A DNA stretch of 64,000 nt. Origin: Acidobacteriota bacterium (GTDB lineage Bacteria; Acidobacteriota; Vicinamibacteria; Vicinamibacterales; UBA2999). Positions 1-64,000 of this stretch are shown piece by piece. Both the position numbers and the translations under genes were made by a program. Numbering within the stretch: the first letter of the stretch is position 1; each line of letters opens with the position of its first letter. A model generated the notes under the pieces. It made no database searches, was not told the DNA's origin, and saw only the letters and a list, made by a program, of their open reading frames with translations. The stretch is from the NCBI GenBank assembly GCA_030697165.1, contig JAUYQQ010000009.1, positions 186,001 to 250,000 on the forward strand. Direction: 5' to 3'.

Positions 1-1146
1 CTCACCGTCGGTCTTGGTCACGCGGTAGAGCACGCCCGGTGCGGTGGTGACCAGGTCCATGTTGAACTCGCGCTCGAGCCGCTCCTGGACGATCTCCATG
101 TGGAGCAAGCCGAGGAACCCGCAGCGGAAGCCAAAGCCCAGCGCCAGCGAGGTCTCCGGCTCGAAGAAGAAGGCCGCGTCGTTCAAGCGCAGCTTCTCGA
201 GCGACTCGCGCAGCTCGGAGTACTGGTGGCTCTCGACCGGGTACAAGCCGGCGAACACCATCGGCTTCAGTTCCTTGAAGCCGGGGAACGGCTCGAGCGT
301 GGGCCGGTAGGTTTCGGTGACCGTGTCGCCGATCTGCGCGTCGGACACGACCTTGATACCGCAGGCGATGAAGCCCACCTCACCGGGCCCGAGCTGCTCC
401 ACCGGCACCGCCTTCGGCGTGAACACGCCAAGGGTTTCCACTTCGTGGTCCTGCTTGGTGTTCATCATCGTGACCTTGGTGCCGGCGCGCAGGGTGCCCT
501 CGAGCACCCGCACCACGATCACGACGCCGCGGTACGCGTCGTACCACGAGTCGAAAATCAGCGCCTTCAGCGGCGCCGACGGATCGCCGTCAGGCGGCGG
601 CAACCGGGTGACGACGGCCTCAAGAATGTCGACGACCCCGGTGCCTTCCTTGGCGCTGGCGAGAATGGCGGTGTCGCCGTCGAGGCCGATGATCTCTTCG
701 ATCTGACGGCGCGCCTCTTCCGGCTGGGCACTCGGCAGGTCGATCTTGTTGATGACCGGGATGATCTCGAGGTTGTTGTCGACCGCGAGATAGGCGTTGG
801 CCAGCGTCTGCGCCTCGACTCCCTGCGACGCGTCGACCAGCAACAGCGCGCCCTCGCACGCCGCCAGCGACCGCGTGACTTCGTAGCTGAAGTCGACGTG
901 CCCGGGCGTGTCGATCAGGTTGAGGACGTAGCTCTTGCCGTCCTTCGCGGTGTAGTTCAACCGCACCGGATGGGCCTTGATGGTGATGCCGCGCTCGCGC
1001 TCGAGGTCCATGCTGTCGAGCACCTGCGCCGACATCTCGCGCATTTGCAGCGCGCCGGTGACCTCGAGAAAGCGATCGGCGAGCGTCGACTTGCCGTGGT
1101 CGATATGGGCGATGATCGAGAAATTACGAATGTGAGGCTGATTCAC
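1..1146 (-). CDS. lepA: Elongation factor 4 (LepA), 5' portion, cut by window edge
   Basis: Ribosome-bound translational GTPase that back-translocates or remodels stalled ribosomes; cytoplasmic. The first 382 codons are present, from a GTG at 1146 ([20 protein letters not shown]), and the frame stays open to base 1, so roughly the last 220 residues of the ~600-residue family are outside. Visible GTPase motifs are G1 AHIDHGKS, the switch region [10 protein letters not shown]3 DTPGHVDF and G4 NKIDLP. The LepA-type sequences [15 protein letters not shown] and [10 protein letters not shown] follow. Upstream of the GTG there is only a weak purine-rich site, but the N-terminus matches the family start exactly. 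A palindromic repeat (1166-1193) and the divergent protease gene lie upstream. Confidence 0.96.
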
Positions 1147-1165
1147 GGACTATTTCGTTCCTGCG

Positions 1166-1193
1166 ATGTGGCGTCCGGCTTCAGCCGGACCAT
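1166..1193. repeat. REP-like palindrome, intergenic copy (family A)
   Basis: A perfect 7-bp inverted repeat, GTCCGGC at 1173-1179 and GCCGGAC at 1184-1190, with a TTCA loop, flanked by ATGTGGC on one side and CAT on the other. The reverse complement of the 28-base unit is identical to 57927-57954 inside murC. Related copies lie at 5533-5588 and 7449-7508. It sits between the divergent lepA and protease genes. No U-run follows, so it is not a simple terminator. Confidence 0.85.
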
Positions 1194-1224
1194 GAGCGGC
1201 AGGCAATCCTGACTATTATGACCC

Positions 1225-2604
1225 ATGCCTGACCCCGGGCCGGGTTTGAGCCGGCTCTGCCCTGCGTGCGGCCGCCGCGTCCCCCGGTCGGTAGCTCTCT
1301 GCCGGTGCGGGGCGGGCCTGCCCGCCCTGGACGACGGCCCTCCCGAGGCCCAGGACCCGCCCACCAGGGGCCTGACGGCCATGAACCTGGCCGCCGGCCT
1401 GCTGCTTCTCGCCGCCGTGGCCGCGACCGGTTACTGGTCGTTCACGCGTCCACCCGCCGCCGCGCCGCAGGGGCCGGCAGCCCGGCGAGGCGTCGCCGAG
1501 GGTGGATTCCTGCCGCTCCCTGCGACCAACGGCCCACCCCTTCTGTTCGGCGAACGCGGGAACGTACCGGCGAATGCCGACAACCGCGCGCCCGAGGCCG
1601 ACCCATTGCCGCCTGTGGCCGAGCCTGAGGCGGCCACCCCGCTGGAGGATGTGGTCGGCCGGGTCCTGCCCGCCGTGGTGCTCGTCGAAACCTCGTCGGG
1701 GCGAGGCAGCGGATTCTACGTGCGACCCGACACCCTCATCACCAACCTCCACGTCGTCAAGAGCGATGGCTTTGTGAAGCTGCGGCGCACCGACGGCACC
1801 ACGGTCACGGCTCGCGTCGACCTGAGGTCGCCGGCGCACGATCTTGCCATCCTGAGGGTGACGGCACCGGCCGCCGACCAGGTGGTCATTGACATGGGCA
1901 CCGCCGACACGCTTCGCCCCGGGCAGGAGGTCATCAACATCGGCTCACCGTTCGGCACCCTCCGGAACAGCGTTACCCGGGGCATCGTGAGCGGGATCCG
2001 CCGGTCCGGGGTGGCGACGATGATCCAGAACGACGCGACCGCGCATCCCGGTAACAGCGGTGGACCGCTGCTCGATCGCAACGGCGTGGCCGTTGGCATC
2101 ACCACGGGAGGCGAGAACGACAAGCCAGGCATCCACTATGCGGTGGCGATCGACCATGCGCGCGAGATCCTCGGTGGACGCCTGGCTGATTCGACGGCGC
2201 CGCCGCTGGCCATCCGCGACGTCAAGGCGGTGGACCCGGCGTCGAGCGAGCCGCAGCGGGTGATCGACGAGCGCGCCTTCACCGCCGCCGTGGCCAGGAT
2301 CGCCGCCACCGCCGACGCGCTCGATGTGGAATGGACGAAGTTCCGCGAGGCGTGTTACACGGGCACGGTACCGGGATCCACCGGCCGGGAGTGGCTCGTG
2401 ATGCTGTCGCCGCGGCCGATCACGCCGTCGCAGGTAAGCTTCGGGGCGTGCGCGACGTTCGTGACGGGGGTGCAGGCCGAGGCCAACCGTCTGCGCGCTG
2501 CCATGCGTGGCGCGCTCGACAGCGCCAGGCGCGCCGGGGTGCTTCCGGGTACCATCCGCGACGCGCTGCAAGCAAACCGACTGGAGTTCGATTGGGATCG
2601 TTGA
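1225..2604 (+). CDS. Membrane-anchored trypsin-like (HtrA/DegP-type) serine protease with N-terminal zinc ribbon
   Basis: 459 residues. The N-terminus carries a small zinc-ribbon-like cluster (CPACGRR near residue 12, CRCG near 26), then one hydrophobic segment (about 54-73) and a Pro/Ala-rich linker, placing the protease outside the cytoplasmic membrane. The chymotrypsin-fold domain (about 138-315) has an apparent catalytic triad: His176 in TNLHVV, Asp206 in HDLAIL and Ser278 in GNSGGP. No PDZ domain is recognised after it; the last ~130 residues are not assigned. The ATG is close to the REP-like palindrome and no strong Shine-Dalgarno is visible. The role is inferred to be envelope protein quality control or regulated proteolysis; the substrate is unknown. 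Confidence 0.85.
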   Translation: MPDPGPGLSRLCPACGRRVPRSVALCRCGAGLPALDDGPPEAQDPPTRGLTAMNLAAGLLLLAAVAATGYWSFTRPPAAAPQGPAARRGVAEGGFLPLPATNGPPLLFGERGNVPANADNRAPEADPLPPVAEPEAATPLEDVVGRVLPAVVLVETSSGRGSGFYVRPDTLITNLHVVKSDGFVKLRRTDGTTVTARVDLRSPAHDLAILRVTAPAADQVVIDMGTADTLRPGQEVINIGSPFGTLRNSVTRGIVSGIRRSGVATMIQNDATAHPGNSGGPLLDRNGVAVGITTGGENDKPGIHYAVAIDHAREILGGRLADSTAPPLAIRDVKAVDPASSEPQRVIDERAFTAAVARIAATADALDVEWTKFREACYTGTVPGSTGREWLVMLSPRPITPSQVSFGACATFVTGVQAEANRLRAAMRGALDSARRAGVLPGTIRDALQANRLEFDWDR

Positions 2605-2617
2605 GCGGACCGTCGCG

Positions 2618-3202
2618 TCAGCGGAAGAGTTTCACCAGGTCCAGCGCGAGGCCGGGCAAGAGCGGCGTCGTCAGGCTGTCGGCGTTGGCAGCAGACAACG
2701 TTTCTGGGAAGCCAAACCTCCCCGGCTTCTCGAGCCGGTGCACCGAAATACAGTCGTTGTCGGGATCGACCACCCAGTACTCCCTGACCCCGACGCGTTC
2801 GTAGAGGGCGCGCTTCGTGCGCTTGTCCCTCCCCGAGGAACTTTCAGAGAGAATCTCGATCACAAGCGCCGGCGCACCGCGTGCGTTGCGCTTGGTCAGG
2901 ATCGCTCGTTGATCGTTCGTCACCACCAGCAGATCAGGCTCCACCACGTCGAAGAAGCTGAACACACAGTCAAACGGCGCGTGCAAGAGAGTCGCGATCG
3001 GATCCGCCTCGAGGAACCTGCCCAGCGCGAGGATCAGGCGGATCGAGAGCTCCTGGTGCCGGAAGCTCGGCGCGGGGGTCACGGCGTGTTCTCCATTGAT
3101 GAGCTCGTGACGCTGCCCATCGTTGGGGAACCTGCGGAAGTCAGCGTAGGTGAGCCTGCGCTGTGACCCGCCGGCTTCGTCTGTGTGCTGATGCCCGGTC
3201 AT
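2618..3202 (-). CDS. Uma2 family (DUF820) restriction-endonuclease-fold protein
   Basis: About 194 residues. It follows the Uma2 pattern: RHELINGEHAV near the N-terminus, VVEPDLLVV, then LVIEILSESSSGRDKRTKR and YERVGVREYWVVDP. These acidic positions correspond to the PD-(D/E)xK-like core. Uma2 proteins are abundant in cyanobacteria and Acidobacteriota, and their biological role is unknown. The frame stays open far upstream, but similarity starts near MTGHQHTDE. The ATG at 3202 is preceded by AGGATGAG; an ATG at 3211 is the alternative. It ends 13 bp from the stop of the convergent protease gene. Nuclease function is inferred from the fold only. Confidence 0.85.
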   Translation of the reverse strand: MTGHQHTDEAGGSQRRLTYADFRRFPNDGQRHELINGEHAVTPAPSFRHQELSIRLILALGRFLEADPIATLLHAPFDCVFSFFDVVEPDLLVVTNDQRAILTKRNARGAPALVIEILSESSSGRDKRTKRALYERVGVREYWVVDPDNDCISVHRLEKPGRFGFPETLSAANADSLTTPLLPGLALDLVKLFR

Positions 3203-3422
3203 GCGACTCATCCTAACATCGTCTTTGGTTCCATCCGATGGACAGCGTCGGCCGGTACAGGAGCTAGATCCGTGCCGCTCGAATTCGTTCGAAAAATCGA
3301 AAGGGGCATCGCGCATGATCGCAAGGCCTTCAACGGGGAGGCGGTTTCCATATGGCAGAATCTGCGATCCGCCCCCCACGGTCGTGCGCGTGTATCGGCA
3401 GCAGTGATAGCATTCGCGCTCG

Positions 3423-4517
3423 ATGCAATTTCGTGGCGACGTCCCCACTCCTGCCCTCCTGCTCGACCTCGACGCCTTCGAATCGAACGTCGCCACGATG
3501 GCCGCGCACCTGAAGGCGCGCGGCAAGGCATTTCGGCCACACGGCAAGACCCACAAGTGCCCGCAGGTGGCGCGGGCCTTGATCAGTGCCGGCGCCATCG
3601 GCTGTTGCGCCGCGCGGCTGGCAGAAGCCGAGGTGTTTGCCGACCACGGCATTCGCGGCCTGTTGATTACGACCGCCGTTATCGGTCGCGCCAAGATCGC
3701 GCGTGCGGTGGCCCTGGCGGCGCGGGCCCAGGACACGATTTTCTGCGTGGACGATGAGGCCAACCTGCGGGAGTTGGAGACGGCCGCGCGAGCGGCGGGC
3801 GTGACCGTGAACGTCGCCATCGATTTGTATTTCGGCCGCACCGGCGTGCTGCCCGGCAAACCGGCGCTGTTGCTGGCGCAGGTCATCGACGCGCTGCCGA
3901 ACGTCACGCTGGCGGGCCTCCAGTCCTACGACGGCGAAGCGGCGCATACCACGCCGTTCGAGGCCAGGAAACAGCGCACCGACGGTTCGATGGCGAAGGC
4001 CATCGAGACCCGGGCGATGATCGAACGCGGCGGCATCCCCTGCCCGATGATCACGGGCGGCTCGACCGGCACCTACCGGTTCGACTCAGAGAATCCGGGC
4101 GTGACCGAATTGCAGCCGGGCAGCTTCGTGTTCATGGACCTCGACTACGGCCGCATCGGCGGTCCCACCGGTCCCGAATATCGCGACTTCAAGAACGCGC
4201 TGACCGTCGTCACCACGGTGGTCTCGCGCCCGCCGGGGTTTGCGATTGTCGATGGCGGCTACAAGGCGTTCTCCACGGATCGGCCGTTCACGCCCCGGCC
4301 GGTGGACCTGCCGGGGGTCACGTACGGATGGGCGGGCGACGAACACGGCCGCCTGGACCTGGCCGGCGCGGCCCGCGAGGTGAAGGTGGGCGACCGCATC
4401 GAATTTATCCCGCCGCATTGTGATCCGACGGTGAACCTCTACGATCACCTCCACGTCCTGCGTGGCGACCGTGTGGAAGCCGTGTGGACGATCGCGGCCC
4501 GCGGCAAGAGCCAGTGA
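3423..4517 (+). CDS. PLP-dependent D-threonine aldolase / D-serine dehydratase-like enzyme (alanine racemase fold type III)
   Basis: 364 residues. The N-terminal alanine-racemase-like barrel begins TPALLLDLDAFESNV and has the PLP-lysine motif RPHGKTHK (Lys42). GGSTGTYRF probably contacts the cofactor phosphate. The C-terminal domain ends in PPHCDPTVNLYDHL, whose His and Asp match the divalent-metal ligands of this family. Members cleave D-threonine, D-phenylserine or D-3-hydroxyaspartate, or dehydrate D-serine; the sequence alone does not decide which. The next gene, a D-2-hydroxyacid dehydrogenase, starts 4 bp after its stop and a dicarboxylate-type carrier follows, suggesting a catabolic operon for a hydroxy-amino acid. 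The 220-bp region upstream (3203-3422) shows no convincing gene. Confidence 0.86.
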   Translation: MQFRGDVPTPALLLDLDAFESNVATMAAHLKARGKAFRPHGKTHKCPQVARALISAGAIGCCAARLAEAEVFADHGIRGLLITTAVIGRAKIARAVALAARAQDTIFCVDDEANLRELETAARAAGVTVNVAIDLYFGRTGVLPGKPALLLAQVIDALPNVTLAGLQSYDGEAAHTTPFEARKQRTDGSMAKAIETRAMIERGGIPCPMITGGSTGTYRFDSENPGVTELQPGSFVFMDLDYGRIGGPTGPEYRDFKNALTVVTTVVSRPPGFAIVDGGYKAFSTDRPFTPRPVDLPGVTYGWAGDEHGRLDLAGAAREVKVGDRIEFIPPHCDPTVNLYDHLHVLRGDRVEAVWTIAARGKSQ

Positions 4518-4521
4518 CCCC

Positions 4522-7500
4522 ATGAGCGAGACTCTCAGGCAGGAACTCGCCGCGGCCGTGGACGGCGAGGTTCGCTTCGATCGCGTGTCGCGCGCGCTCT
4601 ACTCGACCGACGCCAGCGTCTACCAAATCGAGCCGCTCGGCGTGGTCGTGCCGCGCTCGGCCGAGGGGGTAATCCAGGCGGTGACCATCGCGGCCCGCCA
4701 CGGCGTGCCGATCACGCCGCGCGGCGGGGGCACGTCGCAGGCCGGCCAGGCCATTGGCGCCGGCCTGGTGCTCGACACCTCCAAGCACCTGAACCGAATC
4801 GTCGAGATCAACGCCGACGAGAAATGGGCGCGGGTGCAGCCAGGCGTGGTGCTCGACGACCTGAACGCGGCGCTACGCCCCTTCAACCTGCGGTTTGCCC
4901 CGGACGTGTCGTCGGCCAGCCGCGCGACGGTTGGCGGCATGATGGCCAACAACTCCAGTGGCGCGCGCTCGGTGCTCTACGGCAAGACCCTCGATCACGT
5001 GCGCGAACAACGGGTCGTGTTGTCCGATGGCGGACTGGCGCACCTGCGGCCGCTGACGGCGGCGCAGCTGGCCGGGGCGCGGCACGGCGACAGCATCGAG
5101 GCGCGCGCCTATCGCGCGGTGCCGGAACTTGGCCGCCGCCATGCTGCCGAAATCGACCGCCGGTTCCCCAAGGTGTTGCGCAGGGTCGGCGGCTACAACC
5201 TCGACGAGTTCGTGGACCCGGCACGCGCCGTGGATCTCACCCGCATCCTGGTTGGGTCCGAAGGCACGCTGGGCTTCATTGTCGAGGCCAAGCTCGGACT
5301 GGTGCCGCTGCCGGCAAGCAAGGCGGTGCTCACGATCGAGTTCGACGAACTGCTGGATGCGCTCGGCGCGACGCCGCTGATCCTGAAACACGGGCCGTCG
5401 GCCGTGGAGGTGATGGACGATTTCATCCTCCGCCACGCCCAGGGCCATGCGGTCCTCGATGCGCAGCGGCGCTCGATGATCGATCGCGACGGTTCGGCGC
5501 TGTTGTGCGTCGAATTCTATGGCAGTCCGGACGGTCCGGCTAACCACCTTCGCCAGGGCTACGGCGGTCAAGAAGCCGGACGCCACATGGATGAACTAAC
5601 CGAGCGGATGACGGCGGTCGAGCGCGACCTGAAGGGGGCCGGGATCTCGTGCCGCTGCCGGCAGATCGTCGAGCCGGCGGCGCAGCAGCGCATCTGGAGC
5701 TTCCGCGAGGCGGCGCTCGGCCTGTCAACCGCGATGAAGTCCGACGGCAAGGCGATCTCGTTTGTCGAAGACACGGCGGTCGCGCCCGGCCAGCTGCGCG
5801 ACTACATCGACCGCTTCATCCGCATCGTCCAGCGCCACGACACCGTGGCCGGCGTCTACGCGCACGCCTCGGTCGGCTGCCTGCACGTGCGCCCGGTGGT
5901 GAACTTGAAGACCGCACGAGGCGTGGCCACGTTCGAGGCCATTGCCAACGAGGTGGCCGACCTGGTGCTGGAGTTTGGCGGCGCGCTGTCGGGTGAACAC
6001 GGCGATGGCCTGGTGCGGGGCGCCTTCAACGAGCGGATGTTCGGCTCCGAGCTCTACCAGGCGTTCCGCGAGGTCAAGCGCACGTTCGATCCGGACGGGC
6101 TGTTCAACCCCGGCCGCATTGTCGACACGCCCGCGATTACCTCCCACTTGCGGTTTGGCGCGGGCTACGAGACCCCCGAGCCGGCCACGCTGTTCGACTA
6201 CGCCGAGCACGGCGGCTATGGCCGCGCCGTCGAGATGTGCAGCGGCGTGGGCCTGTGCCGCAAGACCCGCGAGGGCACGATGTGCCCGTCGTACATGGTG
6301 ACCAAGGACGAGGCGCACTCGACGCGCGGGCGGGCCAACGTGCTGCGGCTGGCGATGGCCGGCCGGCTGGGCGAGGCCGGGTTGGCCGACCAAGGCGTGC
6401 ACGAGGTGCTGGACCTGTGCCTCGAGTGCCGGGCCTGCAAGTCGGAGTGCCCGGTCGGGGTCGATGTCGCGAAGTTCAAGAGCGAGTTTCTCTCGGGCTA
6501 TTGGGATCGCCACGGCCTGTCGGCCCAGGCGCAGGTGTTCGGCAATGCGCGATCGGCCGCCGAGTGGGGCAGCCGTTTCGCGCCGCTGTCGAACGCGGTG
6601 GCCGCCAGCGCGCCGGCGAGATGGCTGGCTGAAACCGTGATTGGCCTCGATCGCCGGCGCCAGTTGCCGCGCTTCACCCGCCACACGCTGCGCAAGCGCC
6701 TGGCGGGCCGTCGGCCGCGGCTCGCCACGCCGGGCGCGGTGCTGTTCGCCGACACGTTCACCGAGTTCGAGGATCCCGAGATCGGCGTCGCCGCCCTCGA
6801 CGTGCTGGACGCGGCCGGCCTGGGCGGCACGCTCGCACCGAACGTGTGCTGCGGACGGCCCTTGATCTCGCAAGGACGGTTGCGCGAGGCGCGCAAGCTG
6901 GCCGCGGCCAACGTGCATGCGCTCTACGAACTGGCCGAACGCGGCACCGCGATCGTGTTCGTCGAGCCCAGCTGCCTGTCGGCCGTGCGCGAGGATGCGC
7001 CGGGCCTTCTGCGCGGTGAGCTGCAGCGCCGGGCCAGGGTCGTCGCGGCGGCAGCGGTGCTGTTCGAGGAGTACCTCGAACGCGAGCTGTCGGCGGGACG
7101 CGCGACCCTGGACCTCGAGCGCGGTCCCGCGAAGGTGCAGCTCCATCCCCATTGCCACCAGCGCTCGATGGGGTTGGCCGCACCGGCCAGGGCATTGCTG
7201 TCGCGCATTCCCGGCGCGCAGGTCACCGACCTCGAGGCCGGGTGCTGCGGCATGGCCGGGTCGTTCGGGTATACCCAGGACCACTACGAGGTGTCGCGGG
7301 CGATTGGCGAGCGTAAACTGCTGCCGGCCGCGCGCGCGCTTGACGATCGAGCCACGTTGGTGGCTGGGGGCACATCGTGCCGCCACCAAGTGGCGCATTT
7401 CGCCGGCGTGCGGGCAGTGCACCCGGCGGTTCTGCTCAGATCACTACTGGTCCGGCTAACGCCGGACACGACATTAGGGGCAGGTCCGGCTAACGCCGGA

Positions 7501-7524
7501 CGCCACAAGGTTGAGGAGACCTGA
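4522..7524 (+). CDS. FAD-binding and 4Fe-4S D-2-hydroxyacid dehydrogenase (GlcD-GlcF fusion, YdiJ-like)
   Basis: 1000 residues, close to the ~1018 of E. coli YdiJ, a D-2-hydroxyglutarate dehydrogenase. Order: PCMH-type FAD domain with PRGGGTSQAGQ (near 66), FAD-oxidase C domain (about 240-540), two 4Fe-4S cysteine clusters (CSGVGLCRK near 573; CLECRACKSECPVG near 633), then two CCG motifs (CCGRPL near 776, CCGMAGS near 909) as in GlcF/HdrB. It oxidises a D-2-hydroxyacid and passes electrons via Fe-S to a quinone or other acceptor; the exact substrate is not readable. Residues ~338-356 (DGPANHLRQGYGGQEAGRH) and the tail from ~977 are encoded by palindromic repeats. The ATG at 4522 agrees with the family start. 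It overlaps the next gene as TGATG. Confidence 0.9.
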   Translation: MSETLRQELAAAVDGEVRFDRVSRALYSTDASVYQIEPLGVVVPRSAEGVIQAVTIAARHGVPITPRGGGTSQAGQAIGAGLVLDTSKHLNRIVEINADEKWARVQPGVVLDDLNAALRPFNLRFAPDVSSASRATVGGMMANNSSGARSVLYGKTLDHVREQRVVLSDGGLAHLRPLTAAQLAGARHGDSIEARAYRAVPELGRRHAAEIDRRFPKVLRRVGGYNLDEFVDPARAVDLTRILVGSEGTLGFIVEAKLGLVPLPASKAVLTIEFDELLDALGATPLILKHGPSAVEVMDDFILRHAQGHAVLDAQRRSMIDRDGSALLCVEFYGSPDGPANHLRQGYGGQEAGRHMDELTERMTAVERDLKGAGISCRCRQIVEPAAQQRIWSFREAALGLSTAMKSDGKAISFVEDTAVAPGQLRDYIDRFIRIVQRHDTVAGVYAHASVGCLHVRPVVNLKTARGVATFEAIANEVADLVLEFGGALSGEHGDGLVRGAFNERMFGSELYQAFREVKRTFDPDGLFNPGRIVDTPAITSHLRFGAGYETPEPATLFDYAEHGGYGRAVEMCSGVGLCRKTREGTMCPSYMVTKDEAHSTRGRANVLRLAMAGRLGEAGLADQGVHEVLDLCLECRACKSECPVGVDVAKFKSEFLSGYWDRHGLSAQAQVFGNARSAAEWGSRFAPLSNAVAASAPARWLAETVIGLDRRRQLPRFTRHTLRKRLAGRRPRLATPGAVLFADTFTEFEDPEIGVAALDVLDAAGLGGTLAPNVCCGRPLISQGRLREARKLAAANVHALYELAERGTAIVFVEPSCLSAVREDAPGLLRGELQRRARVVAAAAVLFEEYLERELSAGRATLDLERGPAKVQLHPHCHQRSMGLAAPARALLSRIPGAQVTDLEAGCCGMAGSFGYTQDHYEVSRAIGERKLLPAARALDDRATLVAGGTSCRHQVAHFAGVRAVHPAVLLRSLLVRLTPDTTLGAGPANAGRHKVEET
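5533..5588. repeat. Composite REP-like palindrome translated in frame inside the FAD/Fe-S dehydrogenase
   Basis: The left half, GGTCCGGCTAA (5533-5543), and the right half, AAGCCGGACGCCACAT (5573-5588), match the family A palindrome. They are separated by about 29 bases containing CTTCGCCAGGGCTACGGCGG instead of the usual 4-base loop, so one element appears inserted in the loop of another. It keeps the frame and encodes GPANHLRQGYGGQEAGRHM within the FAD-oxidase domain. Homologues are expected to lack this stretch; I could not align any here. Confidence 0.75.
7449..7508. repeat. Two tandem REP-like palindromes forming the C-terminal tail of the dehydrogenase
   Basis: GGTCCGGC-TAAC-GCCGGAC occurs at 7449-7466 and again at 7483-7500, in the same orientation, 34 bases apart, followed by ACGACAT and GCCACAA respectively. 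They are read as VRLTPDTTLGAGPANAGRHK just before the stop at 7522-7524. The two copies are therefore read in different frames (VRLTPDTT and GPANAGRH). Confidence 0.8.
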
Positions 7525-8795
7525 TGGACCTCGCGTGGATTTCGCTGGCGGCGCTCGTGATCGCCGTCACGCTCAGCATCATCACCAGCGTCAACGTGGG
7601 CGTGGTGTCGCTGGCTTTCGCCTGGATTGTCGGGGTCTACCTCGGCGGCATGCCCCTCAACACGGTGGTTGGTGGATTCCCGATCCAGTTGTTCCTCACG
7701 CTGGTCGGCGTGACGCTGCTCTTCGGCATGGCCAACGTCAACGGCACGCTCGGGCGCATTGCGACCCGCGCCGTGCGGCTGTGCCGCGGCAATGCCGGTG
7801 TGATCCCGGTGATGTTCTTCCTGATCGCCCTCGGCCTGTCCAGCATCGGACCCGGCAACATCGGCACGACGGCGATCCTGGCGCCGATGGCCATGGCCGT
7901 GGGCGGGCGGGCCATGGTGCCGCCTTTTCTCATGGCGCTGATGGTAGGCAACGGCGCGCAGGCCGGCGCCCTCTCACCGTTCGCGCCGACCGGCGTGATC
8001 GTGAACGGCATCATGGACCGGATCGGCCTGCCCGGGTATGAGTTCCAGACCTACGCCAACAACCTGCTGGCCCATGTCGTGGTCACGTTCGCCGCGTACC
8101 TCCTGTTCGGAGGAGTGAAGCTGTTCACCAGGCGGCCCGTCGAACGCATGGTCTCGCAGAGCGATCAGGCCGGTGCCCGAGGCGATGCCGAACTGGTCGA
8201 GACCGAGCCGTTCGCGTGGATCCACTGGGTCACCCTGGGCATCCTGGCGACGCTCGTGATTGTCGTCGTGTTCTTCAACATGCAAGTGGGCATGGCCGCG
8301 CTGACCGGCGCCGCCTTCCTCGCGCTACTCCGGCCCGGTGATGAGAAAGAGGCCTTGAAGAGGATGCCCTGGGGCGTCGTGGTCCTGGTGTGTGGCGTGA
8401 CCGTGCTGATTGGCGTGCTGGAAAAGACCCAGGGCATGTCGCTCTTCGCCGACCTGCTGGCGAAGATCTCGACGCCGGGCACCGTCACGCTGACCATTGC
8501 GTTCGTGACCGGCGTGGTCTCGGCCTACAGCAGCACCTCGGGCGTGGTGTTGCCGGCGTTTCTCCCGACGGTGCCGGCGCTGGCGACGCAGCTTGGCGCA
8601 GATCCCATGGCCATCGCCTCGGCGATGAACGTCGGCGGCCATCTCGTGGACCTCTCGCCGCTGTCAACCATCGGCGCGCTGTGCATCGCGGCGCTGCCGC
8701 CCGAGGCCGATCCCAAGAAGCTGTTCAACCAGTTGCTGGCGTGGGGCCTGTCGATGACGGTGGTCGGGGCGGTGATCTGCTGGATCCTTTTCTAA
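7524..8795 (+). CDS. MatC-like dicarboxylate carrier / ion-transporter superfamily permease
   Basis: 423 residues, almost entirely hydrophobic, with about 11-12 membrane segments. The N-terminal half resembles the MatC_N domain of malonate/dicarboxylate carriers (VSLAFAWIVGVYLGG and IGPGNIGTTAILAPMA). A soluble loop lies near residues 205-230, and the C-terminal half has VSAYSSTSGVVLPAFLP and a GGHLVDLSPLSTIGAL re-entrant-type motif typical of this superfamily. The inferred role is secondary uptake of a dicarboxylate or hydroxy-acid across the cytoplasmic membrane. The start codon overlaps the dehydrogenase stop (TGATG), with GAGGAG upstream, so the two are translationally coupled. The substrate is inferred from context. 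Confidence 0.82.
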   Translation: MDLAWISLAALVIAVTLSIITSVNVGVVSLAFAWIVGVYLGGMPLNTVVGGFPIQLFLTLVGVTLLFGMANVNGTLGRIATRAVRLCRGNAGVIPVMFFLIALGLSSIGPGNIGTTAILAPMAMAVGGRAMVPPFLMALMVGNGAQAGALSPFAPTGVIVNGIMDRIGLPGYEFQTYANNLLAHVVVTFAAYLLFGGVKLFTRRPVERMVSQSDQAGARGDAELVETEPFAWIHWVTLGILATLVIVVVFFNMQVGMAALTGAAFLALLRPGDEKEALKRMPWGVVVLVCGVTVLIGVLEKTQGMSLFADLLAKISTPGTVTLTIAFVTGVVSAYSSTSGVVLPAFLPTVPALATQLGADPMAIASAMNVGGHLVDLSPLSTIGALCIAALPPEADPKKLFNQLLAWGLSMTVVGAVICWILF

Positions 8796-8830
8796 ATGCG
8801 ACCACGAAGGCACGAAGGGCGCGAATTCGC

Positions 8831-9607
8831 CTATGACCAGCGCGGCGGGCGGCCGTCGAGAAACGCGGCCACGCCTTCCTTGAAGTGGTCGCTGCCGTAG
8901 CAGGCGCGCAGGAGGTCGTCGGCCGATCCAGCCGGCGGCCGGCGGTGGTCGCGCAGCCGCAGCAGCATGGCCTTGGTCGCCTTCACCGTGCTCGAGGCCC
9001 GGGTCGACAGCTGCGCGGCCAGCTTCGTGGTTTCCGCCTCGACTTGATCGACGGGCACTACCACGGCGGCCAGCCCGCGATGGTACGCCTCGTACGCATC
9101 CATCAGGCGGCCGCTCAACAGCAGGTCCCGGGTCAACGCCACGCCGATCAGGTCGACCATCCTCGCGGTGTTGGCGATGGAGAGGCAGTTGCCGAGCGTG
9201 CGGGAGACCGGCACGCCGAAGCGGGCCCGGTCCGAGCAGACGCGAAAGTCGCAGGCCAGGGCGATGGCGCAGCCGCCCCCGACCGCCGGGCCATCGACTT
9301 CGGCAATGGTCGGCATCGACAGCTGCTCGATGCGATCGATCACCGCGTCGAGCCGGCGTTCGTAGGCCACGCCGGCCTCGCCGTCGGCAAATGCGCGGAA
9401 CTGCGCGATATCGGTGCCGGCCGCGAAGGCGCCCCCGGCTCCACGTATGATGAGCACACGCACGTCGCCGGCCGCTTCGGCCGTCTCGCACGCCGCGACG
9501 AGTGCGTCGTACATGTCCCACGTCAGCGCATTGCGCGCCTCGGGGCGATTGAACGTCACCACTCCGACGGATCCGTTGATGTCCCAGTCCAGGTTGCTCG
9601 AAGGCAT
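8831..9607 (-). CDS. Enoyl-CoA hydratase/isomerase family protein
   Basis: 258 residues, normal crotonase length. VGVVTFNRPEARNALTWDMY starts the fold and GAGGAFAAGTDIAQF is the first oxyanion-hole strand. GPAVGGGCAIALACDFRVC is the second. The first catalytic-type Glu is not obvious (GVPVSRTLGNCL replaces the usual F..PE.. stretch), so the reaction could be hydration, isomerisation or another crotonase reaction. The C-terminal SDHFKEGVAAFLDGRPPRW is the standard family end. The start ATG at 9607 lies inside the first codons of the divergent CoA-transferase gene, so the two 5' ends overlap by 29 bp. The pair suggests joint handling of an acyl-CoA. Confidence 0.9.
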   Translation of the reverse strand: MPSSNLDWDINGSVGVVTFNRPEARNALTWDMYDALVAACETAEAAGDVRVLIIRGAGGAFAAGTDIAQFRAFADGEAGVAYERRLDAVIDRIEQLSMPTIAEVDGPAVGGGCAIALACDFRVCSDRARFGVPVSRTLGNCLSIANTARMVDLIGVALTRDLLLSGRLMDAYEAYHRGLAAVVVPVDQVEAETTKLAAQLSTRASSTVKATKAMLLRLRDHRRPPAGSADDLLRACYGSDHFKEGVAAFLDGRPPRWS

Positions 9608-10769
9608 AGTGGTTCTCGATACGACGCAGGTCATGGCCGGCCCGTATTGCGCGATGTTACTGGCGGACATGGGCGCACGGGTGATCAAAGTGGAGCCGCC
9701 GGCGGGAGACTCCACCCGGGTGATGGCGGGCAGCCAGGGCAGCGACTCCGCGGCGTTCAACGCCGTCAACCGCGGCAAGCGTGGCCTGGTGCTCGACCTG
9801 ACCAAGGACAAGGGCCGCGACGTCTTTACCCAGCTGGCGCGCGGCGCCGACGTCCTGGTCGAGAACTACCGCCCCGGCGTCATGGCCAGGCTCGGGCTCG
9901 ACTACGCCACCCTGTCGGTAGCGAACCCCCGCTTGATCTACGCCTCGATTTCCGGCCACGGCCAGACCGGGCCCTGGGCGCAGAAGGGCGGCTTCGACCT
10001 GATCGCGCAGGGTTTGTCCGGCATCATGTCGGTGACCGGCGTGCCGGGCGGGCCGCCGGTGAAGACCGGCCTGCCGGTGACCGATCTCGGCGCCGGCCTG
10101 TTCGCGCTGATCGGCATTCTTGGCGCCCTCCATCACCGCACGCAGTCGGGTCGCGGGCAGCATGTCGACACGTCGCTCGTTGACGCCGGCCTCGCTTTGT
10201 CGGTGTGGGAGGTGACTGACTACGTCACCACCGGGCAGGTCCCGGGTCCCATTGGCTCGGCGCATCGGCTGTCGGCGCCGTACCAGGCGTTTCAATGTGC
10301 CGACGGCCACATCACGATTGGCGCGGCCAACGACCGCAACTTCGTGAAGCTCACGACCGTGCTGGGGCACCCCGAATGGGCCACCGACGTGCGCTTCACC
10401 ACCAACACCGTGCGCGTGCGTCACCGGGAGGCCCTCGCGGCGCTGATCGACGCCGTCACGGCCACGGCGCCACGGGCCGCCTGGCTCGAGCGCCTCGACG
10501 CCGCGGGAGTCCCCTGCGGCCCGATTCTGAACTACGAAGAAGCACTGGCCACGCCGCAAGCCATCGCGCGAGAGATGACCACCGAAGTCGACCATCCCAT
10601 TCTCGGGCGCCTGCGGACCATGGGCACGCCGATCAAGATGTCGGAGACCCCGCTCGATCCGCACCATCGCGCGCCGATGCTCGGCGAGCACACGGACGAG
10701 GTGCTTGCCTCGGCCGGCTATAGCAGCGACGAGATCGAACAGCTTCGCTACGCCGGCGCGGTGGGCTAG
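9579..10769 (+). CDS. CaiB/BaiF family (class III) CoA-transferase
   Basis: 396 residues from the ATG at 9579 (MSQSRLLEGIVVLDTT). Class III CoA-transferases move CoA between carboxylic acids through an aspartyl-CoA anhydride. Family hallmarks are MAGPYCAMLLADMGARVIKV, NRGKRGLVLDL, ENYRPGVMARLGLDY, ASISGHGQTGP and the Asp-containing VDTSLVDAG. GVPCGPILNYEEAL and HPILGRLRTMG mark the C-terminal half. The conserved GIVVLDTTQVMAGP sits so early that the start cannot lie much further downstream, which forces the head-to-head overlap with the hydratase gene. The acyl substrates are unknown. Confidence 0.92.
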   Translation: MSQSRLLEGIVVLDTTQVMAGPYCAMLLADMGARVIKVEPPAGDSTRVMAGSQGSDSAAFNAVNRGKRGLVLDLTKDKGRDVFTQLARGADVLVENYRPGVMARLGLDYATLSVANPRLIYASISGHGQTGPWAQKGGFDLIAQGLSGIMSVTGVPGGPPVKTGLPVTDLGAGLFALIGILGALHHRTQSGRGQHVDTSLVDAGLALSVWEVTDYVTTGQVPGPIGSAHRLSAPYQAFQCADGHITIGAANDRNFVKLTTVLGHPEWATDVRFTTNTVRVRHREALAALIDAVTATAPRAAWLERLDAAGVPCGPILNYEEALATPQAIAREMTTEVDHPILGRLRTMGTPIKMSETPLDPHHRAPMLGEHTDEVLASAGYSSDEIEQLRYAGAVG

Positions 10770-10777
10770 GGGCCCCG

Positions 10778-11152
10778 CTAGGTCCAGATCACCGGCGCGC
10801 CGTACGGTTCGATGGCGCGATCGTGCGTGACGAGCGTCGCCTTCTCGGCCAATGCCTGGGCGACGAGCAGGCGATCGAAGGGGTCGGCGTGATGAGGAGG
10901 CAGGTCGAGCAACCGCTCGGCGTGAGCGAGCGACACGGGAAGCTCCGTGAAATCGTCAGCCGCGACCAGGATGCGAAACTTCTCGTCGAGACGCAAACGT
11001 CCCAAGGCGGCCTTGATCGAGGCCTCCCATCCGGAAACCGCGCTGACCCACACGATGTCGGCGGTCGCAATCGCCTTTCGGGCCTCGCGGCCCAGCCGGC
11101 GATCGTCGGTCTGCCACCACAGCAGCACGTGGGTGTCGAGCAGCAACCTCAA
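10778..11152 (-). CDS. PIN-domain toxin of a type II toxin-antitoxin pair
   Basis: 124 residues. The PIN fold starts LLLDTHVLLWW (first acidic residue). VSAVSGWEASIKAALGRL carries the central Glu, and HHADPFDRLLVAQALAE with LVTHDRAI carries the C-terminal acidic residues. This is the tRNA- or mRNA-cleaving nuclease subclass often paired with Phd/YefM antitoxins. The frame has no ATG near the N-terminus. The likely start is TTG at 11152, whose TTGA overlaps the antitoxin stop TGA (11151-11149), implying coupled translation. A second TTG at 11146 is possible. The target RNA is not predictable. Confidence 0.88.
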   Translation of the reverse strand: MRLLLDTHVLLWWQTDDRRLGREARKAIATADIVWVSAVSGWEASIKAALGRLRLDEKFRILVAADDFTELPVSLAHAERLLDLPPHHADPFDRLLVAQALAEKATLVTHDRAIEPYGAPVIWT

Positions 11153-11391
11153 TCGGACTCTCCGTAGAACGCCGCTTGCAGGTCGGCGGGCAGGGGCGCA
11201 TCGAAGTCGTCGCCAATCCACACCAGGCCTTTCGCCCGCCCCGGCTTTCGGCGGGCCGTCTCGCGGAACGCGACCAGCTTCGCCAGGGGCTTGCCAGCCT
11301 TGGCAATGATGATCTCGGCGCCATTCGAGGCTTCATCCACGAGGGCCGACAACTGGGTCTTCGCCTCGTACAGATTCAACAGCTTCCCCAT
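11149..11391 (-). CDS. Phd/YefM family antitoxin
   Basis: 80 residues. MGKLLNLYEAKTQLSALVDE is the DNA-binding half of the Phd/YefM fold, AEIIIAKAGKPLAKLVAF the conserved strand, and the Pro-rich C-terminus (WIGDDFDAPLPADLQAAF) the toxin-wrapping tail. It neutralises the PIN toxin downstream and is expected to repress its own promoter. Dyad and direct-repeat sequences occupy the 45 bp in front of the ATG. The first gene of the pair is the antitoxin, the usual order. Confidence 0.92.
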   Translation of the reverse strand: MGKLLNLYEAKTQLSALVDEASNGAEIIIAKAGKPLAKLVAFRETARRKPGRAKGLVWIGDDFDAPLPADLQAAFYGESD

Positions 11392-11393
11392 GC

Positions 11394-11436
11394 GACGACG
11401 ATACCGTCGTCACCAATGATTGGTCAAGTTGGTCAA
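11394..11436. promoter_or_regulatory. Putative operator of the Phd/PIN module
   Basis: Directly upstream of the antitoxin start are a near-perfect dyad GACGACGATACCGTCGTC (11394-11411), a perfect dyad ACCAATGATTGGT (11412-11424) and a direct repeat of TTGGTCAA (11420-11427 and 11429-11436). Clustered dyads at this place are typical of antitoxin autorepression sites. No clear -35/-10 pair was assigned. Confidence 0.55.
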
Positions 11437-11522
11437 ACCCGATTCAGGGGTCCACAGTTGGATCGCCGCCTGCGAAATGCGAGACTGTGTGAAGCCACCT
11501 TTTCACATTCCGCAGTTTCCCC

Positions 11523-12719
11523 ATGAACACATCCCGGAACATCGTCCTCATCCTTCTTGCCGGCCTCGGACTCACGGCGGCCATGGCCGCGCAAGGCATG
11601 CGCGGCGGCACCCAGATCGCCCCGGGCCAGGAGTGCCCGCCGGGCACGACCGAGACGCGGCCGGGCAACTGCCAGGCGCCGTCGGAACCGCCGCCGAGCA
11701 TCCTCGACTACCGCCCGCGGTCGACGCTGGTGGCGACGGAGCACAAGGTGCCCAGGGCGAAGTTCCCCGCCATCGACGTGCATGGGCACCCCGGCAACCT
11801 GACCACGCCCGACGCCATCAACCGGGTGATCGGCATCATGGACTCGCTCAACCTGAGGGTGATGTTGGTCGCGGAGAACCTCACCGGCGCGCGCCTCACG
11901 AACACGCTCGCCGCGCTCAACGCCAGTCCGCACAAGGAGCGCTTCCGCGTGCTGGCCGGCGTCGACTTCCGCAACGTGGGTCCCGGATGGGGCGAGAAGG
12001 CCGCGGCCCAGCTCGAGGCCGATCTCAAGGCGGGGGCGATTGGCGTCGGCGAGGTCGGCAAGCAGTTCGGCCTCAGGATCACCAAGCCCGATGGCTCGCG
12101 CCTCAAGGTCGATGACCCGGAACTGGATCCGCTGTGGGCGGCGTTCGCCCGGCTCGACGTGCCGGCGTTCATTCACACCGCCGAACCGCAGGAGTTCTTC
12201 CAGCCGCAAGACTTCAACAACGAGCGCTGGCTCGAGCTGTCACTCTTCGCCGACCGCCGCAACAACCAGCCCGGGCAGGTGACGTTCGAACAACTGATGA
12301 CCGAGCGCAACAACGTCTTCCGCAAGCATCCGAAGACGCAGTTCGTCGCCGCGCACTTCGGCTGGCACGCCAACGACCTGGCGCGGGCGGCGAAGATGCT
12401 CGACGAGTTCCCGAACGTGACGATCGAGGCCGGCGCGATCCTGCATGACCTGGGCCGCCAGCCGCGCGCGGCCCGCGAGTTCTTCGAGAAGTACGGCGAC
12501 CGGATCATGTTCGGCAAGGACTCGTTCCAGCCGAGCGAATACCCCTACTACTGGCGGGTGTTCGAGACGCCGGACGAATACTTCGACTACTACCGCGACT
12601 ACCACGCGTTCTGGAAGTTGTACGGCATGGCGCTGTCGGACGACGTCCTGAAGAAGGTGTATTACAAGACGGCCCTGAGAGTCTTCAAGGGCTTGCCGCA
12701 GGGCGGCTGGCCGCAATAG
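11523..12719 (+). CDS. Secreted amidohydrolase family 2 protein
   Basis: 398 residues with a signal peptide (MNTSRNIVLILLAGLGLTAAMAAQ) and therefore probably periplasmic. The TIM-barrel amidohydrolase-2 fold starts FPAIDVHGHPGN, where the second His of the usual HxH is kept and the first position is Val-Asp-Val. FIHTAEPQEFFQ, HFGWHANDLARAA and RIMFGKDSFQPSEYPYYW supply later metal or active-site positions. Relatives hydrolyse or decarboxylate small aromatic or amide substrates; the substrate here is unknown. It is monocistronic, followed by an 11-bp-arm hairpin and a convergent cytochrome gene. Confidence 0.82.
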   Translation: MNTSRNIVLILLAGLGLTAAMAAQGMRGGTQIAPGQECPPGTTETRPGNCQAPSEPPPSILDYRPRSTLVATEHKVPRAKFPAIDVHGHPGNLTTPDAINRVIGIMDSLNLRVMLVAENLTGARLTNTLAALNASPHKERFRVLAGVDFRNVGPGWGEKAAAQLEADLKAGAIGVGEVGKQFGLRITKPDGSRLKVDDPELDPLWAAFARLDVPAFIHTAEPQEFFQPQDFNNERWLELSLFADRRNNQPGQVTFEQLMTERNNVFRKHPKTQFVAAHFGWHANDLARAAKMLDEFPNVTIEAGAILHDLGRQPRAAREFFEKYGDRIMFGKDSFQPSEYPYYWRVFETPDEYFDYYRDYHAFWKLYGMALSDDVLKKVYYKTALRVFKGLPQGGWPQ

Positions 12720-12727
12720 GCAACCAG

Positions 12728-12756
12728 GGAGGCAACCCCAAGGACGGGTTGCCTCC
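12728..12756. repeat. Palindromic repeat / possible bidirectional terminator between convergent genes
   Basis: Perfect 11-bp arms GGAGGCAACCC (12728-12738) and GGGTTGCCTCC (12746-12756) around a 7-base loop. It lies between the convergent amidohydrolase and cytochrome c genes. There is no T-run, so intrinsic termination is not certain. Nearly the same arms occur translated inside mutS2 at 25136-25157, so this is a dispersed repeat family rather than a unique terminator. Confidence 0.65.
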
Positions 12757-12774
12757 ACCAATCATTCCACTAGC

Positions 12775-14187
12775 TCACTGCGGCCTGCCCGAGGCCGTCG
12801 ACGACGGCGCCGGCGGGAAGCTGAACGTGATGCTGGTGTACATCATCTCTTCCCACGTCTGATCGCCCCACGTCACCGTCTTGGTCGGATCCGGGTTCGA
12901 CTTGTTCCTGGCCGAATTGTCGTACCACGCCTTGGCATAGAGCTTCGAACCGGCCGGCAAGCGCAGCGGCTGCGTGAACACGTACTCGTGCTGCCAGTTG
13001 AAGTCGTACTTCGGCACTGACAGGATCACTTCTTTGCGGCCGTCGGGGTAGATCGCCTCGTAGTGCCAGCCGGTGCCGCGCACGTGCGTGTGCGGGATCA
13101 GGCTGAAGATCACCGTCTCGCGATTGAACGTCATCGCGTTATCGATGGTGTAATCTGCGGCGCCCGGCGGAATCGACAGCGACGCGTTGATCAGCGCCAT
13201 CGTGTTGAGGACGGTCGTCGGCGGCGTCTTCGTGAACTTCAGTCCGATCTTCGAGCGGTCGGTGGTTGCCTGACCGTAGGTGGTGTAGTGCATCTGGAAC
13301 ACGAGCGAGTAGCCGGCCGGGATGCGCATGCCCGTTCCCTCTGGGAAGTGGCGGATCGAGCCGCCCGGCGAGAACCCACCCATGCCCGCGCCCATGCCGA
13401 TCGGCCGCGGCCGATAGTTCGGACCCAGATCCTTACGTTGCTCGGGCGGCAACGGCCGTCCGCCGCTTTGTCCCGCGGGGATCTCGACGCAACAGGCAAA
13501 TTCGAAAGGCGGGACCGGGCGCGGCGCGGCCGATGCGCCGGCCGCCGGCGGTGCGCCGAACAGCCGCTGCAGCATCATGCCTTGCTGCCGCTTCATCTGC
13601 GCCTCGGCCACCTCTTTCGGGGCCTTCAAGTAAAGCAGCATGTGGTGCACGGCACGACGGTCGCCTGGCCGATACTCCCAGTCCGAGATATAGCGATCCT
13701 CAGCGAAGTTCGCGGGGACCTCGAAGTACTGGTAAGGCACCTCGCCAGTAGCGGGAATCGGGTAGTCCTCCTGCATCGACAACACCGCGTCGGGCGTACC
13801 GATGTTCCACTCGTCGGTATAGACGGGGGCCGGCGGCAAATCCGCGGCCTGGCCTTCCGGCGCGCCGGCCGCGACCCACTTCGCAATCGTCGACTTTTGC
13901 GCGTCGGTCAAGGTGCGAGCACCCACGAACGTGCCGTACTTCGGGTCCGCGTGCCACGGCGGCATGGTTCCATCCGCGACTTTCGTCGCGATCGACTTCG
14001 CCCACGGACGCGCGTCCTTGAAGGTAAGCAGTGACATCGGGGCGATCTCGCCCGGCCGGTGACAGCTGGTGCAATTGGCAAAGAAGATCGGGGCCACGTC
14101 CTTACTGAAGGTCGGCGCCGCGGGCTGCGCCGACGCCGGCACGGCCAACCCCGTGAGAACGATCGCGATGGCTGCAATCTGCTTCAT
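12775..14187 (-). CDS. Periplasmic cytochrome c / copper type II ascorbate-dependent monooxygenase-like protein
   Basis: 470 residues. A signal peptide (MKQIAAIAIVLTGLAVPASA) is followed by a mono-haem motif CTSCH in FFANCTSCHRPGEIAPM (heme near residue 36-40). The C-terminal two-thirds resembles copper-dependent monooxygenase (PHM-type) domains: AVHHMLLYLKAP, MHYTTYG and LIPHTHVRGTGWHYEA give the His and Met positions expected for copper. It is probably a periplasmic haem/copper redox protein of unknown substrate. The ATG at 14187 is preceded by GAGGAGACGACAACA, a good ribosome site. It lies 14 bp after the citrate synthase stop on the same strand. Confidence 0.8.
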   Translation of the reverse strand: MKQIAAIAIVLTGLAVPASAQPAAPTFSKDVAPIFFANCTSCHRPGEIAPMSLLTFKDARPWAKSIATKVADGTMPPWHADPKYGTFVGARTLTDAQKSTIAKWVAAGAPEGQAADLPPAPVYTDEWNIGTPDAVLSMQEDYPIPATGEVPYQYFEVPANFAEDRYISDWEYRPGDRRAVHHMLLYLKAPKEVAEAQMKRQQGMMLQRLFGAPPAAGASAAPRPVPPFEFACCVEIPAGQSGGRPLPPEQRKDLGPNYRPRPIGMGAGMGGFSPGGSIRHFPEGTGMRIPAGYSLVFQMHYTTYGQATTDRSKIGLKFTKTPPTTVLNTMALINASLSIPPGAADYTIDNAMTFNRETVIFSLIPHTHVRGTGWHYEAIYPDGRKEVILSVPKYDFNWQHEYVFTQPLRLPAGSKLYAKAWYDNSARNKSNPDPTKTVTWGDQTWEEMMYTSITFSFPPAPSSTASGRPQ

Positions 14188-14201
14188 TGTTGTCGTCTCC
14201 T

Positions 14202-15341
14202 CTAGCGCTGCTCGACGGGCATCCACGTCTGGGGATACCCCGGGCCAGTATAGTCGGCCCGGGGCCGGATCAGGCGGTTGTTGGCCAGCTGCTCCAGGAC
14301 GTGTGCAGTCCAGCCGGAAATGCGGCTCACCGCGAAAATGGGCGTGTACAGGTCGATCGCAATGCCCATCGTGTAATACGTGGACGCCGAATAAAAATCG
14401 ACATTCGGGTGCAGCTTCTTCTCGGCCTTGACCAGGGCTTCAATCCGCTCGCTCATCTCGAACCACCGGGTATTGCCGGCCTTCTGGCCGAGCTGCTTCG
14501 ACATCTGCCGCAGGTGCGTGGCCCGCGGATCCTCGGTGTGGTAAACGCGATGGCCAAAGCCGGAGATCTTCTCCTTGCGCGCGAACTTCCCCTTCACGAA
14601 CGCATCGATGCGTTCGGCCGGGGCATCCTGGCCAATCTCGATCAGCATCTTCATCACCTCGGCATTGGCGCCGCCGTGCAGCGGCCCCTTCAACGTGCCG
14701 ATGCCGGCAACGATGGCAGAGTGGATGTCGGTGAGGGTGGCCGCGGCGACGCGCGCCGCAAACGTCGAGGCGTTCAACTCGTGGTCGGCATGCAGCGTCA
14801 GCGCAATGTCCATGGCGCGAATCGACGTCGCATCTGGCCGCGTGCCGAACAGCATGTAAAGGAAGTTGGCGGCGTGCCCCATGGCCGGGTCCGGCGCAAT
14901 CGGCCCGCCGCCCTGCTGCATGCGGCCCCAGGTCGCCACCAGGCTGGCAATCTGTCCGGTCAGGCGCACCGCCTTGCGATAGGCTGCGGCCGGCGAGTTG
15001 TCGTGCGCATCACGATCGTAATGCCCGAGCGCCGACGTCAGCGTGCGCAGCGCGTCCATGCCGTCAGAGGGCGGCAGCATGTTCATCAGCCGGATGATGG
15101 CCTCGGGCAGCGGCCGCGCGGCGGCCAGTTGCGATTGCAGGTCGCCCAACTCGGCGCGGTTCGGCAGCCGGCCGTGCCACAGCAGGTAGCAGGTCTCTTC
15201 GAAGGTCGCGTGCCGGGCCAGGTCGTGGATGTCGTACCCGCAATACGCGAGCACGCCGCGATCGCCGTCCAGGAAACATATCCGTGAGGACGTCGCGACG
15301 ACGTCCTCGAGTCCGCCCTTGGGTTTTGCCTTTGCCGCCAT
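14202..15341 (-). CDS. Citrate synthase / 2-methylcitrate synthase family
   Basis: 379 residues, the short hexameric-type length. It condenses oxaloacetate and an acyl-CoA in the TCA or methylcitrate cycle. Active-site segments are ADHELNAST, GTLKGPLHGGANAEV (catalytic His), SGFGHRVYHTEDPRA (second His and Arg) and HPNVDFYSASTYYTMG (catalytic Asp). Acetyl-CoA versus propionyl-CoA specificity cannot be read reliably; no prpB or prpD gene is nearby, favouring citrate synthase. The first ~6 residues are Lys/Ala-rich. The PQQ-type gene is divergent, 70 bp away. Confidence 0.93.
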   Translation of the reverse strand: MAAKAKPKGGLEDVVATSSRICFLDGDRGVLAYCGYDIHDLARHATFEETCYLLWHGRLPNRAELGDLQSQLAAARPLPEAIIRLMNMLPPSDGMDALRTLTSALGHYDRDAHDNSPAAAYRKAVRLTGQIASLVATWGRMQQGGGPIAPDPAMGHAANFLYMLFGTRPDATSIRAMDIALTLHADHELNASTFAARVAAATLTDIHSAIVAGIGTLKGPLHGGANAEVMKMLIEIGQDAPAERIDAFVKGKFARKEKISGFGHRVYHTEDPRATHLRQMSKQLGQKAGNTRWFEMSERIEALVKAEKKLHPNVDFYSASTYYTMGIAIDLYTPIFAVSRISGWTAHVLEQLANNRLIRPRADYTGPGYPQTWMPVEQR

Positions 15342-15411
15342 GGCAGTGATCTTACAGCGTCAGCCGTCACGAAACTCATACCACCCGCCGGCCTTGTGCT
15401 AGCGTTCTCCC

Positions 15412-16833
15412 ATGCGCCGCACCTGGATCGCCTTTGCCGTTGTCTCACTTGCCTCGGTTGCCGCCGGGCAGGCCCGCCGGGCGCCCGACGTGGCCTGGCC
15501 CCAGTTCCGCGGGCCGGCCGGCGCCGGCATTCTCGATTCAGCGAAGCTGCCAACGGCCTGGTCGACGACCAGCAACGTCGCCTGGAGCACCGAAGTCGCG
15601 GGCCGCGGCTGGTCATCGCCGGTGGCGTGGAACGACACGGTCTACGTGACGTCGGCGATCAGCCCGGGCGCGTTCAAGGCGCCATCGACCGGCATTTTCG
15701 GCAACGACTACGTCGCCGAACTGGCGAAGCAGGGCTTATCGGAAGACGAGGTGGTCAAGAAGGTCGTGTCGCGCGACATCGAGCTGACCGCCGAGAGCGG
15801 CGCGATCCGCTACCTGGTCTACGCCTTCGATGCCGCCACCGGCAAGCTGCGCTGGGAGCGGGAAGCGCACCACGGCGCGCCGGTCGGCGGCCGGCATCGC
15901 AAGAACACGTTTGCGTCGGAAACCCCCGCCACCGACGGCGAGCGGATTTACGCGTACTTCGGCAATGTCGGGCTGTTCGCCTATTCGCTCGACGGCAAGC
16001 CGGTCTGGAACGCGCGGTTTGATCCCCAGCCGATGTATCTCGACTTCGGCACGGCCGCGTCGCCGGTGGTCCATGGCGGCCGCGTGTTCGTAGTGCACGA
16101 CAACGACGGCAAGTCGTTCGCGGCGGCGATCGATGCGAAGACCGGCAAGCAGCTCTGGAGAGTTGAGCGCGACCTGCCGGCGGGCGGCATGACCTCCGGC
16201 TGGTCATCGCCGTTCGTGTGGCAACACGCGCAGCGCACCGAGATCGTCGTGATCGGCAGGCAGCACGCGATTGCGTATGCGCCCGAGAGCGGCAAGGAAC
16301 TGTGGCGCATGAAGGGGCTCACCGGCCAATCCACGCCCAGCCCGGTGGCCGCCGATGGCCTGCTCTACCTCGCCACCGGATCACAGGGCGAGAGCAACCG
16401 TCCGGTGTTTGCGGTTCGCCCGGGCGCCAGCGGCGACATCTCGCTCGCCAAGGGCGAAGAGCAGAACAAGTACGTCGCCTGGTTCCATCCGCGCGCCTCG
16501 GCCTACACCTCGTCGCCGCTCGTCTATCGCGGCCGGATGTACGTCGTGAACGACAACGGCATCCTCAGCGTGTTCGATGCCACGACCGGCAAGGAGATCT
16601 ACAAGGCGCGCGCCGGCGGCTCGGGCAACACCTTCTCGGCCTCCCCGTGGGCGTCGGACGGCAAGGTCTACCTGCTGAGCGAGGACGGCCACACGTTCGT
16701 GATCGAGGCCGGCGACAAGTACGTCGAGCTGGCGAAGAACAGCCTCGACGAGATGAGCCTCGCGTCGCCCGCCCTGGCGCCCAATGCGCTGTTCATGCGG
16801 ACGCAAACCCGGCTGTACCGCATCGGCCGGTAG
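15412..16833 (+). CDS. Secreted PQQ-binding-like beta-propeller protein
   Basis: 473 residues. A signal peptide (RTWIAFAVVSLASVAAGQA) precedes repeated propeller blades with the WxxxxxG/AxDAxTGKLRW pattern: VYAFDAATGKLRWEREA, AAIDAKTGKQLWRVE, IAYAPESGKELWRMKG and LSVFDATTGKEIYKA. PQFRGPAGAGILDS at the N-terminus is characteristic of the Acidobacteriota/Planctomycetota PQQ-like group. Function in the family is mostly unknown; it is not a proven alcohol dehydrogenase. A 43-codon remnant resembling the C-terminal blade of such a protein lies at 49982-50113. Confidence 0.87.
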   Translation: MRRTWIAFAVVSLASVAAGQARRAPDVAWPQFRGPAGAGILDSAKLPTAWSTTSNVAWSTEVAGRGWSSPVAWNDTVYVTSAISPGAFKAPSTGIFGNDYVAELAKQGLSEDEVVKKVVSRDIELTAESGAIRYLVYAFDAATGKLRWEREAHHGAPVGGRHRKNTFASETPATDGERIYAYFGNVGLFAYSLDGKPVWNARFDPQPMYLDFGTAASPVVHGGRVFVVHDNDGKSFAAAIDAKTGKQLWRVERDLPAGGMTSGWSSPFVWQHAQRTEIVVIGRQHAIAYAPESGKELWRMKGLTGQSTPSPVAADGLLYLATGSQGESNRPVFAVRPGASGDISLAKGEEQNKYVAWFHPRASAYTSSPLVYRGRMYVVNDNGILSVFDATTGKEIYKARAGGSGNTFSASPWASDGKVYLLSEDGHTFVIEAGDKYVELAKNSLDEMSLASPALAPNALFMRTQTRLYRIGR

Positions 16834-16878
16834 CCCGGCCATTCGGAGTATGCTGAGGCCCCCTGAAGGAGGGCCTCC

Positions 16879-17307
16879 ATGTCAGTGCAGACCTACAAGA
16901 ACCACGTCCGGTGGCTCCCGGCGTTTCATTTCTTTGCCGTCCCCGTGCTCTTACTCCACACGATCAACGAAGGGCGGCATCTCTACGCCGACCCCTCGCG
17001 CAGCACGGCGTTCGCCTTCGTGGTGGCGGCGGCGATCCTGACGGTGGCGTTCCTGGCGCGGACGCAGGCGCTGACCGCGCAGAACCGCCTGATCCGTCTC
17101 GAGATGCGGCTGCGGCTGCAGCCGCTGCTGCCGGCCGAGCTTTATGCCCGCTTCAACGACCTGACCGTGTCTCAGCTGGTCGGCCTGCGCTTTGCCAGCG
17201 ACGGCGAAATGACTGAACTGGTACGCACCGTGTTGAAAGACTGCACCAAGCAGTCCGACATCAAGAAGATGATCAAGGACTGGCAGGCCGATTACGTCCG
17301 GGTCTGA
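16879..17307 (+). CDS. DUF6526 family small membrane protein
   Basis: 142 residues. It starts SVQTYKNHVRWLPAFHFF, the DUF6526 signature, with two membrane segments (about 13-29 and 44-60) and a basic amphipathic cytoplasmic tail. GGAGGGC before the ATG gives a good ribosome site. The family has no assigned function. It lies between the propeller and ytxJ-type genes on the same strand. Confidence 0.85.
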   Translation: MSVQTYKNHVRWLPAFHFFAVPVLLLHTINEGRHLYADPSRSTAFAFVVAAAILTVAFLARTQALTAQNRLIRLEMRLRLQPLLPAELYARFNDLTVSQLVGLRFASDGEMTELVRTVLKDCTKQSDIKKMIKDWQADYVRV

Positions 17308-17348
17308 CGCCCGCCCCAGGGCGACGGAGTACACTGGGTGCTGTCGCC

Positions 17349-17708
17349 ATGCCCAGCCCGTTCAAGACCCTGTCCACCTCCGACCAGCTCGACCGGGCGC
17401 TCGACGAATCGTCGCGGCGTCCGGCCGTCATCTTCAAGCACAGCCCGACCTGCGGCATCAGCGCGCAGGCGTTCGAGTCCATTTCCGAGTGGTTGACGGG
17501 TGAGGTCCCGGATGCCGACTTCTATGTCGTGCCGGTGCAGGCCAGCCGCGCGCTGTCGACCCATCTGGCGCAGAAGTTCGGGATTCGTCACGAATCGCCG
17601 CAAGTGATGGTGATCGACCGCGGCGACGTCGTGTGGCACGGCTCGCACTATCGCGCGACGGCAGCCTCGATTGCCGCCGCGCTCGACAAGCTCGTCGCTG
17701 CTACTTAG
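17349..17708 (+). CDS. YtxJ-type bacillithiol system redox-active protein (monothiol bacilliredoxin)
   Basis: 119 residues with a thioredoxin-like fold. The active site VIFKHSPTCGISAQAF carries a single Cys, the TCPIS-like motif of YtxJ/DUF2847. HESPQVMVIDRGDVVWHGSH is the cis-Pro strand. Such proteins de-bacillithiolate protein thiols, so the presence of the gene suggests, but does not prove, that the organism makes bacillithiol. It ends 8 bp inside the stop region of the convergent M16 gene. Confidence 0.85.
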   Translation: MPSPFKTLSTSDQLDRALDESSRRPAVIFKHSPTCGISAQAFESISEWLTGEVPDADFYVVPVQASRALSTHLAQKFGIRHESPQVMVIDRGDVVWHGSHYRATAASIAAALDKLVAAT

Positions 17709-19137
17709 GTTCGGGGATCGGCTTCCCGCCGAGATCGACGAACGTGATGTTGGTGAACGCCCCCAACTGATCCTTCACTTTCGGGTAGTCGCCCACGATC
17801 ACCACCACCGAGTCCTCGGATCCCAACAACATCTCGGCGCCGGTCTTGATCGCTTCGGCCGACGGTTGTGAAATCTGCCGCTGGAACGTCTCGGGATAGT
17901 CCTTGGGCAGGCCAAACGTGTTGACGGTGTTGACCGTGCCGGCCAGTCCCGCCTGCGTGGCGTTCTGGATCAGGAACAGGCCGCGCGCGTACTGCTTGGC
18001 GTTGGCCAGTTCCGCCGCTTCCGGACCACCGGCGCGCAGCTTGTCGATCTCCGCGTAGATCTCCTTCAGCGTCGCGCCGGTCACCTCGTTGCGGACATCG
18101 GCGGCCGCGCGATAGAAGCCGCCCTCGGCCATGGCCTGGAACTGCGACTGCGGCGAGTAGGTGTAGCCCTTTTCCTCGCGGATGTTCCGCACCAGCCGCG
18201 AGTCGAACGCCGCGCCGAAAATCTGGTTGGCCAACTGCAGCGTGTACCACCGCGCATCGTCACGGCGCGTGGTGAAGTTGCCAACCGAGATCGACGACTG
18301 CACGCTGTTGGGCCGCTGGACGAAGATCAGCCGGCGGCCTGTGACCGTGGGCATGGCCGGCGCTTTCGCCTCGGGCACGGCGGCACGCGCCCAGCTGCCA
18401 AACGCCTGCTCGGCGGCGGCGAACACGGCCTCGGGTGCGACATCGCCAACCACCACCAGGAAGGCATTGTTCGGCCGGTAGTAGGCCGAGTGATACGCGG
18501 CAATCGCCGCGCGATCGATCGCCGGCAGGGTGTCCGGCGTTGGACCGGTACGCGCGTAGGGATGGTCGCCAAACAGCGACTGCCGAAACACCTTGTTCGA
18601 CACGAACTGCGGCGAGGCCATCTGCGCCTGGAGCTGCTGCGCGGTGTTGGCCTTGAGCAAATCGACTTCGGATTGCGGGAATGCCGGGTTGCGCACCACG
18701 TCGGACAAGAGCGCCATCATCCGCGGCATCGACTCCGTCAGGCCGCGCATCTGGAAGGTCGTCGAATCCTGGCCGGCAAAGCCCGACAGCGTGGCGCCCA
18801 TGCCAAACACTTCGCGTTTGATCTGTTCGCTGGTGCGCGTGGCGGTCCCCTCCTGGGCGGTGTCGGCGACAAACTGCGCCAGTCCGCCCTGGCCCGCCGG
18901 ATCGAGGGCCAGGCCCGCCTTCACGGTGAGCATGGCCGAAATCTTCGGCACGGTGGCGTAGCGAACGGCAATGACCTGCAGGCCGTTGGCCAGCGTTCGC
19001 TCGACGCGCGGGGGCGGCGCGAACGGCTTCTCGGGTCCGACTTCGGGCTTGGGCAGCGCTTGCGCCCAGGCCGAACCGGGGAGCATGACCGCGGTCGCGG
19101 TTGCGACAAGAGCCAGACGCAGCATGCGGCGAATCAT
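17701..19137 (-). CDS. M16 family peptidase, non-catalytic partner subunit
   Basis: 478 residues with a signal peptide (MLRLALVATATAVMLPGSAWA). Two M16 halves are recognisable (TLANGLQVIAVRYATVPKIS; YRPNNAFLVVVGDVAPEAV; FQRPNSVQSSISVGN-type strands). The zinc motif HxxEH is absent: the aligned position reads GLAQFVADTAQEGT. M16 proteases often work as heterodimers of one zinc subunit and one inactive subunit, and the upstream gene supplies the HxxEH. The ATG overlaps its stop as ATGA, so the two are translationally coupled and probably form one periplasmic complex. Confidence 0.88.
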   Translation of the reverse strand: MIRRMLRLALVATATAVMLPGSAWAQALPKPEVGPEKPFAPPPRVERTLANGLQVIAVRYATVPKISAMLTVKAGLALDPAGQGGLAQFVADTAQEGTATRTSEQIKREVFGMGATLSGFAGQDSTTFQMRGLTESMPRMMALLSDVVRNPAFPQSEVDLLKANTAQQLQAQMASPQFVSNKVFRQSLFGDHPYARTGPTPDTLPAIDRAAIAAYHSAYYRPNNAFLVVVGDVAPEAVFAAAEQAFGSWARAAVPEAKAPAMPTVTGRRLIFVQRPNSVQSSISVGNFTTRRDDARWYTLQLANQIFGAAFDSRLVRNIREEKGYTYSPQSQFQAMAEGGFYRAAADVRNEVTGATLKEIYAEIDKLRAGGPEAAELANAKQYARGLFLIQNATQAGLAGTVNTVNTFGLPKDYPETFQRQISQPSAEAIKTGAEMLLGSEDSVVVIVGDYPKVKDQLGAFTNITFVDLGGKPIPEPK

Positions 19138-20522
19138 CGGACACCTCCCTGCGCCGCTGCCGGTTTCGTGGCAGGACGGCTGTCGATCGACGTGCGGTTG
19201 GTAGGCACAAGCCATCGGCCCGCGGCCGCCTTGACATCGTCGACGGTGACCTTCTCCAGTTCGCCGAGAATGGTGTTGATGCGGCCCGGGTCGTCATCGA
19301 ACAGGGCGAAGGCGGCCAGCAGGTTGGCGCGGCCGAATCGCGGCATGCCGCCGCTTTCCAGTTCGTCGAGGAATCCCGAGCGAATCGTGGTCTTGGCCTG
19401 TTCCAACTCAACGGGACTCACGCCATTCTCTCGAACTTCGGCGAGCACATTTTCAATGGCGGCCAGCACCTGGTCGGCGGTCTTGTCGTTCAGGTAATCA
19501 ACCCGCACCGTGTAGAGCATGGGCCCCTTCATGTCGAAGTTGCTGCCCAGGAAGTTGAACCCGCCCTGCGACGACACGGCCAGCCGCTCGTCGCGCACCA
19601 GCTTGCGATACATCCGCGCGCTATCGTCGCTGTTCAGCAGCGGATCGAGCACGCTCAGCGCGAAGAAGTCCTTGGTCATCCGCGCCGGCAGGTGCCACGC
19701 CGCGGCCAGCGCCGGCGTGCGCGCCAGCTGGTCTTCGCGCGTGAACTGTTTCGTCGCGGTCTGCGGCGGCTCGGAGATGTCGGCCGGCGGCGGCAGGGGC
19801 TGGCGTGGAATCGACCCGAAGTGCTTCTCGGCGAGGCGCCGGACTTCGGCCGCCGTGGTGTCGCCGACCACCACCAGCACGGCGTTGTTCGGCGCGTAGT
19901 AGGTCTTGAAGAAGCTGCGCACGTCCTCGAGCGTCGCCGCCTCCAGCTCCTTGAGGTCGCCGTAAAAGTTATGGGCGTTGTGCCAGTTGGTGTTGGCGCG
20001 CTCCCAGATGTCGAGCCACTCGAACCCGCCGTGCGGCTGGTTGAGCACGTTCACCCGCACCTCTTCGCTGACCACGTTCTGCTGGTTCTTGAGGTTCTCG
20101 GCACTGACATCGAGCGACCGCATGCGGTCGGCCTCGAGCCAGATCGCCCGTTCCAACGCGTTGGCGGGCAGCGACTGGTAGTAATTGGTGTAGTCGAAAC
20201 GGGTCGAGCCGTTGACGATGCCGCCGGCCTCCTGCAAGAGGGAGACGTGCTCCATCTTCTTCACCTGGGCCGAGCCCTGGAACATCATGTGTTCGAAGAG
20301 ATGGGCAAAGCCGGTACGGCCCTTGGGCTCGACCCGGAAGCCGATGTTGTACATCACCTCGACCAGCACCACCGGGGCGGCGTGGTCTTCGCTGACCACG
20401 ACCTTCAGGCCGTTGGGCAGGGTGAAATAATCGACGGGGACTTTGAAGCCCTGTGCCGCCGCCGGCAGGGCGACCGACACCAGGAGGAATGCGGAGAGAA
20501 GCTCAGCCAATCGTTTCGGCAT
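19134..20522 (-). CDS. M16 family zinc peptidase, catalytic subunit
   Basis: 462 residues with a signal peptide (LSAFLLVSVALPAAAQG). The inverted zinc motif HLFEHMMF, with the downstream acidic stretch NVVSEEVRVNV, identifies the active M16 subunit (pitrilysin/MPP-like clamshell peptidase for short peptides). YYAPNNAVLVVVGDTTAAEV marks the second domain. The ATG at 20522 is preceded by AAGGTG; a GTG at 20540 is an alternative. It is the first gene of the two-gene operon; the partner overlaps its stop codon. Confidence 0.92.
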   Translation of the reverse strand: MPKRLAELLSAFLLVSVALPAAAQGFKVPVDYFTLPNGLKVVVSEDHAAPVVLVEVMYNIGFRVEPKGRTGFAHLFEHMMFQGSAQVKKMEHVSLLQEAGGIVNGSTRFDYTNYYQSLPANALERAIWLEADRMRSLDVSAENLKNQQNVVSEEVRVNVLNQPHGGFEWLDIWERANTNWHNAHNFYGDLKELEAATLEDVRSFFKTYYAPNNAVLVVVGDTTAAEVRRLAEKHFGSIPRQPLPPPADISEPPQTATKQFTREDQLARTPALAAAWHLPARMTKDFFALSVLDPLLNSDDSARMYRKLVRDERLAVSSQGGFNFLGSNFDMKGPMLYTVRVDYLNDKTADQVLAAIENVLAEVRENGVSPVELEQAKTTIRSGFLDELESGGMPRFGRANLLAAFALFDDDPGRINTILGELEKVTVDDVKAAAGRWLVPTNRTSIDSRPATKPAAAQGGVR

Positions 20523-20583
20523 AGGTTTCACCTTGGTCACCCAAGGATAGACGAACGACGAGGCCGAACGGTTGCGTGAGGGC

Positions 20584-22080
20584 TTAGGCGGCCTTGCCCT
20601 GCACGATTCCGACGCCGGAGTCGCCGCCGTACTGCTGCAGCAGCGACAGCATGCCGGTGTAGAGGAAGCCGACCTGGAACAGCATCAGGAACGGCACGGT
20701 GCCGTAGATGCCGTTGGCGAGCGCGTAGAAAAGAGTGCCGGTAAAGTAGAGCCCCAGCGCCAGCTCGATCATCGGCTGCACCGCCACCGACTGGCGGTAC
20801 TTCTTCTGGCTCCACTCGTCGCCGTTGGCTTCGACCGCGTATTTGGGTGTGCGGACGAACTCGCTCGGCTTGTGGAACAGGGCTTCGAACACCGCCTTGG
20901 TGTTGTTCACCGCCAGGCCGATGCCGATCGACATCAGGATCGGCAGGTACTTCAGCCGCTCGGTCCAGGTCTGCGGATACAACTCGCGCTGGCAGACCAT
21001 GTAGAAGTTGGCGACCGACGCGGTCGCCGCGAAGAACAGCGGGATGTCGATCAACAACATCTCGTACCAGCCCATGTTGTAGCGAATCACCATGGACGGC
21101 CCCATCAGCACCGACAACACCACCATCAACGGGTAGTTGAAGTTGGCCGACAGGTGGAAGAACGCCTCGGCCTTCACCTTGAACGGCTGATCCGACTGCA
21201 GGATGCGCGGCATCAGCTTCAGGAACGTCTGGATCGATCCCTTGGCCCAGCGATGCTGCTGCGACTTGAACGCGTTCATCTCGACCGGCAACTCGGCGGG
21301 CGCGACGTGATCCTGCACAAACACGAACTGCCAGCCCTTGAGCTGCGTGCGGTAGCTCAGGTCGAGGTCTTCGGTCAGCGTGTCGTGCTGCCAACCGCCA
21401 CCGTCGGCGATGGCGACCTTGCGCCAGATGCCCGCGGTGCCGTTGAAATTGAAGAAGCAGCCGCCGCGATTGCGGCTGCCGTGTTCCAGCACGAAGTGCG
21501 CGTCGAGCAGCACCGCCTGGATCTTCGTCAGCAGCGAGTAGTCTTCGTTGATGTGGCCCCAGCGCGCCTGGACGAGCGCGACCTTGGGATCGGTGAAGTA
21601 GTGCACCGAGCGCATCAGGAAGTCGGGCTTGGGGATGAAGTCGGCGTCGAAAATCGCGACGTACTCGCCGCGGCACACCTTCAGGCCCTCATCGAGCGCG
21701 CCGGCTTTGTAGCCGGTGCGGTCGTCGCGATGAAGGTACTTGATGTCGATGCCCTGCAGCGCGTGGCGGCGCACGGCGAGTTGGGTGATCTGCCGGGTCT
21801 CGTCGGTCGAGTCGTCCAGGACCTGGATTTCCAGCTTCTCGCGCGGGTACTCGATCTTGCAGATCGCATCGATCAGGCGATCGACGACGTACATCTCGTT
21901 GTAGAGCGGCAGCTGAATCGTCACGACCGGCAGGTCGTCGAACGAACCCTTGGGCACGGGCTGTTCGTGTTTATGCTTCATGTAGAGGTACACCAGGTAA
22001 TACCGGTGCCACCCGTACACGGCCAGGATCAGCAGAACGAAGAAATATGAAGCGAGTATGAGCGTTTCGACTGCGGTCAT
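20584..22080 (-). CDS. Family 2 processive glycosyltransferase (cellulose-synthase-like)
   Basis: 498 residues. One N-terminal membrane segment (8-25) is followed by a GT-A domain with LPLYNEMYVVDRLIDAI, the DDSTDET and DADF motifs (nucleotide-sugar and metal binding), EDLDLSYR (catalytic base) and QQHRWAKGS (QxxRW processivity motif). Four or five membrane segments follow. It polymerises or extends a beta-linked glycan from an activated sugar at the cytoplasmic membrane. The polymer is unknown; the family includes CelA, mannan and glucomannan synthases. No PilZ domain or BcsB partner is seen. It is divergent from larB. Confidence 0.9.
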   Translation of the reverse strand: MTAVETLILASYFFVLLILAVYGWHRYYLVYLYMKHKHEQPVPKGSFDDLPVVTIQLPLYNEMYVVDRLIDAICKIEYPREKLEIQVLDDSTDETRQITQLAVRRHALQGIDIKYLHRDDRTGYKAGALDEGLKVCRGEYVAIFDADFIPKPDFLMRSVHYFTDPKVALVQARWGHINEDYSLLTKIQAVLLDAHFVLEHGSRNRGGCFFNFNGTAGIWRKVAIADGGGWQHDTLTEDLDLSYRTQLKGWQFVFVQDHVAPAELPVEMNAFKSQQHRWAKGSIQTFLKLMPRILQSDQPFKVKAEAFFHLSANFNYPLMVVLSVLMGPSMVIRYNMGWYEMLLIDIPLFFAATASVANFYMVCQRELYPQTWTERLKYLPILMSIGIGLAVNNTKAVFEALFHKPSEFVRTPKYAVEANGDEWSQKKYRQSVAVQPMIELALGLYFTGTLFYALANGIYGTVPFLMLFQVGFLYTGMLSLLQQYGGDSGVGIVQGKAA

Positions 22081-22170
22081 CTATTATTGAGGCTTCTGCC
22101 CCGTAATCCAGTCAATCATTATACTGGAATCGAGTGCCAGTAAAGTCAACAAAACACGGACGATAGCGTC
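22081..22170. promoter_or_regulatory. Divergent promoter region with inverted repeat (glycosyltransferase / larB)
   Basis: A 90-bp, locally AT-rich spacer. TCCAGT (22107-22112) and ACTGGA (22123-22128) form a 6-bp dyad with a 10-base spacer. Overlapping it are a minus-strand TATAAT (22118-22123) and a plus-strand TATACT (22120-22125). No good -35 at 17 bp was found for either, so an activator site is possible. This is sequence reading only. Confidence 0.45.
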
Positions 22171-22926
22171 ATGACACCGGCTGAACTACGCATCATTCTG
22201 GAACAGGTTCGCGAAGGTCGAACCGACACGGCTCAGGCCTACGACCAACTGCTGACCGCGTTTCGGGACCAACCCTTTGAGGACCTTGGGTTTGCAAAGG
22301 TTGACCATCACCGGTCAATTCGGCAGGGCTTTGCCGAAGTCATCCTCGGGCTGGGCAAGACGCCGTCTCAAATCGCGACAATTGCGGCTGAGATAGTCGG
22401 TCGTGGACACCCCCTGCTGGTGACCCGGGCTGACCGGGCGGCCTGGCAGGCCGTCCATGAGCTCGTGCCCGAGGCGGAGTATCACGAGGTGGCGCAGGCG
22501 ATCAGCCTGAAGCGGGACGTGCCCCGCGGCGTGGGGACCATCGTCCTGTGCTCGGCCGGGACTTCCGACATCCCGGTCGCAGAAGAGGCGGCGGTGACGG
22601 CCGAGCTGATGGGCAACACGGTGGACCGGATGTACGACGTCGGCATTGCCGGCATCCATCGCATCATGAAACAACGCGCCCGGCTCGAAGCCGCCCGGGT
22701 GATCATCGTCGTCGCCGGCATGGAAGGCGCGCTGCCGAGCGTCGTCGCCGGCATGGTCAGCGTGCCGGTGATCGCGGTGCCGACGAGCATCGGCTACGGC
22801 GCCAGCTTCGGCGGCGTGGCGGCGCTGCTCGGCATGCTGAACTCGTGCGCGAATGGCGTGTCGGTGGTCAACATCGACAACGGATACGGGGCGGGATGTA
22901 TTGCGTCAATGATCAACCACCTCTAA
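22171..22926 (+). CDS. larB: Nickel-pincer cofactor biosynthesis protein LarB
   Basis: 251 residues. LarB carboxylates and hydrolyses nicotinic acid adenine dinucleotide in the first step of the nickel-pincer nucleotide used by lactate racemase. The C-terminal PurE/AIR-carboxylase-like domain is clear: [52 protein letters not shown] and [19 protein letters not shown]. The N-terminal [21 protein letters not shown] also matches LarB. larC, larE and larA are not in the window, so the rest of the pathway must be elsewhere or absent. Confidence 0.93.
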
Positions 22927-22935
22927 CAGGAGTTT

Positions 22936-22979
22936 AGGAGTTCAGAAGAAAACAATCTCTCTTGTTCTCTTGAACTCCT
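22936..22979. repeat. Inverted repeat between larB and mutS2 (possible terminator)
   Basis: AGGAGTTCA (22936-22944) pairs with TGAACTCCT (22971-22979), and the pairing continues imperfectly through the purine-rich and pyrimidine-rich inner segments to form a long hairpin. It begins 10 bp after the larB stop and ends 12 bp before the mutS2 start. It lacks a terminal T-run, and GGAGTT-type repeats may instead place it in a dispersed repeat family. Confidence 0.45.
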
Positions 22980-22991
22980 GTTGATTTTCCT

Positions 22992-25440
<2,449 letters not shown>

Positions 25441-25451
<11 letters not shown>

Positions 25452-26085
25452 CGGAGGCCGGGCCGGCCGCGAGCTCCAGCGGCGCGGTGCGTGGCGTCAA
25501 CATCAGCGACGATCCCACGCCGCCGAGCAGGCCGGCAATGAAGGCCGCGGTGGTCCCCACCTGCTGGTAGAACTGGGGCAGCAAGAGCACGGGGACCGAG
25601 AGTTCTTCCGCCGCCTTGAGTCCAGCGATGGCGCACACCATGGTGGCCGAGCCAAACCCGATCACTCGCGCAACCCGATGGTCGCCGCCGGCGCAGACCA
25701 TGCGACCCACGATCAGTCCGGCCAGTAGCGACAGCAGCGGCGCTGCCAGTGGCCAGTGCGCCAACCAGGCGGGCACGCGCGACAGAACGTGCATGCCTTG
25801 GACTCGCAGCAGCCAGTCGGTCACGTTGACGACGAACACCACGTAGAAGCCCAGCATGAAGAGCATGATCAGGCCGAGCATGGCCGGCTCGAGGCCCGCC
25901 AGGCCATGGGCACGGACCGGGCGAACCAGCGCCGCGGCCGCAGCGCCGAACACCTGTTGCCAATACCACAGGCGCGATCGTCCGGCGGCGAACTCTTCCA
26001 GCAGATCACCGTGCAGCGGGGCGTTGGCGGGGTCGACCCACTCGAGCAGGGTCTGGGCGAGAACGGGTGGGCGGCGGGGCGTCAT
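25441..26085 (-). CDS. Membrane protein with permease-prefix-like N-terminus
   Basis: 214 residues. The N-terminus (PANAPLHGDLLEEFAAGRSR with LWYWQQVFGAA) resembles the short domain that precedes ADOP-type permeases and related membrane proteins in Acidobacteriota. It is followed by about five hydrophobic segments. No transport core domain is present, so it is a stand-alone membrane protein of unknown function. The start overlaps the stop of the upstream PadR gene as ATGA, which suggests that PadR controls it. Confidence 0.65.
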
Positions 26086-26414
26086 GCACGACCTCCTCGT
26101 AACTGCGGCAGGTTACTCCAAAGCGCGGTGAGGGCTTGCTGGGTGTCTTTGGCCTGGGCCAGGCCCTTGGGCGTGACGCGGAACAAGCGCTTGGCGCGGC
26201 CACCACGCTCCGGCGTCGGGTCACCGAGCGAGGAGCCAACGAGCCCGCGCGATTCCATGCGATCGAGCGCGGCGTAGATGGCGGCGAGTTGCACGGACCG
26301 TCCCGCGGTCTCCTCAATCTCGCGCGCGATTCGCACCCCGTAGGCCTCGCCCTCCACGCGGAGAATCGCCAGCAGGATCATCAACTCGAAGTCGGTCAAC
26401 AGGCGGCGCGCCAT
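26082..26414 (-). CDS. PadR family transcriptional regulator
   Basis: 110 residues. The winged-helix PadR domain reads LLTDFELMILLAILRVEGEA with YGVRIAREIEE and LAAIYAALDRMESRGLVGSS; FRVTPKGLAQ is the wing/helix end. It lacks the long C-terminal helical domain (PadR-s2 type). It is likely a local repressor of the membrane protein gene with which it shares an ATGA overlap. It is divergent from dnaG, 77 bp away. Confidence 0.9.
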   Translation of the reverse strand: MARRLLTDFELMILLAILRVEGEAYGVRIAREIEETAGRSVQLAAIYAALDRMESRGLVGSSLGDPTPERGGRAKRLFRVTPKGLAQAKDTQQALTALWSNLPQLRGGRA

Positions 26415-26491
26415 TTGTTTACATATTGTGAAGTAACTGTGCCGGTTAGGTCAAGTCCGGCCCCACAGACGCGATAAGCTGGTGGGTCACC

Positions 26492-28273
26492 GTGGCGTTG
26501 TTCCCCCAGGCGTTCATCGACGAAGTTCGTGCGGCGGCCGATATTGTCGCCGTCATCTCGGACTCTGTCTCGCTGCGCAAGGCCGGTGCGACGTACAAGG
26601 GCCTGTGCCCGTTCCACGGCGAGAAGACCCCGTCATTCACCGTCAACAAGGACAAGGGCTTCTTCCACTGCTTCGGCTGCGGTGTCGGGGGCGACGTCTT
26701 CAAGTTCATGGAGCTGCAGGACAAAGTCGGCTTCCAGGAAGCGGTGCGCAGCCTGGCCAGCCGGTTCGGCATCCCGATTCCCGAGCTTGAAGCCAGCGGC
26801 GAGCATCGCGAAACGGCCGCCGAACGCGAGGCCCTCGTCAAGATCCACGAGATCGCCGTCACGCATTTCCGCGAACAGCTCGACTCGCCCGCCGGCGCGC
26901 GCATCCGCGAATACCTCTTGAACGAACGCGGGCTCACCCAGCAGACGATCGAGAAGCTGCAACTCGGTTACGCGCCGCAGGGGCGCGATGCGCTGCGGCA
27001 GCGGCTGCTGAAGCAGGGCTTCTCACCGCTGCAGCTTGTCACGAGCGGACTGGTCTCGCGGCGAGACGATGGGAGCGAGGTGGATCGGTTTCGGAACCGG
27101 CTGATGGTGCCGATCGCGCGCGACACCGGGACCGTGGTGGCGTTTGGCGGACGGGCGCTCGAAAAAGACCAGCAGCCAAAGTACCTGAACTCGCCCGAGA
27201 CGCCGATCTACACCAAGAGCCGCACCCTGTACGGCCTGAACCTGACCAAGGCCGACCTGCGCAAGGTGCGTTACGCGATCATCGTCGAGGGCTACTTCGA
27301 CTTCGCGCAGGTCTACCAGGCGGGGGGCTTTCCCGTGGTGGCAACATGCGGCACGGCGCTCACGCCGCAGCAGGCGCAGATCCTGCATCGCTTCACGTCG
27401 AAGACCGTGCTTTGTTACGACCCCGACAGCGCCGGCCAGACCGCGGCGGAACGCAGTTCAGAGTTGCTGGTCGCCGAGGGGTTCGTCGTCAACGTCATGA
27501 CCCTGCCGGGTGGCGGCGACCCCGACACGTTCATCCAGAAGCAGGGGGCCGAGGGCTTTCGCGAGCAGCTCAAGCACTCGCGTCCCTACCTGGAGTTTCT
27601 GCTCGACCGGGCGGCCGCCGGCATCGACCTGACTCGCGACGACAACCGACGGGACTTTCTCAAGCGAATGCTCGGGGTGGCCGCCCGCATTCCCGATCCG
27701 GCGGTCCGCGACCAGTTTGCCGACCGCCTGGCCCACAAGGCGCGGGTGACGGAAGACGTGGTTCGAGCCGAGATCAGGAAGGCAGCCGCGAACCGCAAGA
27801 CGGAGCTACCGGCTGAGCGGGTGCCGAGCCTCCAGGGGAACGTGAGAAAGGCCGAGAAGGGCCTCATCTGGAGCCTGGTCCACGACCCGGCGACCACGCT
27901 TCAATGGCTGAACCAGCTCGAACCTGAAGACCTGAAAGGACTTAGCACGGCCAATATCCTCCGGACGGCGCAACAACTCACGGTGAGGCCCGAGGATGTG
28001 CCTGGTGCGCTTATGGAGCGTCTAAGTACTCAGGAGGCGGAGTTACTGGCCTCCGTGGCCGCCGAGCCCTCCCCACCCGCGGTGCTTCCGGATCTTTGTG
28101 TCGTGGCCCTGAAGTACGTCCGGCTCGAGCGAGAGCTGGCCGAGGTCCAAAGGGAGCTCAAACGCTTGCAAGATATGGGGGATAGCGGCCCTGCATCCAT
28201 GGTTCTGCTGGCCAAGAAGTCGCAAATGGTGCGCGCACTGGAAGCGATGAAGCCGCCAAAAGAGCTACAATAG
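26492..28273 (+). CDS. dnaG: DNA primase
   Basis: 593 residues from the GTG at 26492. The zinc-binding domain has [11 protein letters not shown] with [13 protein letters not shown] (CHCC ligands, about residues 39-63). The catalytic core contains [20 protein letters not shown]. The TOPRIM fold has [17 protein letters not shown] and [15 protein letters not shown] (metal-binding acidic residues). The C-terminal ~140 residues are the poorly conserved DnaB-interacting domain. It makes RNA primers for replication. rpoD follows within 32 bp, the standard macromolecular-synthesis pairing. Confidence 0.96.
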
Positions 28274-28305
28274 AGGGCTCCGCACTCTTGAGGAAAAACA
28301 CGAAT

Positions 28306-30018
<1,713 letters not shown>

Positions 30019-30031
30019 GCCGGCGACGGCG

Positions 30032-30073
30032 GGCAGGCGCCTGCCTCGACGAAGCTGCGAAGCAGCGTAGTCG
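30032..30073. repeat. Palindromes between rpoD and tRNA
   Basis: GGCAGGCGCCTGCC (30032-30045) is a perfect 14-bp palindrome. It is immediately followed by a stem with CGAC/GTCG ends and an inner GCTGC-GAA-GCAGC hairpin (30047-30073), ending one base before the tRNA. No T-run is present. It may end rpoD transcription or assist tRNA 5' processing, or be a dispersed repeat. Confidence 0.5.
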
Positions 30074-30074
30074 G

Positions 30075-30148
<74 letters not shown>

Positions 30149-30150
30149 CT

Positions 30151-30189
30151 CTTCAGTTGAAAGTTGAGAAGTTGACAGTTGGTAGTTTG
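30151..30189. repeat. Degenerate AGTTGA tandem tract upstream of the zinc-ribbon gene
   Basis: Between the tRNA and the next ATG is a run of related units (AGTTGAA, AGTTGAG, AAGTTGAC, AGTTGG). It is compositionally unlike the GC-rich surroundings. It leaves the next gene without a strong Shine-Dalgarno site. Confidence 0.55.
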
Positions 30190-30933
30190 ATGCTCCCAGA
30201 CCTTGAACGGCTGATCCAACTGCAAGACATCGAAAGCAAAGCTGCGGTGGCCGCCAAGGCCATTGCGGAGGCCCCGGGCCGCATTGCCTCGCTCGACGCC
30301 CTCCTGAAGGCGGCCACCGCCGCGCTCGAATCCGCCAAGCATGCCCTTGCTGAGAACAAGACCCGTCGCGGACTGATCGACAAGGACCTGGCCGCCGCCC
30401 AGCAGCGGCAGGACAAGTACAAAGATCAGGTCATGGCGGTCAAGACCAACGAGCAGCTGCACGCGATGCAGCATCAAATCAAATCGGTCGCGGACGAAAT
30501 CGGTGTGCACGAGGAAAAGGTCCTCGTGAACATGATGGAGGCCGACGAGATCAACGCCGCGATCAAGGCCGCCGAAGCCGCCCTCAAGGCCGCGCAGAGC
30601 AAGGTCGGCACCGAACGCGGTGCCATCGAGGCCGACGTCACGGTCCAGCGAACCGTCGTCACCGAATGCGCCGCCGCCCGCACCGCCCTGGTTGCCAGCC
30701 TCAGCGACAAGGGCCTGGTCGACACCTTCGCCCGCATCGCCAAGGTGCGCGGCACCGCCGTCGCCCGCGCCGAAGGCGAACGCTGCACGGTGTGCCAGGT
30801 GCGGCTGCGGCCGGCCGTGTTCGTCAACGTGCTGAAGAACGATCAGATCGTGCAGTGCGACAGCTGCAACCGCATCCTCTACTTCATCGCACCTCAGGCA
30901 CCCAAGGCACCTGAGGCACCCCAGGCACCTTGA
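30190..30933 (+). CDS. Coiled-coil protein with C4-type zinc ribbon (CT398/DUF164-like)
   Basis: 247 residues. A long antiparallel coiled coil (about 5-190, Ala/Lys/Glu-rich, with YKDQVMAVKTNEQLHAMQHQ) is followed by a C4 zinc ribbon, CTVCQVRLRP and CDSCNRILYF. This architecture matches the Chlamydia CT398 / H. pylori HP0958 family, which binds sigma-54 or RNA in some species; the function here is unknown. The C-terminal tail APQAPKAPEAPQAP is encoded by a GGCACC-rich tandem repeat. The stop overlaps the RNase H start as TTGA. Confidence 0.82.
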   Translation: MLPDLERLIQLQDIESKAAVAAKAIAEAPGRIASLDALLKAATAALESAKHALAENKTRRGLIDKDLAAAQQRQDKYKDQVMAVKTNEQLHAMQHQIKSVADEIGVHEEKVLVNMMEADEINAAIKAAEAALKAAQSKVGTERGAIEADVTVQRTVVTECAAARTALVASLSDKGLVDTFARIAKVRGTAVARAEGERCTVCQVRLRPAVFVNVLKNDQIVQCDSCNRILYFIAPQAPKAPEAPQAP

Positions 30934-31328
30934 TCACTGCGTTCTTCGACGGCGGCTCGCGGGGCAACCCAGGCCTCGCCGGGTGGGGCGCGTACATCGT
31001 GGACGATGACGGCACCGTGCTGGCGGAGTTGAGCGGCGCGCTCGGCGTGGCCACCAACAACGTGGCCGAGTACACCGGCTTGATCGCCGCGCTGCAGTGG
31101 GCCGTCGATCATGACCTCACCGCACTGGCGGTGAAGGGCGACTCGCTGCTGATCGTCGAGCAGATGCGCGGCAACTACAAGGTGAAGAACGAGGGCCTCA
31201 AGCCCCTGCACATGAAAGCCCGGATGCTGGTGATGCAGATCGGCAACGTCAGCTTCGGTCACGTCCCCCGAGAGAGAAACAAGGACGCCGACCGCCTGTC
31301 CAACGTCGGCATGGACGCCAACGGCTGA
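30930..31328 (+). CDS. Ribonuclease HI family protein
   Basis: 132 residues from a TTG start whose TTGA overlaps the previous stop. The catalytic acidic residues are present: Asp7 in FFDGGSRGNPG, Glu47 in NNVAEYTGL, Asp71 in VKGDSLLIVEQM and Asp121 in NKDADRLSN. It is short and lacks the basic protrusion of E. coli RNase HI, like the RnhA-type proteins of Gram-positives and archaea. It cleaves RNA in RNA-DNA hybrids. It is coupled with the zinc-ribbon gene. Confidence 0.9.
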   Translation: MITAFFDGGSRGNPGLAGWGAYIVDDDGTVLAELSGALGVATNNVAEYTGLIAALQWAVDHDLTALAVKGDSLLIVEQMRGNYKVKNEGLKPLHMKARMLVMQIGNVSFGHVPRERNKDADRLSNVGMDANG

Positions 31329-31341
31329 TCGGCGTTCGGAG

Positions 31342-31363
31342 GGCGGAGGCTTCAGCCTCCGCC
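31342..31363. repeat. Palindromic repeat with TTCA loop
   Basis: GGCGGAGGC (31342-31350) and GCCTCCGCC (31355-31363) form a perfect 9-bp stem around TTCA. It lies between the convergent RNase H and kinase genes and could terminate either, but no T-run follows on either strand. The loop is shared with palindromes at 1173-1190 and 25136-25157. Confidence 0.65.
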
Positions 31364-31373
31364 AGGCAACCGC

Positions 31374-34130
31374 TCATGGCGTCGCCGCTGGCGGCGCTTG
31401 CAATGAGGCCGGCCAGTTCACCAACACGGTCAATGCCGGCGACACCGCCGCGCCCCGCTCGCGAAGCACGACAATGCGTTGACCATCCGGCGACACGTCG
31501 TACGGAGATATCGGCCCCAGCTGGCTGTTTGCAAAGTCAAACAGCGGCGTTGCTTCGCCGGCCTGGAATCGCGGGCCCGCAGCAACCGGGACCGCCCACA
31601 GGCGTCCGTTGTTGAGAAAGAAGATCTCGCGACCGTCTCGCCGCCAGCGCGCATGACTGGCTCCCAGCGGCGACACGGGCCACCGGCCAACGGTCACATC
31701 AGGAAAGGTCTGAACGAAGACCTGCCGGCCTACCCCGGTGGTTGAGTAGAGCAGCCTGCGGCCGTCAGGGGACACCGATGCGTGAGCCACGTCGGTGAGT
31801 CCGGGAAATTGAGTCGGCTTGCGATCACCGGCGAGGGGCAGGAACCAAAAGCTGGGCACATTGGACGTCCGCATGTTCTCGGAATAAGCGAGCCAGCGAC
31901 CGTCCGGCGACCAGTCAGTTGGCACGGTGACGCTCCCGAGTCGGGAGTTCAGCAGTACCTCTCCCGTGGTGGCGCCAGATATGGGCATGGTGTGGATGGA
32001 GGAACCGGTCGCTGTTTCCCGCAAGAAGGCGACGCTCAGTCCATCCGGCGAGAACACCGGCGCGCTGACGCCGACCTCTCTCGCCAGTCGGGTTTCAACC
32101 CGGCGCAGCGGCTCGTAGATCCACAGCTCTGTCGGCCTTGTGCCCGTGGCGCTGCTTCCCCGCGTGAACGCCAGGTGGGTTCCGTCCGGTGACAACCGTA
32201 GCCCCGCTGACACGCCGCGGAGCGGCGGCCACCCGGCGATCTCCCGTCCGGCACGATCGACCCACGTCGCATCGAATCGCTCACCCGACGTGCCAGCCGC
32301 GGTGTAGACCAGCACACCGGTCTTCGACACCGAAAGCGCAGCCCGACCCGCCAGCGTGCCCTGTACCCCGCTGGCCACCAGCCGGGGCTCGCCCACCAGT
32401 TCCAGCCGGCCAAGATCGAGCCGCTGCGCTACCAGCGCACCCTCACGTACGTAGAGCATTTGGTCCGGTGGTGCAAAGCGGGCCATGAGCGGCGAGTCGA
32501 CCAGGAACTTCGGCGTACCACCGTCGAGAGTTGCGATGAAGATCGCCGTCAGTGATCGACCGGATGGCTTGGCGGGATCCTCAACGCGGGTCGACAGGTA
32601 GACGAAGTGCCTGCCGTCAGGGAGAAACTCGGGCCACAAGTGGCTCGTCTCACCCGTGACCTTATTGAGAGTGGTGACCTGGGTCGTCGCGCCGCCGGCT
32701 GCCGAGACCCGCTGCACACCGTTGGTCGCCACGGTGGCAGCGATGATGACGCCGTCGTCGTTCCAGCTGCCGCCATACTGGTTGCGGGGCACGTCGGCGA
32801 GCACCTGAACTACCCCCGACTGAAGTTCGATCTTCTTCAGCTTCTGCGCGGCGCCGTCGAAGAACCCAATATACCGGCCATCTGGCGACCAGAACGGCTG
32901 CTGCGTGCCGTCGCCGTCCCCGCCCGCCTCGGTGTTGGGAATCGGCCGGCTGTTGGGCGAATCGAGCCGGCGCAGCCAGAGCTGGCTGTCTTTTCCGACA
33001 TCGGCAACCTGGTAGACCACCATGGTGCCGTCGGGAGAAACGGAAAACCGCGGCGCGCCGTTGGTGGCGATCAGCCGCTGGCCGTCAGCCGCCGTTATTT
33101 CGAAACTGACGACGTTCGACGAAGCCACCTGCGTGGCCGCGGGTCGCAGCGCAAATGCGATCGCTGCCACGACGGCGGTACCGGCGAGCGCCCACGCGAC
33201 ACGCTCGCGCATGACGGCCCCAGCTCTGGCCGGTGGTATCGACGGGACGGTCGTCGCGTCGGCGCCCCCAGCGAGTTCGAGTCTTGCGACACCAATATGC
33301 GGTATGCGCTTCTTCACATCCTTCTGAAGGCAGCGCCGCAACAGATTCCGGATGTGAGGCGGCGTGGATGCCGGCAGGGCCTGCCACGCTGGCTCATCAC
33401 GAATGATCGCCACCAGCACGTCGCTGATGTCCTCTCCCCCAAACGCGCGCGTGCCGGTGAGCATCTCGAAGAGCACGCAGCCGAAAGCCCAGATATCAGC
33501 GCGCTGATTCACCGCCCGGCCCTTGGCCTGCTCGGGGCTCATGTAGGCCGCGGTTCCGAGTACCACGCCCGCCTGTGTCATACCGGCGCTGGTAATGGTG
33601 GGCGAATTGGCCAGCGCACCGGATTGCATTTCGCTCGACGGCCCCATGGCCTTCGCCAGGCCGAAGTCGAGCACCTTCACCGTGCCGTCGTCTCTCACCT
33701 TGACGTTAGCGGGCTTCAGGTCGCGATGGACGATGCCTTGATCGTGCGCGCTCTCGAGGGCCTCGGCGATCTGGATCGCGATCGGCACGGCTTCGTCGAG
33801 TGGAATGGGACCTTTGGCAATGCGATCGGCCAGCGTCGGCCCTTCGACCAGCTCCATGACCAGCGCCCGCATGCGGAGGTCGGTGCCGCCTTTCTCGAGA
33901 CCGAAGACCTGCGCGATGTTGGAGTGATTGAGCGAGGCCAGCGTTTTGGCTTCGCGCTCGAACCGCGCGAGCCTTTCGGGATCCTGGGCGAAGGCGTCCG
34001 GCAACACCTTGATGGCGACCGATCGGCCCAGGTTGGCGTCGACCGCGCGGTAGACCTCGCCCATGCCGCCGACGCCGAGCGCCCCGGTGATCTCGAACGG
34101 GCCGATGCGTGAGCCGACGGTCAGAGCCAC
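31374..34130 (-). CDS. Membrane Ser/Thr protein kinase with PD40/TolB-like propeller
   Basis: 918 residues from a GTG at 34130. The Hanks-type kinase domain (about 8-275) has the glycine loop GALGVGGMGEVYRA, Lys in VAIKVLP, the catalytic loop HRDLKPANVK and DFGLAKAMG. A single membrane helix (VAWALAGTAVVAAIAFALRP) separates it from an extracytoplasmic region of repeated xSPDGxxxxY blades (for example FSVSPDGTMVVYQ, FWSPDGRYIGFF, VSPDGRRLLYSTT). This is the common Acidobacteriota sensor-kinase layout, in which the propeller presumably senses a periplasmic ligand. No partner substrate is apparent. It is divergent from a leaderless-promoter gene pair. Confidence 0.93.
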   Translation of the reverse strand: MALTVGSRIGPFEITGALGVGGMGEVYRAVDANLGRSVAIKVLPDAFAQDPERLARFEREAKTLASLNHSNIAQVFGLEKGGTDLRMRALVMELVEGPTLADRIAKGPIPLDEAVPIAIQIAEALESAHDQGIVHRDLKPANVKVRDDGTVKVLDFGLAKAMGPSSEMQSGALANSPTITSAGMTQAGVVLGTAAYMSPEQAKGRAVNQRADIWAFGCVLFEMLTGTRAFGGEDISDVLVAIIRDEPAWQALPASTPPHIRNLLRRCLQKDVKKRIPHIGVARLELAGGADATTVPSIPPARAGAVMRERVAWALAGTAVVAAIAFALRPAATQVASSNVVSFEITAADGQRLIATNGAPRFSVSPDGTMVVYQVADVGKDSQLWLRRLDSPNSRPIPNTEAGGDGDGTQQPFWSPDGRYIGFFDGAAQKLKKIELQSGVVQVLADVPRNQYGGSWNDDGVIIAATVATNGVQRVSAAGGATTQVTTLNKVTGETSHLWPEFLPDGRHFVYLSTRVEDPAKPSGRSLTAIFIATLDGGTPKFLVDSPLMARFAPPDQMLYVREGALVAQRLDLGRLELVGEPRLVASGVQGTLAGRAALSVSKTGVLVYTAAGTSGERFDATWVDRAGREIAGWPPLRGVSAGLRLSPDGTHLAFTRGSSATGTRPTELWIYEPLRRVETRLAREVGVSAPVFSPDGLSVAFLRETATGSSIHTMPISGATTGEVLLNSRLGSVTVPTDWSPDGRWLAYSENMRTSNVPSFWFLPLAGDRKPTQFPGLTDVAHASVSPDGRRLLYSTTGVGRQVFVQTFPDVTVGRWPVSPLGASHARWRRDGREIFFLNNGRLWAVPVAAGPRFQAGEATPLFDFANSQLGPISPYDVSPDGQRIVVLRERGAAVSPALTVLVNWPASLQAPPAATP

Positions 34131-34174
34131 GGGCGAAGTATAGCCGCCAGCTCCAGTGCCCGCAGTCCGATGCC

Positions 34175-34203
34175 TTGTGGATATGCTTAGCGGTAAGTAT
34201 AAT
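34175..34203 (+). promoter_or_regulatory. Strong sigma-70-type promoter, apparently leaderless
   Basis: TTGTGG (34175-34180), a 17-bp spacer and a perfect TATAAT (34198-34203). The ATG of the next gene is at 34210, seven bases after the -10 box, where transcription would be expected to start. This predicts a leaderless or near-leaderless mRNA. It is one of the few consensus promoters in the window. Confidence 0.6.
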
Positions 34204-34209
34204 AAGGAC

Positions 34210-34473
34210 ATGACCAGCACGGGAGCTATCGCCGCCGCTCTAGGACGCCTTGGCGGCCAGGCGCGAGCCAGGCGGCTGGAGCCAGCGGAGCGGAAGCGAA
34301 TCGCCGCGCTCGGTGGCGCGGCAAGAAAACGGTCGCTCGATGTCGCCCGGCGAATCGCCGACAACTTCGCCTACGCCGCTGCGGTCCAGGAACTCAGCGG
34401 GGGGCAACCGACGCCGGCTCGAGTCAAAGCCTGCAAGGGCCCCCTGCCCGGCCTCTATCCGGATCGGAAATGA
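34210..34473 (+). CDS. Small basic hypothetical protein upstream of a nucleotidyltransferase
   Basis: 87 residues, rich in Arg, Ala and Leu (LGRLGGQARARRLEPAERKR, AALGGAARKRSLDVARRI). No domain is recognised. Position (first gene, one base between its stop and the next start) and size suggest an antitoxin-like partner for the nucleotidyltransferase that follows, but no DNA-binding fold is evident. It has no separate Shine-Dalgarno beyond AAGGA and is served by the promoter at 34175-34203. Confidence 0.65.
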   Translation: MTSTGAIAAALGRLGGQARARRLEPAERKRIAALGGAARKRSLDVARRIADNFAYAAAVQELSGGQPTPARVKACKGPLPGLYPDRK

Positions 34474-34474
34474 C

Positions 34475-35011
34475 ATGCGCGACGCTGCCGGGCTGCTCGA
34501 CGACGCCGGCCGGATCGTCGCAGACCTGACCACGCTGGGCCTGGAACCGATTCTCGTTGGTGGTATGGCGCTCGTCACGCTGGGATCGCGCCGGGTCACG
34601 AGAGACTTCGATTTCGTGGTCCCCGTTCCAGGCGTTCGCCTGGCCGCCCTCGTCGATGTGTTCTACGACCGCGGGCTGGATCTGGCCGCCCGCGTCAACG
34701 ATTCGGGCGACATCACCGCAACGATCGACAACCGCAAGGTGGCACACATCCGACTGCGACTGGACTCGCCGTCCAGCGCTTACTTCAGTCATCCGAAGAC
34801 CGGACTGCGCGTGGACCTGCTATTCGATTTCCCAATACCCGCCTCACAACTCGCCGAGCGCGCAACCAGGATTACCGTCCGTTCCCAGCGCTTTCTCATC
34901 GCCTCGGAGGATGACCTGCTGAACCTCAAACGCATTGCTCGCGCCAACCGGGCATCGCCCGGTGACGCTGAAGACGTTGCGTTCCTGGAGGCACGGCGCC
35001 GCGATCGGTGA
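34475..35011 (+). CDS. Nucleotidyltransferase-fold protein (AbiEii/MNT-like)
   Basis: 178 residues. LVGGMALVTLGSRRVTRDFD followed by FVV has the GG...DxD pattern of the polymerase-beta nucleotidyltransferase superfamily, and LRVDLLFDFPIP supplies a third acidic strand. A C-terminal helix (EDDLLNLKRIARANRASPGD followed by AEDVAFLEA) is typical of the AbiEii/MNT-type group found in toxin-antitoxin and abortive-infection modules. It starts one base after the upstream small gene. Which of the two proteins, if either, is toxic cannot be told from sequence. Confidence 0.75.
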   Translation: MRDAAGLLDDAGRIVADLTTLGLEPILVGGMALVTLGSRRVTRDFDFVVPVPGVRLAALVDVFYDRGLDLAARVNDSGDITATIDNRKVAHIRLRLDSPSSAYFSHPKTGLRVDLLFDFPIPASQLAERATRITVRSQRFLIASEDDLLNLKRIARANRASPGDAEDVAFLEARRRDR

Positions 35012-35037
35012 CGCGACCTGCGGCAGCAAGCTGGCCG

Positions 35038-36732
35038 CTAGAGAGTGCCGCGTTTGATCTCGTCCACCGCGTAATGGCACGCGCGGGCCGTAAGCGCCAT
35101 GTAGGTGAGCGACGGGTTCTGATTACCGCTCGACGTCATACACGCGCCATCGGTCACGAACAGGTTGGGCGAATCCCAGGCCTGGTTCCAGCCGTTCAGC
35201 ACCGACGTGCGGCGATCCCGTCCCATGCGGGCAGTGCCCATTTCGTGGTTCGTATTGCCGGGCGTGCTAATCCGCGTGTCGGGCCGAACCCGCCTCGCAC
35301 CGGCCTTCTCGATCATCTCGGCAGCCGTCACGTTCATGTCCTTGTGGATGGCGAGTTCGTTGGGGCCCCAGGCGCAGTCAATGTGCAGCACCGGGATGCC
35401 CCACGCGTCGACCGTGGTCGGGTGCAGGGTGCAGCGATTCTCCGCGCGCGGCAGCATCTCGCCGAAGCCGTTCAAGGCCATCGTCCACGGGCCAAGGTCG
35501 CTCAACGTTCGTTTGAGCCCGATACCAATGCCGGGGGTTTGAACCCGCGCCTGCCACCCCGGACGGGAGCCGCCTCCCTGGAAGCCATAGCCGCGAATGA
35601 AGTCTTTGTGGCGGGTGCCGACGTTGCGGAACCGCGGCACATAGATGCCGTTGGGTCTCGCACCGCTGACCCGGCGATCGGTCCAGCCGTCGAACTCGCC
35701 GGTGGCGCCACCCCACTTGATATGGTCCATGATGTTGCGGCCGACTTGCCCGCTGGAGTTGGCCACGCCGTCTGGGTGCTGCGCGGTCCGGGAGTTGAGC
35801 AGGATGCGGCTGCTCTCGATGGCCGACGCGCACAAGAAGACAATGCGCGCCCGGAACTCGTGCGACACCCGGGTCTGCGCGTCGATGACGTGTACTCCCG
35901 ATACCTTGCCGCTCGACGGATCGACCGTCAGGTGCCTCACGATGCTGTATGGGCGGAGAGTCATCCGGCCGGTCGCCTCAGCTGCCGGGAGCGTGGCGTT
36001 GAGCGCACTGAAGTACGAACGCGTCACGCAACCCCGATGACACGGTCCGCAGTAGTGACAGGCGGCCCGGCCGTTGAGGGGTGCGGTCAGCACCGCGGCG
36101 CGGCCGATCGTCATCAACCGCTCGCCGGGAAACGATGAGCGAATGCGCTCGGCGACGTGCGTCTCGACGCAGTTCATCGTCATCGGCGGCAGAAACGGAC
36201 CATCAGGCAGGTGCGCCAGGCCCTCGCGCTGGCCGCTCACGCCAATGAACGACTCGACACGGTCGTACCACGGCGCGAGGTCCTGGTAGCGAATCGGCCA
36301 GTCAACGGCGATGCCGTCGCGGGCGTTGGCTTCGAAGTCCAGGTCGCTCCAGCGATAGACCTGGCGGCCCCAGATCGTCGACTTGCCGCCCACCTGCCGC
36401 GATCGAAACCAGTCGAATGGCTTGTCTTGAGGAGTCGTGTACGGATTGTCCACATCGTCGGCCCACGAACGATGGCTCCATTCATCGAACGAGACCGATC
36501 GGCGTTGCTTCGGCTGACGGCTCTCCACGTATCGGCGATCGCCCAGGCCCCGAAAGGGCATGGCCCAGACGGGCTTGTGCTCCGAGTAGTCCTCCGAAGG
36601 GACCAGCAGGCGCCCGGCCTCGAGCACGAGGGTGCGCAGCCCAAGCTCGGTGAGTTCCTTGGCGGCCCAGCCGCCGGTCATGCCGGAGCCGATGACGATC
36701 GCGTCGTAGTCCGGAGCGTTCTGTTGGCTCAT
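35038..36732 (-). CDS. GMC family FAD-dependent oxidoreductase
   Basis: 564 residues. The N-terminal dinucleotide fold VIGSGMTGGWAAKELTELG binds FAD. VGGKSTIWGRQVYRWSDLDF, the AACHYCGPCHRGC cysteine cluster and the C-terminal NHEMGTARMG and SSGNQNPSLTYMALTARAC segments (His/Asn active-site region) place it with sugar/polyol GMC dehydrogenases. Its start overlaps the stop of a subunit-3-like gene (ATGA) and a sugar isomerase gene precedes both. This suggests oxidation of a sugar or glycoside, possibly at C-3, with electrons passed to the respiratory chain. Confidence 0.9.
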   Translation of the reverse strand: MSQQNAPDYDAIVIGSGMTGGWAAKELTELGLRTLVLEAGRLLVPSEDYSEHKPVWAMPFRGLGDRRYVESRQPKQRRSVSFDEWSHRSWADDVDNPYTTPQDKPFDWFRSRQVGGKSTIWGRQVYRWSDLDFEANARDGIAVDWPIRYQDLAPWYDRVESFIGVSGQREGLAHLPDGPFLPPMTMNCVETHVAERIRSSFPGERLMTIGRAAVLTAPLNGRAACHYCGPCHRGCVTRSYFSALNATLPAAEATGRMTLRPYSIVRHLTVDPSSGKVSGVHVIDAQTRVSHEFRARIVFLCASAIESSRILLNSRTAQHPDGVANSSGQVGRNIMDHIKWGGATGEFDGWTDRRVSGARPNGIYVPRFRNVGTRHKDFIRGYGFQGGGSRPGWQARVQTPGIGIGLKRTLSDLGPWTMALNGFGEMLPRAENRCTLHPTTVDAWGIPVLHIDCAWGPNELAIHKDMNVTAAEMIEKAGARRVRPDTRISTPGNTNHEMGTARMGRDRRTSVLNGWNQAWDSPNLFVTDGACMTSSGNQNPSLTYMALTARACHYAVDEIKRGTL

Positions 36733-37295
36733 GGCTGAACCTGTGCTTTCCGAGGCCGGGGCGCGTACGGCGCGCAACCGTCATAACGTCCAGGCAAAGG
36801 CCATTGGCCGAGCTCCCGGACGACACCGACCTCGGAAGTGAAGTAGCCCCAGATGGTGAGGTACTTCACCGCTCCGAACCAGTGAGTGGGCCCTTCTCGA
36901 TCCAGTTCCAGAAGGAGCGCGTCCTGCTCGGCACTCGGGCATGCGGCGAACGAGCGGCCAAATCGTGTTCGCGCCAGCGCGTCGAGTGATTCGAGCCCGG
37001 CAACGACGCGGGTTCGTTCCGCCTGGTCGTGCCAATCCCGGAGCATGCGGTCGATGAATGCGGGCACGCCGGCGGCCGTGGCGCCAGGCGTGTCGTCGGC
37101 GGGGATGATGCGCTCGCACGCGGCGGTGAGGGTCTGCACCACGGATCCCGGCAGTGAGTCGGCGGCCGGCTGGCCGGCACCAACGGCGAGATGCACTTCC
37201 CTGCCCCACGCCAGCAACTCGTCTGGAAACAGCGATCCCAGGAGCGGTGCCGCCGCGCCACTCGCCAATCCCCGCAGCACGTCGCGACGGTCCAT
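36729..37295 (-). CDS. Gluconate 2-dehydrogenase subunit 3-like protein
   Basis: 188 residues. The N-terminus MDRRDVLRGLASGAAAPLLG is Tat-like (RR at 3-4). The body (LTAACERIIPADDTPGATAA, FIDRMLRDWHDQ, HWFGAVKYLTIWGYFTSEVG) matches the gluconate-2-dehydrogenase subunit 3 family, which escorts the partner GMC flavoprotein across the membrane in folded form. ATGA overlap with the GMC gene supports a stoichiometric complex in the periplasm. Confidence 0.9.
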   Translation of the reverse strand: MDRRDVLRGLASGAAAPLLGSLFPDELLAWGREVHLAVGAGQPAADSLPGSVVQTLTAACERIIPADDTPGATAAGVPAFIDRMLRDWHDQAERTRVVAGLESLDALARTRFGRSFAACPSAEQDALLLELDREGPTHWFGAVKYLTIWGYFTSEVGVVRELGQWPLPGRYDGCAPYAPRPRKAQVQP

Positions 37296-37311
37296 CGAAC
37301 TCTGCCTATCT

Positions 37312-37327
37312 CGGAGCGATCGCTCCG
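37312..37327. promoter_or_regulatory. 16-bp perfect palindrome between isomerase and subunit-3 genes
   Basis: CGGAGCGATCGCTCCG, immediately after the isomerase stop and 17 bp before the next start. It contains the GCGATCGC octamer core. It could be a regulator site or a small hairpin adjusting expression within the operon. Confidence 0.4.
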
Positions 37328-37328
37328 C

Positions 37329-38225
37329 TCAAATCGTTTGACCCAGGCGGTCGGTGAGGTAGCGGCGATTCAACTCCGCCGCTTCTTTCGGGCTGCGTGC
37401 GCCATCGGGGACGGCATCGAGCTCGACGACGATCCAGCCCTTGAATCCGACTTCCCCGAGCGCCTTCATGACTGCTGGCAGGTCGACGCGGCCGCGGCCC
37501 AACTCGACGAAGCGATATGGCCGCAACTGGACTAGACCGGGTTCCGGTGAGCGCGTCTCGACATCCTTGAGGTGCAGGAACAGGATCTGCGAGCCGTACT
37601 TCCGGATCGCCGCGGCCGGATCGCCACCGCCCTGAAGGTAGTGAGCCACATCCAGTTGCAGCCTGACGTAACGGGGATCGGCCGCGTCAAGAACGCGGTC
37701 AATCTCGTCGGGCGCCTCGCCCAGGCTCGCCATGTGATGGTGATAGCCGAGTGGGATGCCGACGTCCGCCGTTCGCTTTCCAAGCTCGGTGAGCCGGCTG
37801 CCCAAGGTCCGGTAATCGGCTGAAGTGATGGCACGCTTTGGGCGTGAGTCGATGATCTGCAGATAGAGGCCGCCAACGTCGCGCACAAATCGCGCGTGAC
37901 GCGTGTGCCTCGCCATCTCTTCTGCTTCAAGAGTCGGATCAATGCCGAGGTTGCCGCTCGAGAGCGCCACCATCGTCAAGTGGTGACGCGCGAGCAATTC
38001 CTTGAGCTCGGCCGGACGGTCGCCAAAAACATCAACGGCCGCGGTCCGCAGTTGAACTCCGGGAAACCCGACGGCTTCGATATCGGCCAATGCCTGGCGA
38101 TCGTTGCCACCCCACGTGATGGCCGCATAGCCAAACCGGAAGGGCTGTTGGGCCGCCCCTGACCACGGCACCGTCGTCGCCATGGCCGCCGAGGCCAACG
38201 TTCGGATTGCCTCGCGCCGATTCAT
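37329..38225 (-). CDS. Secreted sugar phosphate isomerase/epimerase-like TIM-barrel protein
   Basis: 298 residues. A signal-like N-terminus (MNRREAIRTLASAAMATTVP) precedes an AP-endonuclease-2-type TIM barrel: FRFGYAAITWGG, GFPGVQLRT, YHHHMASLGEAPDEID, VRLQLDVAHYLQGGGDP, LHLKDVE and GWIVVELD carry the His, Asp and Glu metal ligands. Such barrels epimerise or isomerise keto-sugars, or cleave 3-keto-glycosides. It leads the operon with the subunit-3 and GMC genes, so the product of GMC oxidation may be its substrate. GGAGCGATC precedes the ATG at 38225. Confidence 0.85.
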   Translation of the reverse strand: MNRREAIRTLASAAMATTVPWSGAAQQPFRFGYAAITWGGNDRQALADIEAVGFPGVQLRTAAVDVFGDRPAELKELLARHHLTMVALSSGNLGIDPTLEAEEMARHTRHARFVRDVGGLYLQIIDSRPKRAITSADYRTLGSRLTELGKRTADVGIPLGYHHHMASLGEAPDEIDRVLDAADPRYVRLQLDVAHYLQGGGDPAAAIRKYGSQILFLHLKDVETRSPEPGLVQLRPYRFVELGRGRVDLPAVMKALGEVGFKGWIVVELDAVPDGARSPKEAAELNRRYLTDRLGQTI

Positions 38226-38381
38226 GATCGCTCCAGTCGATGCGCGACCTGCGCCCCTCATCGCGACGACCGGTCGTGGTCGCGGGCGAATGATACACGA
38301 GGATGGCCCGGTATCGCCGGCCCCAGGCACCCAAACAGGTGAAGAACGTGGGTCGCGTAGCTCGACGAAGAAGAGGTCCCG

Positions 38382-39914
38382 CTACTTGCGCAGCACGAAC
38401 CCTTCCATCGCCAGCAGATCGAGGCCGGTGCCGTAGAACACGCGGATGGCATCCCGGGGCGAGCACACCAGCGGCTCGTGAAAGCCGTTGAACGAGGTGT
38501 TCACCAGCGCCGGCGTGCCAGACAACTCACCCCAGCGCTCCAGCAGCCGCAGGTAGCGCGGCTCGTCCTCACCGACCGTATGCACCCGCACGGTCGTCGC
38601 TCCATTCGGCAGCAGCGTGCGGAACCGTTCCGGATCGCGCGGCGTGTACTCGTACTGCATGAACGGAGAGGGCTGCGGAGGCCCGGTGAGGCCGGCCGGC
38701 ACCACGAACAGGTCGCCGAGGCGAGACCGCGGGACGCTGACGCCGTAGGTCCGAAACGCGGCTCGCTTCTTGAGATACCCGTTCAAGTTGTCGAGCACGT
38801 ACGGCGAGAACGGGTCGGCCAGCACGGTCCGGTGCCCGAGCGCGCGCGGACCCCACTCGAGCCGCCCCTGAAACCAGCCCACCAGCCGCCCGGCCGCAAT
38901 GGCTTCCAGCACGGTCTCCACGACCTGCTCGTCGCGCTGCAGGTCAAACGACAGCTTGCAGTTCTCGAGGGTGGCATTGATCTGCGCGGCGTCATACGCC
39001 GGCCCCAGGTAAGCACCTGAGGTGCCCGACACAGCAGGAGTACCGGCCGCCGCCGCGGCCAGCAAGGCCGCTCCCATGGCACTGCCGTTTCGTCCCGGAT
39101 GCGCCGGCAGAAACGTGCGTTCAAACACCCCGCAGTGCGCCGCCGTGGTGTTCAGGTCGGTGTTGAAAAACAGGCCACCGCTCAGGCACACGTCCTTGGC
39201 TCCCGATGCTGTAGCCAATCGCCGCAGCAGCTCCACGAGGCATTCGCCGAGCCGGCGTTGCACCGACGCGGCGACGTCGCGCTGGCGCGACGCGTCACCC
39301 CGGGCGGCGTCGGTCACCAGCTCGCGAAAACGGGTGGGGACCTGCATGCCGGCGTCGGCGACGGCAATGGCGTCAGCGAGGCCGTGCTGGCGGTCCACGC
39401 CGGCGCGCGCCATGGCTTCGGTCAGGTGTTCGTCGCGCGCGGGCAGGAGACCCAGGGCCGCCGTGAGCTCGCTGTAGATGCGCGCGATCGGAAAGTTGCC
39501 GGCATCCACGTCGAGCGGCACGGCATCGGTCACGCCCGTGCCCCGGTAGTGCCACGCGCTCCAGCCCTTTGGAACGCTGGCGTCGCAGATGACGACCAGG
39601 GCGGAGCCGAAGCCTGAGGCGCGAAACGCGTATTCCGCATGCGCCTGGTGCGCCGCCACGTCGCGCCGGCCGGCCACGGCCCACGGCGTGGCGTCCTCGT
39701 CCCTGACCACCGCCGTGGCGGTGATGTCGCGGTCCTTGCGCCCGAGAAAAGTGAGCAATTCGGCGATGGCCAGATCCGGGCCGCCCAGGGTGGGTGCCTG
39801 CCGCGCCCGCGTCAGGCGATTCTCTTCGCACGCCGCAAGGCCGCGTCCGGTGTCGATTAAGGCGGCGGCCGGTCCCAGCCGCGCGCGGGCGATTCCAAGG
39901 TAGAGCGTTGCCAT
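38382..39914 (-). CDS. NodU/CmcH-family carbamoyltransferase with altered N-terminal motifs
   Basis: 510 residues, shorter than the ~570-600 usual for NodU/TobZ. The C-terminal YrdC-like transfer half is well conserved: GWFQGRLEWGPRALGHRTVL, DNLNGYLKKRAAFRTYGVSV and PALVNTSFNGFHEPLVCSPR. The Kae1-like half has CLSGGLFFNTDLN and HPGRNGSAMGAAL. The N-terminal HD and HHxxH metal signatures are changed to ARLGPAAAL and AHQAHAEYAF, so the carbamoyl-adenylate step may be altered. It O-carbamoylates a sugar or polyketide-like acceptor in known relatives; no biosynthetic neighbours exist here. Confidence 0.82.
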   Translation of the reverse strand: MATLYLGIARARLGPAAALIDTGRGLAACEENRLTRARQAPTLGGPDLAIAELLTFLGRKDRDITATAVVRDEDATPWAVAGRRDVAAHQAHAEYAFRASGFGSALVVICDASVPKGWSAWHYRGTGVTDAVPLDVDAGNFPIARIYSELTAALGLLPARDEHLTEAMARAGVDRQHGLADAIAVADAGMQVPTRFRELVTDAARGDASRQRDVAASVQRRLGECLVELLRRLATASGAKDVCLSGGLFFNTDLNTTAAHCGVFERTFLPAHPGRNGSAMGAALLAAAAAGTPAVSGTSGAYLGPAYDAAQINATLENCKLSFDLQRDEQVVETVLEAIAAGRLVGWFQGRLEWGPRALGHRTVLADPFSPYVLDNLNGYLKKRAAFRTYGVSVPRSRLGDLFVVPAGLTGPPQPSPFMQYEYTPRDPERFRTLLPNGATTVRVHTVGEDEPRYLRLLERWGELSGTPALVNTSFNGFHEPLVCSPRDAIRVFYGTGLDLLAMEGFVLRK

Positions 39915-40089
39915 CCTGAATGAATGTTAGCGGGTATCTCCGCGTGACGCGGAGGACATCGCATTCCTCGAGGGGAGACATGAGCAACGTTCGCTCAACT
40001 TGACGGCGCCTTTCGAGCTGATTATTTTTATTTTCCAGAACAGTTCGACACCTGCTGCGGGAGTCTTTTCAAAAGGAGGGACGACTACC

Positions 40090-41820
40090 ATGCGCCAGGC
40101 GATTACCACCGCCCTTGCTTGTTTACTGACCGCCGCTGCCGGCCACGCGCAGGGCGGCTCACCGTCACAGCAGCCTTCAGCCACCTTCAGGACCGACGTC
40201 AACCTGGTCGAAGTCCACGCGGTCGTCACCGACGCCCGCGGCGAGTTCGTGAGGGACCTGACCCGGGACGATTTCAAAATCTTCGAATCGGGCCGGGTGC
40301 AGACGCCGTCGGTCTTTCAGCTCGTCGATACGCCGATGGCGGCGCAGACGCGGAAGACCACCTCGCTCACCGCGGAACCCGACGTCCGCGCCAGCGCGGC
40401 CCGGTTCGAAGGCCGGCTCTATGTGCTCGTCCTCGACGACCTGCACACCAACGCACTCCGATCGCAGTCGGTCAGGCGCGCCGCGCGGCAGTTCATCGAA
40501 CGCCATCTCGCCGATGGTGACCTCGCCGCGGTCGTGCATACCAGCGGCCGCAGCGACGCCGGCCAGGAGTTGACGCCCAGCCGGCGGCTGCTGCTCGCCG
40601 CCGTGGACCGGTTCCACGGCCAGAAACTACCGTCCATCACCGCCGAACGGCTCGCGGTGCACCTGAACGATCGCGACCTGGAACGCGCCATGAACTCGAG
40701 CGGCGACACCGGCAGTGCCTCGTCGTCGAACGCCACGTCGCGGACGGAGGATCCGCGTGACGCCGAGCGGGGCATGAATGCGCAACGCGCGCTGGGCGCC
40801 ATCCGCAACATCGCGAAATGGATGTCGGACGTGCCGGGCCGCCGCAAGTCGCTCGTGCTGTTCAGCGAAGGCATCGAGTACGACATCTACGATGTCTTCA
40901 ACAACCGCGCCGCCTCGAGCATCATGGCCGACGCGCGCGACGCGGTTGCCGCCGCGCAGCGCGCCAACGTGACAATCTTCGCAGTCGATCCGCGGGGACT
41001 GACCCAGCTTGGTGATGAGGCCATCACGATCCAGAGCCTCTCGGACGACCCGCAGGTCGACTACGGGACTTCGCGCGGGTTCGCCAACGAGTTGCTGATG
41101 GCGCAGGAAAGCCTGATCTCGCTCGCGCAGGAAACCGGCGGCCTCGCCGTCGTCCGCCAGAGCGACCTCGCCGGCGGCCTCGCGCGCATCGAGCGTGACA
41201 CCAGCCGCTACTACATCCTGGGGTATGTGGCCGACCCCACGACCTCGCCCGGGAAGTTTCGAAAGATCGAGGTGAAAGTAAACCGGCCCGGCCTGACGAT
41301 CCGGGCACGCCGGGGCTATGTGCCAGCCGACTTGAAGTCTGCTGAACGCCGCGACACCGGCGTCAAGGCGGGGACATCGCCGGCCCTGGCGGCCGCGTTG
41401 GGCAACCCCGTGCCGGTGGGCGACGTGCCCATGCGTGTCTGGGCCGCGCCGTTCAAGGGCACTGGCAAAAGCGCGTCGGTCGCGCTCGCGGTTGAAATCG
41501 ACGGTTCGGCGTTGCAGTACCGGCAGCAGGGCGATCGTTTCCTGGAGAATCTCGAACTCTCGATTGTCGCCGCCGATCACGACGGCAAGATCCGCGGCTC
41601 GGATCGCCAGACGCTGAACCTCAAGCTGAAACCGGAGACGCACCAGCGGCTGACCTCGGGCGGGGGGGTGCGCATGCTGTCGAGAATCGAACTGCCGCCA
41701 GCGCGCTACCAGCTGCGGGTCGGCCTGCACGAGTCGAACGGCGGTGCCGTCAGCACCGTGCCACTCGACCTGAGGTTCCCGACTACGCAAAACTGCCGTT
41801 TGCGCTCAGTGGACTGGTGA
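40090..41820 (+). CDS. VWFA-related secreted protein, truncated by frameshift
   Basis: 576 residues. AAAGGAGGG precedes the ATG at 40090. A signal peptide (ITTALACLLTAAAGHAQGG) leads into FRTDVNLVEVHAVVTDARGE with FVRDLTRDDF, the signature of Acidobacteriota 'VWFA-related domain' proteins. VLVLDDLHTNA replaces the canonical DxSxS MIDAS and KSLVLFSEGIEYDIYD supplies the later strand. SRYYILGYVADPTTSPGKF with RKIEVKVNRPGLTIRARRGY is the typical second half. The reading frame ends abnormally (TQNCRLRSVDW) where the expected continuation is found in another frame from 41775. Extracytoplasmic location and function are inferred. Confidence 0.85.
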   Translation: MRQAITTALACLLTAAAGHAQGGSPSQQPSATFRTDVNLVEVHAVVTDARGEFVRDLTRDDFKIFESGRVQTPSVFQLVDTPMAAQTRKTTSLTAEPDVRASAARFEGRLYVLVLDDLHTNALRSQSVRRAARQFIERHLADGDLAAVVHTSGRSDAGQELTPSRRLLLAAVDRFHGQKLPSITAERLAVHLNDRDLERAMNSSGDTGSASSSNATSRTEDPRDAERGMNAQRALGAIRNIAKWMSDVPGRRKSLVLFSEGIEYDIYDVFNNRAASSIMADARDAVAAAQRANVTIFAVDPRGLTQLGDEAITIQSLSDDPQVDYGTSRGFANELLMAQESLISLAQETGGLAVVRQSDLAGGLARIERDTSRYYILGYVADPTTSPGKFRKIEVKVNRPGLTIRARRGYVPADLKSAERRDTGVKAGTSPALAAALGNPVPVGDVPMRVWAAPFKGTGKSASVALAVEIDGSALQYRQQGDRFLENLELSIVAADHDGKIRGSDRQTLNLKLKPETHQRLTSGGGVRMLSRIELPPARYQLRVGLHESNGGAVSTVPLDLRFPTTQNCRLRSVDW

Positions 41821-42230
41821 TCACGTCCACCGCGGCGCCACGGTTGATGACGCCGCGGCCGGATCCGCTCCTGAAGGAGGCGCTGCCCCTGCCGCCGGTG
41901 GCCACCCGGTCGTTCGACCCGACGGAGACGATGGCGGTGTTTGCCGAGATCTACGACCGGTCGGCGCCGTCGCCGCACGAGGTCGACGTCAAGGTCGTGG
42001 TGGTGCCCGATGGCAGCTCGAGCCCTGTCTTCGCCGCCACGGAGACGCAGACGATGGCCGCCTCGGCCACCACCCGGACGCACGGCTACCGGGCCGAGAT
42101 TCCGCTGAACGGCATGGCGCCCGGCGACTACGTGCTGCGGCTCGAAGCCTCGTCGCGGGCCGGCAACCACACGGCAGCTCGTGAGATTCCGTTCACGGTC
42201 GGCCGGTCGTTGGCCGTACCGACGCACTAA
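41775..42230 (+). pseudogene. Displaced C-terminal part of the VWFA-related protein
   Basis: From 41775 the other frame reads VPDYAKLPFALSGLVITSTA, then RLMTPRPDPLLKEALPLPPV and MAVFAEIYDRSAPSP, to a stop at 42228-42230. This is continuous with the upstream gene in sense and composition; a one-base loss near 41772-41775 would explain the split. No slippery heptamer is visible at the junction. An internal ATG at 41817 overlaps the premature TGA (ATGA-like), so separate expression is conceivable but seems unlikely. Confidence 0.75.
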
Positions 42231-42246
42231 GGCCGAAACAGGCGGG

Positions 42247-42921
42247 TCAGTCGTACAGGAGGGCGGTCAACAAGGTGGTGTTGACCGTGAGCGGCTGGCC
42301 CGCCTGGTATTCGATGAAGCCAAGGCTCTTGAACCTGTTCAAGAAGAAGTTGACCCGCGAGCGGGTGGTGCCAATCATCTCTGCCAGCGTCTCTTGCGCG
42401 ATCGGCGGCACGGTGACTAGCGGCGCGCCCTCTGACAGGTCCTTCGCCAGCAGCAGCAGCGTCCGAGCCAGTCGCTTCTCGGCCGGGTGGAAGAGATGGT
42501 CGATCAAGTCGTCTTCGATCCGGACGTTGCGGTTCAGGATGTGAGCGATGAACCGGCTCGAGACGTCGTCCGGCCGGTAGAGCAAGGCGGCCATCGCGGT
42601 CTTGGCCACTGAGATGACCGAACACTGGCCGACCGCGCGGGCGGTCGCCGTCCGGTACGGCTGACCGGCGAGGGCGCCCTCGCCGAAGAATTGGCAAGAG
42701 TTCAGCATCGCGATGACCCCAAACTTGCCGGCGCTCGACAACACCGACAGCTTGATGCAGCCCGACTCGAGGTACATCACCTGCTCCGCGCGATCACCTT
42801 GACTGTAGATAACCTCGCCCGGTGCGTAATGGGTGGCGCTCTCTGCGAGCGGCTGCACACGAGGCAGGTCTTGAGTACAGAGGGCAAGGGGGCCCTGACG
42901 AGGGGCAAGGGCCGTGTTCAT
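42247..42921 (-). CDS. Crp/Fnr family transcriptional regulator
   Basis: 224 residues. The cyclic-nucleotide-binding-type beta barrel (YAPGEVIYSQGDRAEQVMYL, FGEGALAGQPYRTATARAV) and a long dimer helix precede a Crp-type helix-turn-helix (IAQETLAEMIGTTRSRVNFF). There is no Fnr N-terminal cysteine cluster. The phosphate-cassette Arg is in YRTATA, so nucleotide binding is possible but unproven. It is convergent with the VWFA gene and divergent from the PadR/ADOP operon. Confidence 0.9.
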   Translation of the reverse strand: MNTALAPRQGPLALCTQDLPRVQPLAESATHYAPGEVIYSQGDRAEQVMYLESGCIKLSVLSSAGKFGVIAMLNSCQFFGEGALAGQPYRTATARAVGQCSVISVAKTAMAALLYRPDDVSSRFIAHILNRNVRIEDDLIDHLFHPAEKRLARTLLLLAKDLSEGAPLVTVPPIAQETLAEMIGTTRSRVNFFLNRFKSLGFIEYQAGQPLTVNTTLLTALLYD

Positions 42922-43082
42922 GTGCCGTTAGCTCATGCATACCTGATGCCGCCCAAAACAGCCCGTTATTATCGTGCGGCGGCATTTCGGGAAGGTCTGG
43001 AGTCGCGCTGCTACCACTTCTAGGCTGCGGCAAGCTCAGTTAGAGCGATTTGTCCGTGAATCAGCCTCTTGAGTGGCTCTCC

Positions 43083-43132
43083 TTGACAACTTAGGAGAGG
43101 CCGGCATATCTTCCTATACCAACTTAGGAGAG
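43083..43132 (+). promoter_or_regulatory. Promoter with direct-repeat operator in front of padR/ADOP operon
   Basis: TTGACA (43083-43088) with TATCTT (43107-43112) at 18 bp is a plausible promoter. A 13-bp direct repeat CAACTTAGGAGAG occurs at 43087-43099 and 43120-43132, 33 bp apart (about three helical turns). The first copy overlaps the -35 and spacer; the second includes the ribosome-binding site. This would suit PadR autorepression. Confidence 0.55.
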
Positions 43133-43138
43133 ACCGCC

Positions 43139-43480
43139 GTGTCTAGATCTGCCGACCTTCTGCCGGGGACCCTGGATTTGCTGATCCTGAAGTCCGTCTC
43201 GCTTGGAACCCTGCATGGCTACGCGGTGCTGCTGCGCATTGAGCAGATTACCGGCGGCGCCCTGCAGATTCAGCAGGGCGCGCTCTACCCGGCTCTGTAT
43301 CGGCTCGAATCGCAAGGGCTGATCGAGAGCGAGTGGGGCCTCTCTGACAACAATCGCCGCGCCAAGTACTACAAGTTGACCACCGCCGGCAGGCAACGAC
43401 TGCGCGACGAGTCGGCCGGCTGGAACCGCCTGGCGGTGGCGATGGCCTCGGCCCTGCGCGCGACGAGCCAGGAGATCTGA
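43139..43480 (+). CDS. PadR family transcriptional regulator (ADOP-associated)
   Basis: 113 residues from a GTG with TTAGGAGAG 7 bp upstream. SADLLPGTLDLLILKSVSLG and LHGYAVLLRIEQIT open the winged helix. LQIQQGALYPALYRLESQGL is the recognition helix region and KYYKLTTAGRQRL the wing. This is the type that regularly precedes ADOP permease genes in Acidobacteriota, with the next start one base after its stop. It probably represses its own operon. Confidence 0.93.
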   Translation: MSRSADLLPGTLDLLILKSVSLGTLHGYAVLLRIEQITGGALQIQQGALYPALYRLESQGLIESEWGLSDNNRRAKYYKLTTAGRQRLRDESAGWNRLAVAMASALRATSQEI

Positions 43481-43481
43481 C

Positions 43482-46205
43482 ATGCGCCAGCTGTTCTCGT
43501 GGGCGCGGATCCTCTGGCGCGGCCTGCGACGCCCGGCACAGCTCGACGCGGACATGCGCGACGAGATGCGGTTTCACATCGAGATGGAGACCGAACGCAG
43601 GATCCAGCAGGGCCTTGACCCGGCCGAGGCGCGGCGGCAGGCAGCGATCGCGTTTGGCGGCATCGAGAAGTACCGCGGCGCCGGCCGCGATGTCCTTGGC
43701 GTGACGTGGCTGCGCGGGCTGTCGACCGACACCAGGCTCGGAGTCCGCATGCTGATGAAGCACCCGGGCCTGACCCTGGTCGCAGTGTTCGCGCTCTCGC
43801 TCGCGATCGGCGCCGGCGCCGGCTATCTCGAGTTCACCCGGGATCTGATGCATGGCCGCCTGCCCTTCCCCGACGGCGAGCGCATCGTCGGCATCCAGAA
43901 CTGGGACCAACAATCCGGCGACCCCGAACACCGGGCGACGTTCGAGTTCGTCAGCTGGCGGGGCCGCCTCGCCTCGATCGAAGATCTCGGCGCCTACCGC
44001 GCGCTCAATCGCAACCTGGTCGCGGAAGATGGCCGCGCGGAACCGGTGCGCGGCGTCGAGATCAGCGCGTCGGCGTTTCACATCGCCGGGGTCCCGCCCT
44101 TGCATGGGCGCCCGCTCGTCCCGGACGACGAGCGCGCCGGCGCCGCCCCGGTCGTCGTGCTCGGCTACGACGTGTGGACCGGGCGCTTTGGGTCTGACCC
44201 ATCGGTCGTCGGCCGAGCGGTCAAGCTTGACCAGGCACACCACACGGTCGTCGGCGTGATGCCGCCCGGCTTCGGCTTCCCGATCAGCCACAACCTGTGG
44301 GTGCCGCTGCAACTGGGCAACACGGCCCCGCCCGGACGCTCCGGCGCGCCCCTTCGGATCTTCGGCAAGCTTGCGGCGGGCTACGGGACAGCGCAGGCGC
44401 AGGCCGAGCTGACGGCGATCGCCCTGCAAGCCGCCACTGCCTTCCCGGAGACACAGACGCACATCCGGCCGGTGGTGAAGCTCTACGTCCAGTCGCTGTG
44501 GTCGGCGGTGGAAGACTCAGAGATCCAGACGATCGTGTTCTACGCCGCCAACCTGTTCTTCGTCGGGTTGCTCGTGGTGTGCGGCGCGAACATCGCCACC
44601 CTGGTGTTCGCGCGCACCGCGACCCGCGAGGCCGAGATCAGCGTGCGCACGGCACTCGGCGCCAGCCGCGCGCGCATCGCGGGACAACTGTTTGCCGAGG
44701 CCCTGGTGCTGACGTCGATGGCGGCGGTCATCGGCCTGGCCGTGGCCTATTTCGGCCTGCTGTGGGTGATGCAGGTCGTGGCCGAGGGCCAGGGGCAGCG
44801 CACCTGGTTCTGGTGGAATGACCAGCTGTCGCCGGAGACCTTCGCATATGCCGCGCTGCTGGCGATCGTCGCGGCGGTGATGATCGGCGTGGTGCCGGCG
44901 CTCAAGGCCACGGGCCCACGGGTGCAGGATCGGCTGAAGCACGCCACCGGCGGCTCGGCCCCCGGACTGAAGTTCGGCGGCATCTGGACGGGAGTGATCG
45001 TCTCGCAGGTCGCGCTGACGGTGGTCTTCCTCGCCGTGACCGGCACGCTCGGCTGGGGCCTGTTCTTCCAGAATGCCGGCGACCGGGAGCTGACCTTCTG
45101 CGCCGACCAGTACGTAGTCATGCGTCTCAACATGGACCGGGAGGTGCCGAATGGGCCGGCGACTGATCCCGAGGAAGACGCGCGTTTCCGGCGCCGATTG
45201 GGTGCACGGTACGACGACTTCGCGCGGCGCGCGACCGCGGAACCGGCGGTCCGGGGCATTTCATATGGGTCGCGCGTGCCAGGGATGAATCACCTTTCGC
45301 TGCCGATCGAAGTGGAAGGTCTCGCAGTGCCTGACGAGGGCGTGATCGTGAAAACCGCGGCGACGGGCGTGCGCTTGTTGACCACGTTCAACGCGACCGT
45401 GGTCGCCGGGCGGGCGTTTACGGAAGCGGACCTCGCCCCTGGGCGCGAAGTGGCCGTGGTTGACCAGAGTTTTGTTCGCCACGTGCTGGGCGGCGGAAAC
45501 GCCGTTGGCCGCCGCTACCGCAAGGCGGCAGGCCGGGAGCACGGCGCCGAGGCGGGCCCCTGGGTCGAAATCGTCGGCGTCGTCGGCGACCTGACCTCCG
45601 AGACGCACAAGAAGGCGAGCGATGCGGTGGTCTATCGACCGACGCCGGCTGACGCGACCTACCCCCTGTATGTCGCCGTTCATGTCGCTGGCGACACCAC
45701 ACCGGTGATGTGGCGGCTCAGGGTGCTCGGGGCGGAGGTTGACCCTTCACTCCGGCTCGACGAGGTCCAGACCCTCGACCAGCTGAAAGTGGCGGATCGC
45801 GTGGCAATCGATTTCTTTCTCCGTTTGTTGGGTGGCATCGGATTGGTGGCCCTCGTGCTGGCGACCGCCGGTGTCTATGCCCTGATGGCCTTCACCGTGT
45901 CGAGGCGGACCACGGAGATTGGTATTCGCCTCGCGCTCGGCGCCTCGTCCGGACGCATCGTGATGACGACATTCTCCCGGGCACTGGCGCAGGTCGGCCT
46001 GGGCGTGTTGGTGGGCAGCGTGCCAGCGGTCGCGATTGCGGCGTCGCTCGGGCCGGAGGTGGCGGTCAGCGCCAGTGCGACGACGACCGCCGTGATCTGC
46101 ATCACGGCCGCAGGGGTGGTGGCGGTTGTGACGCTGCTCGCCTGCTACGTTCCTGCTCGCCGCGCGCTCGATATTCAGCCCACCGACGCCCTCAAGACGA
46201 CCTGA
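43482..46205 (+). CDS. ADOP-type ABC transporter permease (MacB/FtsX fold)
   Basis: 907 residues. The N-terminal permease-prefix domain (DADMRDEMRFHIEMETERRI followed by QQGLDPAEARRQA) is typical of Acidobacteriota ADOP proteins. It is followed by two FtsX-type units, each with a periplasmic MacB-like domain: first membrane helix near 85-105, three helices around 345-470, and again 505-525 and 775-895. TALGASRARIAGQLFAEALV and LALGASSGRIVMTTFSRALA are the duplicated FtsX loop motifs. No ATPase gene is adjacent. It is probably a mechanotransmission-type export or signalling permease; the substrate is unknown. Confidence 0.9.
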   Translation: MRQLFSWARILWRGLRRPAQLDADMRDEMRFHIEMETERRIQQGLDPAEARRQAAIAFGGIEKYRGAGRDVLGVTWLRGLSTDTRLGVRMLMKHPGLTLVAVFALSLAIGAGAGYLEFTRDLMHGRLPFPDGERIVGIQNWDQQSGDPEHRATFEFVSWRGRLASIEDLGAYRALNRNLVAEDGRAEPVRGVEISASAFHIAGVPPLHGRPLVPDDERAGAAPVVVLGYDVWTGRFGSDPSVVGRAVKLDQAHHTVVGVMPPGFGFPISHNLWVPLQLGNTAPPGRSGAPLRIFGKLAAGYGTAQAQAELTAIALQAATAFPETQTHIRPVVKLYVQSLWSAVEDSEIQTIVFYAANLFFVGLLVVCGANIATLVFARTATREAEISVRTALGASRARIAGQLFAEALVLTSMAAVIGLAVAYFGLLWVMQVVAEGQGQRTWFWWNDQLSPETFAYAALLAIVAAVMIGVVPALKATGPRVQDRLKHATGGSAPGLKFGGIWTGVIVSQVALTVVFLAVTGTLGWGLFFQNAGDRELTFCADQYVVMRLNMDREVPNGPATDPEEDARFRRRLGARYDDFARRATAEPAVRGISYGSRVPGMNHLSLPIEVEGLAVPDEGVIVKTAATGVRLLTTFNATVVAGRAFTEADLAPGREVAVVDQSFVRHVLGGGNAVGRRYRKAAGREHGAEAGPWVEIVGVVGDLTSETHKKASDAVVYRPTPADATYPLYVAVHVAGDTTPVMWRLRVLGAEVDPSLRLDEVQTLDQLKVADRVAIDFFLRLLGGIGLVALVLATAGVYALMAFTVSRRTTEIGIRLALGASSGRIVMTTFSRALAQVGLGVLVGSVPAVAIAASLGPEVAVSASATTTAVICITAAGVVAVVTLLACYVPARRALDIQPTDALKTT

Positions 46206-46243
46206 GTGCGATTGCACGTTTTCTGGAACCAATGGCGAAATCA

Positions 46244-46280
46244 AGCCTGAATCAGCCTGTATACTGGCTGCATTCTGGCT
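46244..46280. promoter_or_regulatory. Extended dyad operator overlapping the gntR start
   Basis: The 37 bases are nearly self-complementary apart from one base of length difference. The core is CAGCC-TGTATACT-GGCTG (46253-46270), with outer AGCC and GGCT arms. The central GTATAC resembles GntR/FadR-type operator centres. TATACT (46260-46265) could be a -10 box, placing transcription initiation at about the first codons of gntR. Confidence 0.6.
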
Positions 46281-46928
46281 GATACCTCCCAGGTCGACCG
46301 CGCCTACGCCAGCATCAAGGCCGCCATTATTGACGGGCGCTACCCGCCGGGTGCGCCGCTTTCGGAACCGGTGCTGGCCGGCAGCCACGGCATGTCGCGC
46401 ACACCAATCCGAGAAGGCCTGTCCCGCCTGTGGCAGGAGGGGTATCTCGATCGCATCCAGGGACGCGGATACTTTGTCGCGCGGGTCACGCTGCAGACTG
46501 TCCACGACAACTTCGATGTGCGCCGCCTGCTCGAAGGCGCGGCGGCCGCCCGGGCGGCCGAACTGGCCACGCCCGATGAGATTGCGCTCTTGCGCGAGCT
46601 CGCGGCGCTGCCGGCCCGGGACTACCGCGAGGCGGAAGCGGCCAACGCCCGGTTCCATCTCGCGATCGCCCGCGCGGCCCGCAACACGCTGGCCACCGAA
46701 CTGATCGAGCGGTGCCTCGGACAAATCGATCGCTTCCTGTCGCTCGGCGTCTCGCCCGGCCAGTTTCAGTCGGGCGCCGCCGAAGCGCACCTCCAGATTG
46801 TCCATGCCATCGCCGGCCGCGACGCAGCGGCCGCGAAGGCGTTGATGGAAGACCACCTCGACTGCGGCAGCGATCGCATGAAGCACGCGTTGCTGCGGGG
46901 CGAGATTTCCGGCGTCGGCGTGAAGTAG
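46275..46928 (+). CDS. GntR family (FadR subfamily) transcriptional regulator, non-canonical start
   Basis: About 217 residues. The winged helix reads VDRAYASIKAAIIDGRYPPG, APLSEPVLAGSHGMSRTPIR and EGYLDRIQGRGYFVARVT. The FCD ligand domain has RRLLEGAAAARAAELATPDE, ANARFHLAIARAA and HLQIVHAIAGRDAAAAKALM, with His/Asp metal-site residues. No ATG, GTG or TTG lies in frame before the essential first helix; CTG at 46275 (or ATT at 46272) is the best available start. It is probably autoregulated through the dyad that covers its start. The TonB receptor gene follows 43 bp later and may be its target. Confidence 0.85.
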   Translation: MADTSQVDRAYASIKAAIIDGRYPPGAPLSEPVLAGSHGMSRTPIREGLSRLWQEGYLDRIQGRGYFVARVTLQTVHDNFDVRRLLEGAAAARAAELATPDEIALLRELAALPARDYREAEAANARFHLAIARAARNTLATELIERCLGQIDRFLSLGVSPGQFQSGAAEAHLQIVHAIAGRDAAAAKALMEDHLDCGSDRMKHALLRGEISGVGVK

Positions 46929-46971
46929 CAGTTTGGATTGTTGTTCTTGGTTGTCCTCCTGGAGGCTTCAA

Positions 46972-49920
46972 ATGAGATCACGAATGTGGATAGGGCTGGC
47001 CGTGCTGGTGCTCACGGCAACGACAGCAGCGGCCCAGCAAGGCACGTCCGAACTGCGCGGACGGGTCGTCGATGACCAGGGCGGCGTGCTGCCCGGCGTG
47101 ACGGTCACGGTCACCAACCAGGCGACCGGCATGTTCCGCGAAACCGTGTCCGCCGGCGACGGCTCGTTCATCGCCAGCGGCCTGGTGCCCGGCACCTACC
47201 GCGCCACGGCGGAGCTGCAAGGCTTCAAGAAGTTCGACCGCCAAGATTTGCGACTCGAAGTCGGCCGGACCACCAGCATCGAGGTCACCATGTCGGTGGG
47301 CGGGCTCGAAGAGACCGTCAACGTCACTGCGGTCTCGCCGATTGTCGACCTGACCTCGAAGGAACTGGGCGGCAACATCACCAGCGACACGCTGGTCAAG
47401 CTGCCCAGCGTCAACGGCAACTTCGTCGGCTTTGTCGGCCTGCTGCCGGGCATCGTGCCCTCGGTCAGCACCGAATCGTTCGGCAGCGACTCGATCTCGG
47501 CGAACGGCCAGGATCCGCGCAACAACAACTACATGCTCGACGGCAGCAACAACAACGACGACGTGATCGGGCAGCGAGCGGGCACGCAGGCGCGCACCCC
47601 GATCGAGGCGATCCAGGAGTTCCAGGTGATCACCGGCCAGTACGACGCGCAGTACGGCCGTACCTCGGGCGCGGTTGTCAATGCCGTAACCAAGGCCGGC
47701 ACCAACAACTTCCGCGGCGTGGTGTTCGGGTTCGTGCAGGACACCAAGCTCACCAGCAACCACTTCTTCGCGAAGCAGAACAACCTGCCCAAGCCGGAAA
47801 CCAAGTACGAGCGCTGGGGCGGCACCTACGGCGGCCCGATCGTGAAGAACAAGGTCCACTTTTTTTCTAGCGTGGAGCGATTCTCGATCGACCGGCCGAA
47901 CGCCATCAATATCCCCGCACGCCCGGAGTTCAACGGCACCCAGGTGACGGCCGACCGGGTGTGGAACACCATCATTCGCGGCGACCACCAGGTCAGCAAC
48001 AACACGACCTACAGCATCCGCTGGCTCCGCGAGCAGTCGCCGCAGGTGAACCAGATCATTGGCGCCGTCACGCCGGCAGCCAACCGCGAGGAGTCGGACG
48101 TCGACCAGACGGTAGCGGGCAGCCTGAACATGGTGCTATCGAACACCAGGGTCAACACCCTCCGCATCAGCTGGACCCGCGAGAACGTCACCTTCGCCAA
48201 CAACTGCTTCAACACCAACGGCCGCGACATGACGAAGTGCCCGGTCACGTTGCAGTTCCAGGACTACACCGACCAGCAGAGCAACACCGCTTCGTCGCGG
48301 ATCAACGACGCCATCCAGGTCGAGAACACCCTCGCCTGGTTTATTCCGGGCCGGGGCGGCGACCACGATTTGAAGCTCGGCGCGCAGTATTCGTACTCGA
48401 CCGCCTACAACACCAACGATGGCAACCTGAACGGGACCTTCCAGTTCCAGCGCAGCAATGTGCCGTTCAATCCGGGTATTCCGTCAACCTATCCTGATCG
48501 GCTGCAGGTTCGCGTCGGGGGGGCCAACATCTTCTACCAGAAGGCGCATTACATCTCGGGGTTCGTCCAGGACAAGTGGCGCCTCGGCAACAACGTGACG
48601 CTGAACCTCGGCGCCCGCTACGACGTCGAGTTGATCCCGTTTCCCGATGAAGACGACGACCCGCTGGTCGACAAGCACCCTGTCGACAAGAACAACCTGG
48701 CACCCCGCCTCGGCTTCACCTACGACATCGGCGGCAAGAGCGTGGTCCGCGTTGGCCTCGGCCGCTTCTACGACAAGACGCACTTCGAGGTGATTGGCGG
48801 CCTCTACACCGGGACACCGTTCACCAGCTCATTCCTCGTGAACTTCCCGACCGCGGCGGCCGACAACGGCCCGCGCAACGGACAGCTGCCGACTGACCCG
48901 TTCCTCGTCAACGGCCCGGTGCTCAACCGGGCGCTGCTCGACCAGCTCTACCCTGGCGGACAGCGCCTGCGAAATACCGGCGCCACCTGGGACAACCCCG
49001 ACCGCCGGACCCCCTACACGGACGAGGTCAGTATCGGCTACGAGCGCCAGCTGCGCGCGGAACTGAGCGTGAGCGCCGACTACATCTACTCGCGCGGCCG
49101 CGACCTGCTGATGCAGCGCGTCCTCAATCCGCAGATCCGCTCGAACGCCACGGTGGCGGCCTCGACCCTGACGCGCGTGCCGAGCGCCGACCTCACCGCC
49201 GCGGTCGCCGACCTGGCCGCCAAGTACCCCGGCTTCGCCCCGTTCACCACCAACGTGATTCAGTACGTGAACGTCGGCGAGCTCGATTACAACGCGTTGA
49301 TGCTCCAGTTGAAGAAACGCTTCAGCAACAATTACAGCGCGCAAGTGTCGTACACGCTGGCCAAGTCGAACGGCAACACCTCGGGCAACGGCGCGCCGCA
49401 GAGCGGCTTCCAGGTGCGCGACGACTTGCGGCTCGACTTGAACGAGGGTCCCACCGACTTCGACAACCGCCACAACCTCACGATCAGCGGCACTGCTCTC
49501 ATCCCGCGGACCGGCGGCCTCAACATCAGCTGGGTGGCGCGCGCGTTGAGCGGACGGCCCTTCTCGCTGACCAATGCCAACGTCGATCCCGACCTCAACG
49601 GCGTGCAGGCCGAGCCGCTGCCGGCCGGTGACTACAAGGGCAACGGCAACAATGCCTACACGGTCAGCGGCTACACGCCGACGCGCAACGGCGCCCGCGG
49701 TCCGGGGTTCTTCGGCCTCGACATGCGCGTCGGCTATGCCTTCAAGGTGGGGGGCCAGCGCAAGCTCGAGATCTCCGCCGACCTGTTCAACCTGACCGAT
49801 CGCACGAACTTCGCCAACCCGACCGGGAACCAGGCGTCGCCGCAGTTCCTCCTCCTCACGGCGTATAGCACCAGCTATTCGCCCCGGAAAGCACAGCTCG
49901 GCGTGCGCCTGGAATTCTAG
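46972..49920 (+). CDS. TonB-dependent receptor with N-terminal carboxypeptidase-regulatory-like domain
   Basis: 982 residues with a signal peptide (WIGLAVLVLTATTAAAQQG). The CarboxypepD-reg-like Ig domain (about 27-110: ELRGRVVDDQGGVLPGVTVT, KKFDRQDLRLEVGRTTSIEV) precedes a plug (GNITSDTLVKLPSVNGNFVG, NNNYMLDGSNNNDD, QFQVITG-like region) and an outer-membrane beta barrel ending with KAQLGVRLEF, whose terminal Phe is the barrel signature. This Oar-like group probably imports oligosaccharides or peptides using TonB energy. GGAGG precedes the ATG at 46972. A hairpin terminator follows. Confidence 0.92.
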   Translation: MRSRMWIGLAVLVLTATTAAAQQGTSELRGRVVDDQGGVLPGVTVTVTNQATGMFRETVSAGDGSFIASGLVPGTYRATAELQGFKKFDRQDLRLEVGRTTSIEVTMSVGGLEETVNVTAVSPIVDLTSKELGGNITSDTLVKLPSVNGNFVGFVGLLPGIVPSVSTESFGSDSISANGQDPRNNNYMLDGSNNNDDVIGQRAGTQARTPIEAIQEFQVITGQYDAQYGRTSGAVVNAVTKAGTNNFRGVVFGFVQDTKLTSNHFFAKQNNLPKPETKYERWGGTYGGPIVKNKVHFFSSVERFSIDRPNAINIPARPEFNGTQVTADRVWNTIIRGDHQVSNNTTYSIRWLREQSPQVNQIIGAVTPAANREESDVDQTVAGSLNMVLSNTRVNTLRISWTRENVTFANNCFNTNGRDMTKCPVTLQFQDYTDQQSNTASSRINDAIQVENTLAWFIPGRGGDHDLKLGAQYSYSTAYNTNDGNLNGTFQFQRSNVPFNPGIPSTYPDRLQVRVGGANIFYQKAHYISGFVQDKWRLGNNVTLNLGARYDVELIPFPDEDDDPLVDKHPVDKNNLAPRLGFTYDIGGKSVVRVGLGRFYDKTHFEVIGGLYTGTPFTSSFLVNFPTAAADNGPRNGQLPTDPFLVNGPVLNRALLDQLYPGGQRLRNTGATWDNPDRRTPYTDEVSIGYERQLRAELSVSADYIYSRGRDLLMQRVLNPQIRSNATVAASTLTRVPSADLTAAVADLAAKYPGFAPFTTNVIQYVNVGELDYNALMLQLKKRFSNNYSAQVSYTLAKSNGNTSGNGAPQSGFQVRDDLRLDLNEGPTDFDNRHNLTISGTALIPRTGGLNISWVARALSGRPFSLTNANVDPDLNGVQAEPLPAGDYKGNGNNAYTVSGYTPTRNGARGPGFFGLDMRVGYAFKVGGQRKLEISADLFNLTDRTNFANPTGNQASPQFLLLTAYSTSYSPRKAQLGVRLEF

Positions 49921-49946
49921 GGGCCACCGATTAGTCAGTGAACCGC

Positions 49947-49980
49947 AGAAGGCCGGGATCATTCCGGCCTTCTCAATTTT
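49947..49980 (+). terminator. Rho-independent terminator after the TonB receptor
   Basis: AGAAGGCCGG (49947-49956) and CCGGCCTTCT (49964-49973) form a perfect 10-bp stem with a 7-base loop, followed by CAATTTT. It is 27 bp after the receptor stop. It is the clearest intrinsic terminator in the window. Confidence 0.85.
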
Positions 49981-49981
49981 C

Positions 49982-50113
49982 ATGGCGGGCCCGGAGTTCA
50001 AGCTCATCGCTACCAATTCGATGAGTGAGATGTTGATGGCGACGCCAGCCCTGTCGGAGGGCGTGATGTACGTCCGCGCCTTGTCGACGCTGTTGGCGAC
50101 CGGCAGACGCTGA
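49982..50113 (+). pseudogene. Remnant of a PQQ-type beta-propeller gene (C-terminal blade)
   Basis: 43 codons with an ATG at 49982: MAGPEFKLIATNSMSEMLMA followed by TPALSEGVMYVRALSTLLAT. The pattern corresponds to the last blade of PQQ-like propeller proteins; the intact gene at 15412-16833 ends with an analogous stretch (AGDKYVELAKNSLDEMSLAS, then PALAPNALFMRTQTRLYRIG). No upstream part of such a gene is present, so this is a leftover fragment. It sits directly behind the terminator. Confidence 0.6.
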
Positions 50114-50124
50114 TCGCCCGTCAG

Positions 50125-50580
50125 TTACGCGGCCGGAGTGTCATGGGCGGCGTGCTGCGCCCAGAAGGCATGGCGCCATGCGCGGTGTAGCTTCTCCATG
50201 TCGACATCTGTCAAGGTGCCGCCCGACTCGAAGTGCTCGATCAGGGTTCGGCCCAGGCCGTAGGTGACGACCGCCGACCCCCCCGCCATGGCGACCCACC
50301 CAACCAGGCCGGTCATCACGGGAAGGCGCTTGAGAATGGTGTTCTGCAAGCCGAACCCCAGCCACCCGGGCACGAACGCCGCGCCCAGGGCGAGCAGGAT
50401 GCCGCGCGCGCTTTCCTTCGAGAACTCGACGCCGTACAAGTGCGACAGTTCCCGAATCAGGGCGAGATGCAAGGCCGTGAGGGCCGCCATGCCCAGGAAC
50501 GGGGCGGTGATCAGTCCCGCGCCACCGGAGGTGAGTGCGTACCTCTTCAGAATGGACGAGGCCGTGGCAGCGCGCGACAT
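50125..50580 (-). CDS. DUF697 family membrane protein
   Basis: 151 residues from an ATG at 50580. Two or three hydrophobic segments (GLITAPFLGMAALTALHLAL; GILLALGAAFVPGWLGFGLQ; MTGLVGWVAMAGGSAVVTYG) and the short polar tail match DUF697, also seen fused to GTPases such as YcjF-type proteins. The function is unknown. It starts 16 bp after the stop of the YfiH-type gene on the same strand. Confidence 0.72.
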   Translation of the reverse strand: MSRAATASSILKRYALTSGGAGLITAPFLGMAALTALHLALIRELSHLYGVEFSKESARGILLALGAAFVPGWLGFGLQNTILKRLPVMTGLVGWVAMAGGSAVVTYGLGRTLIEHFESGGTLTDVDMEKLHRAWRHAFWAQHAAHDTPAA

Positions 50581-50596
50581 GGTGCTGGCACAAACT

Positions 50597-51394
50597 TTAC
50601 AACGGAACCGGAACCGCAACCACCGCAGCCATGCGGCCGGCCCGCTCGCCGACCAGCCGGTACGAGTCGAAGATCTCCGGGTGGGCCAGGGTGCTGAGAC
50701 CGCAAACGAAGATGCGCCCGGCCGCGACCCCAGCATCGATCAGCTGGTCGCGGTTGGCCGCCCATAGGTCCAGGGTCAGCCGCGCATCGCCACGATTGAA
50801 CCATCGCGCCAGGTCGCTGGCGCGGTGCCCGGCCTGCTGGAACATCTCGATCAGCGACTCACCCACGTCGTAATCGCCAGGCCCGATGCTGGGGCCGATC
50901 GCGACCGTCAGGTCCGACGGCTCGGTCCCGAAGTGGTGGCGCATGGCCTCGACCGCGGCCGGTCCCACGCGCGCGCAGGTGCCACGCCAGCCGGCGTGAA
51001 TGGCGCCGGCGGCGCCGCTTGCGCGATCGGCCACGATCATGGGTACACAGTCGGCGACCATCACCGCCAGCACGAGACCCGGCACGTTCGAGACGACGGC
51101 ATCGCCATCGGGCTTCACGTCGCCATCGGGCTTCGCCGTGGCATCGGCCCCGGTCGTGCTGCCCCGCGCCAGCACGCGGACCACGTTGCCGTGGACTTGC
51201 TTGACGCGGCGCACGTGTTCTGGTGCTCCGCCTACCGACGCCGCGGCCGCCGCCCACCCCTCAGGGTTCGGCAACTGCAGTTGCTTTGATGTGAACACGT
51301 GTTGCGCGCTCGTCTCGAGCGGCGTGCACCTGAGCGCGTGCCCCCAAGGCTCGACAGTCCAACGAAATGCGGGCGCGGGCGGCGGCAGGCTCAT
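50597..51394 (-). CDS. YfiH/LACC1 family purine nucleoside phosphorylase / polyphenol oxidase-like protein
   Basis: 265 residues. Metal and active-site motifs are intact: VKQVHGNVV, VMVADCVPMIVAD (Cys) and GAIHAGWRGTCARVGPAAVE (two His positions), with IGPSIGPGDYDVG downstream. Relatives phosphorolyse purine nucleosides and were formerly called laccases (DUF152). Unusually, KPDGDVKPDGDA is a direct duplication encoded by an 18-base tandem repeat between the HGN and DC motifs. The ATG at 51394 fits the family; a TTG at 51418 is an alternative. Confidence 0.9.
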   Translation of the reverse strand: MSLPPPAPAFRWTVEPWGHALRCTPLETSAQHVFTSKQLQLPNPEGWAAAAASVGGAPEHVRRVKQVHGNVVRVLARGSTTGADATAKPDGDVKPDGDAVVSNVPGLVLAVMVADCVPMIVADRASGAAGAIHAGWRGTCARVGPAAVEAMRHHFGTEPSDLTVAIGPSIGPGDYDVGESLIEMFQQAGHRASDLARWFNRGDARLTLDLWAANRDQLIDAGVAAGRIFVCGLSTLAHPEIFDSYRLVGERAGRMAAVVAVPVPL

Positions 51395-51574
51395 TGGACG
51401 ACCGCCGGCCACGCGCAACTGACGTTACCGTCGGCGCCGCGATGATCACGATCTTGCGCCTGATTCGATGCCTTTCGCCTTGGCATCGCCCTTGATAGCT
51501 CCCATTGCGTGAACGAACACAACAAGACGGGCCGCTCGCCACTGGTGGCCGCTGCCCGCGAACTGGAGAGAACC

Positions 51575-51877
51575 ATGGTGGTCAAGATCATGCCGAACGA
51601 CAAGGGAACACCGTCAGGGAAACTGGCCGATGCGGAAGTGCACTTCACCGATGGCGAGATGCAGGGGCTCAGGCTGCTCGGGTTCGCGGTGTGGGAACGC
51701 CGCACCGGCGTGGGCCGCAACGTCACCTTTCCCTCCCGCACCTATTCGGTCAACGGCGAGCGGCGCAGCTTCTCGCTGCTGCGGCCGGTCACCGACCAGA
51801 CCGCGCAAGACAAGGTGCGCGACCTGGTGCTGCAGGCGTACTCCGAGTTCGAGTCGCAGGCGGCCGTCGCCAGTTGA
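51575..51877 (+). CDS. Conserved-looking hypothetical protein
   Basis: 100 residues, soluble, no recognised domain. The sequence (KLADAEVHFTDGEMQGLRLL, GFAVWERRTGVGRNVTFPSR, NGERRSFSLLRPVTDQTAQD) has the feel of a compact beta-rich domain followed by a C-terminal helix, loosely like SpoVG-type proteins; this resemblance is weak. GGAGAG 4 bp before the ATG at 51575 supports that start over an in-frame GTG at 51509. The region between 51395 and 51574 holds nothing else that I can recognise. Confidence 0.6.
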   Translation: MVVKIMPNDKGTPSGKLADAEVHFTDGEMQGLRLLGFAVWERRTGVGRNVTFPSRTYSVNGERRSFSLLRPVTDQTAQDKVRDLVLQAYSEFESQAAVAS

Positions 51878-51914
51878 AGGACGCCGCACCGCCGCCGGCT
51901 GTCGTGCCGGGTGA

Positions 51915-53657
51915 TCAACTGATCACCGGCAGCAGGCGCGCGTTGTCCTTGGCGCGCTTTGGCGGCAGGGTCCACTCGGCGCGCGTGCTCTTCTCGAACT
52001 CGGCGCGGAAGAAGGGCTCCTTCATGCCGCCGTCGATGATGTTCCAGGGCAGCACCGCGTCGTTGGTGCGGTCGCGGTAGATATAGAAGTCGCCGTCGAG
52101 GCCGGCGTCGGCCAGGGCCTTGCGCCATTGGCCGCCGTTGGCTTCGGCCTGCTCGATGGCCGCGGCAATGCGCCGGTCGCCGAGCGAGAGCAGGGCCTGG
52201 TAGTACGAGTGCCGCTCGCTCTTGATGTTGAAGTAGACGTTGTCGACATCGGCCACCAGGGCGCGCAGCCGCTTCATCTTGGCCTCGATGACGTCGGTGC
52301 GTTCCATGGGCAGCCACTGGTAGGCGGTGCCCGGCTTCGGGACGAGCGGGTTGACGCTGGCGACAATGCGGCCAATCCGGCCGCGCGGCCGGGCGTGCTT
52401 CAGCATGATCTCGTGGATTTGCAGCGTCAGGTCACGAATCGCCACCAGGTCGTCATCGTCTTCGGTGGGCAGGCCGATCATGTAATAGAGCTTGAGGCTC
52501 TCGATGCCGCTCGAAAAGATCAGCTCGGCGCTGTCGAGGATCTCGGCGTTGGTCACCGTCTTGTTGATGACGCGGCGCAGGCGATCGGATCCGGTTTCCG
52601 GCGCGATGGTCAGGGTGCGCTCGCCGCTCTCCTTGAGCAGCGACACAATCGTCGGCGTCAGGTCGTCGAGGCGCAGCGACGCCGGGCTGATCGAGTAGCC
52701 CATGTCGCGAAGACTGCGCAGGATGTGTTCGATGTCGGGGTGATCGCACAGCGCGATCGACACCAGGCCGGCCTTCGACGAATGGGCGCGGGCGGCCTGG
52801 GCCAGGGCCAGGATCCGCTCGGTCGGGAACGCGCGCACCGGCAGGTAGTTGTAGCCGGCCCAGCAGAACCGGCACAGGTTCGCGCACCCGCGCACCACCT
52901 CGATGAGGAAGCGCGATCCGAACTCGGTGTCGGGCGTAAAGATGGTGGTCGATGGCGGGTCCACCGCCTCGGTGGTCTTCAGTGCCGCCTTGCGCACGAC
53001 TGGCGGCGCGCCGGTGCCCTCGCGCGGCACGTAGCGGGCAATGGTGCCGTCGGCGGCGTACTCGACGTCGTAAAACGACGGGATGTAGTAACCACGCGCT
53101 TGCGCCAGCCGCTTCAGCTGTTCGCTGCGCGACGAGGTCGACATGGCGTCCACCAGTGCCGGGACCAGCGCCTCGCCTTCGCCGGCGGCAATCACGTCGG
53201 CGAACAGCGCGAGCGGCTCCGGGTTGACGAACGTCACCGCCCCGCCGATCACGACCAGCGGGTGCGTGTAATCACGGTCGGCCGCGCGCAACGGCACGCC
53301 GGCCAGCCGCAGCATGGTGAGGACGTTGGTGTAGTCCCACTCGAACGACACCGAGAAGGCAATGACATCGAAGTCCGCCACCGGCGTCTGCGACTCGAGC
53401 GTGACGATGCGCGTGCCGGCTTCGCGCAGCGCGGCCAGTTCCTGCTTGGGCGGCAGGAACGCGCGCTCGCACACGATGTCGGGCTGGTCGTTGAACAGGC
53501 GGTAGATGGTCTGGAAACCGAGGTTCGACATCCCCACGAAGTAGCTGTTGGGGAAGATCAGGGCAACCCGCAGCCGGTTGGCGTGCGGCTTGCGCACGTA
53601 GCCAACTTCCTTGGAAAGGATCTCCTGTGCGATCTCGCGTTGCTGTCGAGGCTTCAT
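51915..53657 (-). CDS. B12-binding-domain radical SAM protein (TIGR03960 family)
   Basis: 580 residues. The N-terminal cobalamin-type domain (RVALIFPNSYFVGMSNLGFQ, DVIAFSVSFEWDYTNVLTML) is followed by a radical SAM barrel with the CxxxCxxC cluster site GCANLCRFCWAG and YYMIGLPTEDDDDLVAI. This matches the TIGR03960 group, usually paired or fused with a TIGR03936/DUF2344 partner next to rng/cafA. That partner is not present here, and the gene lies 79 bp downstream of ftsZ on the same strand. The reaction is unknown; RNA or ribosome-linked modification has been proposed for the group. Confidence 0.87.
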   Translation of the reverse strand: MKPRQQREIAQEILSKEVGYVRKPHANRLRVALIFPNSYFVGMSNLGFQTIYRLFNDQPDIVCERAFLPPKQELAALREAGTRIVTLESQTPVADFDVIAFSVSFEWDYTNVLTMLRLAGVPLRAADRDYTHPLVVIGGAVTFVNPEPLALFADVIAAGEGEALVPALVDAMSTSSRSEQLKRLAQARGYYIPSFYDVEYAADGTIARYVPREGTGAPPVVRKAALKTTEAVDPPSTTIFTPDTEFGSRFLIEVVRGCANLCRFCWAGYNYLPVRAFPTERILALAQAARAHSSKAGLVSIALCDHPDIEHILRSLRDMGYSISPASLRLDDLTPTIVSLLKESGERTLTIAPETGSDRLRRVINKTVTNAEILDSAELIFSSGIESLKLYYMIGLPTEDDDDLVAIRDLTLQIHEIMLKHARPRGRIGRIVASVNPLVPKPGTAYQWLPMERTDVIEAKMKRLRALVADVDNVYFNIKSERHSYYQALLSLGDRRIAAAIEQAEANGGQWRKALADAGLDGDFYIYRDRTNDAVLPWNIIDGGMKEPFFRAEFEKSTRAEWTLPPKRAKDNARLLPVIS

Positions 53658-53736
53658 TCAGAAACGGGGGAGTCGCCGAGCTGGCGTTACGCCGGCGCCG
53701 CTCGCGGCTCCCCTGGATCTGTCTACTGTATCAGCC

Positions 53737-55005
53737 CTACCCCTCGCTCCGGCGGAGGAAGGCCGGCACGTCGAGGTCGAGGTTCAGGTCGAATTCGCCC
53801 GGCGGACCCTCCGGTGCCGCCAGCGGCATATCCCCGCCGTTCTGCCCCACCGCCACCGGCCGCGCCACCGCGGCCGGCATGTCGAGCGCCGGCCGGCGGA
53901 CGATCGAGGCCCGCGGCTGAGCTGCCGTCGAGGTGTCGACACGAATCGGCTGCGAATAGGCCGACATGTCGGTCGGCGTCTGCATCGGGGCATGGGCCGG
54001 TGTCGAGCGGTCGGTCTTGACGTGATCGAAACCGGTCGCAATCACCGTGATCTTGACCTTGTTGGTCAGCGCCTTGTCGACGACCGCGCCGAAGATGATG
54101 TTGGCGTCTTCGTGCGCCGACTCCTGGATGATGGTGAGCGCCTCGTTCACCTCCATCAGCGACATGTCGGGGCCGCCGGTCACGTTGATGATTACGCCGC
54201 GCGCGCCCCGCACCGACGCGTCCTCGAGCAGCGGGCTCGAGATGGCGCGGTTGGCGGCGTCGACCGCACGCGACGGCCCCTCGGCCATGGCCGTGCCCAT
54301 CATCGCCACGCCCATGCCCGACATGATGGTCTTGACGTCGGCGAAGTCGAGGTTGATCAGACCCGGCACCAAAATCAGGTCCGAGATGCCCTGAATCGCC
54401 TGCCGCAGCACATCGTCCGCGGTGACGAAAGCATCGAGCATCGAGGTGTCGCGGGCGATCACCGAGAGCAGCCGTTCGTTCGGAATGGTGATCACGGTGT
54501 CGACCGCGTCACGCAGCGACTCGAGGCCCAGCTCGGCTTGCCGATAGCGCTTCTTCCCCTCGAACTTGAACGGCTTGGTGACGACGGCAATGGTCAGCGC
54601 GCCGAGCTCGGTGGCGAGGCTGGCAATGACCGGCGCCGCGCCGGTGCCGGTGCCGCCGCCAAGGCCGGTGGTCACAAACACCATGTCGGCTCCCGACAGC
54701 GCCTGGATCAGCGCGTCGGTGTCCTCGAGCGCGGCCTGCCGGCCGACGTTCGGATCCGCGCCGGCGCCCAGCCCCTTGGTGAGCTTGCCGCCGATCTGGA
54801 TCTTCACCGGCGCCGGGTTGGCCTTGAGGGCCTGGGCATCGGTGTTGGCGACCATGAACTCGACCCCGGAGATGCCGGCCTGCACCATCCGCGACACGGC
54901 ATTGCTGCCGCCACCGCCCACCCCGACCACCTTGATTCGCGCGCCCATCCGCGCTTCTTCGTCGAGCGTGAGCCGCAGCGCCTCGAAGCCGTCTTGATCC
55001 GCCAT
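53737..55005 (-). CDS. ftsZ: Cell division GTPase FtsZ
   Basis: 422 residues. It polymerises into the division ring. Motifs: [17 protein letters not shown] (nucleotide), [20 protein letters not shown] (tubulin signature), [20 protein letters not shown] (T7 loop with catalytic Asp). A Pro/Ala-rich linker leads to the C-terminal peptide LDVPAFLRR that binds FtsA. GGAGGCACG precedes the ATG at 55005. The 111-bp gap to ftsA contains short CACCA-type repeats and no gene. Confidence 0.97.
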
Positions 55006-55116
55006 CGTGCCTCCTCCGTCTATGTCGTTTCGCGTCGTCAAATCGCTGTATCCAGCAATCCCAAAATCCCTGGCCTCGATCGCCAAGTCACCAGATCACC
55101 ACTTCACGAGATCCGG

Positions 55117-56349
55117 TTAGAAAAACTCTTTGAACACCGTCCGTAACCGTCCCATCACCCGCGTCAGCGCGCCGCCGCCGCTGGCGCCCGCTGCCGGCCC
55201 GCGATGGCGGGCGGCGTACAACACCAGGCCGACGGCCGTGGCAAACGCCGGGTTGCTCACGTGATCGGCCAGGCCGCCGACGCCGACCGGCGTGCCGCGC
55301 CGGATCGGCAGGTCGAAAATCTGCTCGGCAATCTCGGACATGCCCTCGAGCTGGGCGCCGCCGCCGGTCAGCACGAGGCCCGAGTTGAGCGACTTCTCGT
55401 AGCCGGCCTTGCTGATCTCGTCCCAGATCAAATGGAACATCTCCTCGGCGCGCGGCTGCAGGATGTCGGACAGGATGCGACGCGCCATCACTCGCGGCCG
55501 CCGGCCGCCGACGCTGGCCACCTCGATGGTTTCGTCTTCCTCGACCATCGACGACAACGCGCAGCCGGCCCGCCGCTTGACCTTCTCGGCGTCCGGGATG
55601 GGGGTGCGCAGGCCGACCGCGATGTCGTTGGTGAAGTGATCGCCGCCGACGGCAATCACCGCGGTGTGCCACAGGCTGCCGCGCTCGAAGATGGCCAGGT
55701 CGGCGGTGCCGCCGCCGATGTCGACTACCGCCACCCCCAGTTCCTTTTCGTCGGCGGTCAGCACGGTCTCGGACGCGGCCAGCTGACCGATCACCGTATC
55801 GATGACCTCCACGCCGGCGCGGTTGACGCAGGCGACCAGGTTCTGGGTGGCGGTCTGGCTGCCGGTGATGATGTGGACGTTGACCTCGAGCCGGGCGCCG
55901 GTCAGGCCCACCGGCGCGCCAATGCCCTCCTGCTCGTCGACCACGAAGTCCTGCGGCAGCACGTGCAGGATCTCGCGGCCTGCCGGCAGCGACACCGCCC
56001 GCGCCGCATCGATCGCACGCCGCACATCGTCGCGGGTCACCTCGCGGTTCTTGCCGGCCACCGCGACCACGCCGCGGCTGTTGAAGCCCTTGATGTGCGG
56101 ACCGCTGATGGCGAGGTGCACCGAGCCGACCTCGACGCCGGCCATCAGCTCGGCTTCCTCGATCGACTTCTTGATCGATTCGACCGCCGCCTCGAGGTTG
56201 ACGACCACCCCGCGCTTGAGGCCCTTCGATTCGGCCATGCCGATGCCGATGACATCGGCGCCGCCGTCTTCGAGCAGCTCGCCGACCACGGTGCACACCT
56301 TGGTCGTGCCGATGTCGAGCCCCACTACGTAGCGTTCCTGTCGTGCCAC
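55117..56349 (-). CDS. ftsA: Cell division protein FtsA
   Basis: 410 residues of the actin-like ATPase fold: VVGLDIGTTKVCTVVGE, VAVVDIGGGTADLAIF and LVLTGGGAQLEGMSEIAEQI. The C-terminal amphipathic helix (MGRLRTVFKEFF) is the membrane-targeting sequence that tethers FtsZ. The GTG at 56349 is supported by GGGGAGGA upstream and by the family N-terminus. It lies 16 bp after the ftsQ stop. Confidence 0.96.
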   Translation of the reverse strand: MARQERYVVGLDIGTTKVCTVVGELLEDGGADVIGIGMAESKGLKRGVVVNLEAAVESIKKSIEEAELMAGVEVGSVHLAISGPHIKGFNSRGVVAVAGKNREVTRDDVRRAIDAARAVSLPAGREILHVLPQDFVVDEQEGIGAPVGLTGARLEVNVHIITGSQTATQNLVACVNRAGVEVIDTVIGQLAASETVLTADEKELGVAVVDIGGGTADLAIFERGSLWHTAVIAVGGDHFTNDIAVGLRTPIPDAEKVKRRAGCALSSMVEEDETIEVASVGGRRPRVMARRILSDILQPRAEEMFHLIWDEISKAGYEKSLNSGLVLTGGGAQLEGMSEIAEQIFDLPIRRGTPVGVGGLADHVSNPAFATAVGLVLYAARHRGPAAGASGGGALTRVMGRLRTVFKEFF

Positions 56350-56365
56350 GAATCCTCCCCGTCCT

Positions 56366-57235
56366 CTACCGTCTCGCCGTCGCCGGCAACGCCTTGACCG
56401 GACGCACGTACAACCGTTCATCGAACCGCAAATCCACGTAGTCGATACTCGCCAGCCGCTCGCGCAGCGTCGGCTGCAGGTCGACGTACTGCTGCAGGCG
56501 GGCGGCGAAGTCGCCGTCGCCCAGCCGCAGCAGCGCCGTGTCGTCGTCGAGAATCACGACTGCGTCGTGCAGGTCCGAGACGTCGATCTGCGAGACCCGC
56601 TTGCCCAGTTCCGGCCGGGCCGCCAGCGCCGAGATGACCCGGCCGGCAAATTCAGTGCGCGCCACGTCGATCAGCGCGCCATCGCCGGACGGCGACGCGG
56701 CCAGCCCGTCGATGATCGGCAAGTCGATGTCGGCGTATGCCGGGCCGTACTCGTCAACGATCACGCCCTGGTTGTCGACCAGGTAGAGCGCCGTGCCGAT
56801 GCGGCCAATGCCCATGGGCTCGCGCTCGAGCACCGTGATCTCCAGCGTCGCCGGCAACACCCGGCGAATGGTGGCGCTCTCGACCCACGGCGAGGCGAGC
56901 AGCCGCCGCTGCCATTCGCCGATCCGAATGGTCAGGATGTTCTGGCCGCGCAGCCCATCGACGAGCGCCAGCACCTCGCCGGTCGACAAGCGGTGGTGGC
57001 CGCGAACCTGCAGGTGGCTCACCTGCAAGGCCTGGGCGGCGGCCATCAGGTTCACGCCGCGGTAACCGCCGTAGCCCAGCACCGCGATCATCACCAGCAG
57101 GCGAATCGCCAGCCACGCGTGGCGCCCGGCGGACGGACGCTTGCGCGACGGCTTCACGTGGGCCCGCTTGAACCGCTTGTCGGTCTGGGCGGCGCCGGCG
57201 GCGGCGCCGGTGCCGGGTCTGGGGAGTCCCGCCAT
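56366..57235 (-). CDS. ftsQ: Cell division protein FtsQ/DivIB
   Basis: 289 residues: a basic cytoplasmic N-terminus (DKRFKRAHVKPSRKRPSAG), one membrane helix (LAIRLLVMIAVLGYGGYRGV), a POTRA domain (LQVSHLQVRGHHRLSTGEVL; VESATIRRVLPATLEITVLE) and a beta domain with VLEREPMGI and YVDLRFDERLYVRP. It bridges FtsA/FtsZ and the periplasmic synthases via FtsB/FtsL. The start overlaps the murC stop (TAATG). Confidence 0.92.
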   Translation of the reverse strand: MAGLPRPGTGAAAGAAQTDKRFKRAHVKPSRKRPSAGRHAWLAIRLLVMIAVLGYGGYRGVNLMAAAQALQVSHLQVRGHHRLSTGEVLALVDGLRGQNILTIRIGEWQRRLLASPWVESATIRRVLPATLEITVLEREPMGIGRIGTALYLVDNQGVIVDEYGPAYADIDLPIIDGLAASPSGDGALIDVARTEFAGRVISALAARPELGKRVSQIDVSDLHDAVVILDDDTALLRLGDGDFAARLQQYVDLQPTLRERLASIDYVDLRFDERLYVRPVKALPATARR

Positions 57236-58728
57236 TACCGGGCCTCCCGCGGGCGGTGCCGCCGTTCGAGTTCTGCCAGTAACGCCGTTGCGAGGCCGCC
57301 AATCGACCCGGCACCCAGCGTCAACACGAGGTCGCCCGGACGCGCGAGATCGGCGACTGCGGCCGCCACGTCCTCGAGCCGCCTGACTACGTGAGCCGCC
57401 CTGGCGCGACCCGTGCTGACCGCCGCGGCCAGTGCCTCGACGGTGATGCCTGGGATCGGTTCTTCGCTGGCGGCGTAGATGTCGGTCAGCACCACTTCGT
57501 CGGCCGCCGCCAGGGCGGCACCGAACTCGGCCATCAAGTCGCGGGTGCGCGTGTAACGGTGCGGCTGGAACGCCACGACAATGCGCGCCGGACGGGCCGC
57601 GCGCGCCGCCGACAGCACGGCCGCGATCTCGGTGGGATGATGACCGTAGTCGTCAACCACACTGATGCCGTTGACGATGCCGCGCCGCTCGAAGCGCCGC
57701 TCGGCGCCGTGAAACTCCGCCAGCGCCGAGGCGATCTGCGGGAACGGCACGTCCAGCTCGAGGCCCACCGCCACGGCCGCGAGCGCGTTGCGCACGGAGT
57801 GCAGCCCGGGCACCGCCAGCGTCATCGGCCCAAGTTCAGTGGCGCGATTGGTGTGCAGGTCGCGCTGGACGACGGTGCACCGCGATCCGAAGCCTTCCAG
57901 CATGACGCCGACTGCGCTGATGTCGAATGGTCCGGCTGAAGCCGGACGCCACATGGCACCAGTGCCGGACGCATCCCCACCAATGTGGTGTCCGGCTTTA
58001 GCCGGACCATCAGCAATACCGTAGGTCACGACGCGGCGAGTGAACCGCGGCAGGACGTGCGCCAGCTCCGCATCGTCGGCGCACGCCACCACGGCGCCGT
58101 AAAACGGCACCTTGTTGGCGAAGTCGACGAACGCTTGCTGCAGGTCGGCGAAGCCGCCGTATGCGTCCATGTGCTCGCGATCGATATTCGTAATCACCGC
58201 CACCGCCGGCGAAAGCTTGAGAAACGACCGGTCGCTCTCGTCGGCCTCCGCCACCATGTATTCGCCGCGGCCCAGCCGCGCATTGCTGCCAAAGGCGCTC
58301 AGGCGCCCACCAATCACCGCCGTCGGATCCAGTCCCGCCCGCTCGAGCACCAGCGCGATCATCGAGGTCGTGCTGGTCTTGCCGTGGGCGCCGGCCACCG
58401 CGATCCCGAAGCGCAGCCGCATCAGCTCGGCCAGCATTTCGGCCCGGGGAATTACCGGGATTCGCCGCGCCTTGGCTTCGACGACCTCAGCGTTGTCCGG
58501 TCGCACCGCGGACGAGTAAACGACGACATCGGCGTTGCCGACATTGGCCGCCGCATGCCCCGCGGTCGCGACCGTCACGCCCAGCGATGCCAGCCGGTCG
58601 GTGACGCTCGAGCGCCTGGCATCCGATCCCGAGACCGCGTAGCCGAGATTGGCGAGCAGCTCGGCGATGCCGCTCATGCCAATTCCGCCGACGCCGATGA
58701 AGTGAATGCGCCGCGTCTTACCCAGCAC
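57235..58728 (-). CDS. murC: UDP-N-acetylmuramate--L-alanine ligase MurC with repeat-encoded insert
   Basis: 497 residues. It adds L-Ala to UDP-MurNAc in the cytoplasm. Motifs: HFIGVGGIGMSGIAELLANL, the ATP loop AGAHGKTSTTSM, YMVAEADESDRSFLKLSP, ITNIDREHMDAYGG and VVDDYGHHPTEI. Residues about 240-268 (DGPAKAGHHIGGDASGTGAM followed by WRPASAGPFD) are encoded by a pair of inverted family A palindromes (57927-58010), at the central-domain strand between RVVTYGIA and ISAVGVMLEGFG. All catalytic motifs are intact, so the enzyme is presumably functional. It lies 3 bp after the murG stop. Confidence 0.95.
   Translation of the reverse strand: MLGKTRRIHFIGVGGIGMSGIAELLANLGYAVSGSDARRSSVTDRLASLGVTVATAGHAAANVGNADVVVYSSAVRPDNAEVVEAKARRIPVIPRAEMLAELMRLRFGIAVAGAHGKTSTTSMIALVLERAGLDPTAVIGGRLSAFGSNARLGRGEYMVAEADESDRSFLKLSPAVAVITNIDREHMDAYGGFADLQQAFVDFANKVPFYGAVVACADDAELAHVLPRFTRRVVTYGIADGPAKAGHHIGGDASGTGAMWRPASAGPFDISAVGVMLEGFGSRCTVVQRDLHTNRATELGPMTLAVPGLHSVRNALAAVAVGLELDVPFPQIASALAEFHGAERRFERRGIVNGISVVDDYGHHPTEIAAVLSAARAARPARIVVAFQPHRYTRTRDLMAEFGAALAAADEVVLTDIYAASEEPIPGITVEALAAAVSTGRARAAHVVRRLEDVAAAVADLARPGDLVLTLGAGSIGGLATALLAELERRHRPREAR
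57927..58010. repeat. Inverted pair of REP-like palindromes translated within murC
   Basis: Copy one (57927-57954) has GTCCGGC-TGAA-GCCGGAC followed by GCCACAT. Copy two (57983-58010) is its inverted counterpart, GTCCGGC-TTTA-GCCGGAC, preceded by TGTGGT. Together they make ~28-base arms with a 28-base spacer, a BIME-like arrangement. Copy one is identical over 28 bases to the reverse complement of 1166-1193. The whole block is open in the murC frame. Confidence 0.88.
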
Positions 58729-58731
58729 GGT

Positions 58732-59829
58732 TCACTTCTTTCCCTGCCCCAACTGCTCCACCCGATCCGCAATCCGTGCCGCGGCATCGGGCCGCGCCAG
58801 CCGCCGCGCGGCCGCCGACATCCGCTGCCGCTTCGCGGGGTCGCCGATCAGCCCCGCGATCGCCGCGGCGAGCCGCGTCCCGTCCAGCTCGCGTTCTTCC
58901 AGCACCACGGCCGCTCCGGCGCGCCCGAGCACCTCGGCGTTCTTCCGCTGGTGGTCGTCGGTCGCGGTCGGCAGCGGCACCAGGACCGCCGGCCGACCCG
59001 ACGCGGTCAGCTCGGCGAGGGTGGTCGCCCCGGCGCGGCAGATGACCAGGTCGGCGGCCTTCATCGCTCCGTCGATTTGGTCGATGAATGCTTCGACTCG
59101 GGCCGCGAGGCCGGCGCGGCCGTACGCGGTCCGCACCAGATCCAGATCGCGCTCACCGGTCTGGTGGGTGATCGCAAGTTCGAGCCCGGTGGCTGCCAGC
59201 CGCGACGCTGCCTCCACCATGGCCACGTTGATCGCGTGCGCGCCCTGAGAACCGCCAAAGATCAGAACCCGTGCCGCTGCGTGCGGCCTGTTGGTGAGAT
59301 CATTCGCCTCCTCGTTCTGCGCCGGGAAAAATTCCGGTCGCACGGGGTTGCCGGCCACAAATCCCGTGCGGGGGAAGTACGACAGCGAGTCCTCGAAGTT
59401 CACGGCCGCGGCGCGCACCAGGCGCGCCAGCAGGCGATTGGTGATGCCCGGCACGGCGTTCTGCTCGAGCAGCATGGTCGGATAGCCGCGCACGGCCGCC
59501 AGCGCCAGCACCGGCCCCGAAGCAAATCCGCCGACGCCGATCACCACGTCGGGCCGGCGGCGCGACAACACGCGCCAGGCGTCGGCCGCGGCCGTCGGCA
59601 ACAGCAGGAACCCCTGCAACCGCTCGGCGCGGCCCTTGCCCTTCAGCCCGGCGACCCGAATCAGGTCCAGGTCGAAGCCCTCGCGTGGCACCACTCTCGA
59701 CTCGATGCCCTGCGCGGTCCCGACAAACGACACCTGCACCGACGGGTCGCGGCGCTGCAGCTCGCGCGCCAGCGCGATTCCCGGGTACAAGTGCCCGCCC
59801 GTCCCCCCGCCCGCGATCAGGATGCGCAC
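58732..59829 (-). CDS. murG: MurG, lipid II N-acetylglucosaminyltransferase
   Basis: 365 residues of GT-B fold: ILIAGGGTGGHLYPGIALAR, VVIGVGGFASGPVLALAAV, LLEQNAVPGITNRLLA, VLIFGGSQGAHAINVAM, VICRAGATTLAELTASGRPA and VLVPLPTATDDHQRKNAEVL. It transfers GlcNAc from UDP-GlcNAc to lipid I at the cytoplasmic membrane face. It sits 3 bp after the ftsW stop and 3 bp before murC. Confidence 0.97.
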   Translation of the reverse strand: MRILIAGGGTGGHLYPGIALARELQRRDPSVQVSFVGTAQGIESRVVPREGFDLDLIRVAGLKGKGRAERLQGFLLLPTAAADAWRVLSRRRPDVVIGVGGFASGPVLALAAVRGYPTMLLEQNAVPGITNRLLARLVRAAAVNFEDSLSYFPRTGFVAGNPVRPEFFPAQNEEANDLTNRPHAAARVLIFGGSQGAHAINVAMVEAASRLAATGLELAITHQTGERDLDLVRTAYGRAGLAARVEAFIDQIDGAMKAADLVICRAGATTLAELTASGRPAVLVPLPTATDDHQRKNAEVLGRAGAAVVLEERELDGTRLAAAIAGLIGDPAKRQRMSAAARRLARPDAAARIADRVEQLGQGKK

Positions 59830-59832
59830 CGG

Positions 59833-60942
59833 TCACGCCGCTCCCGTCTCCATCTGCTGGTGCTGCGAGATGTTCAGCAGCACGCCGACCGCCAGCAGGT
59901 TGATCAGCATCGACGAGCCGCCGTTGCTGACGAGCGGCAGCGGGATGCCCTTGGTCGGCACCAGGCCGAGCACGACGCTGATGTTCACGAACGCCTGCAG
60001 GACCAGCATCATCGTGATGCCCAGCGCGAGGTACGCGCCAAAGCTGTCGGGTGCGCGCAACGCCGTGCGCATGCCGCGCCAGGCGATCACGCAGAACGCT
60101 AGCACCACCATCGAGGCGCCGAGCAGGCCGGTCTCCTCGGAGATCACGGCAAAGATGAAATCGGTAAACGGTTCGGGCAGGTAGAACAGCTTCTGCACGC
60201 CGCTCATCAGGCCCTTGCCGAACACGCCGCCGGTGCCGACGGCGATCAGCGACTGGATGATCTGGAAGCCGTCGCCAAGCGGGTCGGCCCACGGGTCCAT
60301 GAAGGTCAGCAGGCGGCGCCGGCGATAGTCGGCCTGCATCAGGATCACGTACAGGGCGGGCAGCGCCAGCAGCAGCCCTCCGGCAAGATACCGGTAACTG
60401 AAGCCGGCGGCGAAGATCATCACCCCCACCACCGCCAGCACCGAGACCGCGGTGCCGAAGTCGGGCTGCAGCAGGATCAGTCCGACAATGCCGCCGACTA
60501 TCAGCCCGATCGGCACCAGCGAATAGCTGATCTCGTTGATCCGGTGACGGCGCCGTTCGAGCACGAGCGCGGTAAAGAAGATGGCCGCCAGCTTGGCTAG
60601 TTCCGACGGCTGAATGCCGAAGCCGCCGACGCCGAACCAGCGCCGGGTCCCATTGATCGGCCGCGAGAACAGCACCGCGACCAGCATCAGCCCGACCACG
60701 CCGAGCCCCACCCACACCAGCTTGTCGTTCTTGTAGGTGCGGTAGTCGATGCGCATCACGATCGACAGCACCGCAATACCGACGCACGCCCACATCAACT
60801 GGCGGGTCACGAACAAGTACGGCTGTTGAAAGCGCTCCAGCGCGACGAGCGCGGAGGCGCTGTAGACCATGACCACGCTGGCGCAAATCAGCGCCAACGT
60901 CGCCAGGAACAACCACTTGTCAGATTGCAGCTTCCTTGCCAT
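59833..60942 (-). CDS. ftsW: FtsW, SEDS peptidoglycan glycosyltransferase
   Basis: 369 residues with ten membrane segments. SEDS signatures: NGTRRWFGVGGFGIQPSELA, LLQPDFGTAVSV (with the catalytic Asp), FISEETGL-type loop AVISEETGLLGASM and KGIPLPLVSNGGSSMLINL. It is a lipid II polymerase of the septum and works with a class b PBP. The ATG at 60942 follows GGAGGGGGCGCGAGT. It starts after a 352-bp gene-free gap (60943-61294) that holds an imperfect inverted repeat. Confidence 0.95.
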   Translation of the reverse strand: MARKLQSDKWLFLATLALICASVVMVYSASALVALERFQQPYLFVTRQLMWACVGIAVLSIVMRIDYRTYKNDKLVWVGLGVVGLMLVAVLFSRPINGTRRWFGVGGFGIQPSELAKLAAIFFTALVLERRRHRINEISYSLVPIGLIVGGIVGLILLQPDFGTAVSVLAVVGVMIFAAGFSYRYLAGGLLLALPALYVILMQADYRRRRLLTFMDPWADPLGDGFQIIQSLIAVGTGGVFGKGLMSGVQKLFYLPEPFTDFIFAVISEETGLLGASMVVLAFCVIAWRGMRTALRAPDSFGAYLALGITMMLVLQAFVNISVVLGLVPTKGIPLPLVSNGGSSMLINLLAVGVLLNISQHQQMETGAA

Positions 60943-61108
60943 ACTCGCGCCCCCTCCTTTTCCGGGGGCGCCCCTGAGCGGGCCGGCTTCGCTTGCGAAG
61001 CGGGCCCAGTCGAAGGGCACTAAAGTTCGACGTTCTCGGTTCGATAACTAGCTTGCACGTCGCCTGTCCGCCGCAGTCCACGAGTTCCGCGGACGAAGGT
61101 GGAAAGCA

Positions 61109-61221
61109 GTCAGTAGTCGCCAGTCGTTCAGGGAATTGAGACACCAGCCTCGCAGACCGGGGCAGCCTGCGCTCCCAGCGACCAGCTCTCAATTGCCGCC
61201 AACCGGCTGACGACTACTCAC
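61109..61221. repeat. Long imperfect inverted repeat in the murD-ftsW gap
   Basis: The arm at 61109-61147 (GTCAGTAGTCGCCAGTCG... ending GAATTGAGACACCAG) pairs imperfectly with 61181-61221 (ACCAGCTCTCAATTGCC... ending GACGACTACTCAC), around a 33-base centre. The surrounding 352-bp gap also has a CTTCGCGCTTCGCGCTTCGG tandem at 61231-61250 and no reading frame I would defend. It looks like an ERIC/REP-type dispersed repeat interrupting the cluster. Confidence 0.6.
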
Positions 61222-61294
61222 CGCTCCCGCCTTCGCGCTTCGCGCTTCGGCGGGGCAAGCCCACTGAACGCGAACAATCGGCGGCGGTGCACAC

Positions 61295-62653
61295 CTACCC
61301 TTCGGTAATCAGCCGCTGCACCTCCTCCTTGAACCGCGCGCCGCGGTCGGCGTAATCGCGAAACATGTCGAAGCTCGAACAGGCCGGCGCCAGCAGCACC
61401 ACGCCGTCGGGCACCGCCAGGTCCCAGGCCCGCCGCACTGCGTCGGCAAAGTCGTCGACCTCCACCACCGGCACGACCCCGGCCAGCGCCGCGGTCACCA
61501 TCGGCCGCGCCTCGCCAATTGCGACGACCGCCCGGCCGTGCGCCCGGAGCGGCGCCGCAAGATCGGCGAAATCGCCGCCCTTGTACTTGCCGCCGACAAT
61601 CGCCACGACCTTGTCAAAACTTTCAATCGAGCGCGCCGCGGCCTCGACGTTGGTCGCCTTCGAGTCGTTGACGAACCGCACGCCGCCACGATGGCCCACC
61701 GGTTCCATCACGTGCTCGAGACCGGTGAACCCGTCGAGCGCCTGCGCCAGCGACGCCTCGGTGGCGCCGGCGAGGTGGCTGATCGCGGTGGCGGCGACGA
61801 CGTTGCTCAACATGTGGTGGCCGGCGAGCTGCACGGCCGCCAGCGGCAGCAGCGGCACGTCGCCCTCCGAGGTGCGGTGCCAGACGAACCCGCGATCGGC
61901 ATGGACCTCGGCGCCATCGGGATGGTCAACGGCGTAGCGCACCACCTGCGCCCGTGTCTCGGCCATCGCCAGCGCCGCGGCGTTGTCGGCGTTCACGACC
62001 GCCCAGTCGTGCGGCTGCTGGTTGGCGAAGATCCGCGCCTTGGCCGCGGCGTAAGACGCCTCGTCCGGATGGCGATCGAGGTGGTCGGGCGAGAAGTTCA
62101 GCAGCGCCGCAATCCACGGCCGGAACGTGTCGGTCGCCTCGAGCTGGAAGCTGCTGGCTTCAATCACGTGGACGGTGTCTGCGGTCGAGTCCTCGACCTG
62201 CGCGCTCACCGGGTAGCCGATGTTGCCGCCCACGAGCACCCGCCGGCCCGCCGCCGCGAGCATGCGGCCGACCAGCGTGGTCGTGGTCGACTTGCCCTTG
62301 GTGCCGGTGATGGCGACGATCGGTCCGCGCAGCCAGCGCGAGGCCAGCTCGAGCTCGCCGATGACCGGGATGCCGAGCGAGCGGGCGCGCCGCACTTCCG
62401 GCAGGTCGAGCGGCACGCCCGGGCTCATGACCACAAGGGTCGCGGCTTCGAACGACCGCAGCAGGTGCCCGCCAAGCTCCAGGCGCACCCCGGCCGCAGC
62501 GAGGTCGGCGGCCGCGGGAATGTCCGGCTTGCGATCGGTCAGCGTGACCGTGGCGCCGCGGCGCGCGAGCAGGCGGGCGGCGGCGACACCGCTCCTGGCG
62601 GCGCCCACGACCAGCACCGGTAAGCCGCTCACCGAAAAAGCAGGCGTCGTCAT
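61295..62653 (-). CDS. murD: MurD, UDP-N-acetylmuramoyl-L-alanine--D-glutamate ligase
   Basis: 452 residues. Motifs: VLVVGAARSGVAAARLLA, AITGTKGKSTTTTLVGRMLA, VIEASSFQLEATDTF, NFSPDHLDRHPDEASYAAAK, VRFVNDSKATNVEAAARSIE and LLAPACSSFDMFRDYADRGA. It adds D-Glu to UDP-MurNAc-L-Ala in the cytoplasm. The ATG at 62653 overlaps the mraY stop as ATGA. Confidence 0.97.
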   Translation of the reverse strand: MTTPAFSVSGLPVLVVGAARSGVAAARLLARRGATVTLTDRKPDIPAAADLAAAGVRLELGGHLLRSFEAATLVVMSPGVPLDLPEVRRARSLGIPVIGELELASRWLRGPIVAITGTKGKSTTTTLVGRMLAAAGRRVLVGGNIGYPVSAQVEDSTADTVHVIEASSFQLEATDTFRPWIAALLNFSPDHLDRHPDEASYAAAKARIFANQQPHDWAVVNADNAAALAMAETRAQVVRYAVDHPDGAEVHADRGFVWHRTSEGDVPLLPLAAVQLAGHHMLSNVVAATAISHLAGATEASLAQALDGFTGLEHVMEPVGHRGGVRFVNDSKATNVEAAARSIESFDKVVAIVGGKYKGGDFADLAAPLRAHGRAVVAIGEARPMVTAALAGVVPVVEVDDFADAVRRAWDLAVPDGVVLLAPACSSFDMFRDYADRGARFKEEVQRLITEG

Positions 62654-63735
62654 CTCAGCTTCAACGTCGTCAGGCTGAACAGGGCGAACAGGATGGCGAT
62701 GATCAGGAACCGGGTGATCACTTTGGGCTCCGCCCATCCGCTCAGCTCGAAGTGGTGGTGCAGCGGCGCCATCTTGAAGACGCGCTTGCCGCGCAGCTTG
62801 AACGACGCCACCTGGATCACGACCGAGGCGGCCTCGATTACGAAGACGCCGCCGACGATCACTAGCAGCAGCTCCTGCTTGATCAGGATCGCGACGGTGG
62901 CGATCGCGCCACCGAGGGCCAGCGAGCCCACGTCGCCCATGAAGATCTCGGCTGGGTGCGCGTTGTACCAGAGGAAGCCGAGGCTGGCGCCGACCAGCGC
63001 GCCGCAGAAGATGGTCAACTCGCCCGCCGGCGCGAAGCGCACCAGCAGCAGGTACTCAGCAAACACGCGATGGCCGGTGATGTACGCCAGCGCCGTGAAC
63101 GCCGCCGCCGCCACCGCGAACGTGCTGATGGCCAGGCCGTCGAGACCGTCGGTCAGGTTCACGGCGTTGCTCCAGGCCACCAGCACGAAGGCGGCGAAGG
63201 GCACGTAGAACCAGCCGAGATCGGGAATCAGCTGCTTGAAGAACGGGAAGATCAAGCGCGTGTTGTAGAGGTTGCGATCGGCCAGCCACATCAGCACCAG
63301 GCCGACGATCACGCCGACCAGCACCTGCAGGCCGAACTTGTAGCGCGGCGCCAGGCCGCCCGAGGAACGGCGGGTGACCTTGAGGTAGTCGTCGAGAAAG
63401 CCAATGCCGCCGAAGGCCGCGGTCGTGACGACGGCGATCCAGATGTAGATATTGGTGAGATCGGCCCACAGCAAGGTGGGCACGAGCGCCGCCGCGAGGA
63501 TCAACAGGCCGCCCATGGTCGGCGTGCCGGCCTTCGCGCGGTGCGATTCCGGTCCCTCCTGGCGGATGACCTGACCGATCTGAAACTCACGCAGCCGGCG
63601 GATCAGCCACGGCCCCAGCACCAGGCTGACGACCAGCGCGGTCATGCTCGCCGCCGCCGTCCGGAACGTGATGTAGCGCGCCACGTTGAAGACGGGAATC
63701 TCCGGGTAGAACGAGAGGAGGAGGTGATACAGCAT
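62650..63735 (-). CDS. mraY: MraY, phospho-MurNAc-pentapeptide translocase
   Basis: 361 residues with ten membrane helices. Motifs: ESHRAKAGTPTMGGLLIL, GFLDDYLKVTRR (Asp pair), NAVNLTDGLDGLAISTFAVA, FMGDVGSLALGGAIATVAIL and KMAPLHHHFELSGWAEPKVI (the His-rich loop). It transfers phospho-MurNAc-pentapeptide to undecaprenyl phosphate to make lipid I. The start overlaps the murF stop (TAATG). Confidence 0.98.
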   Translation of the reverse strand: MLYHLLLSFYPEIPVFNVARYITFRTAAASMTALVVSLVLGPWLIRRLREFQIGQVIRQEGPESHRAKAGTPTMGGLLILAAALVPTLLWADLTNIYIWIAVVTTAAFGGIGFLDDYLKVTRRSSGGLAPRYKFGLQVLVGVIVGLVLMWLADRNLYNTRLIFPFFKQLIPDLGWFYVPFAAFVLVAWSNAVNLTDGLDGLAISTFAVAAAAFTALAYITGHRVFAEYLLLVRFAPAGELTIFCGALVGASLGFLWYNAHPAEIFMGDVGSLALGGAIATVAILIKQELLLVIVGGVFVIEAASVVIQVASFKLRGKRVFKMAPLHHHFELSGWAEPKVITRFLIIAILFALFSLTTLKLR

Positions 63736-64000
63736 TAGCTGAACACCGCCTTGAGCTGGTCGACCACGAGATCGGTGCGGGTGCCCCGCGACCCCTTGAC
63801 GAGCACCACGTCACCGGCCGCGATCTGACCCGGGATCGCCGCGGCGGCATCGGTGCTGTTGTCGAAATGCATCACCGTGCCCGCCGCCAGGCCGGCGGCG
63901 ACCGCCGCCTCGCCGAGCGCGCGGGCGGACGGGCCGCCGACGGTGAACAGGCGCGCCAGCCGGCTGGCGGCCGCGACGCGGCCGCACTCCTGGTGCAGCG
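63735..64000 (-). CDS. murF: MurF, UDP-MurNAc-tripeptide--D-Ala-D-Ala ligase, C-terminal end only
   Basis: The last ~87 codons are inside the window; the 5' part lies beyond base 64000. The visible tail LFTVGGPSARALGEAAVAAG, then DVVLVKGSRGTRTDLVVDQL and KAVFS, has the MurF C-terminal VKGSRGTRTD motif. It caps the pentapeptide with D-Ala-D-Ala. The stop overlaps the mraY start. Confidence 0.93.
   Translation of the reverse strand, partial: LHQECGRVAAASRLARLFTVGGPSARALGEAAVAAGLAAGTVMHFDNSTDAAAAIPGQIAAGDVVLVKGSRGTRTDLVVDQLKAVFS

Follow-up and report, generated by a model that had tools for sequence, protein, structure and literature searches.

A segment of murC in the 64,000-nt stretch of DNA analysed here (the window) is very probably a REPIN-like pair of REPs that an essential enzyme tolerates in a permissive loop. 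Two GT(A/G)G-tagged REPs in inverted orientation, from a family probably spread by RAYT transposases, would have entered the gene in-frame as an 84-nt element, in the loop that joins two strands in the middle domain of MurC. This loop would be free in length, so that the fold would be kept and a near-neutral insertion could survive, and insertions that broke reading frames or protein cores would have been purged.

An inverted REP pair in murC

The host gene (57235-58728, minus strand, GTG start) encodes 497 residues without interruption in the ORF translation. Its product scores 520.9 bits on the NCBIfam murC profile TIGR01082 (cut-off 335.1) and contains three Mur ligase Pfam domains. The gene belongs to a cluster on one strand, ftsZ-ftsA-(ORF)-murC-murG-ftsW-murD, in which the ORF between ftsA and murC matched none of the NCBIfam families at E <= 1e-20 and lies in what we take to be the usual position of ftsQ. 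MurC had five matches in its own genome; among the matches listed were murC itself and one protein at 37% identity, with no second close copy of murC.

The element occupies 57927-58010 (no strand assigned), 84 nt or 28 codons that are read in-frame with no stop as DGPAKAGHHIGGDASGTGAMWRPASAGP, MurC residues 240-267. Its inverted arms (57927-57954 and 57983-58010) are 28 nt each, 93% complementary and separated by 28 nt, and each contains one copy of the dispersed REP GTRGYGTCCGGCTNNAGCCGGAC. Copy 1 (GTGGCGTCCGGCTTCAGCCGGAC, 57930-57952, minus strand) and copy 2 (GTGGTGTCCGGCTTTAGCCGGAC, 57985-58007, plus strand) show 0 mismatches to the family pattern, and both point a GTGG tag inward. The spacer between the two tags (57953-57984, 32 nt, no strand assigned) starts with AT and ends with AAT, as do several of the 14 listed spacers of inward-tag dimers. 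An earlier note on this DNA had described an inverted REP-like pair that adds about 28 residues to MurC between RVVTYGIA and ISAVGVMLEGFG. The pair, its contribution to the protein and its flanks are as described there, and "REP-like" can be sharpened to a tagged REP dimer whose family flanks RAYT genes in two congeners.

An AlphaFold2 model of the window MurC, built with a 40-row alignment, has a mean pLDDT of 89.8. The best solved matches to the model are the MurCs of H. influenzae and E. coli, and comparison with the H. influenzae enzyme (1p31/1p3d) gave a TM of 0.88 by query length and 0.94-0.95 by target length. Only at residues 242-265, between strands 233-238 and 270-278, does the pLDDT stay below 50 over three or more consecutive residues. 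This prediction for MurC with the segment, one part of the check proposed in the earlier note, puts the REP-coded residues in a low-confidence loop, not in the conserved core. The note's idea of a surface loop added to an intact core is supported by this position and by the superposition on solved MurCs, which suggest that the loop is exposed. Residues invariant over the 40 MurC rows, among others G113, H115-T118, D360, Y361 and H363-P365, are all present in the window protein. By these residues and its modelled fold, the MurC enzyme looks intact.

The REP family, its relatives in print and candidate transposases

The core GTCCGGCTNNAGCCGGAC matches the window eight times at <=3 mismatches against 0.81 expected, and in the whole genome it finds 291 places at <=2 mismatches, where the reversed pattern finds 50. 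The tagged pattern GTGGYGTCCGGCTNNAGCCGGAC (GTGGY form) at <=2 mismatches has 110 forward and 100 reverse matches in the genome (210 in total), and the reversed control has 0 and 0. GTAG-tagged variants are present elsewhere in the same genome. The GTRGY form, at <=1 mismatch and with strands summed, is matched in every one of the genus's nine genomes: 169 times in the own genome (G000), 111 in G005, 40 in G003, 37 in G006 and 3 to 12 in each of the other five.

Dimers were surveyed in 73 regions with 104 tagged REPs (68 regions, L002-L004 and two window stretches), which were picked for exact copies of the REP (80 in all) and are not a random sample. Counting neighbours that start less than 150 nt apart, we found 27 pairs, of which 14 have tags facing each other, 12 are tandem (9 and 3) and 1 has its tags outward. 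The murC pair is thereby of the commonest type in these regions.

Three other observations concern palindromes in the window. A single REP (1168-1190) lies immediately upstream of an ORF at 1225-2604. The ORF at 4462-7524 (plus strand, 1020 residues, oxidase-like by eye) contains an in-frame REP with a second element, CCACCTTCGCCAGGGCTACGGCGGTCAAG, filling the REP loop; the C-terminal tail of the ORF has a further two REP cores, each with one mismatch (REP sites 5533-5588 and 7450-7501); similar filled-loop REPs were seen at L141, L149, L182 and L185. A perfect 20-nt inverted repeat with a 13-nt loop (GACGCCGGGTTGATTTTTCG, 23914-23966) could be a terminator.

GTAG-tagged REPs have been described, in the parts of the source compared here, as palindromes with an unpaired GT(A/G)G tag at one end that form dimers and are linked to RAYT genes (Di Nocera et al. 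2013, PMC3733652), with stems of 5-13 bp and loops of 2-20 nt (Table 1 of that paper). The murC REP resembles them in its tag at one end, its 8-bp stem (GTCCGGCT/AGCCGGAC) and 2-nt loop, both within those ranges, its dimers and its RAYT link. It is likewise a dispersed, many-copy family. Both murC copies bear GTGG, which stands beside GTRG as a degenerate form of the GTAG tag and occurs in most O. terrae GTAG-20 elements (PMC3733652). By tag, stem, loop and dimer form, the sequence family fits the GT(A/G)G-tagged REP superfamily. The difference lies in the host, whose genus most likely belongs to the Acidobacteriota: for GTAG repeats, the parts of PMC3733652 compared name the Proteobacteria, Cyanobacteria, Chloroflexi and the PVC group, mention the Acidobacteria once, for TIR-flanked transposases, and do not name murC.

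Three further kinds of element invite comparison, each through the parts of the sources seen. REPINs consist of two inverted REPs and a spacer that form a hairpin, and are RAYT-associated (Bertels and Rainey 2011, PMC3116915). The murC element is likewise an inverted REP doublet able to form a hairpin, but it lies inside an essential gene, and in the REPIN study only 14 of 1,067 of the most abundant 16-mers overlap genes (PMC3116915); we term it REPIN-like because its placement is inside a gene and not extragenic. Rickettsia palindromic elements (RPEs) are about 150 bp long and lie in-frame in conserved genes, where they are predicted to be compatible with the protein structure (PMC10969869); those of R. 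conorii have CGTC as their tag, and no transposase is linked to CGTC repeats (PMC3733652). The murC pair also lies in-frame in a conserved gene, but it is shorter, is tagged GTGG and belongs to a family that is RAYT-linked in two congeners. Within the Acidobacteria, REP-like structures occur near class 3 Y1 transposase genes in high copy, about 600 in Solibacter usitatus (PMC6006769). Those elements share with the murC REP the phylum, the high-copy hairpins and the nearness to Y1 genes, but they have a CnGA foot and atypical structures, unlike the usual GTGG tag seen here.

The RAYT link comes from congeners. Among fifteen Y1_Tnp matches in G002, G003, G005, G006 and G008, two are RAYT genes flanked by the murC-type REP. 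The G005 gene (L204) has it on both sides, with one tag degenerate, and the G006 gene (L206) has it on one side with a stem variant, GTCCGCCT..AGGCGGAC, on the other; the fetched stretches of the other 13 loci contain no complete REP core. Both genes pass the NCBIfam RAYT cut-off of 80 (82.8 and 89.9), and their proteins are 76% identical. The two-sided stem change beside the G006 gene (L206 541-590) is in itself a hint that stem pairing is kept. On two sides of a RAYT-like gene in G008 lie 21 regularly spaced palindromes of the GCGACGGCTTTAGCCGTCGC type (L203 810-2226), which is a third REP family.

In the own genome, a RAYT flanked by the murC-type REP was sought and rejected: six Y1_Tnp genes were found, and none has this REP within about 1.5 kb. 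One of them (L014) instead has a second palindrome, GGCAACCCC..GGGGTTGCC, on both sides; the L014 and L012 proteins also pass the NCBIfam cut-off for REP-associated tyrosine transposases. Because none of the six loci is flanked by the REP and the own-genome protein closest to the G005 RAYT is only 38.5% identical to it, the matching RAYT of this genome appears to be missing or to have escaped our search. Spread of the family by RAYTs is nevertheless probable from the two flanked genes.

In-frame REPs elsewhere in the genome

The 73 regions contain 77 REP clusters, one of which was too near an edge to score. In 13 of the 76 scored clusters, MurC included, a coding-like frame is read through on both sides. 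Besides MurC, we read 24 candidates, the other 12 flagged clusters and a choice of 12 with weaker codon scores, leaving out clusters that scored lower still; candidate in-frame intragenic REPs thus number 25 of 76, about a third. The coding share of a bacterial genome is near 90%. The in-frame share is well below this, in line with purging of insertions.

A Pfam scan of 20 candidates, MurC included, found a known domain in 16 and none in 4 (L141, L149, L160 and L193); L168, L170, L171, L177 and L186 fell outside the scan, and the first four of these read like kinases. The REP lies inside the Pfam match in 7 of the 20 (MurC, LarC, an HI0933-type flavoprotein, an amine-oxidase-like protein and three Ser/Thr kinases). 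It lies between domains in PriA, a glycosyltransferase, an X-Pro dipeptidyl peptidase, a beta-lactamase/NamZ fusion and a kinase with TPRs, and outside the matched domain in MeaB, a TPR protein and a DUF5916 protein. In the DksA-like L167, and also in L186, it is near the N-terminus, and the true start may be downstream. LarC and the HI0933-type protein have matches in all eight congeners, with the REP stretch variable in both: none of the eight congener LarC genes has a REP core, and the HI0933-type gene has one core in two of the eight (G003 and G006) and two in the own genome.

Seven kinase-like genes (L002, L140, L168, L169, L170, L171 and L177), three of them covered by the Pfam scan, have a REP-coded peptide in the same position, in front of ALVMELVEG. 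This is either a repeated target or a single insertion that was copied along with the paralogues.

The MurC loop among relatives

The loop was compared in two sets that share genomes. The first comprises MurCs from 30 of 60 genomes, own included; two of its sequences are incomplete outside the loop, L045 being cut by a contig end and L035 starting at query residue 29. The second comprises 40 proteins, the window MurC and 39 of 80 loci. The loop measures 5-8 residues in 16 of the 30 and in 37 of the 40, and 11-37 residues in the remaining 14 of the first set, all 14 from the window's own bacterial family (f1). With 31 residues against 5-8 in most relatives, the window MurC has a net gain of about 26. 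The earlier note would have given up its reading had the segment been present in all MurCs of the phylum; it is absent from most of those examined.

Long loops in so many members of one family could suggest that the extra loop was co-opted for a function in MurC, such as binding a partner. We consider this very improbable, given that the loops differ widely in sequence, that the segment has very low model confidence and that the same peptides are found in unrelated proteins. The loop is 37 residues long in G002, 31 in G000 and G033, 19 in G005, 11 in G008 and 5 in G003 and G006. The G005 loop contains a full REP and a fragment of a second; the loop letters of this half element are GA instead of TC, so that it is no plain deletion of the G000 pair. 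In G008 a short stretch starts and ends much like the REP pair, a possible scar of it. In G002 the loop (L019) is filled by two palindromes of a second family, AGGCANCCCC..GGGGNTGCCT, which has 12 places in that genome at <=2 mismatches, one weak and one in MurC. The same family flanks a RAYT gene in G000 (L014 1393-2025); in G002 no RAYT so flanked was found, the one Y1_Tnp locus there (L196) being without the palindrome in its fetched flanks. The first 11 nt of the G002 loop (GATGGTCCGGC) are also those that open the REP pair, so that the palindromes there may have inserted into a REP that was already present. The loop DNA of G033 has 42 matches in its own genome at E <= 1, 7 of them (itself included) below 0.001, and in two other genomes searched the matches reach only 0.001. 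The G001 loop carries a short GAAGGCA-type repeat.

Repeats can mis-assemble, and the murC pair might on that account be an assembly error. This is hardly credible, as the frame is preserved, a related element lies at the same place in the separate assembly of G005, and other in-frame REPs exist in the genome.

A different reading is that the DNA of the MurC loop is a preferred target that attracts palindromic elements and does not merely tolerate them. Different elements do occupy the same loop, with REPs in G000 and G005 and the second palindromes in G002, the G033 loop DNA is shared with dispersed repeats, and the seven kinase genes have their REP at one common place. Tolerance alone gives the same picture, however; the kinase genes, as possible paralogues, could have a single insertion by common descent, and the G002 palindromes may sit in the remains of a REP. 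We therefore regard a target preference as unlikely and retain tolerance as the preferred reading.

The flanking DNA of G000 and G005 differs by about 16%, and at about 8% change per lineage we estimate that roughly 3-4 changes would be expected in 46 nt, as against 0 mismatches in both G000 copies and one consensus REP in G005. Because such consensus-perfect copies are unexpected for an old neutral insert at this flank divergence, a recent gain, gene conversion or selection at the murC pair is possible. In a MurC protein tree made without the loop, G000 joins G003/G006 at 80/37; neither this tree nor a regional DNA tree of 3597 columns resolved the branching of G000, G005, G008 and the G003/G006 pair, from which gains and losses could have been ordered. 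The elements of G000 and G005 may go back to one inherited insertion or to two separate gains.

The congeners also bear on the mRNA. The coding strand of the element has a predicted folding energy of -63.6 kcal/mol against a shuffled mean of -39.3 (z -6.1), and 0 of 200 shuffles were as stable. A described RNA family at the site was rejected: six Rfam matches up to E = 1 were all far below their gathering scores, the best at 24.9 bits against 88. The long RNA hairpin of the earlier note is thus upheld as a predicted fold; a role for it is not. Because its arms are shortened, replaced or absent in the congeners, the hairpin is best regarded as something that comes with the element and not as something conserved. 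We accordingly give little credence to the idea that the pair is retained for an effect of its mRNA hairpin on the division operon, whether by slowing ribosomes or by influencing how stable the transcript is. The stability of the fold, the match of both arms to the family consensus and the place of murC in the one-strand cluster speak for such a role, but a fold of this kind is expected of any inverted REP pair, and one arm is largely missing in G005, G008 contains a short stretch, and G003 and G006 have a 5-residue loop.

In-frame intragenic palindromes are already known from other bacteria, and the murC case adds a member of that kind. We class it so because precedents are in print, in the parts of the sources compared: intragenic GTAG REPs, more than half of them dimers or groups encoding 20-30 residues, and the recB genes of two Xanthomonas species, in which different REPs lie at roughly one site (PMC3733652), as well as the RPEs (PMC10969869). 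A search of titles and abstract openings, with subscription journals mostly outside its coverage, returned no work on REPs within murC.

What the case shows is that a REP pair can reside in a conserved, essential cell-wall gene whose protein still looks intact, in a genome many of whose REPs look as if they are read into protein. The interesting part is the recurrence of elements in one loop of an essential enzyme. We tentatively suggest that the MurC loop might be a recurrent site of landing and remodelling, at which different RAYT-linked palindromes insert and decay in-frame, and that REP/RAYT systems might then steadily supply the essential enzymes of this family with new loops. At a single site, the genus shows across its nine genomes the pair, a partial pair, a short stretch, other palindromes and a short loop, a natural series in which to study how selfish palindromes seed protein loops.
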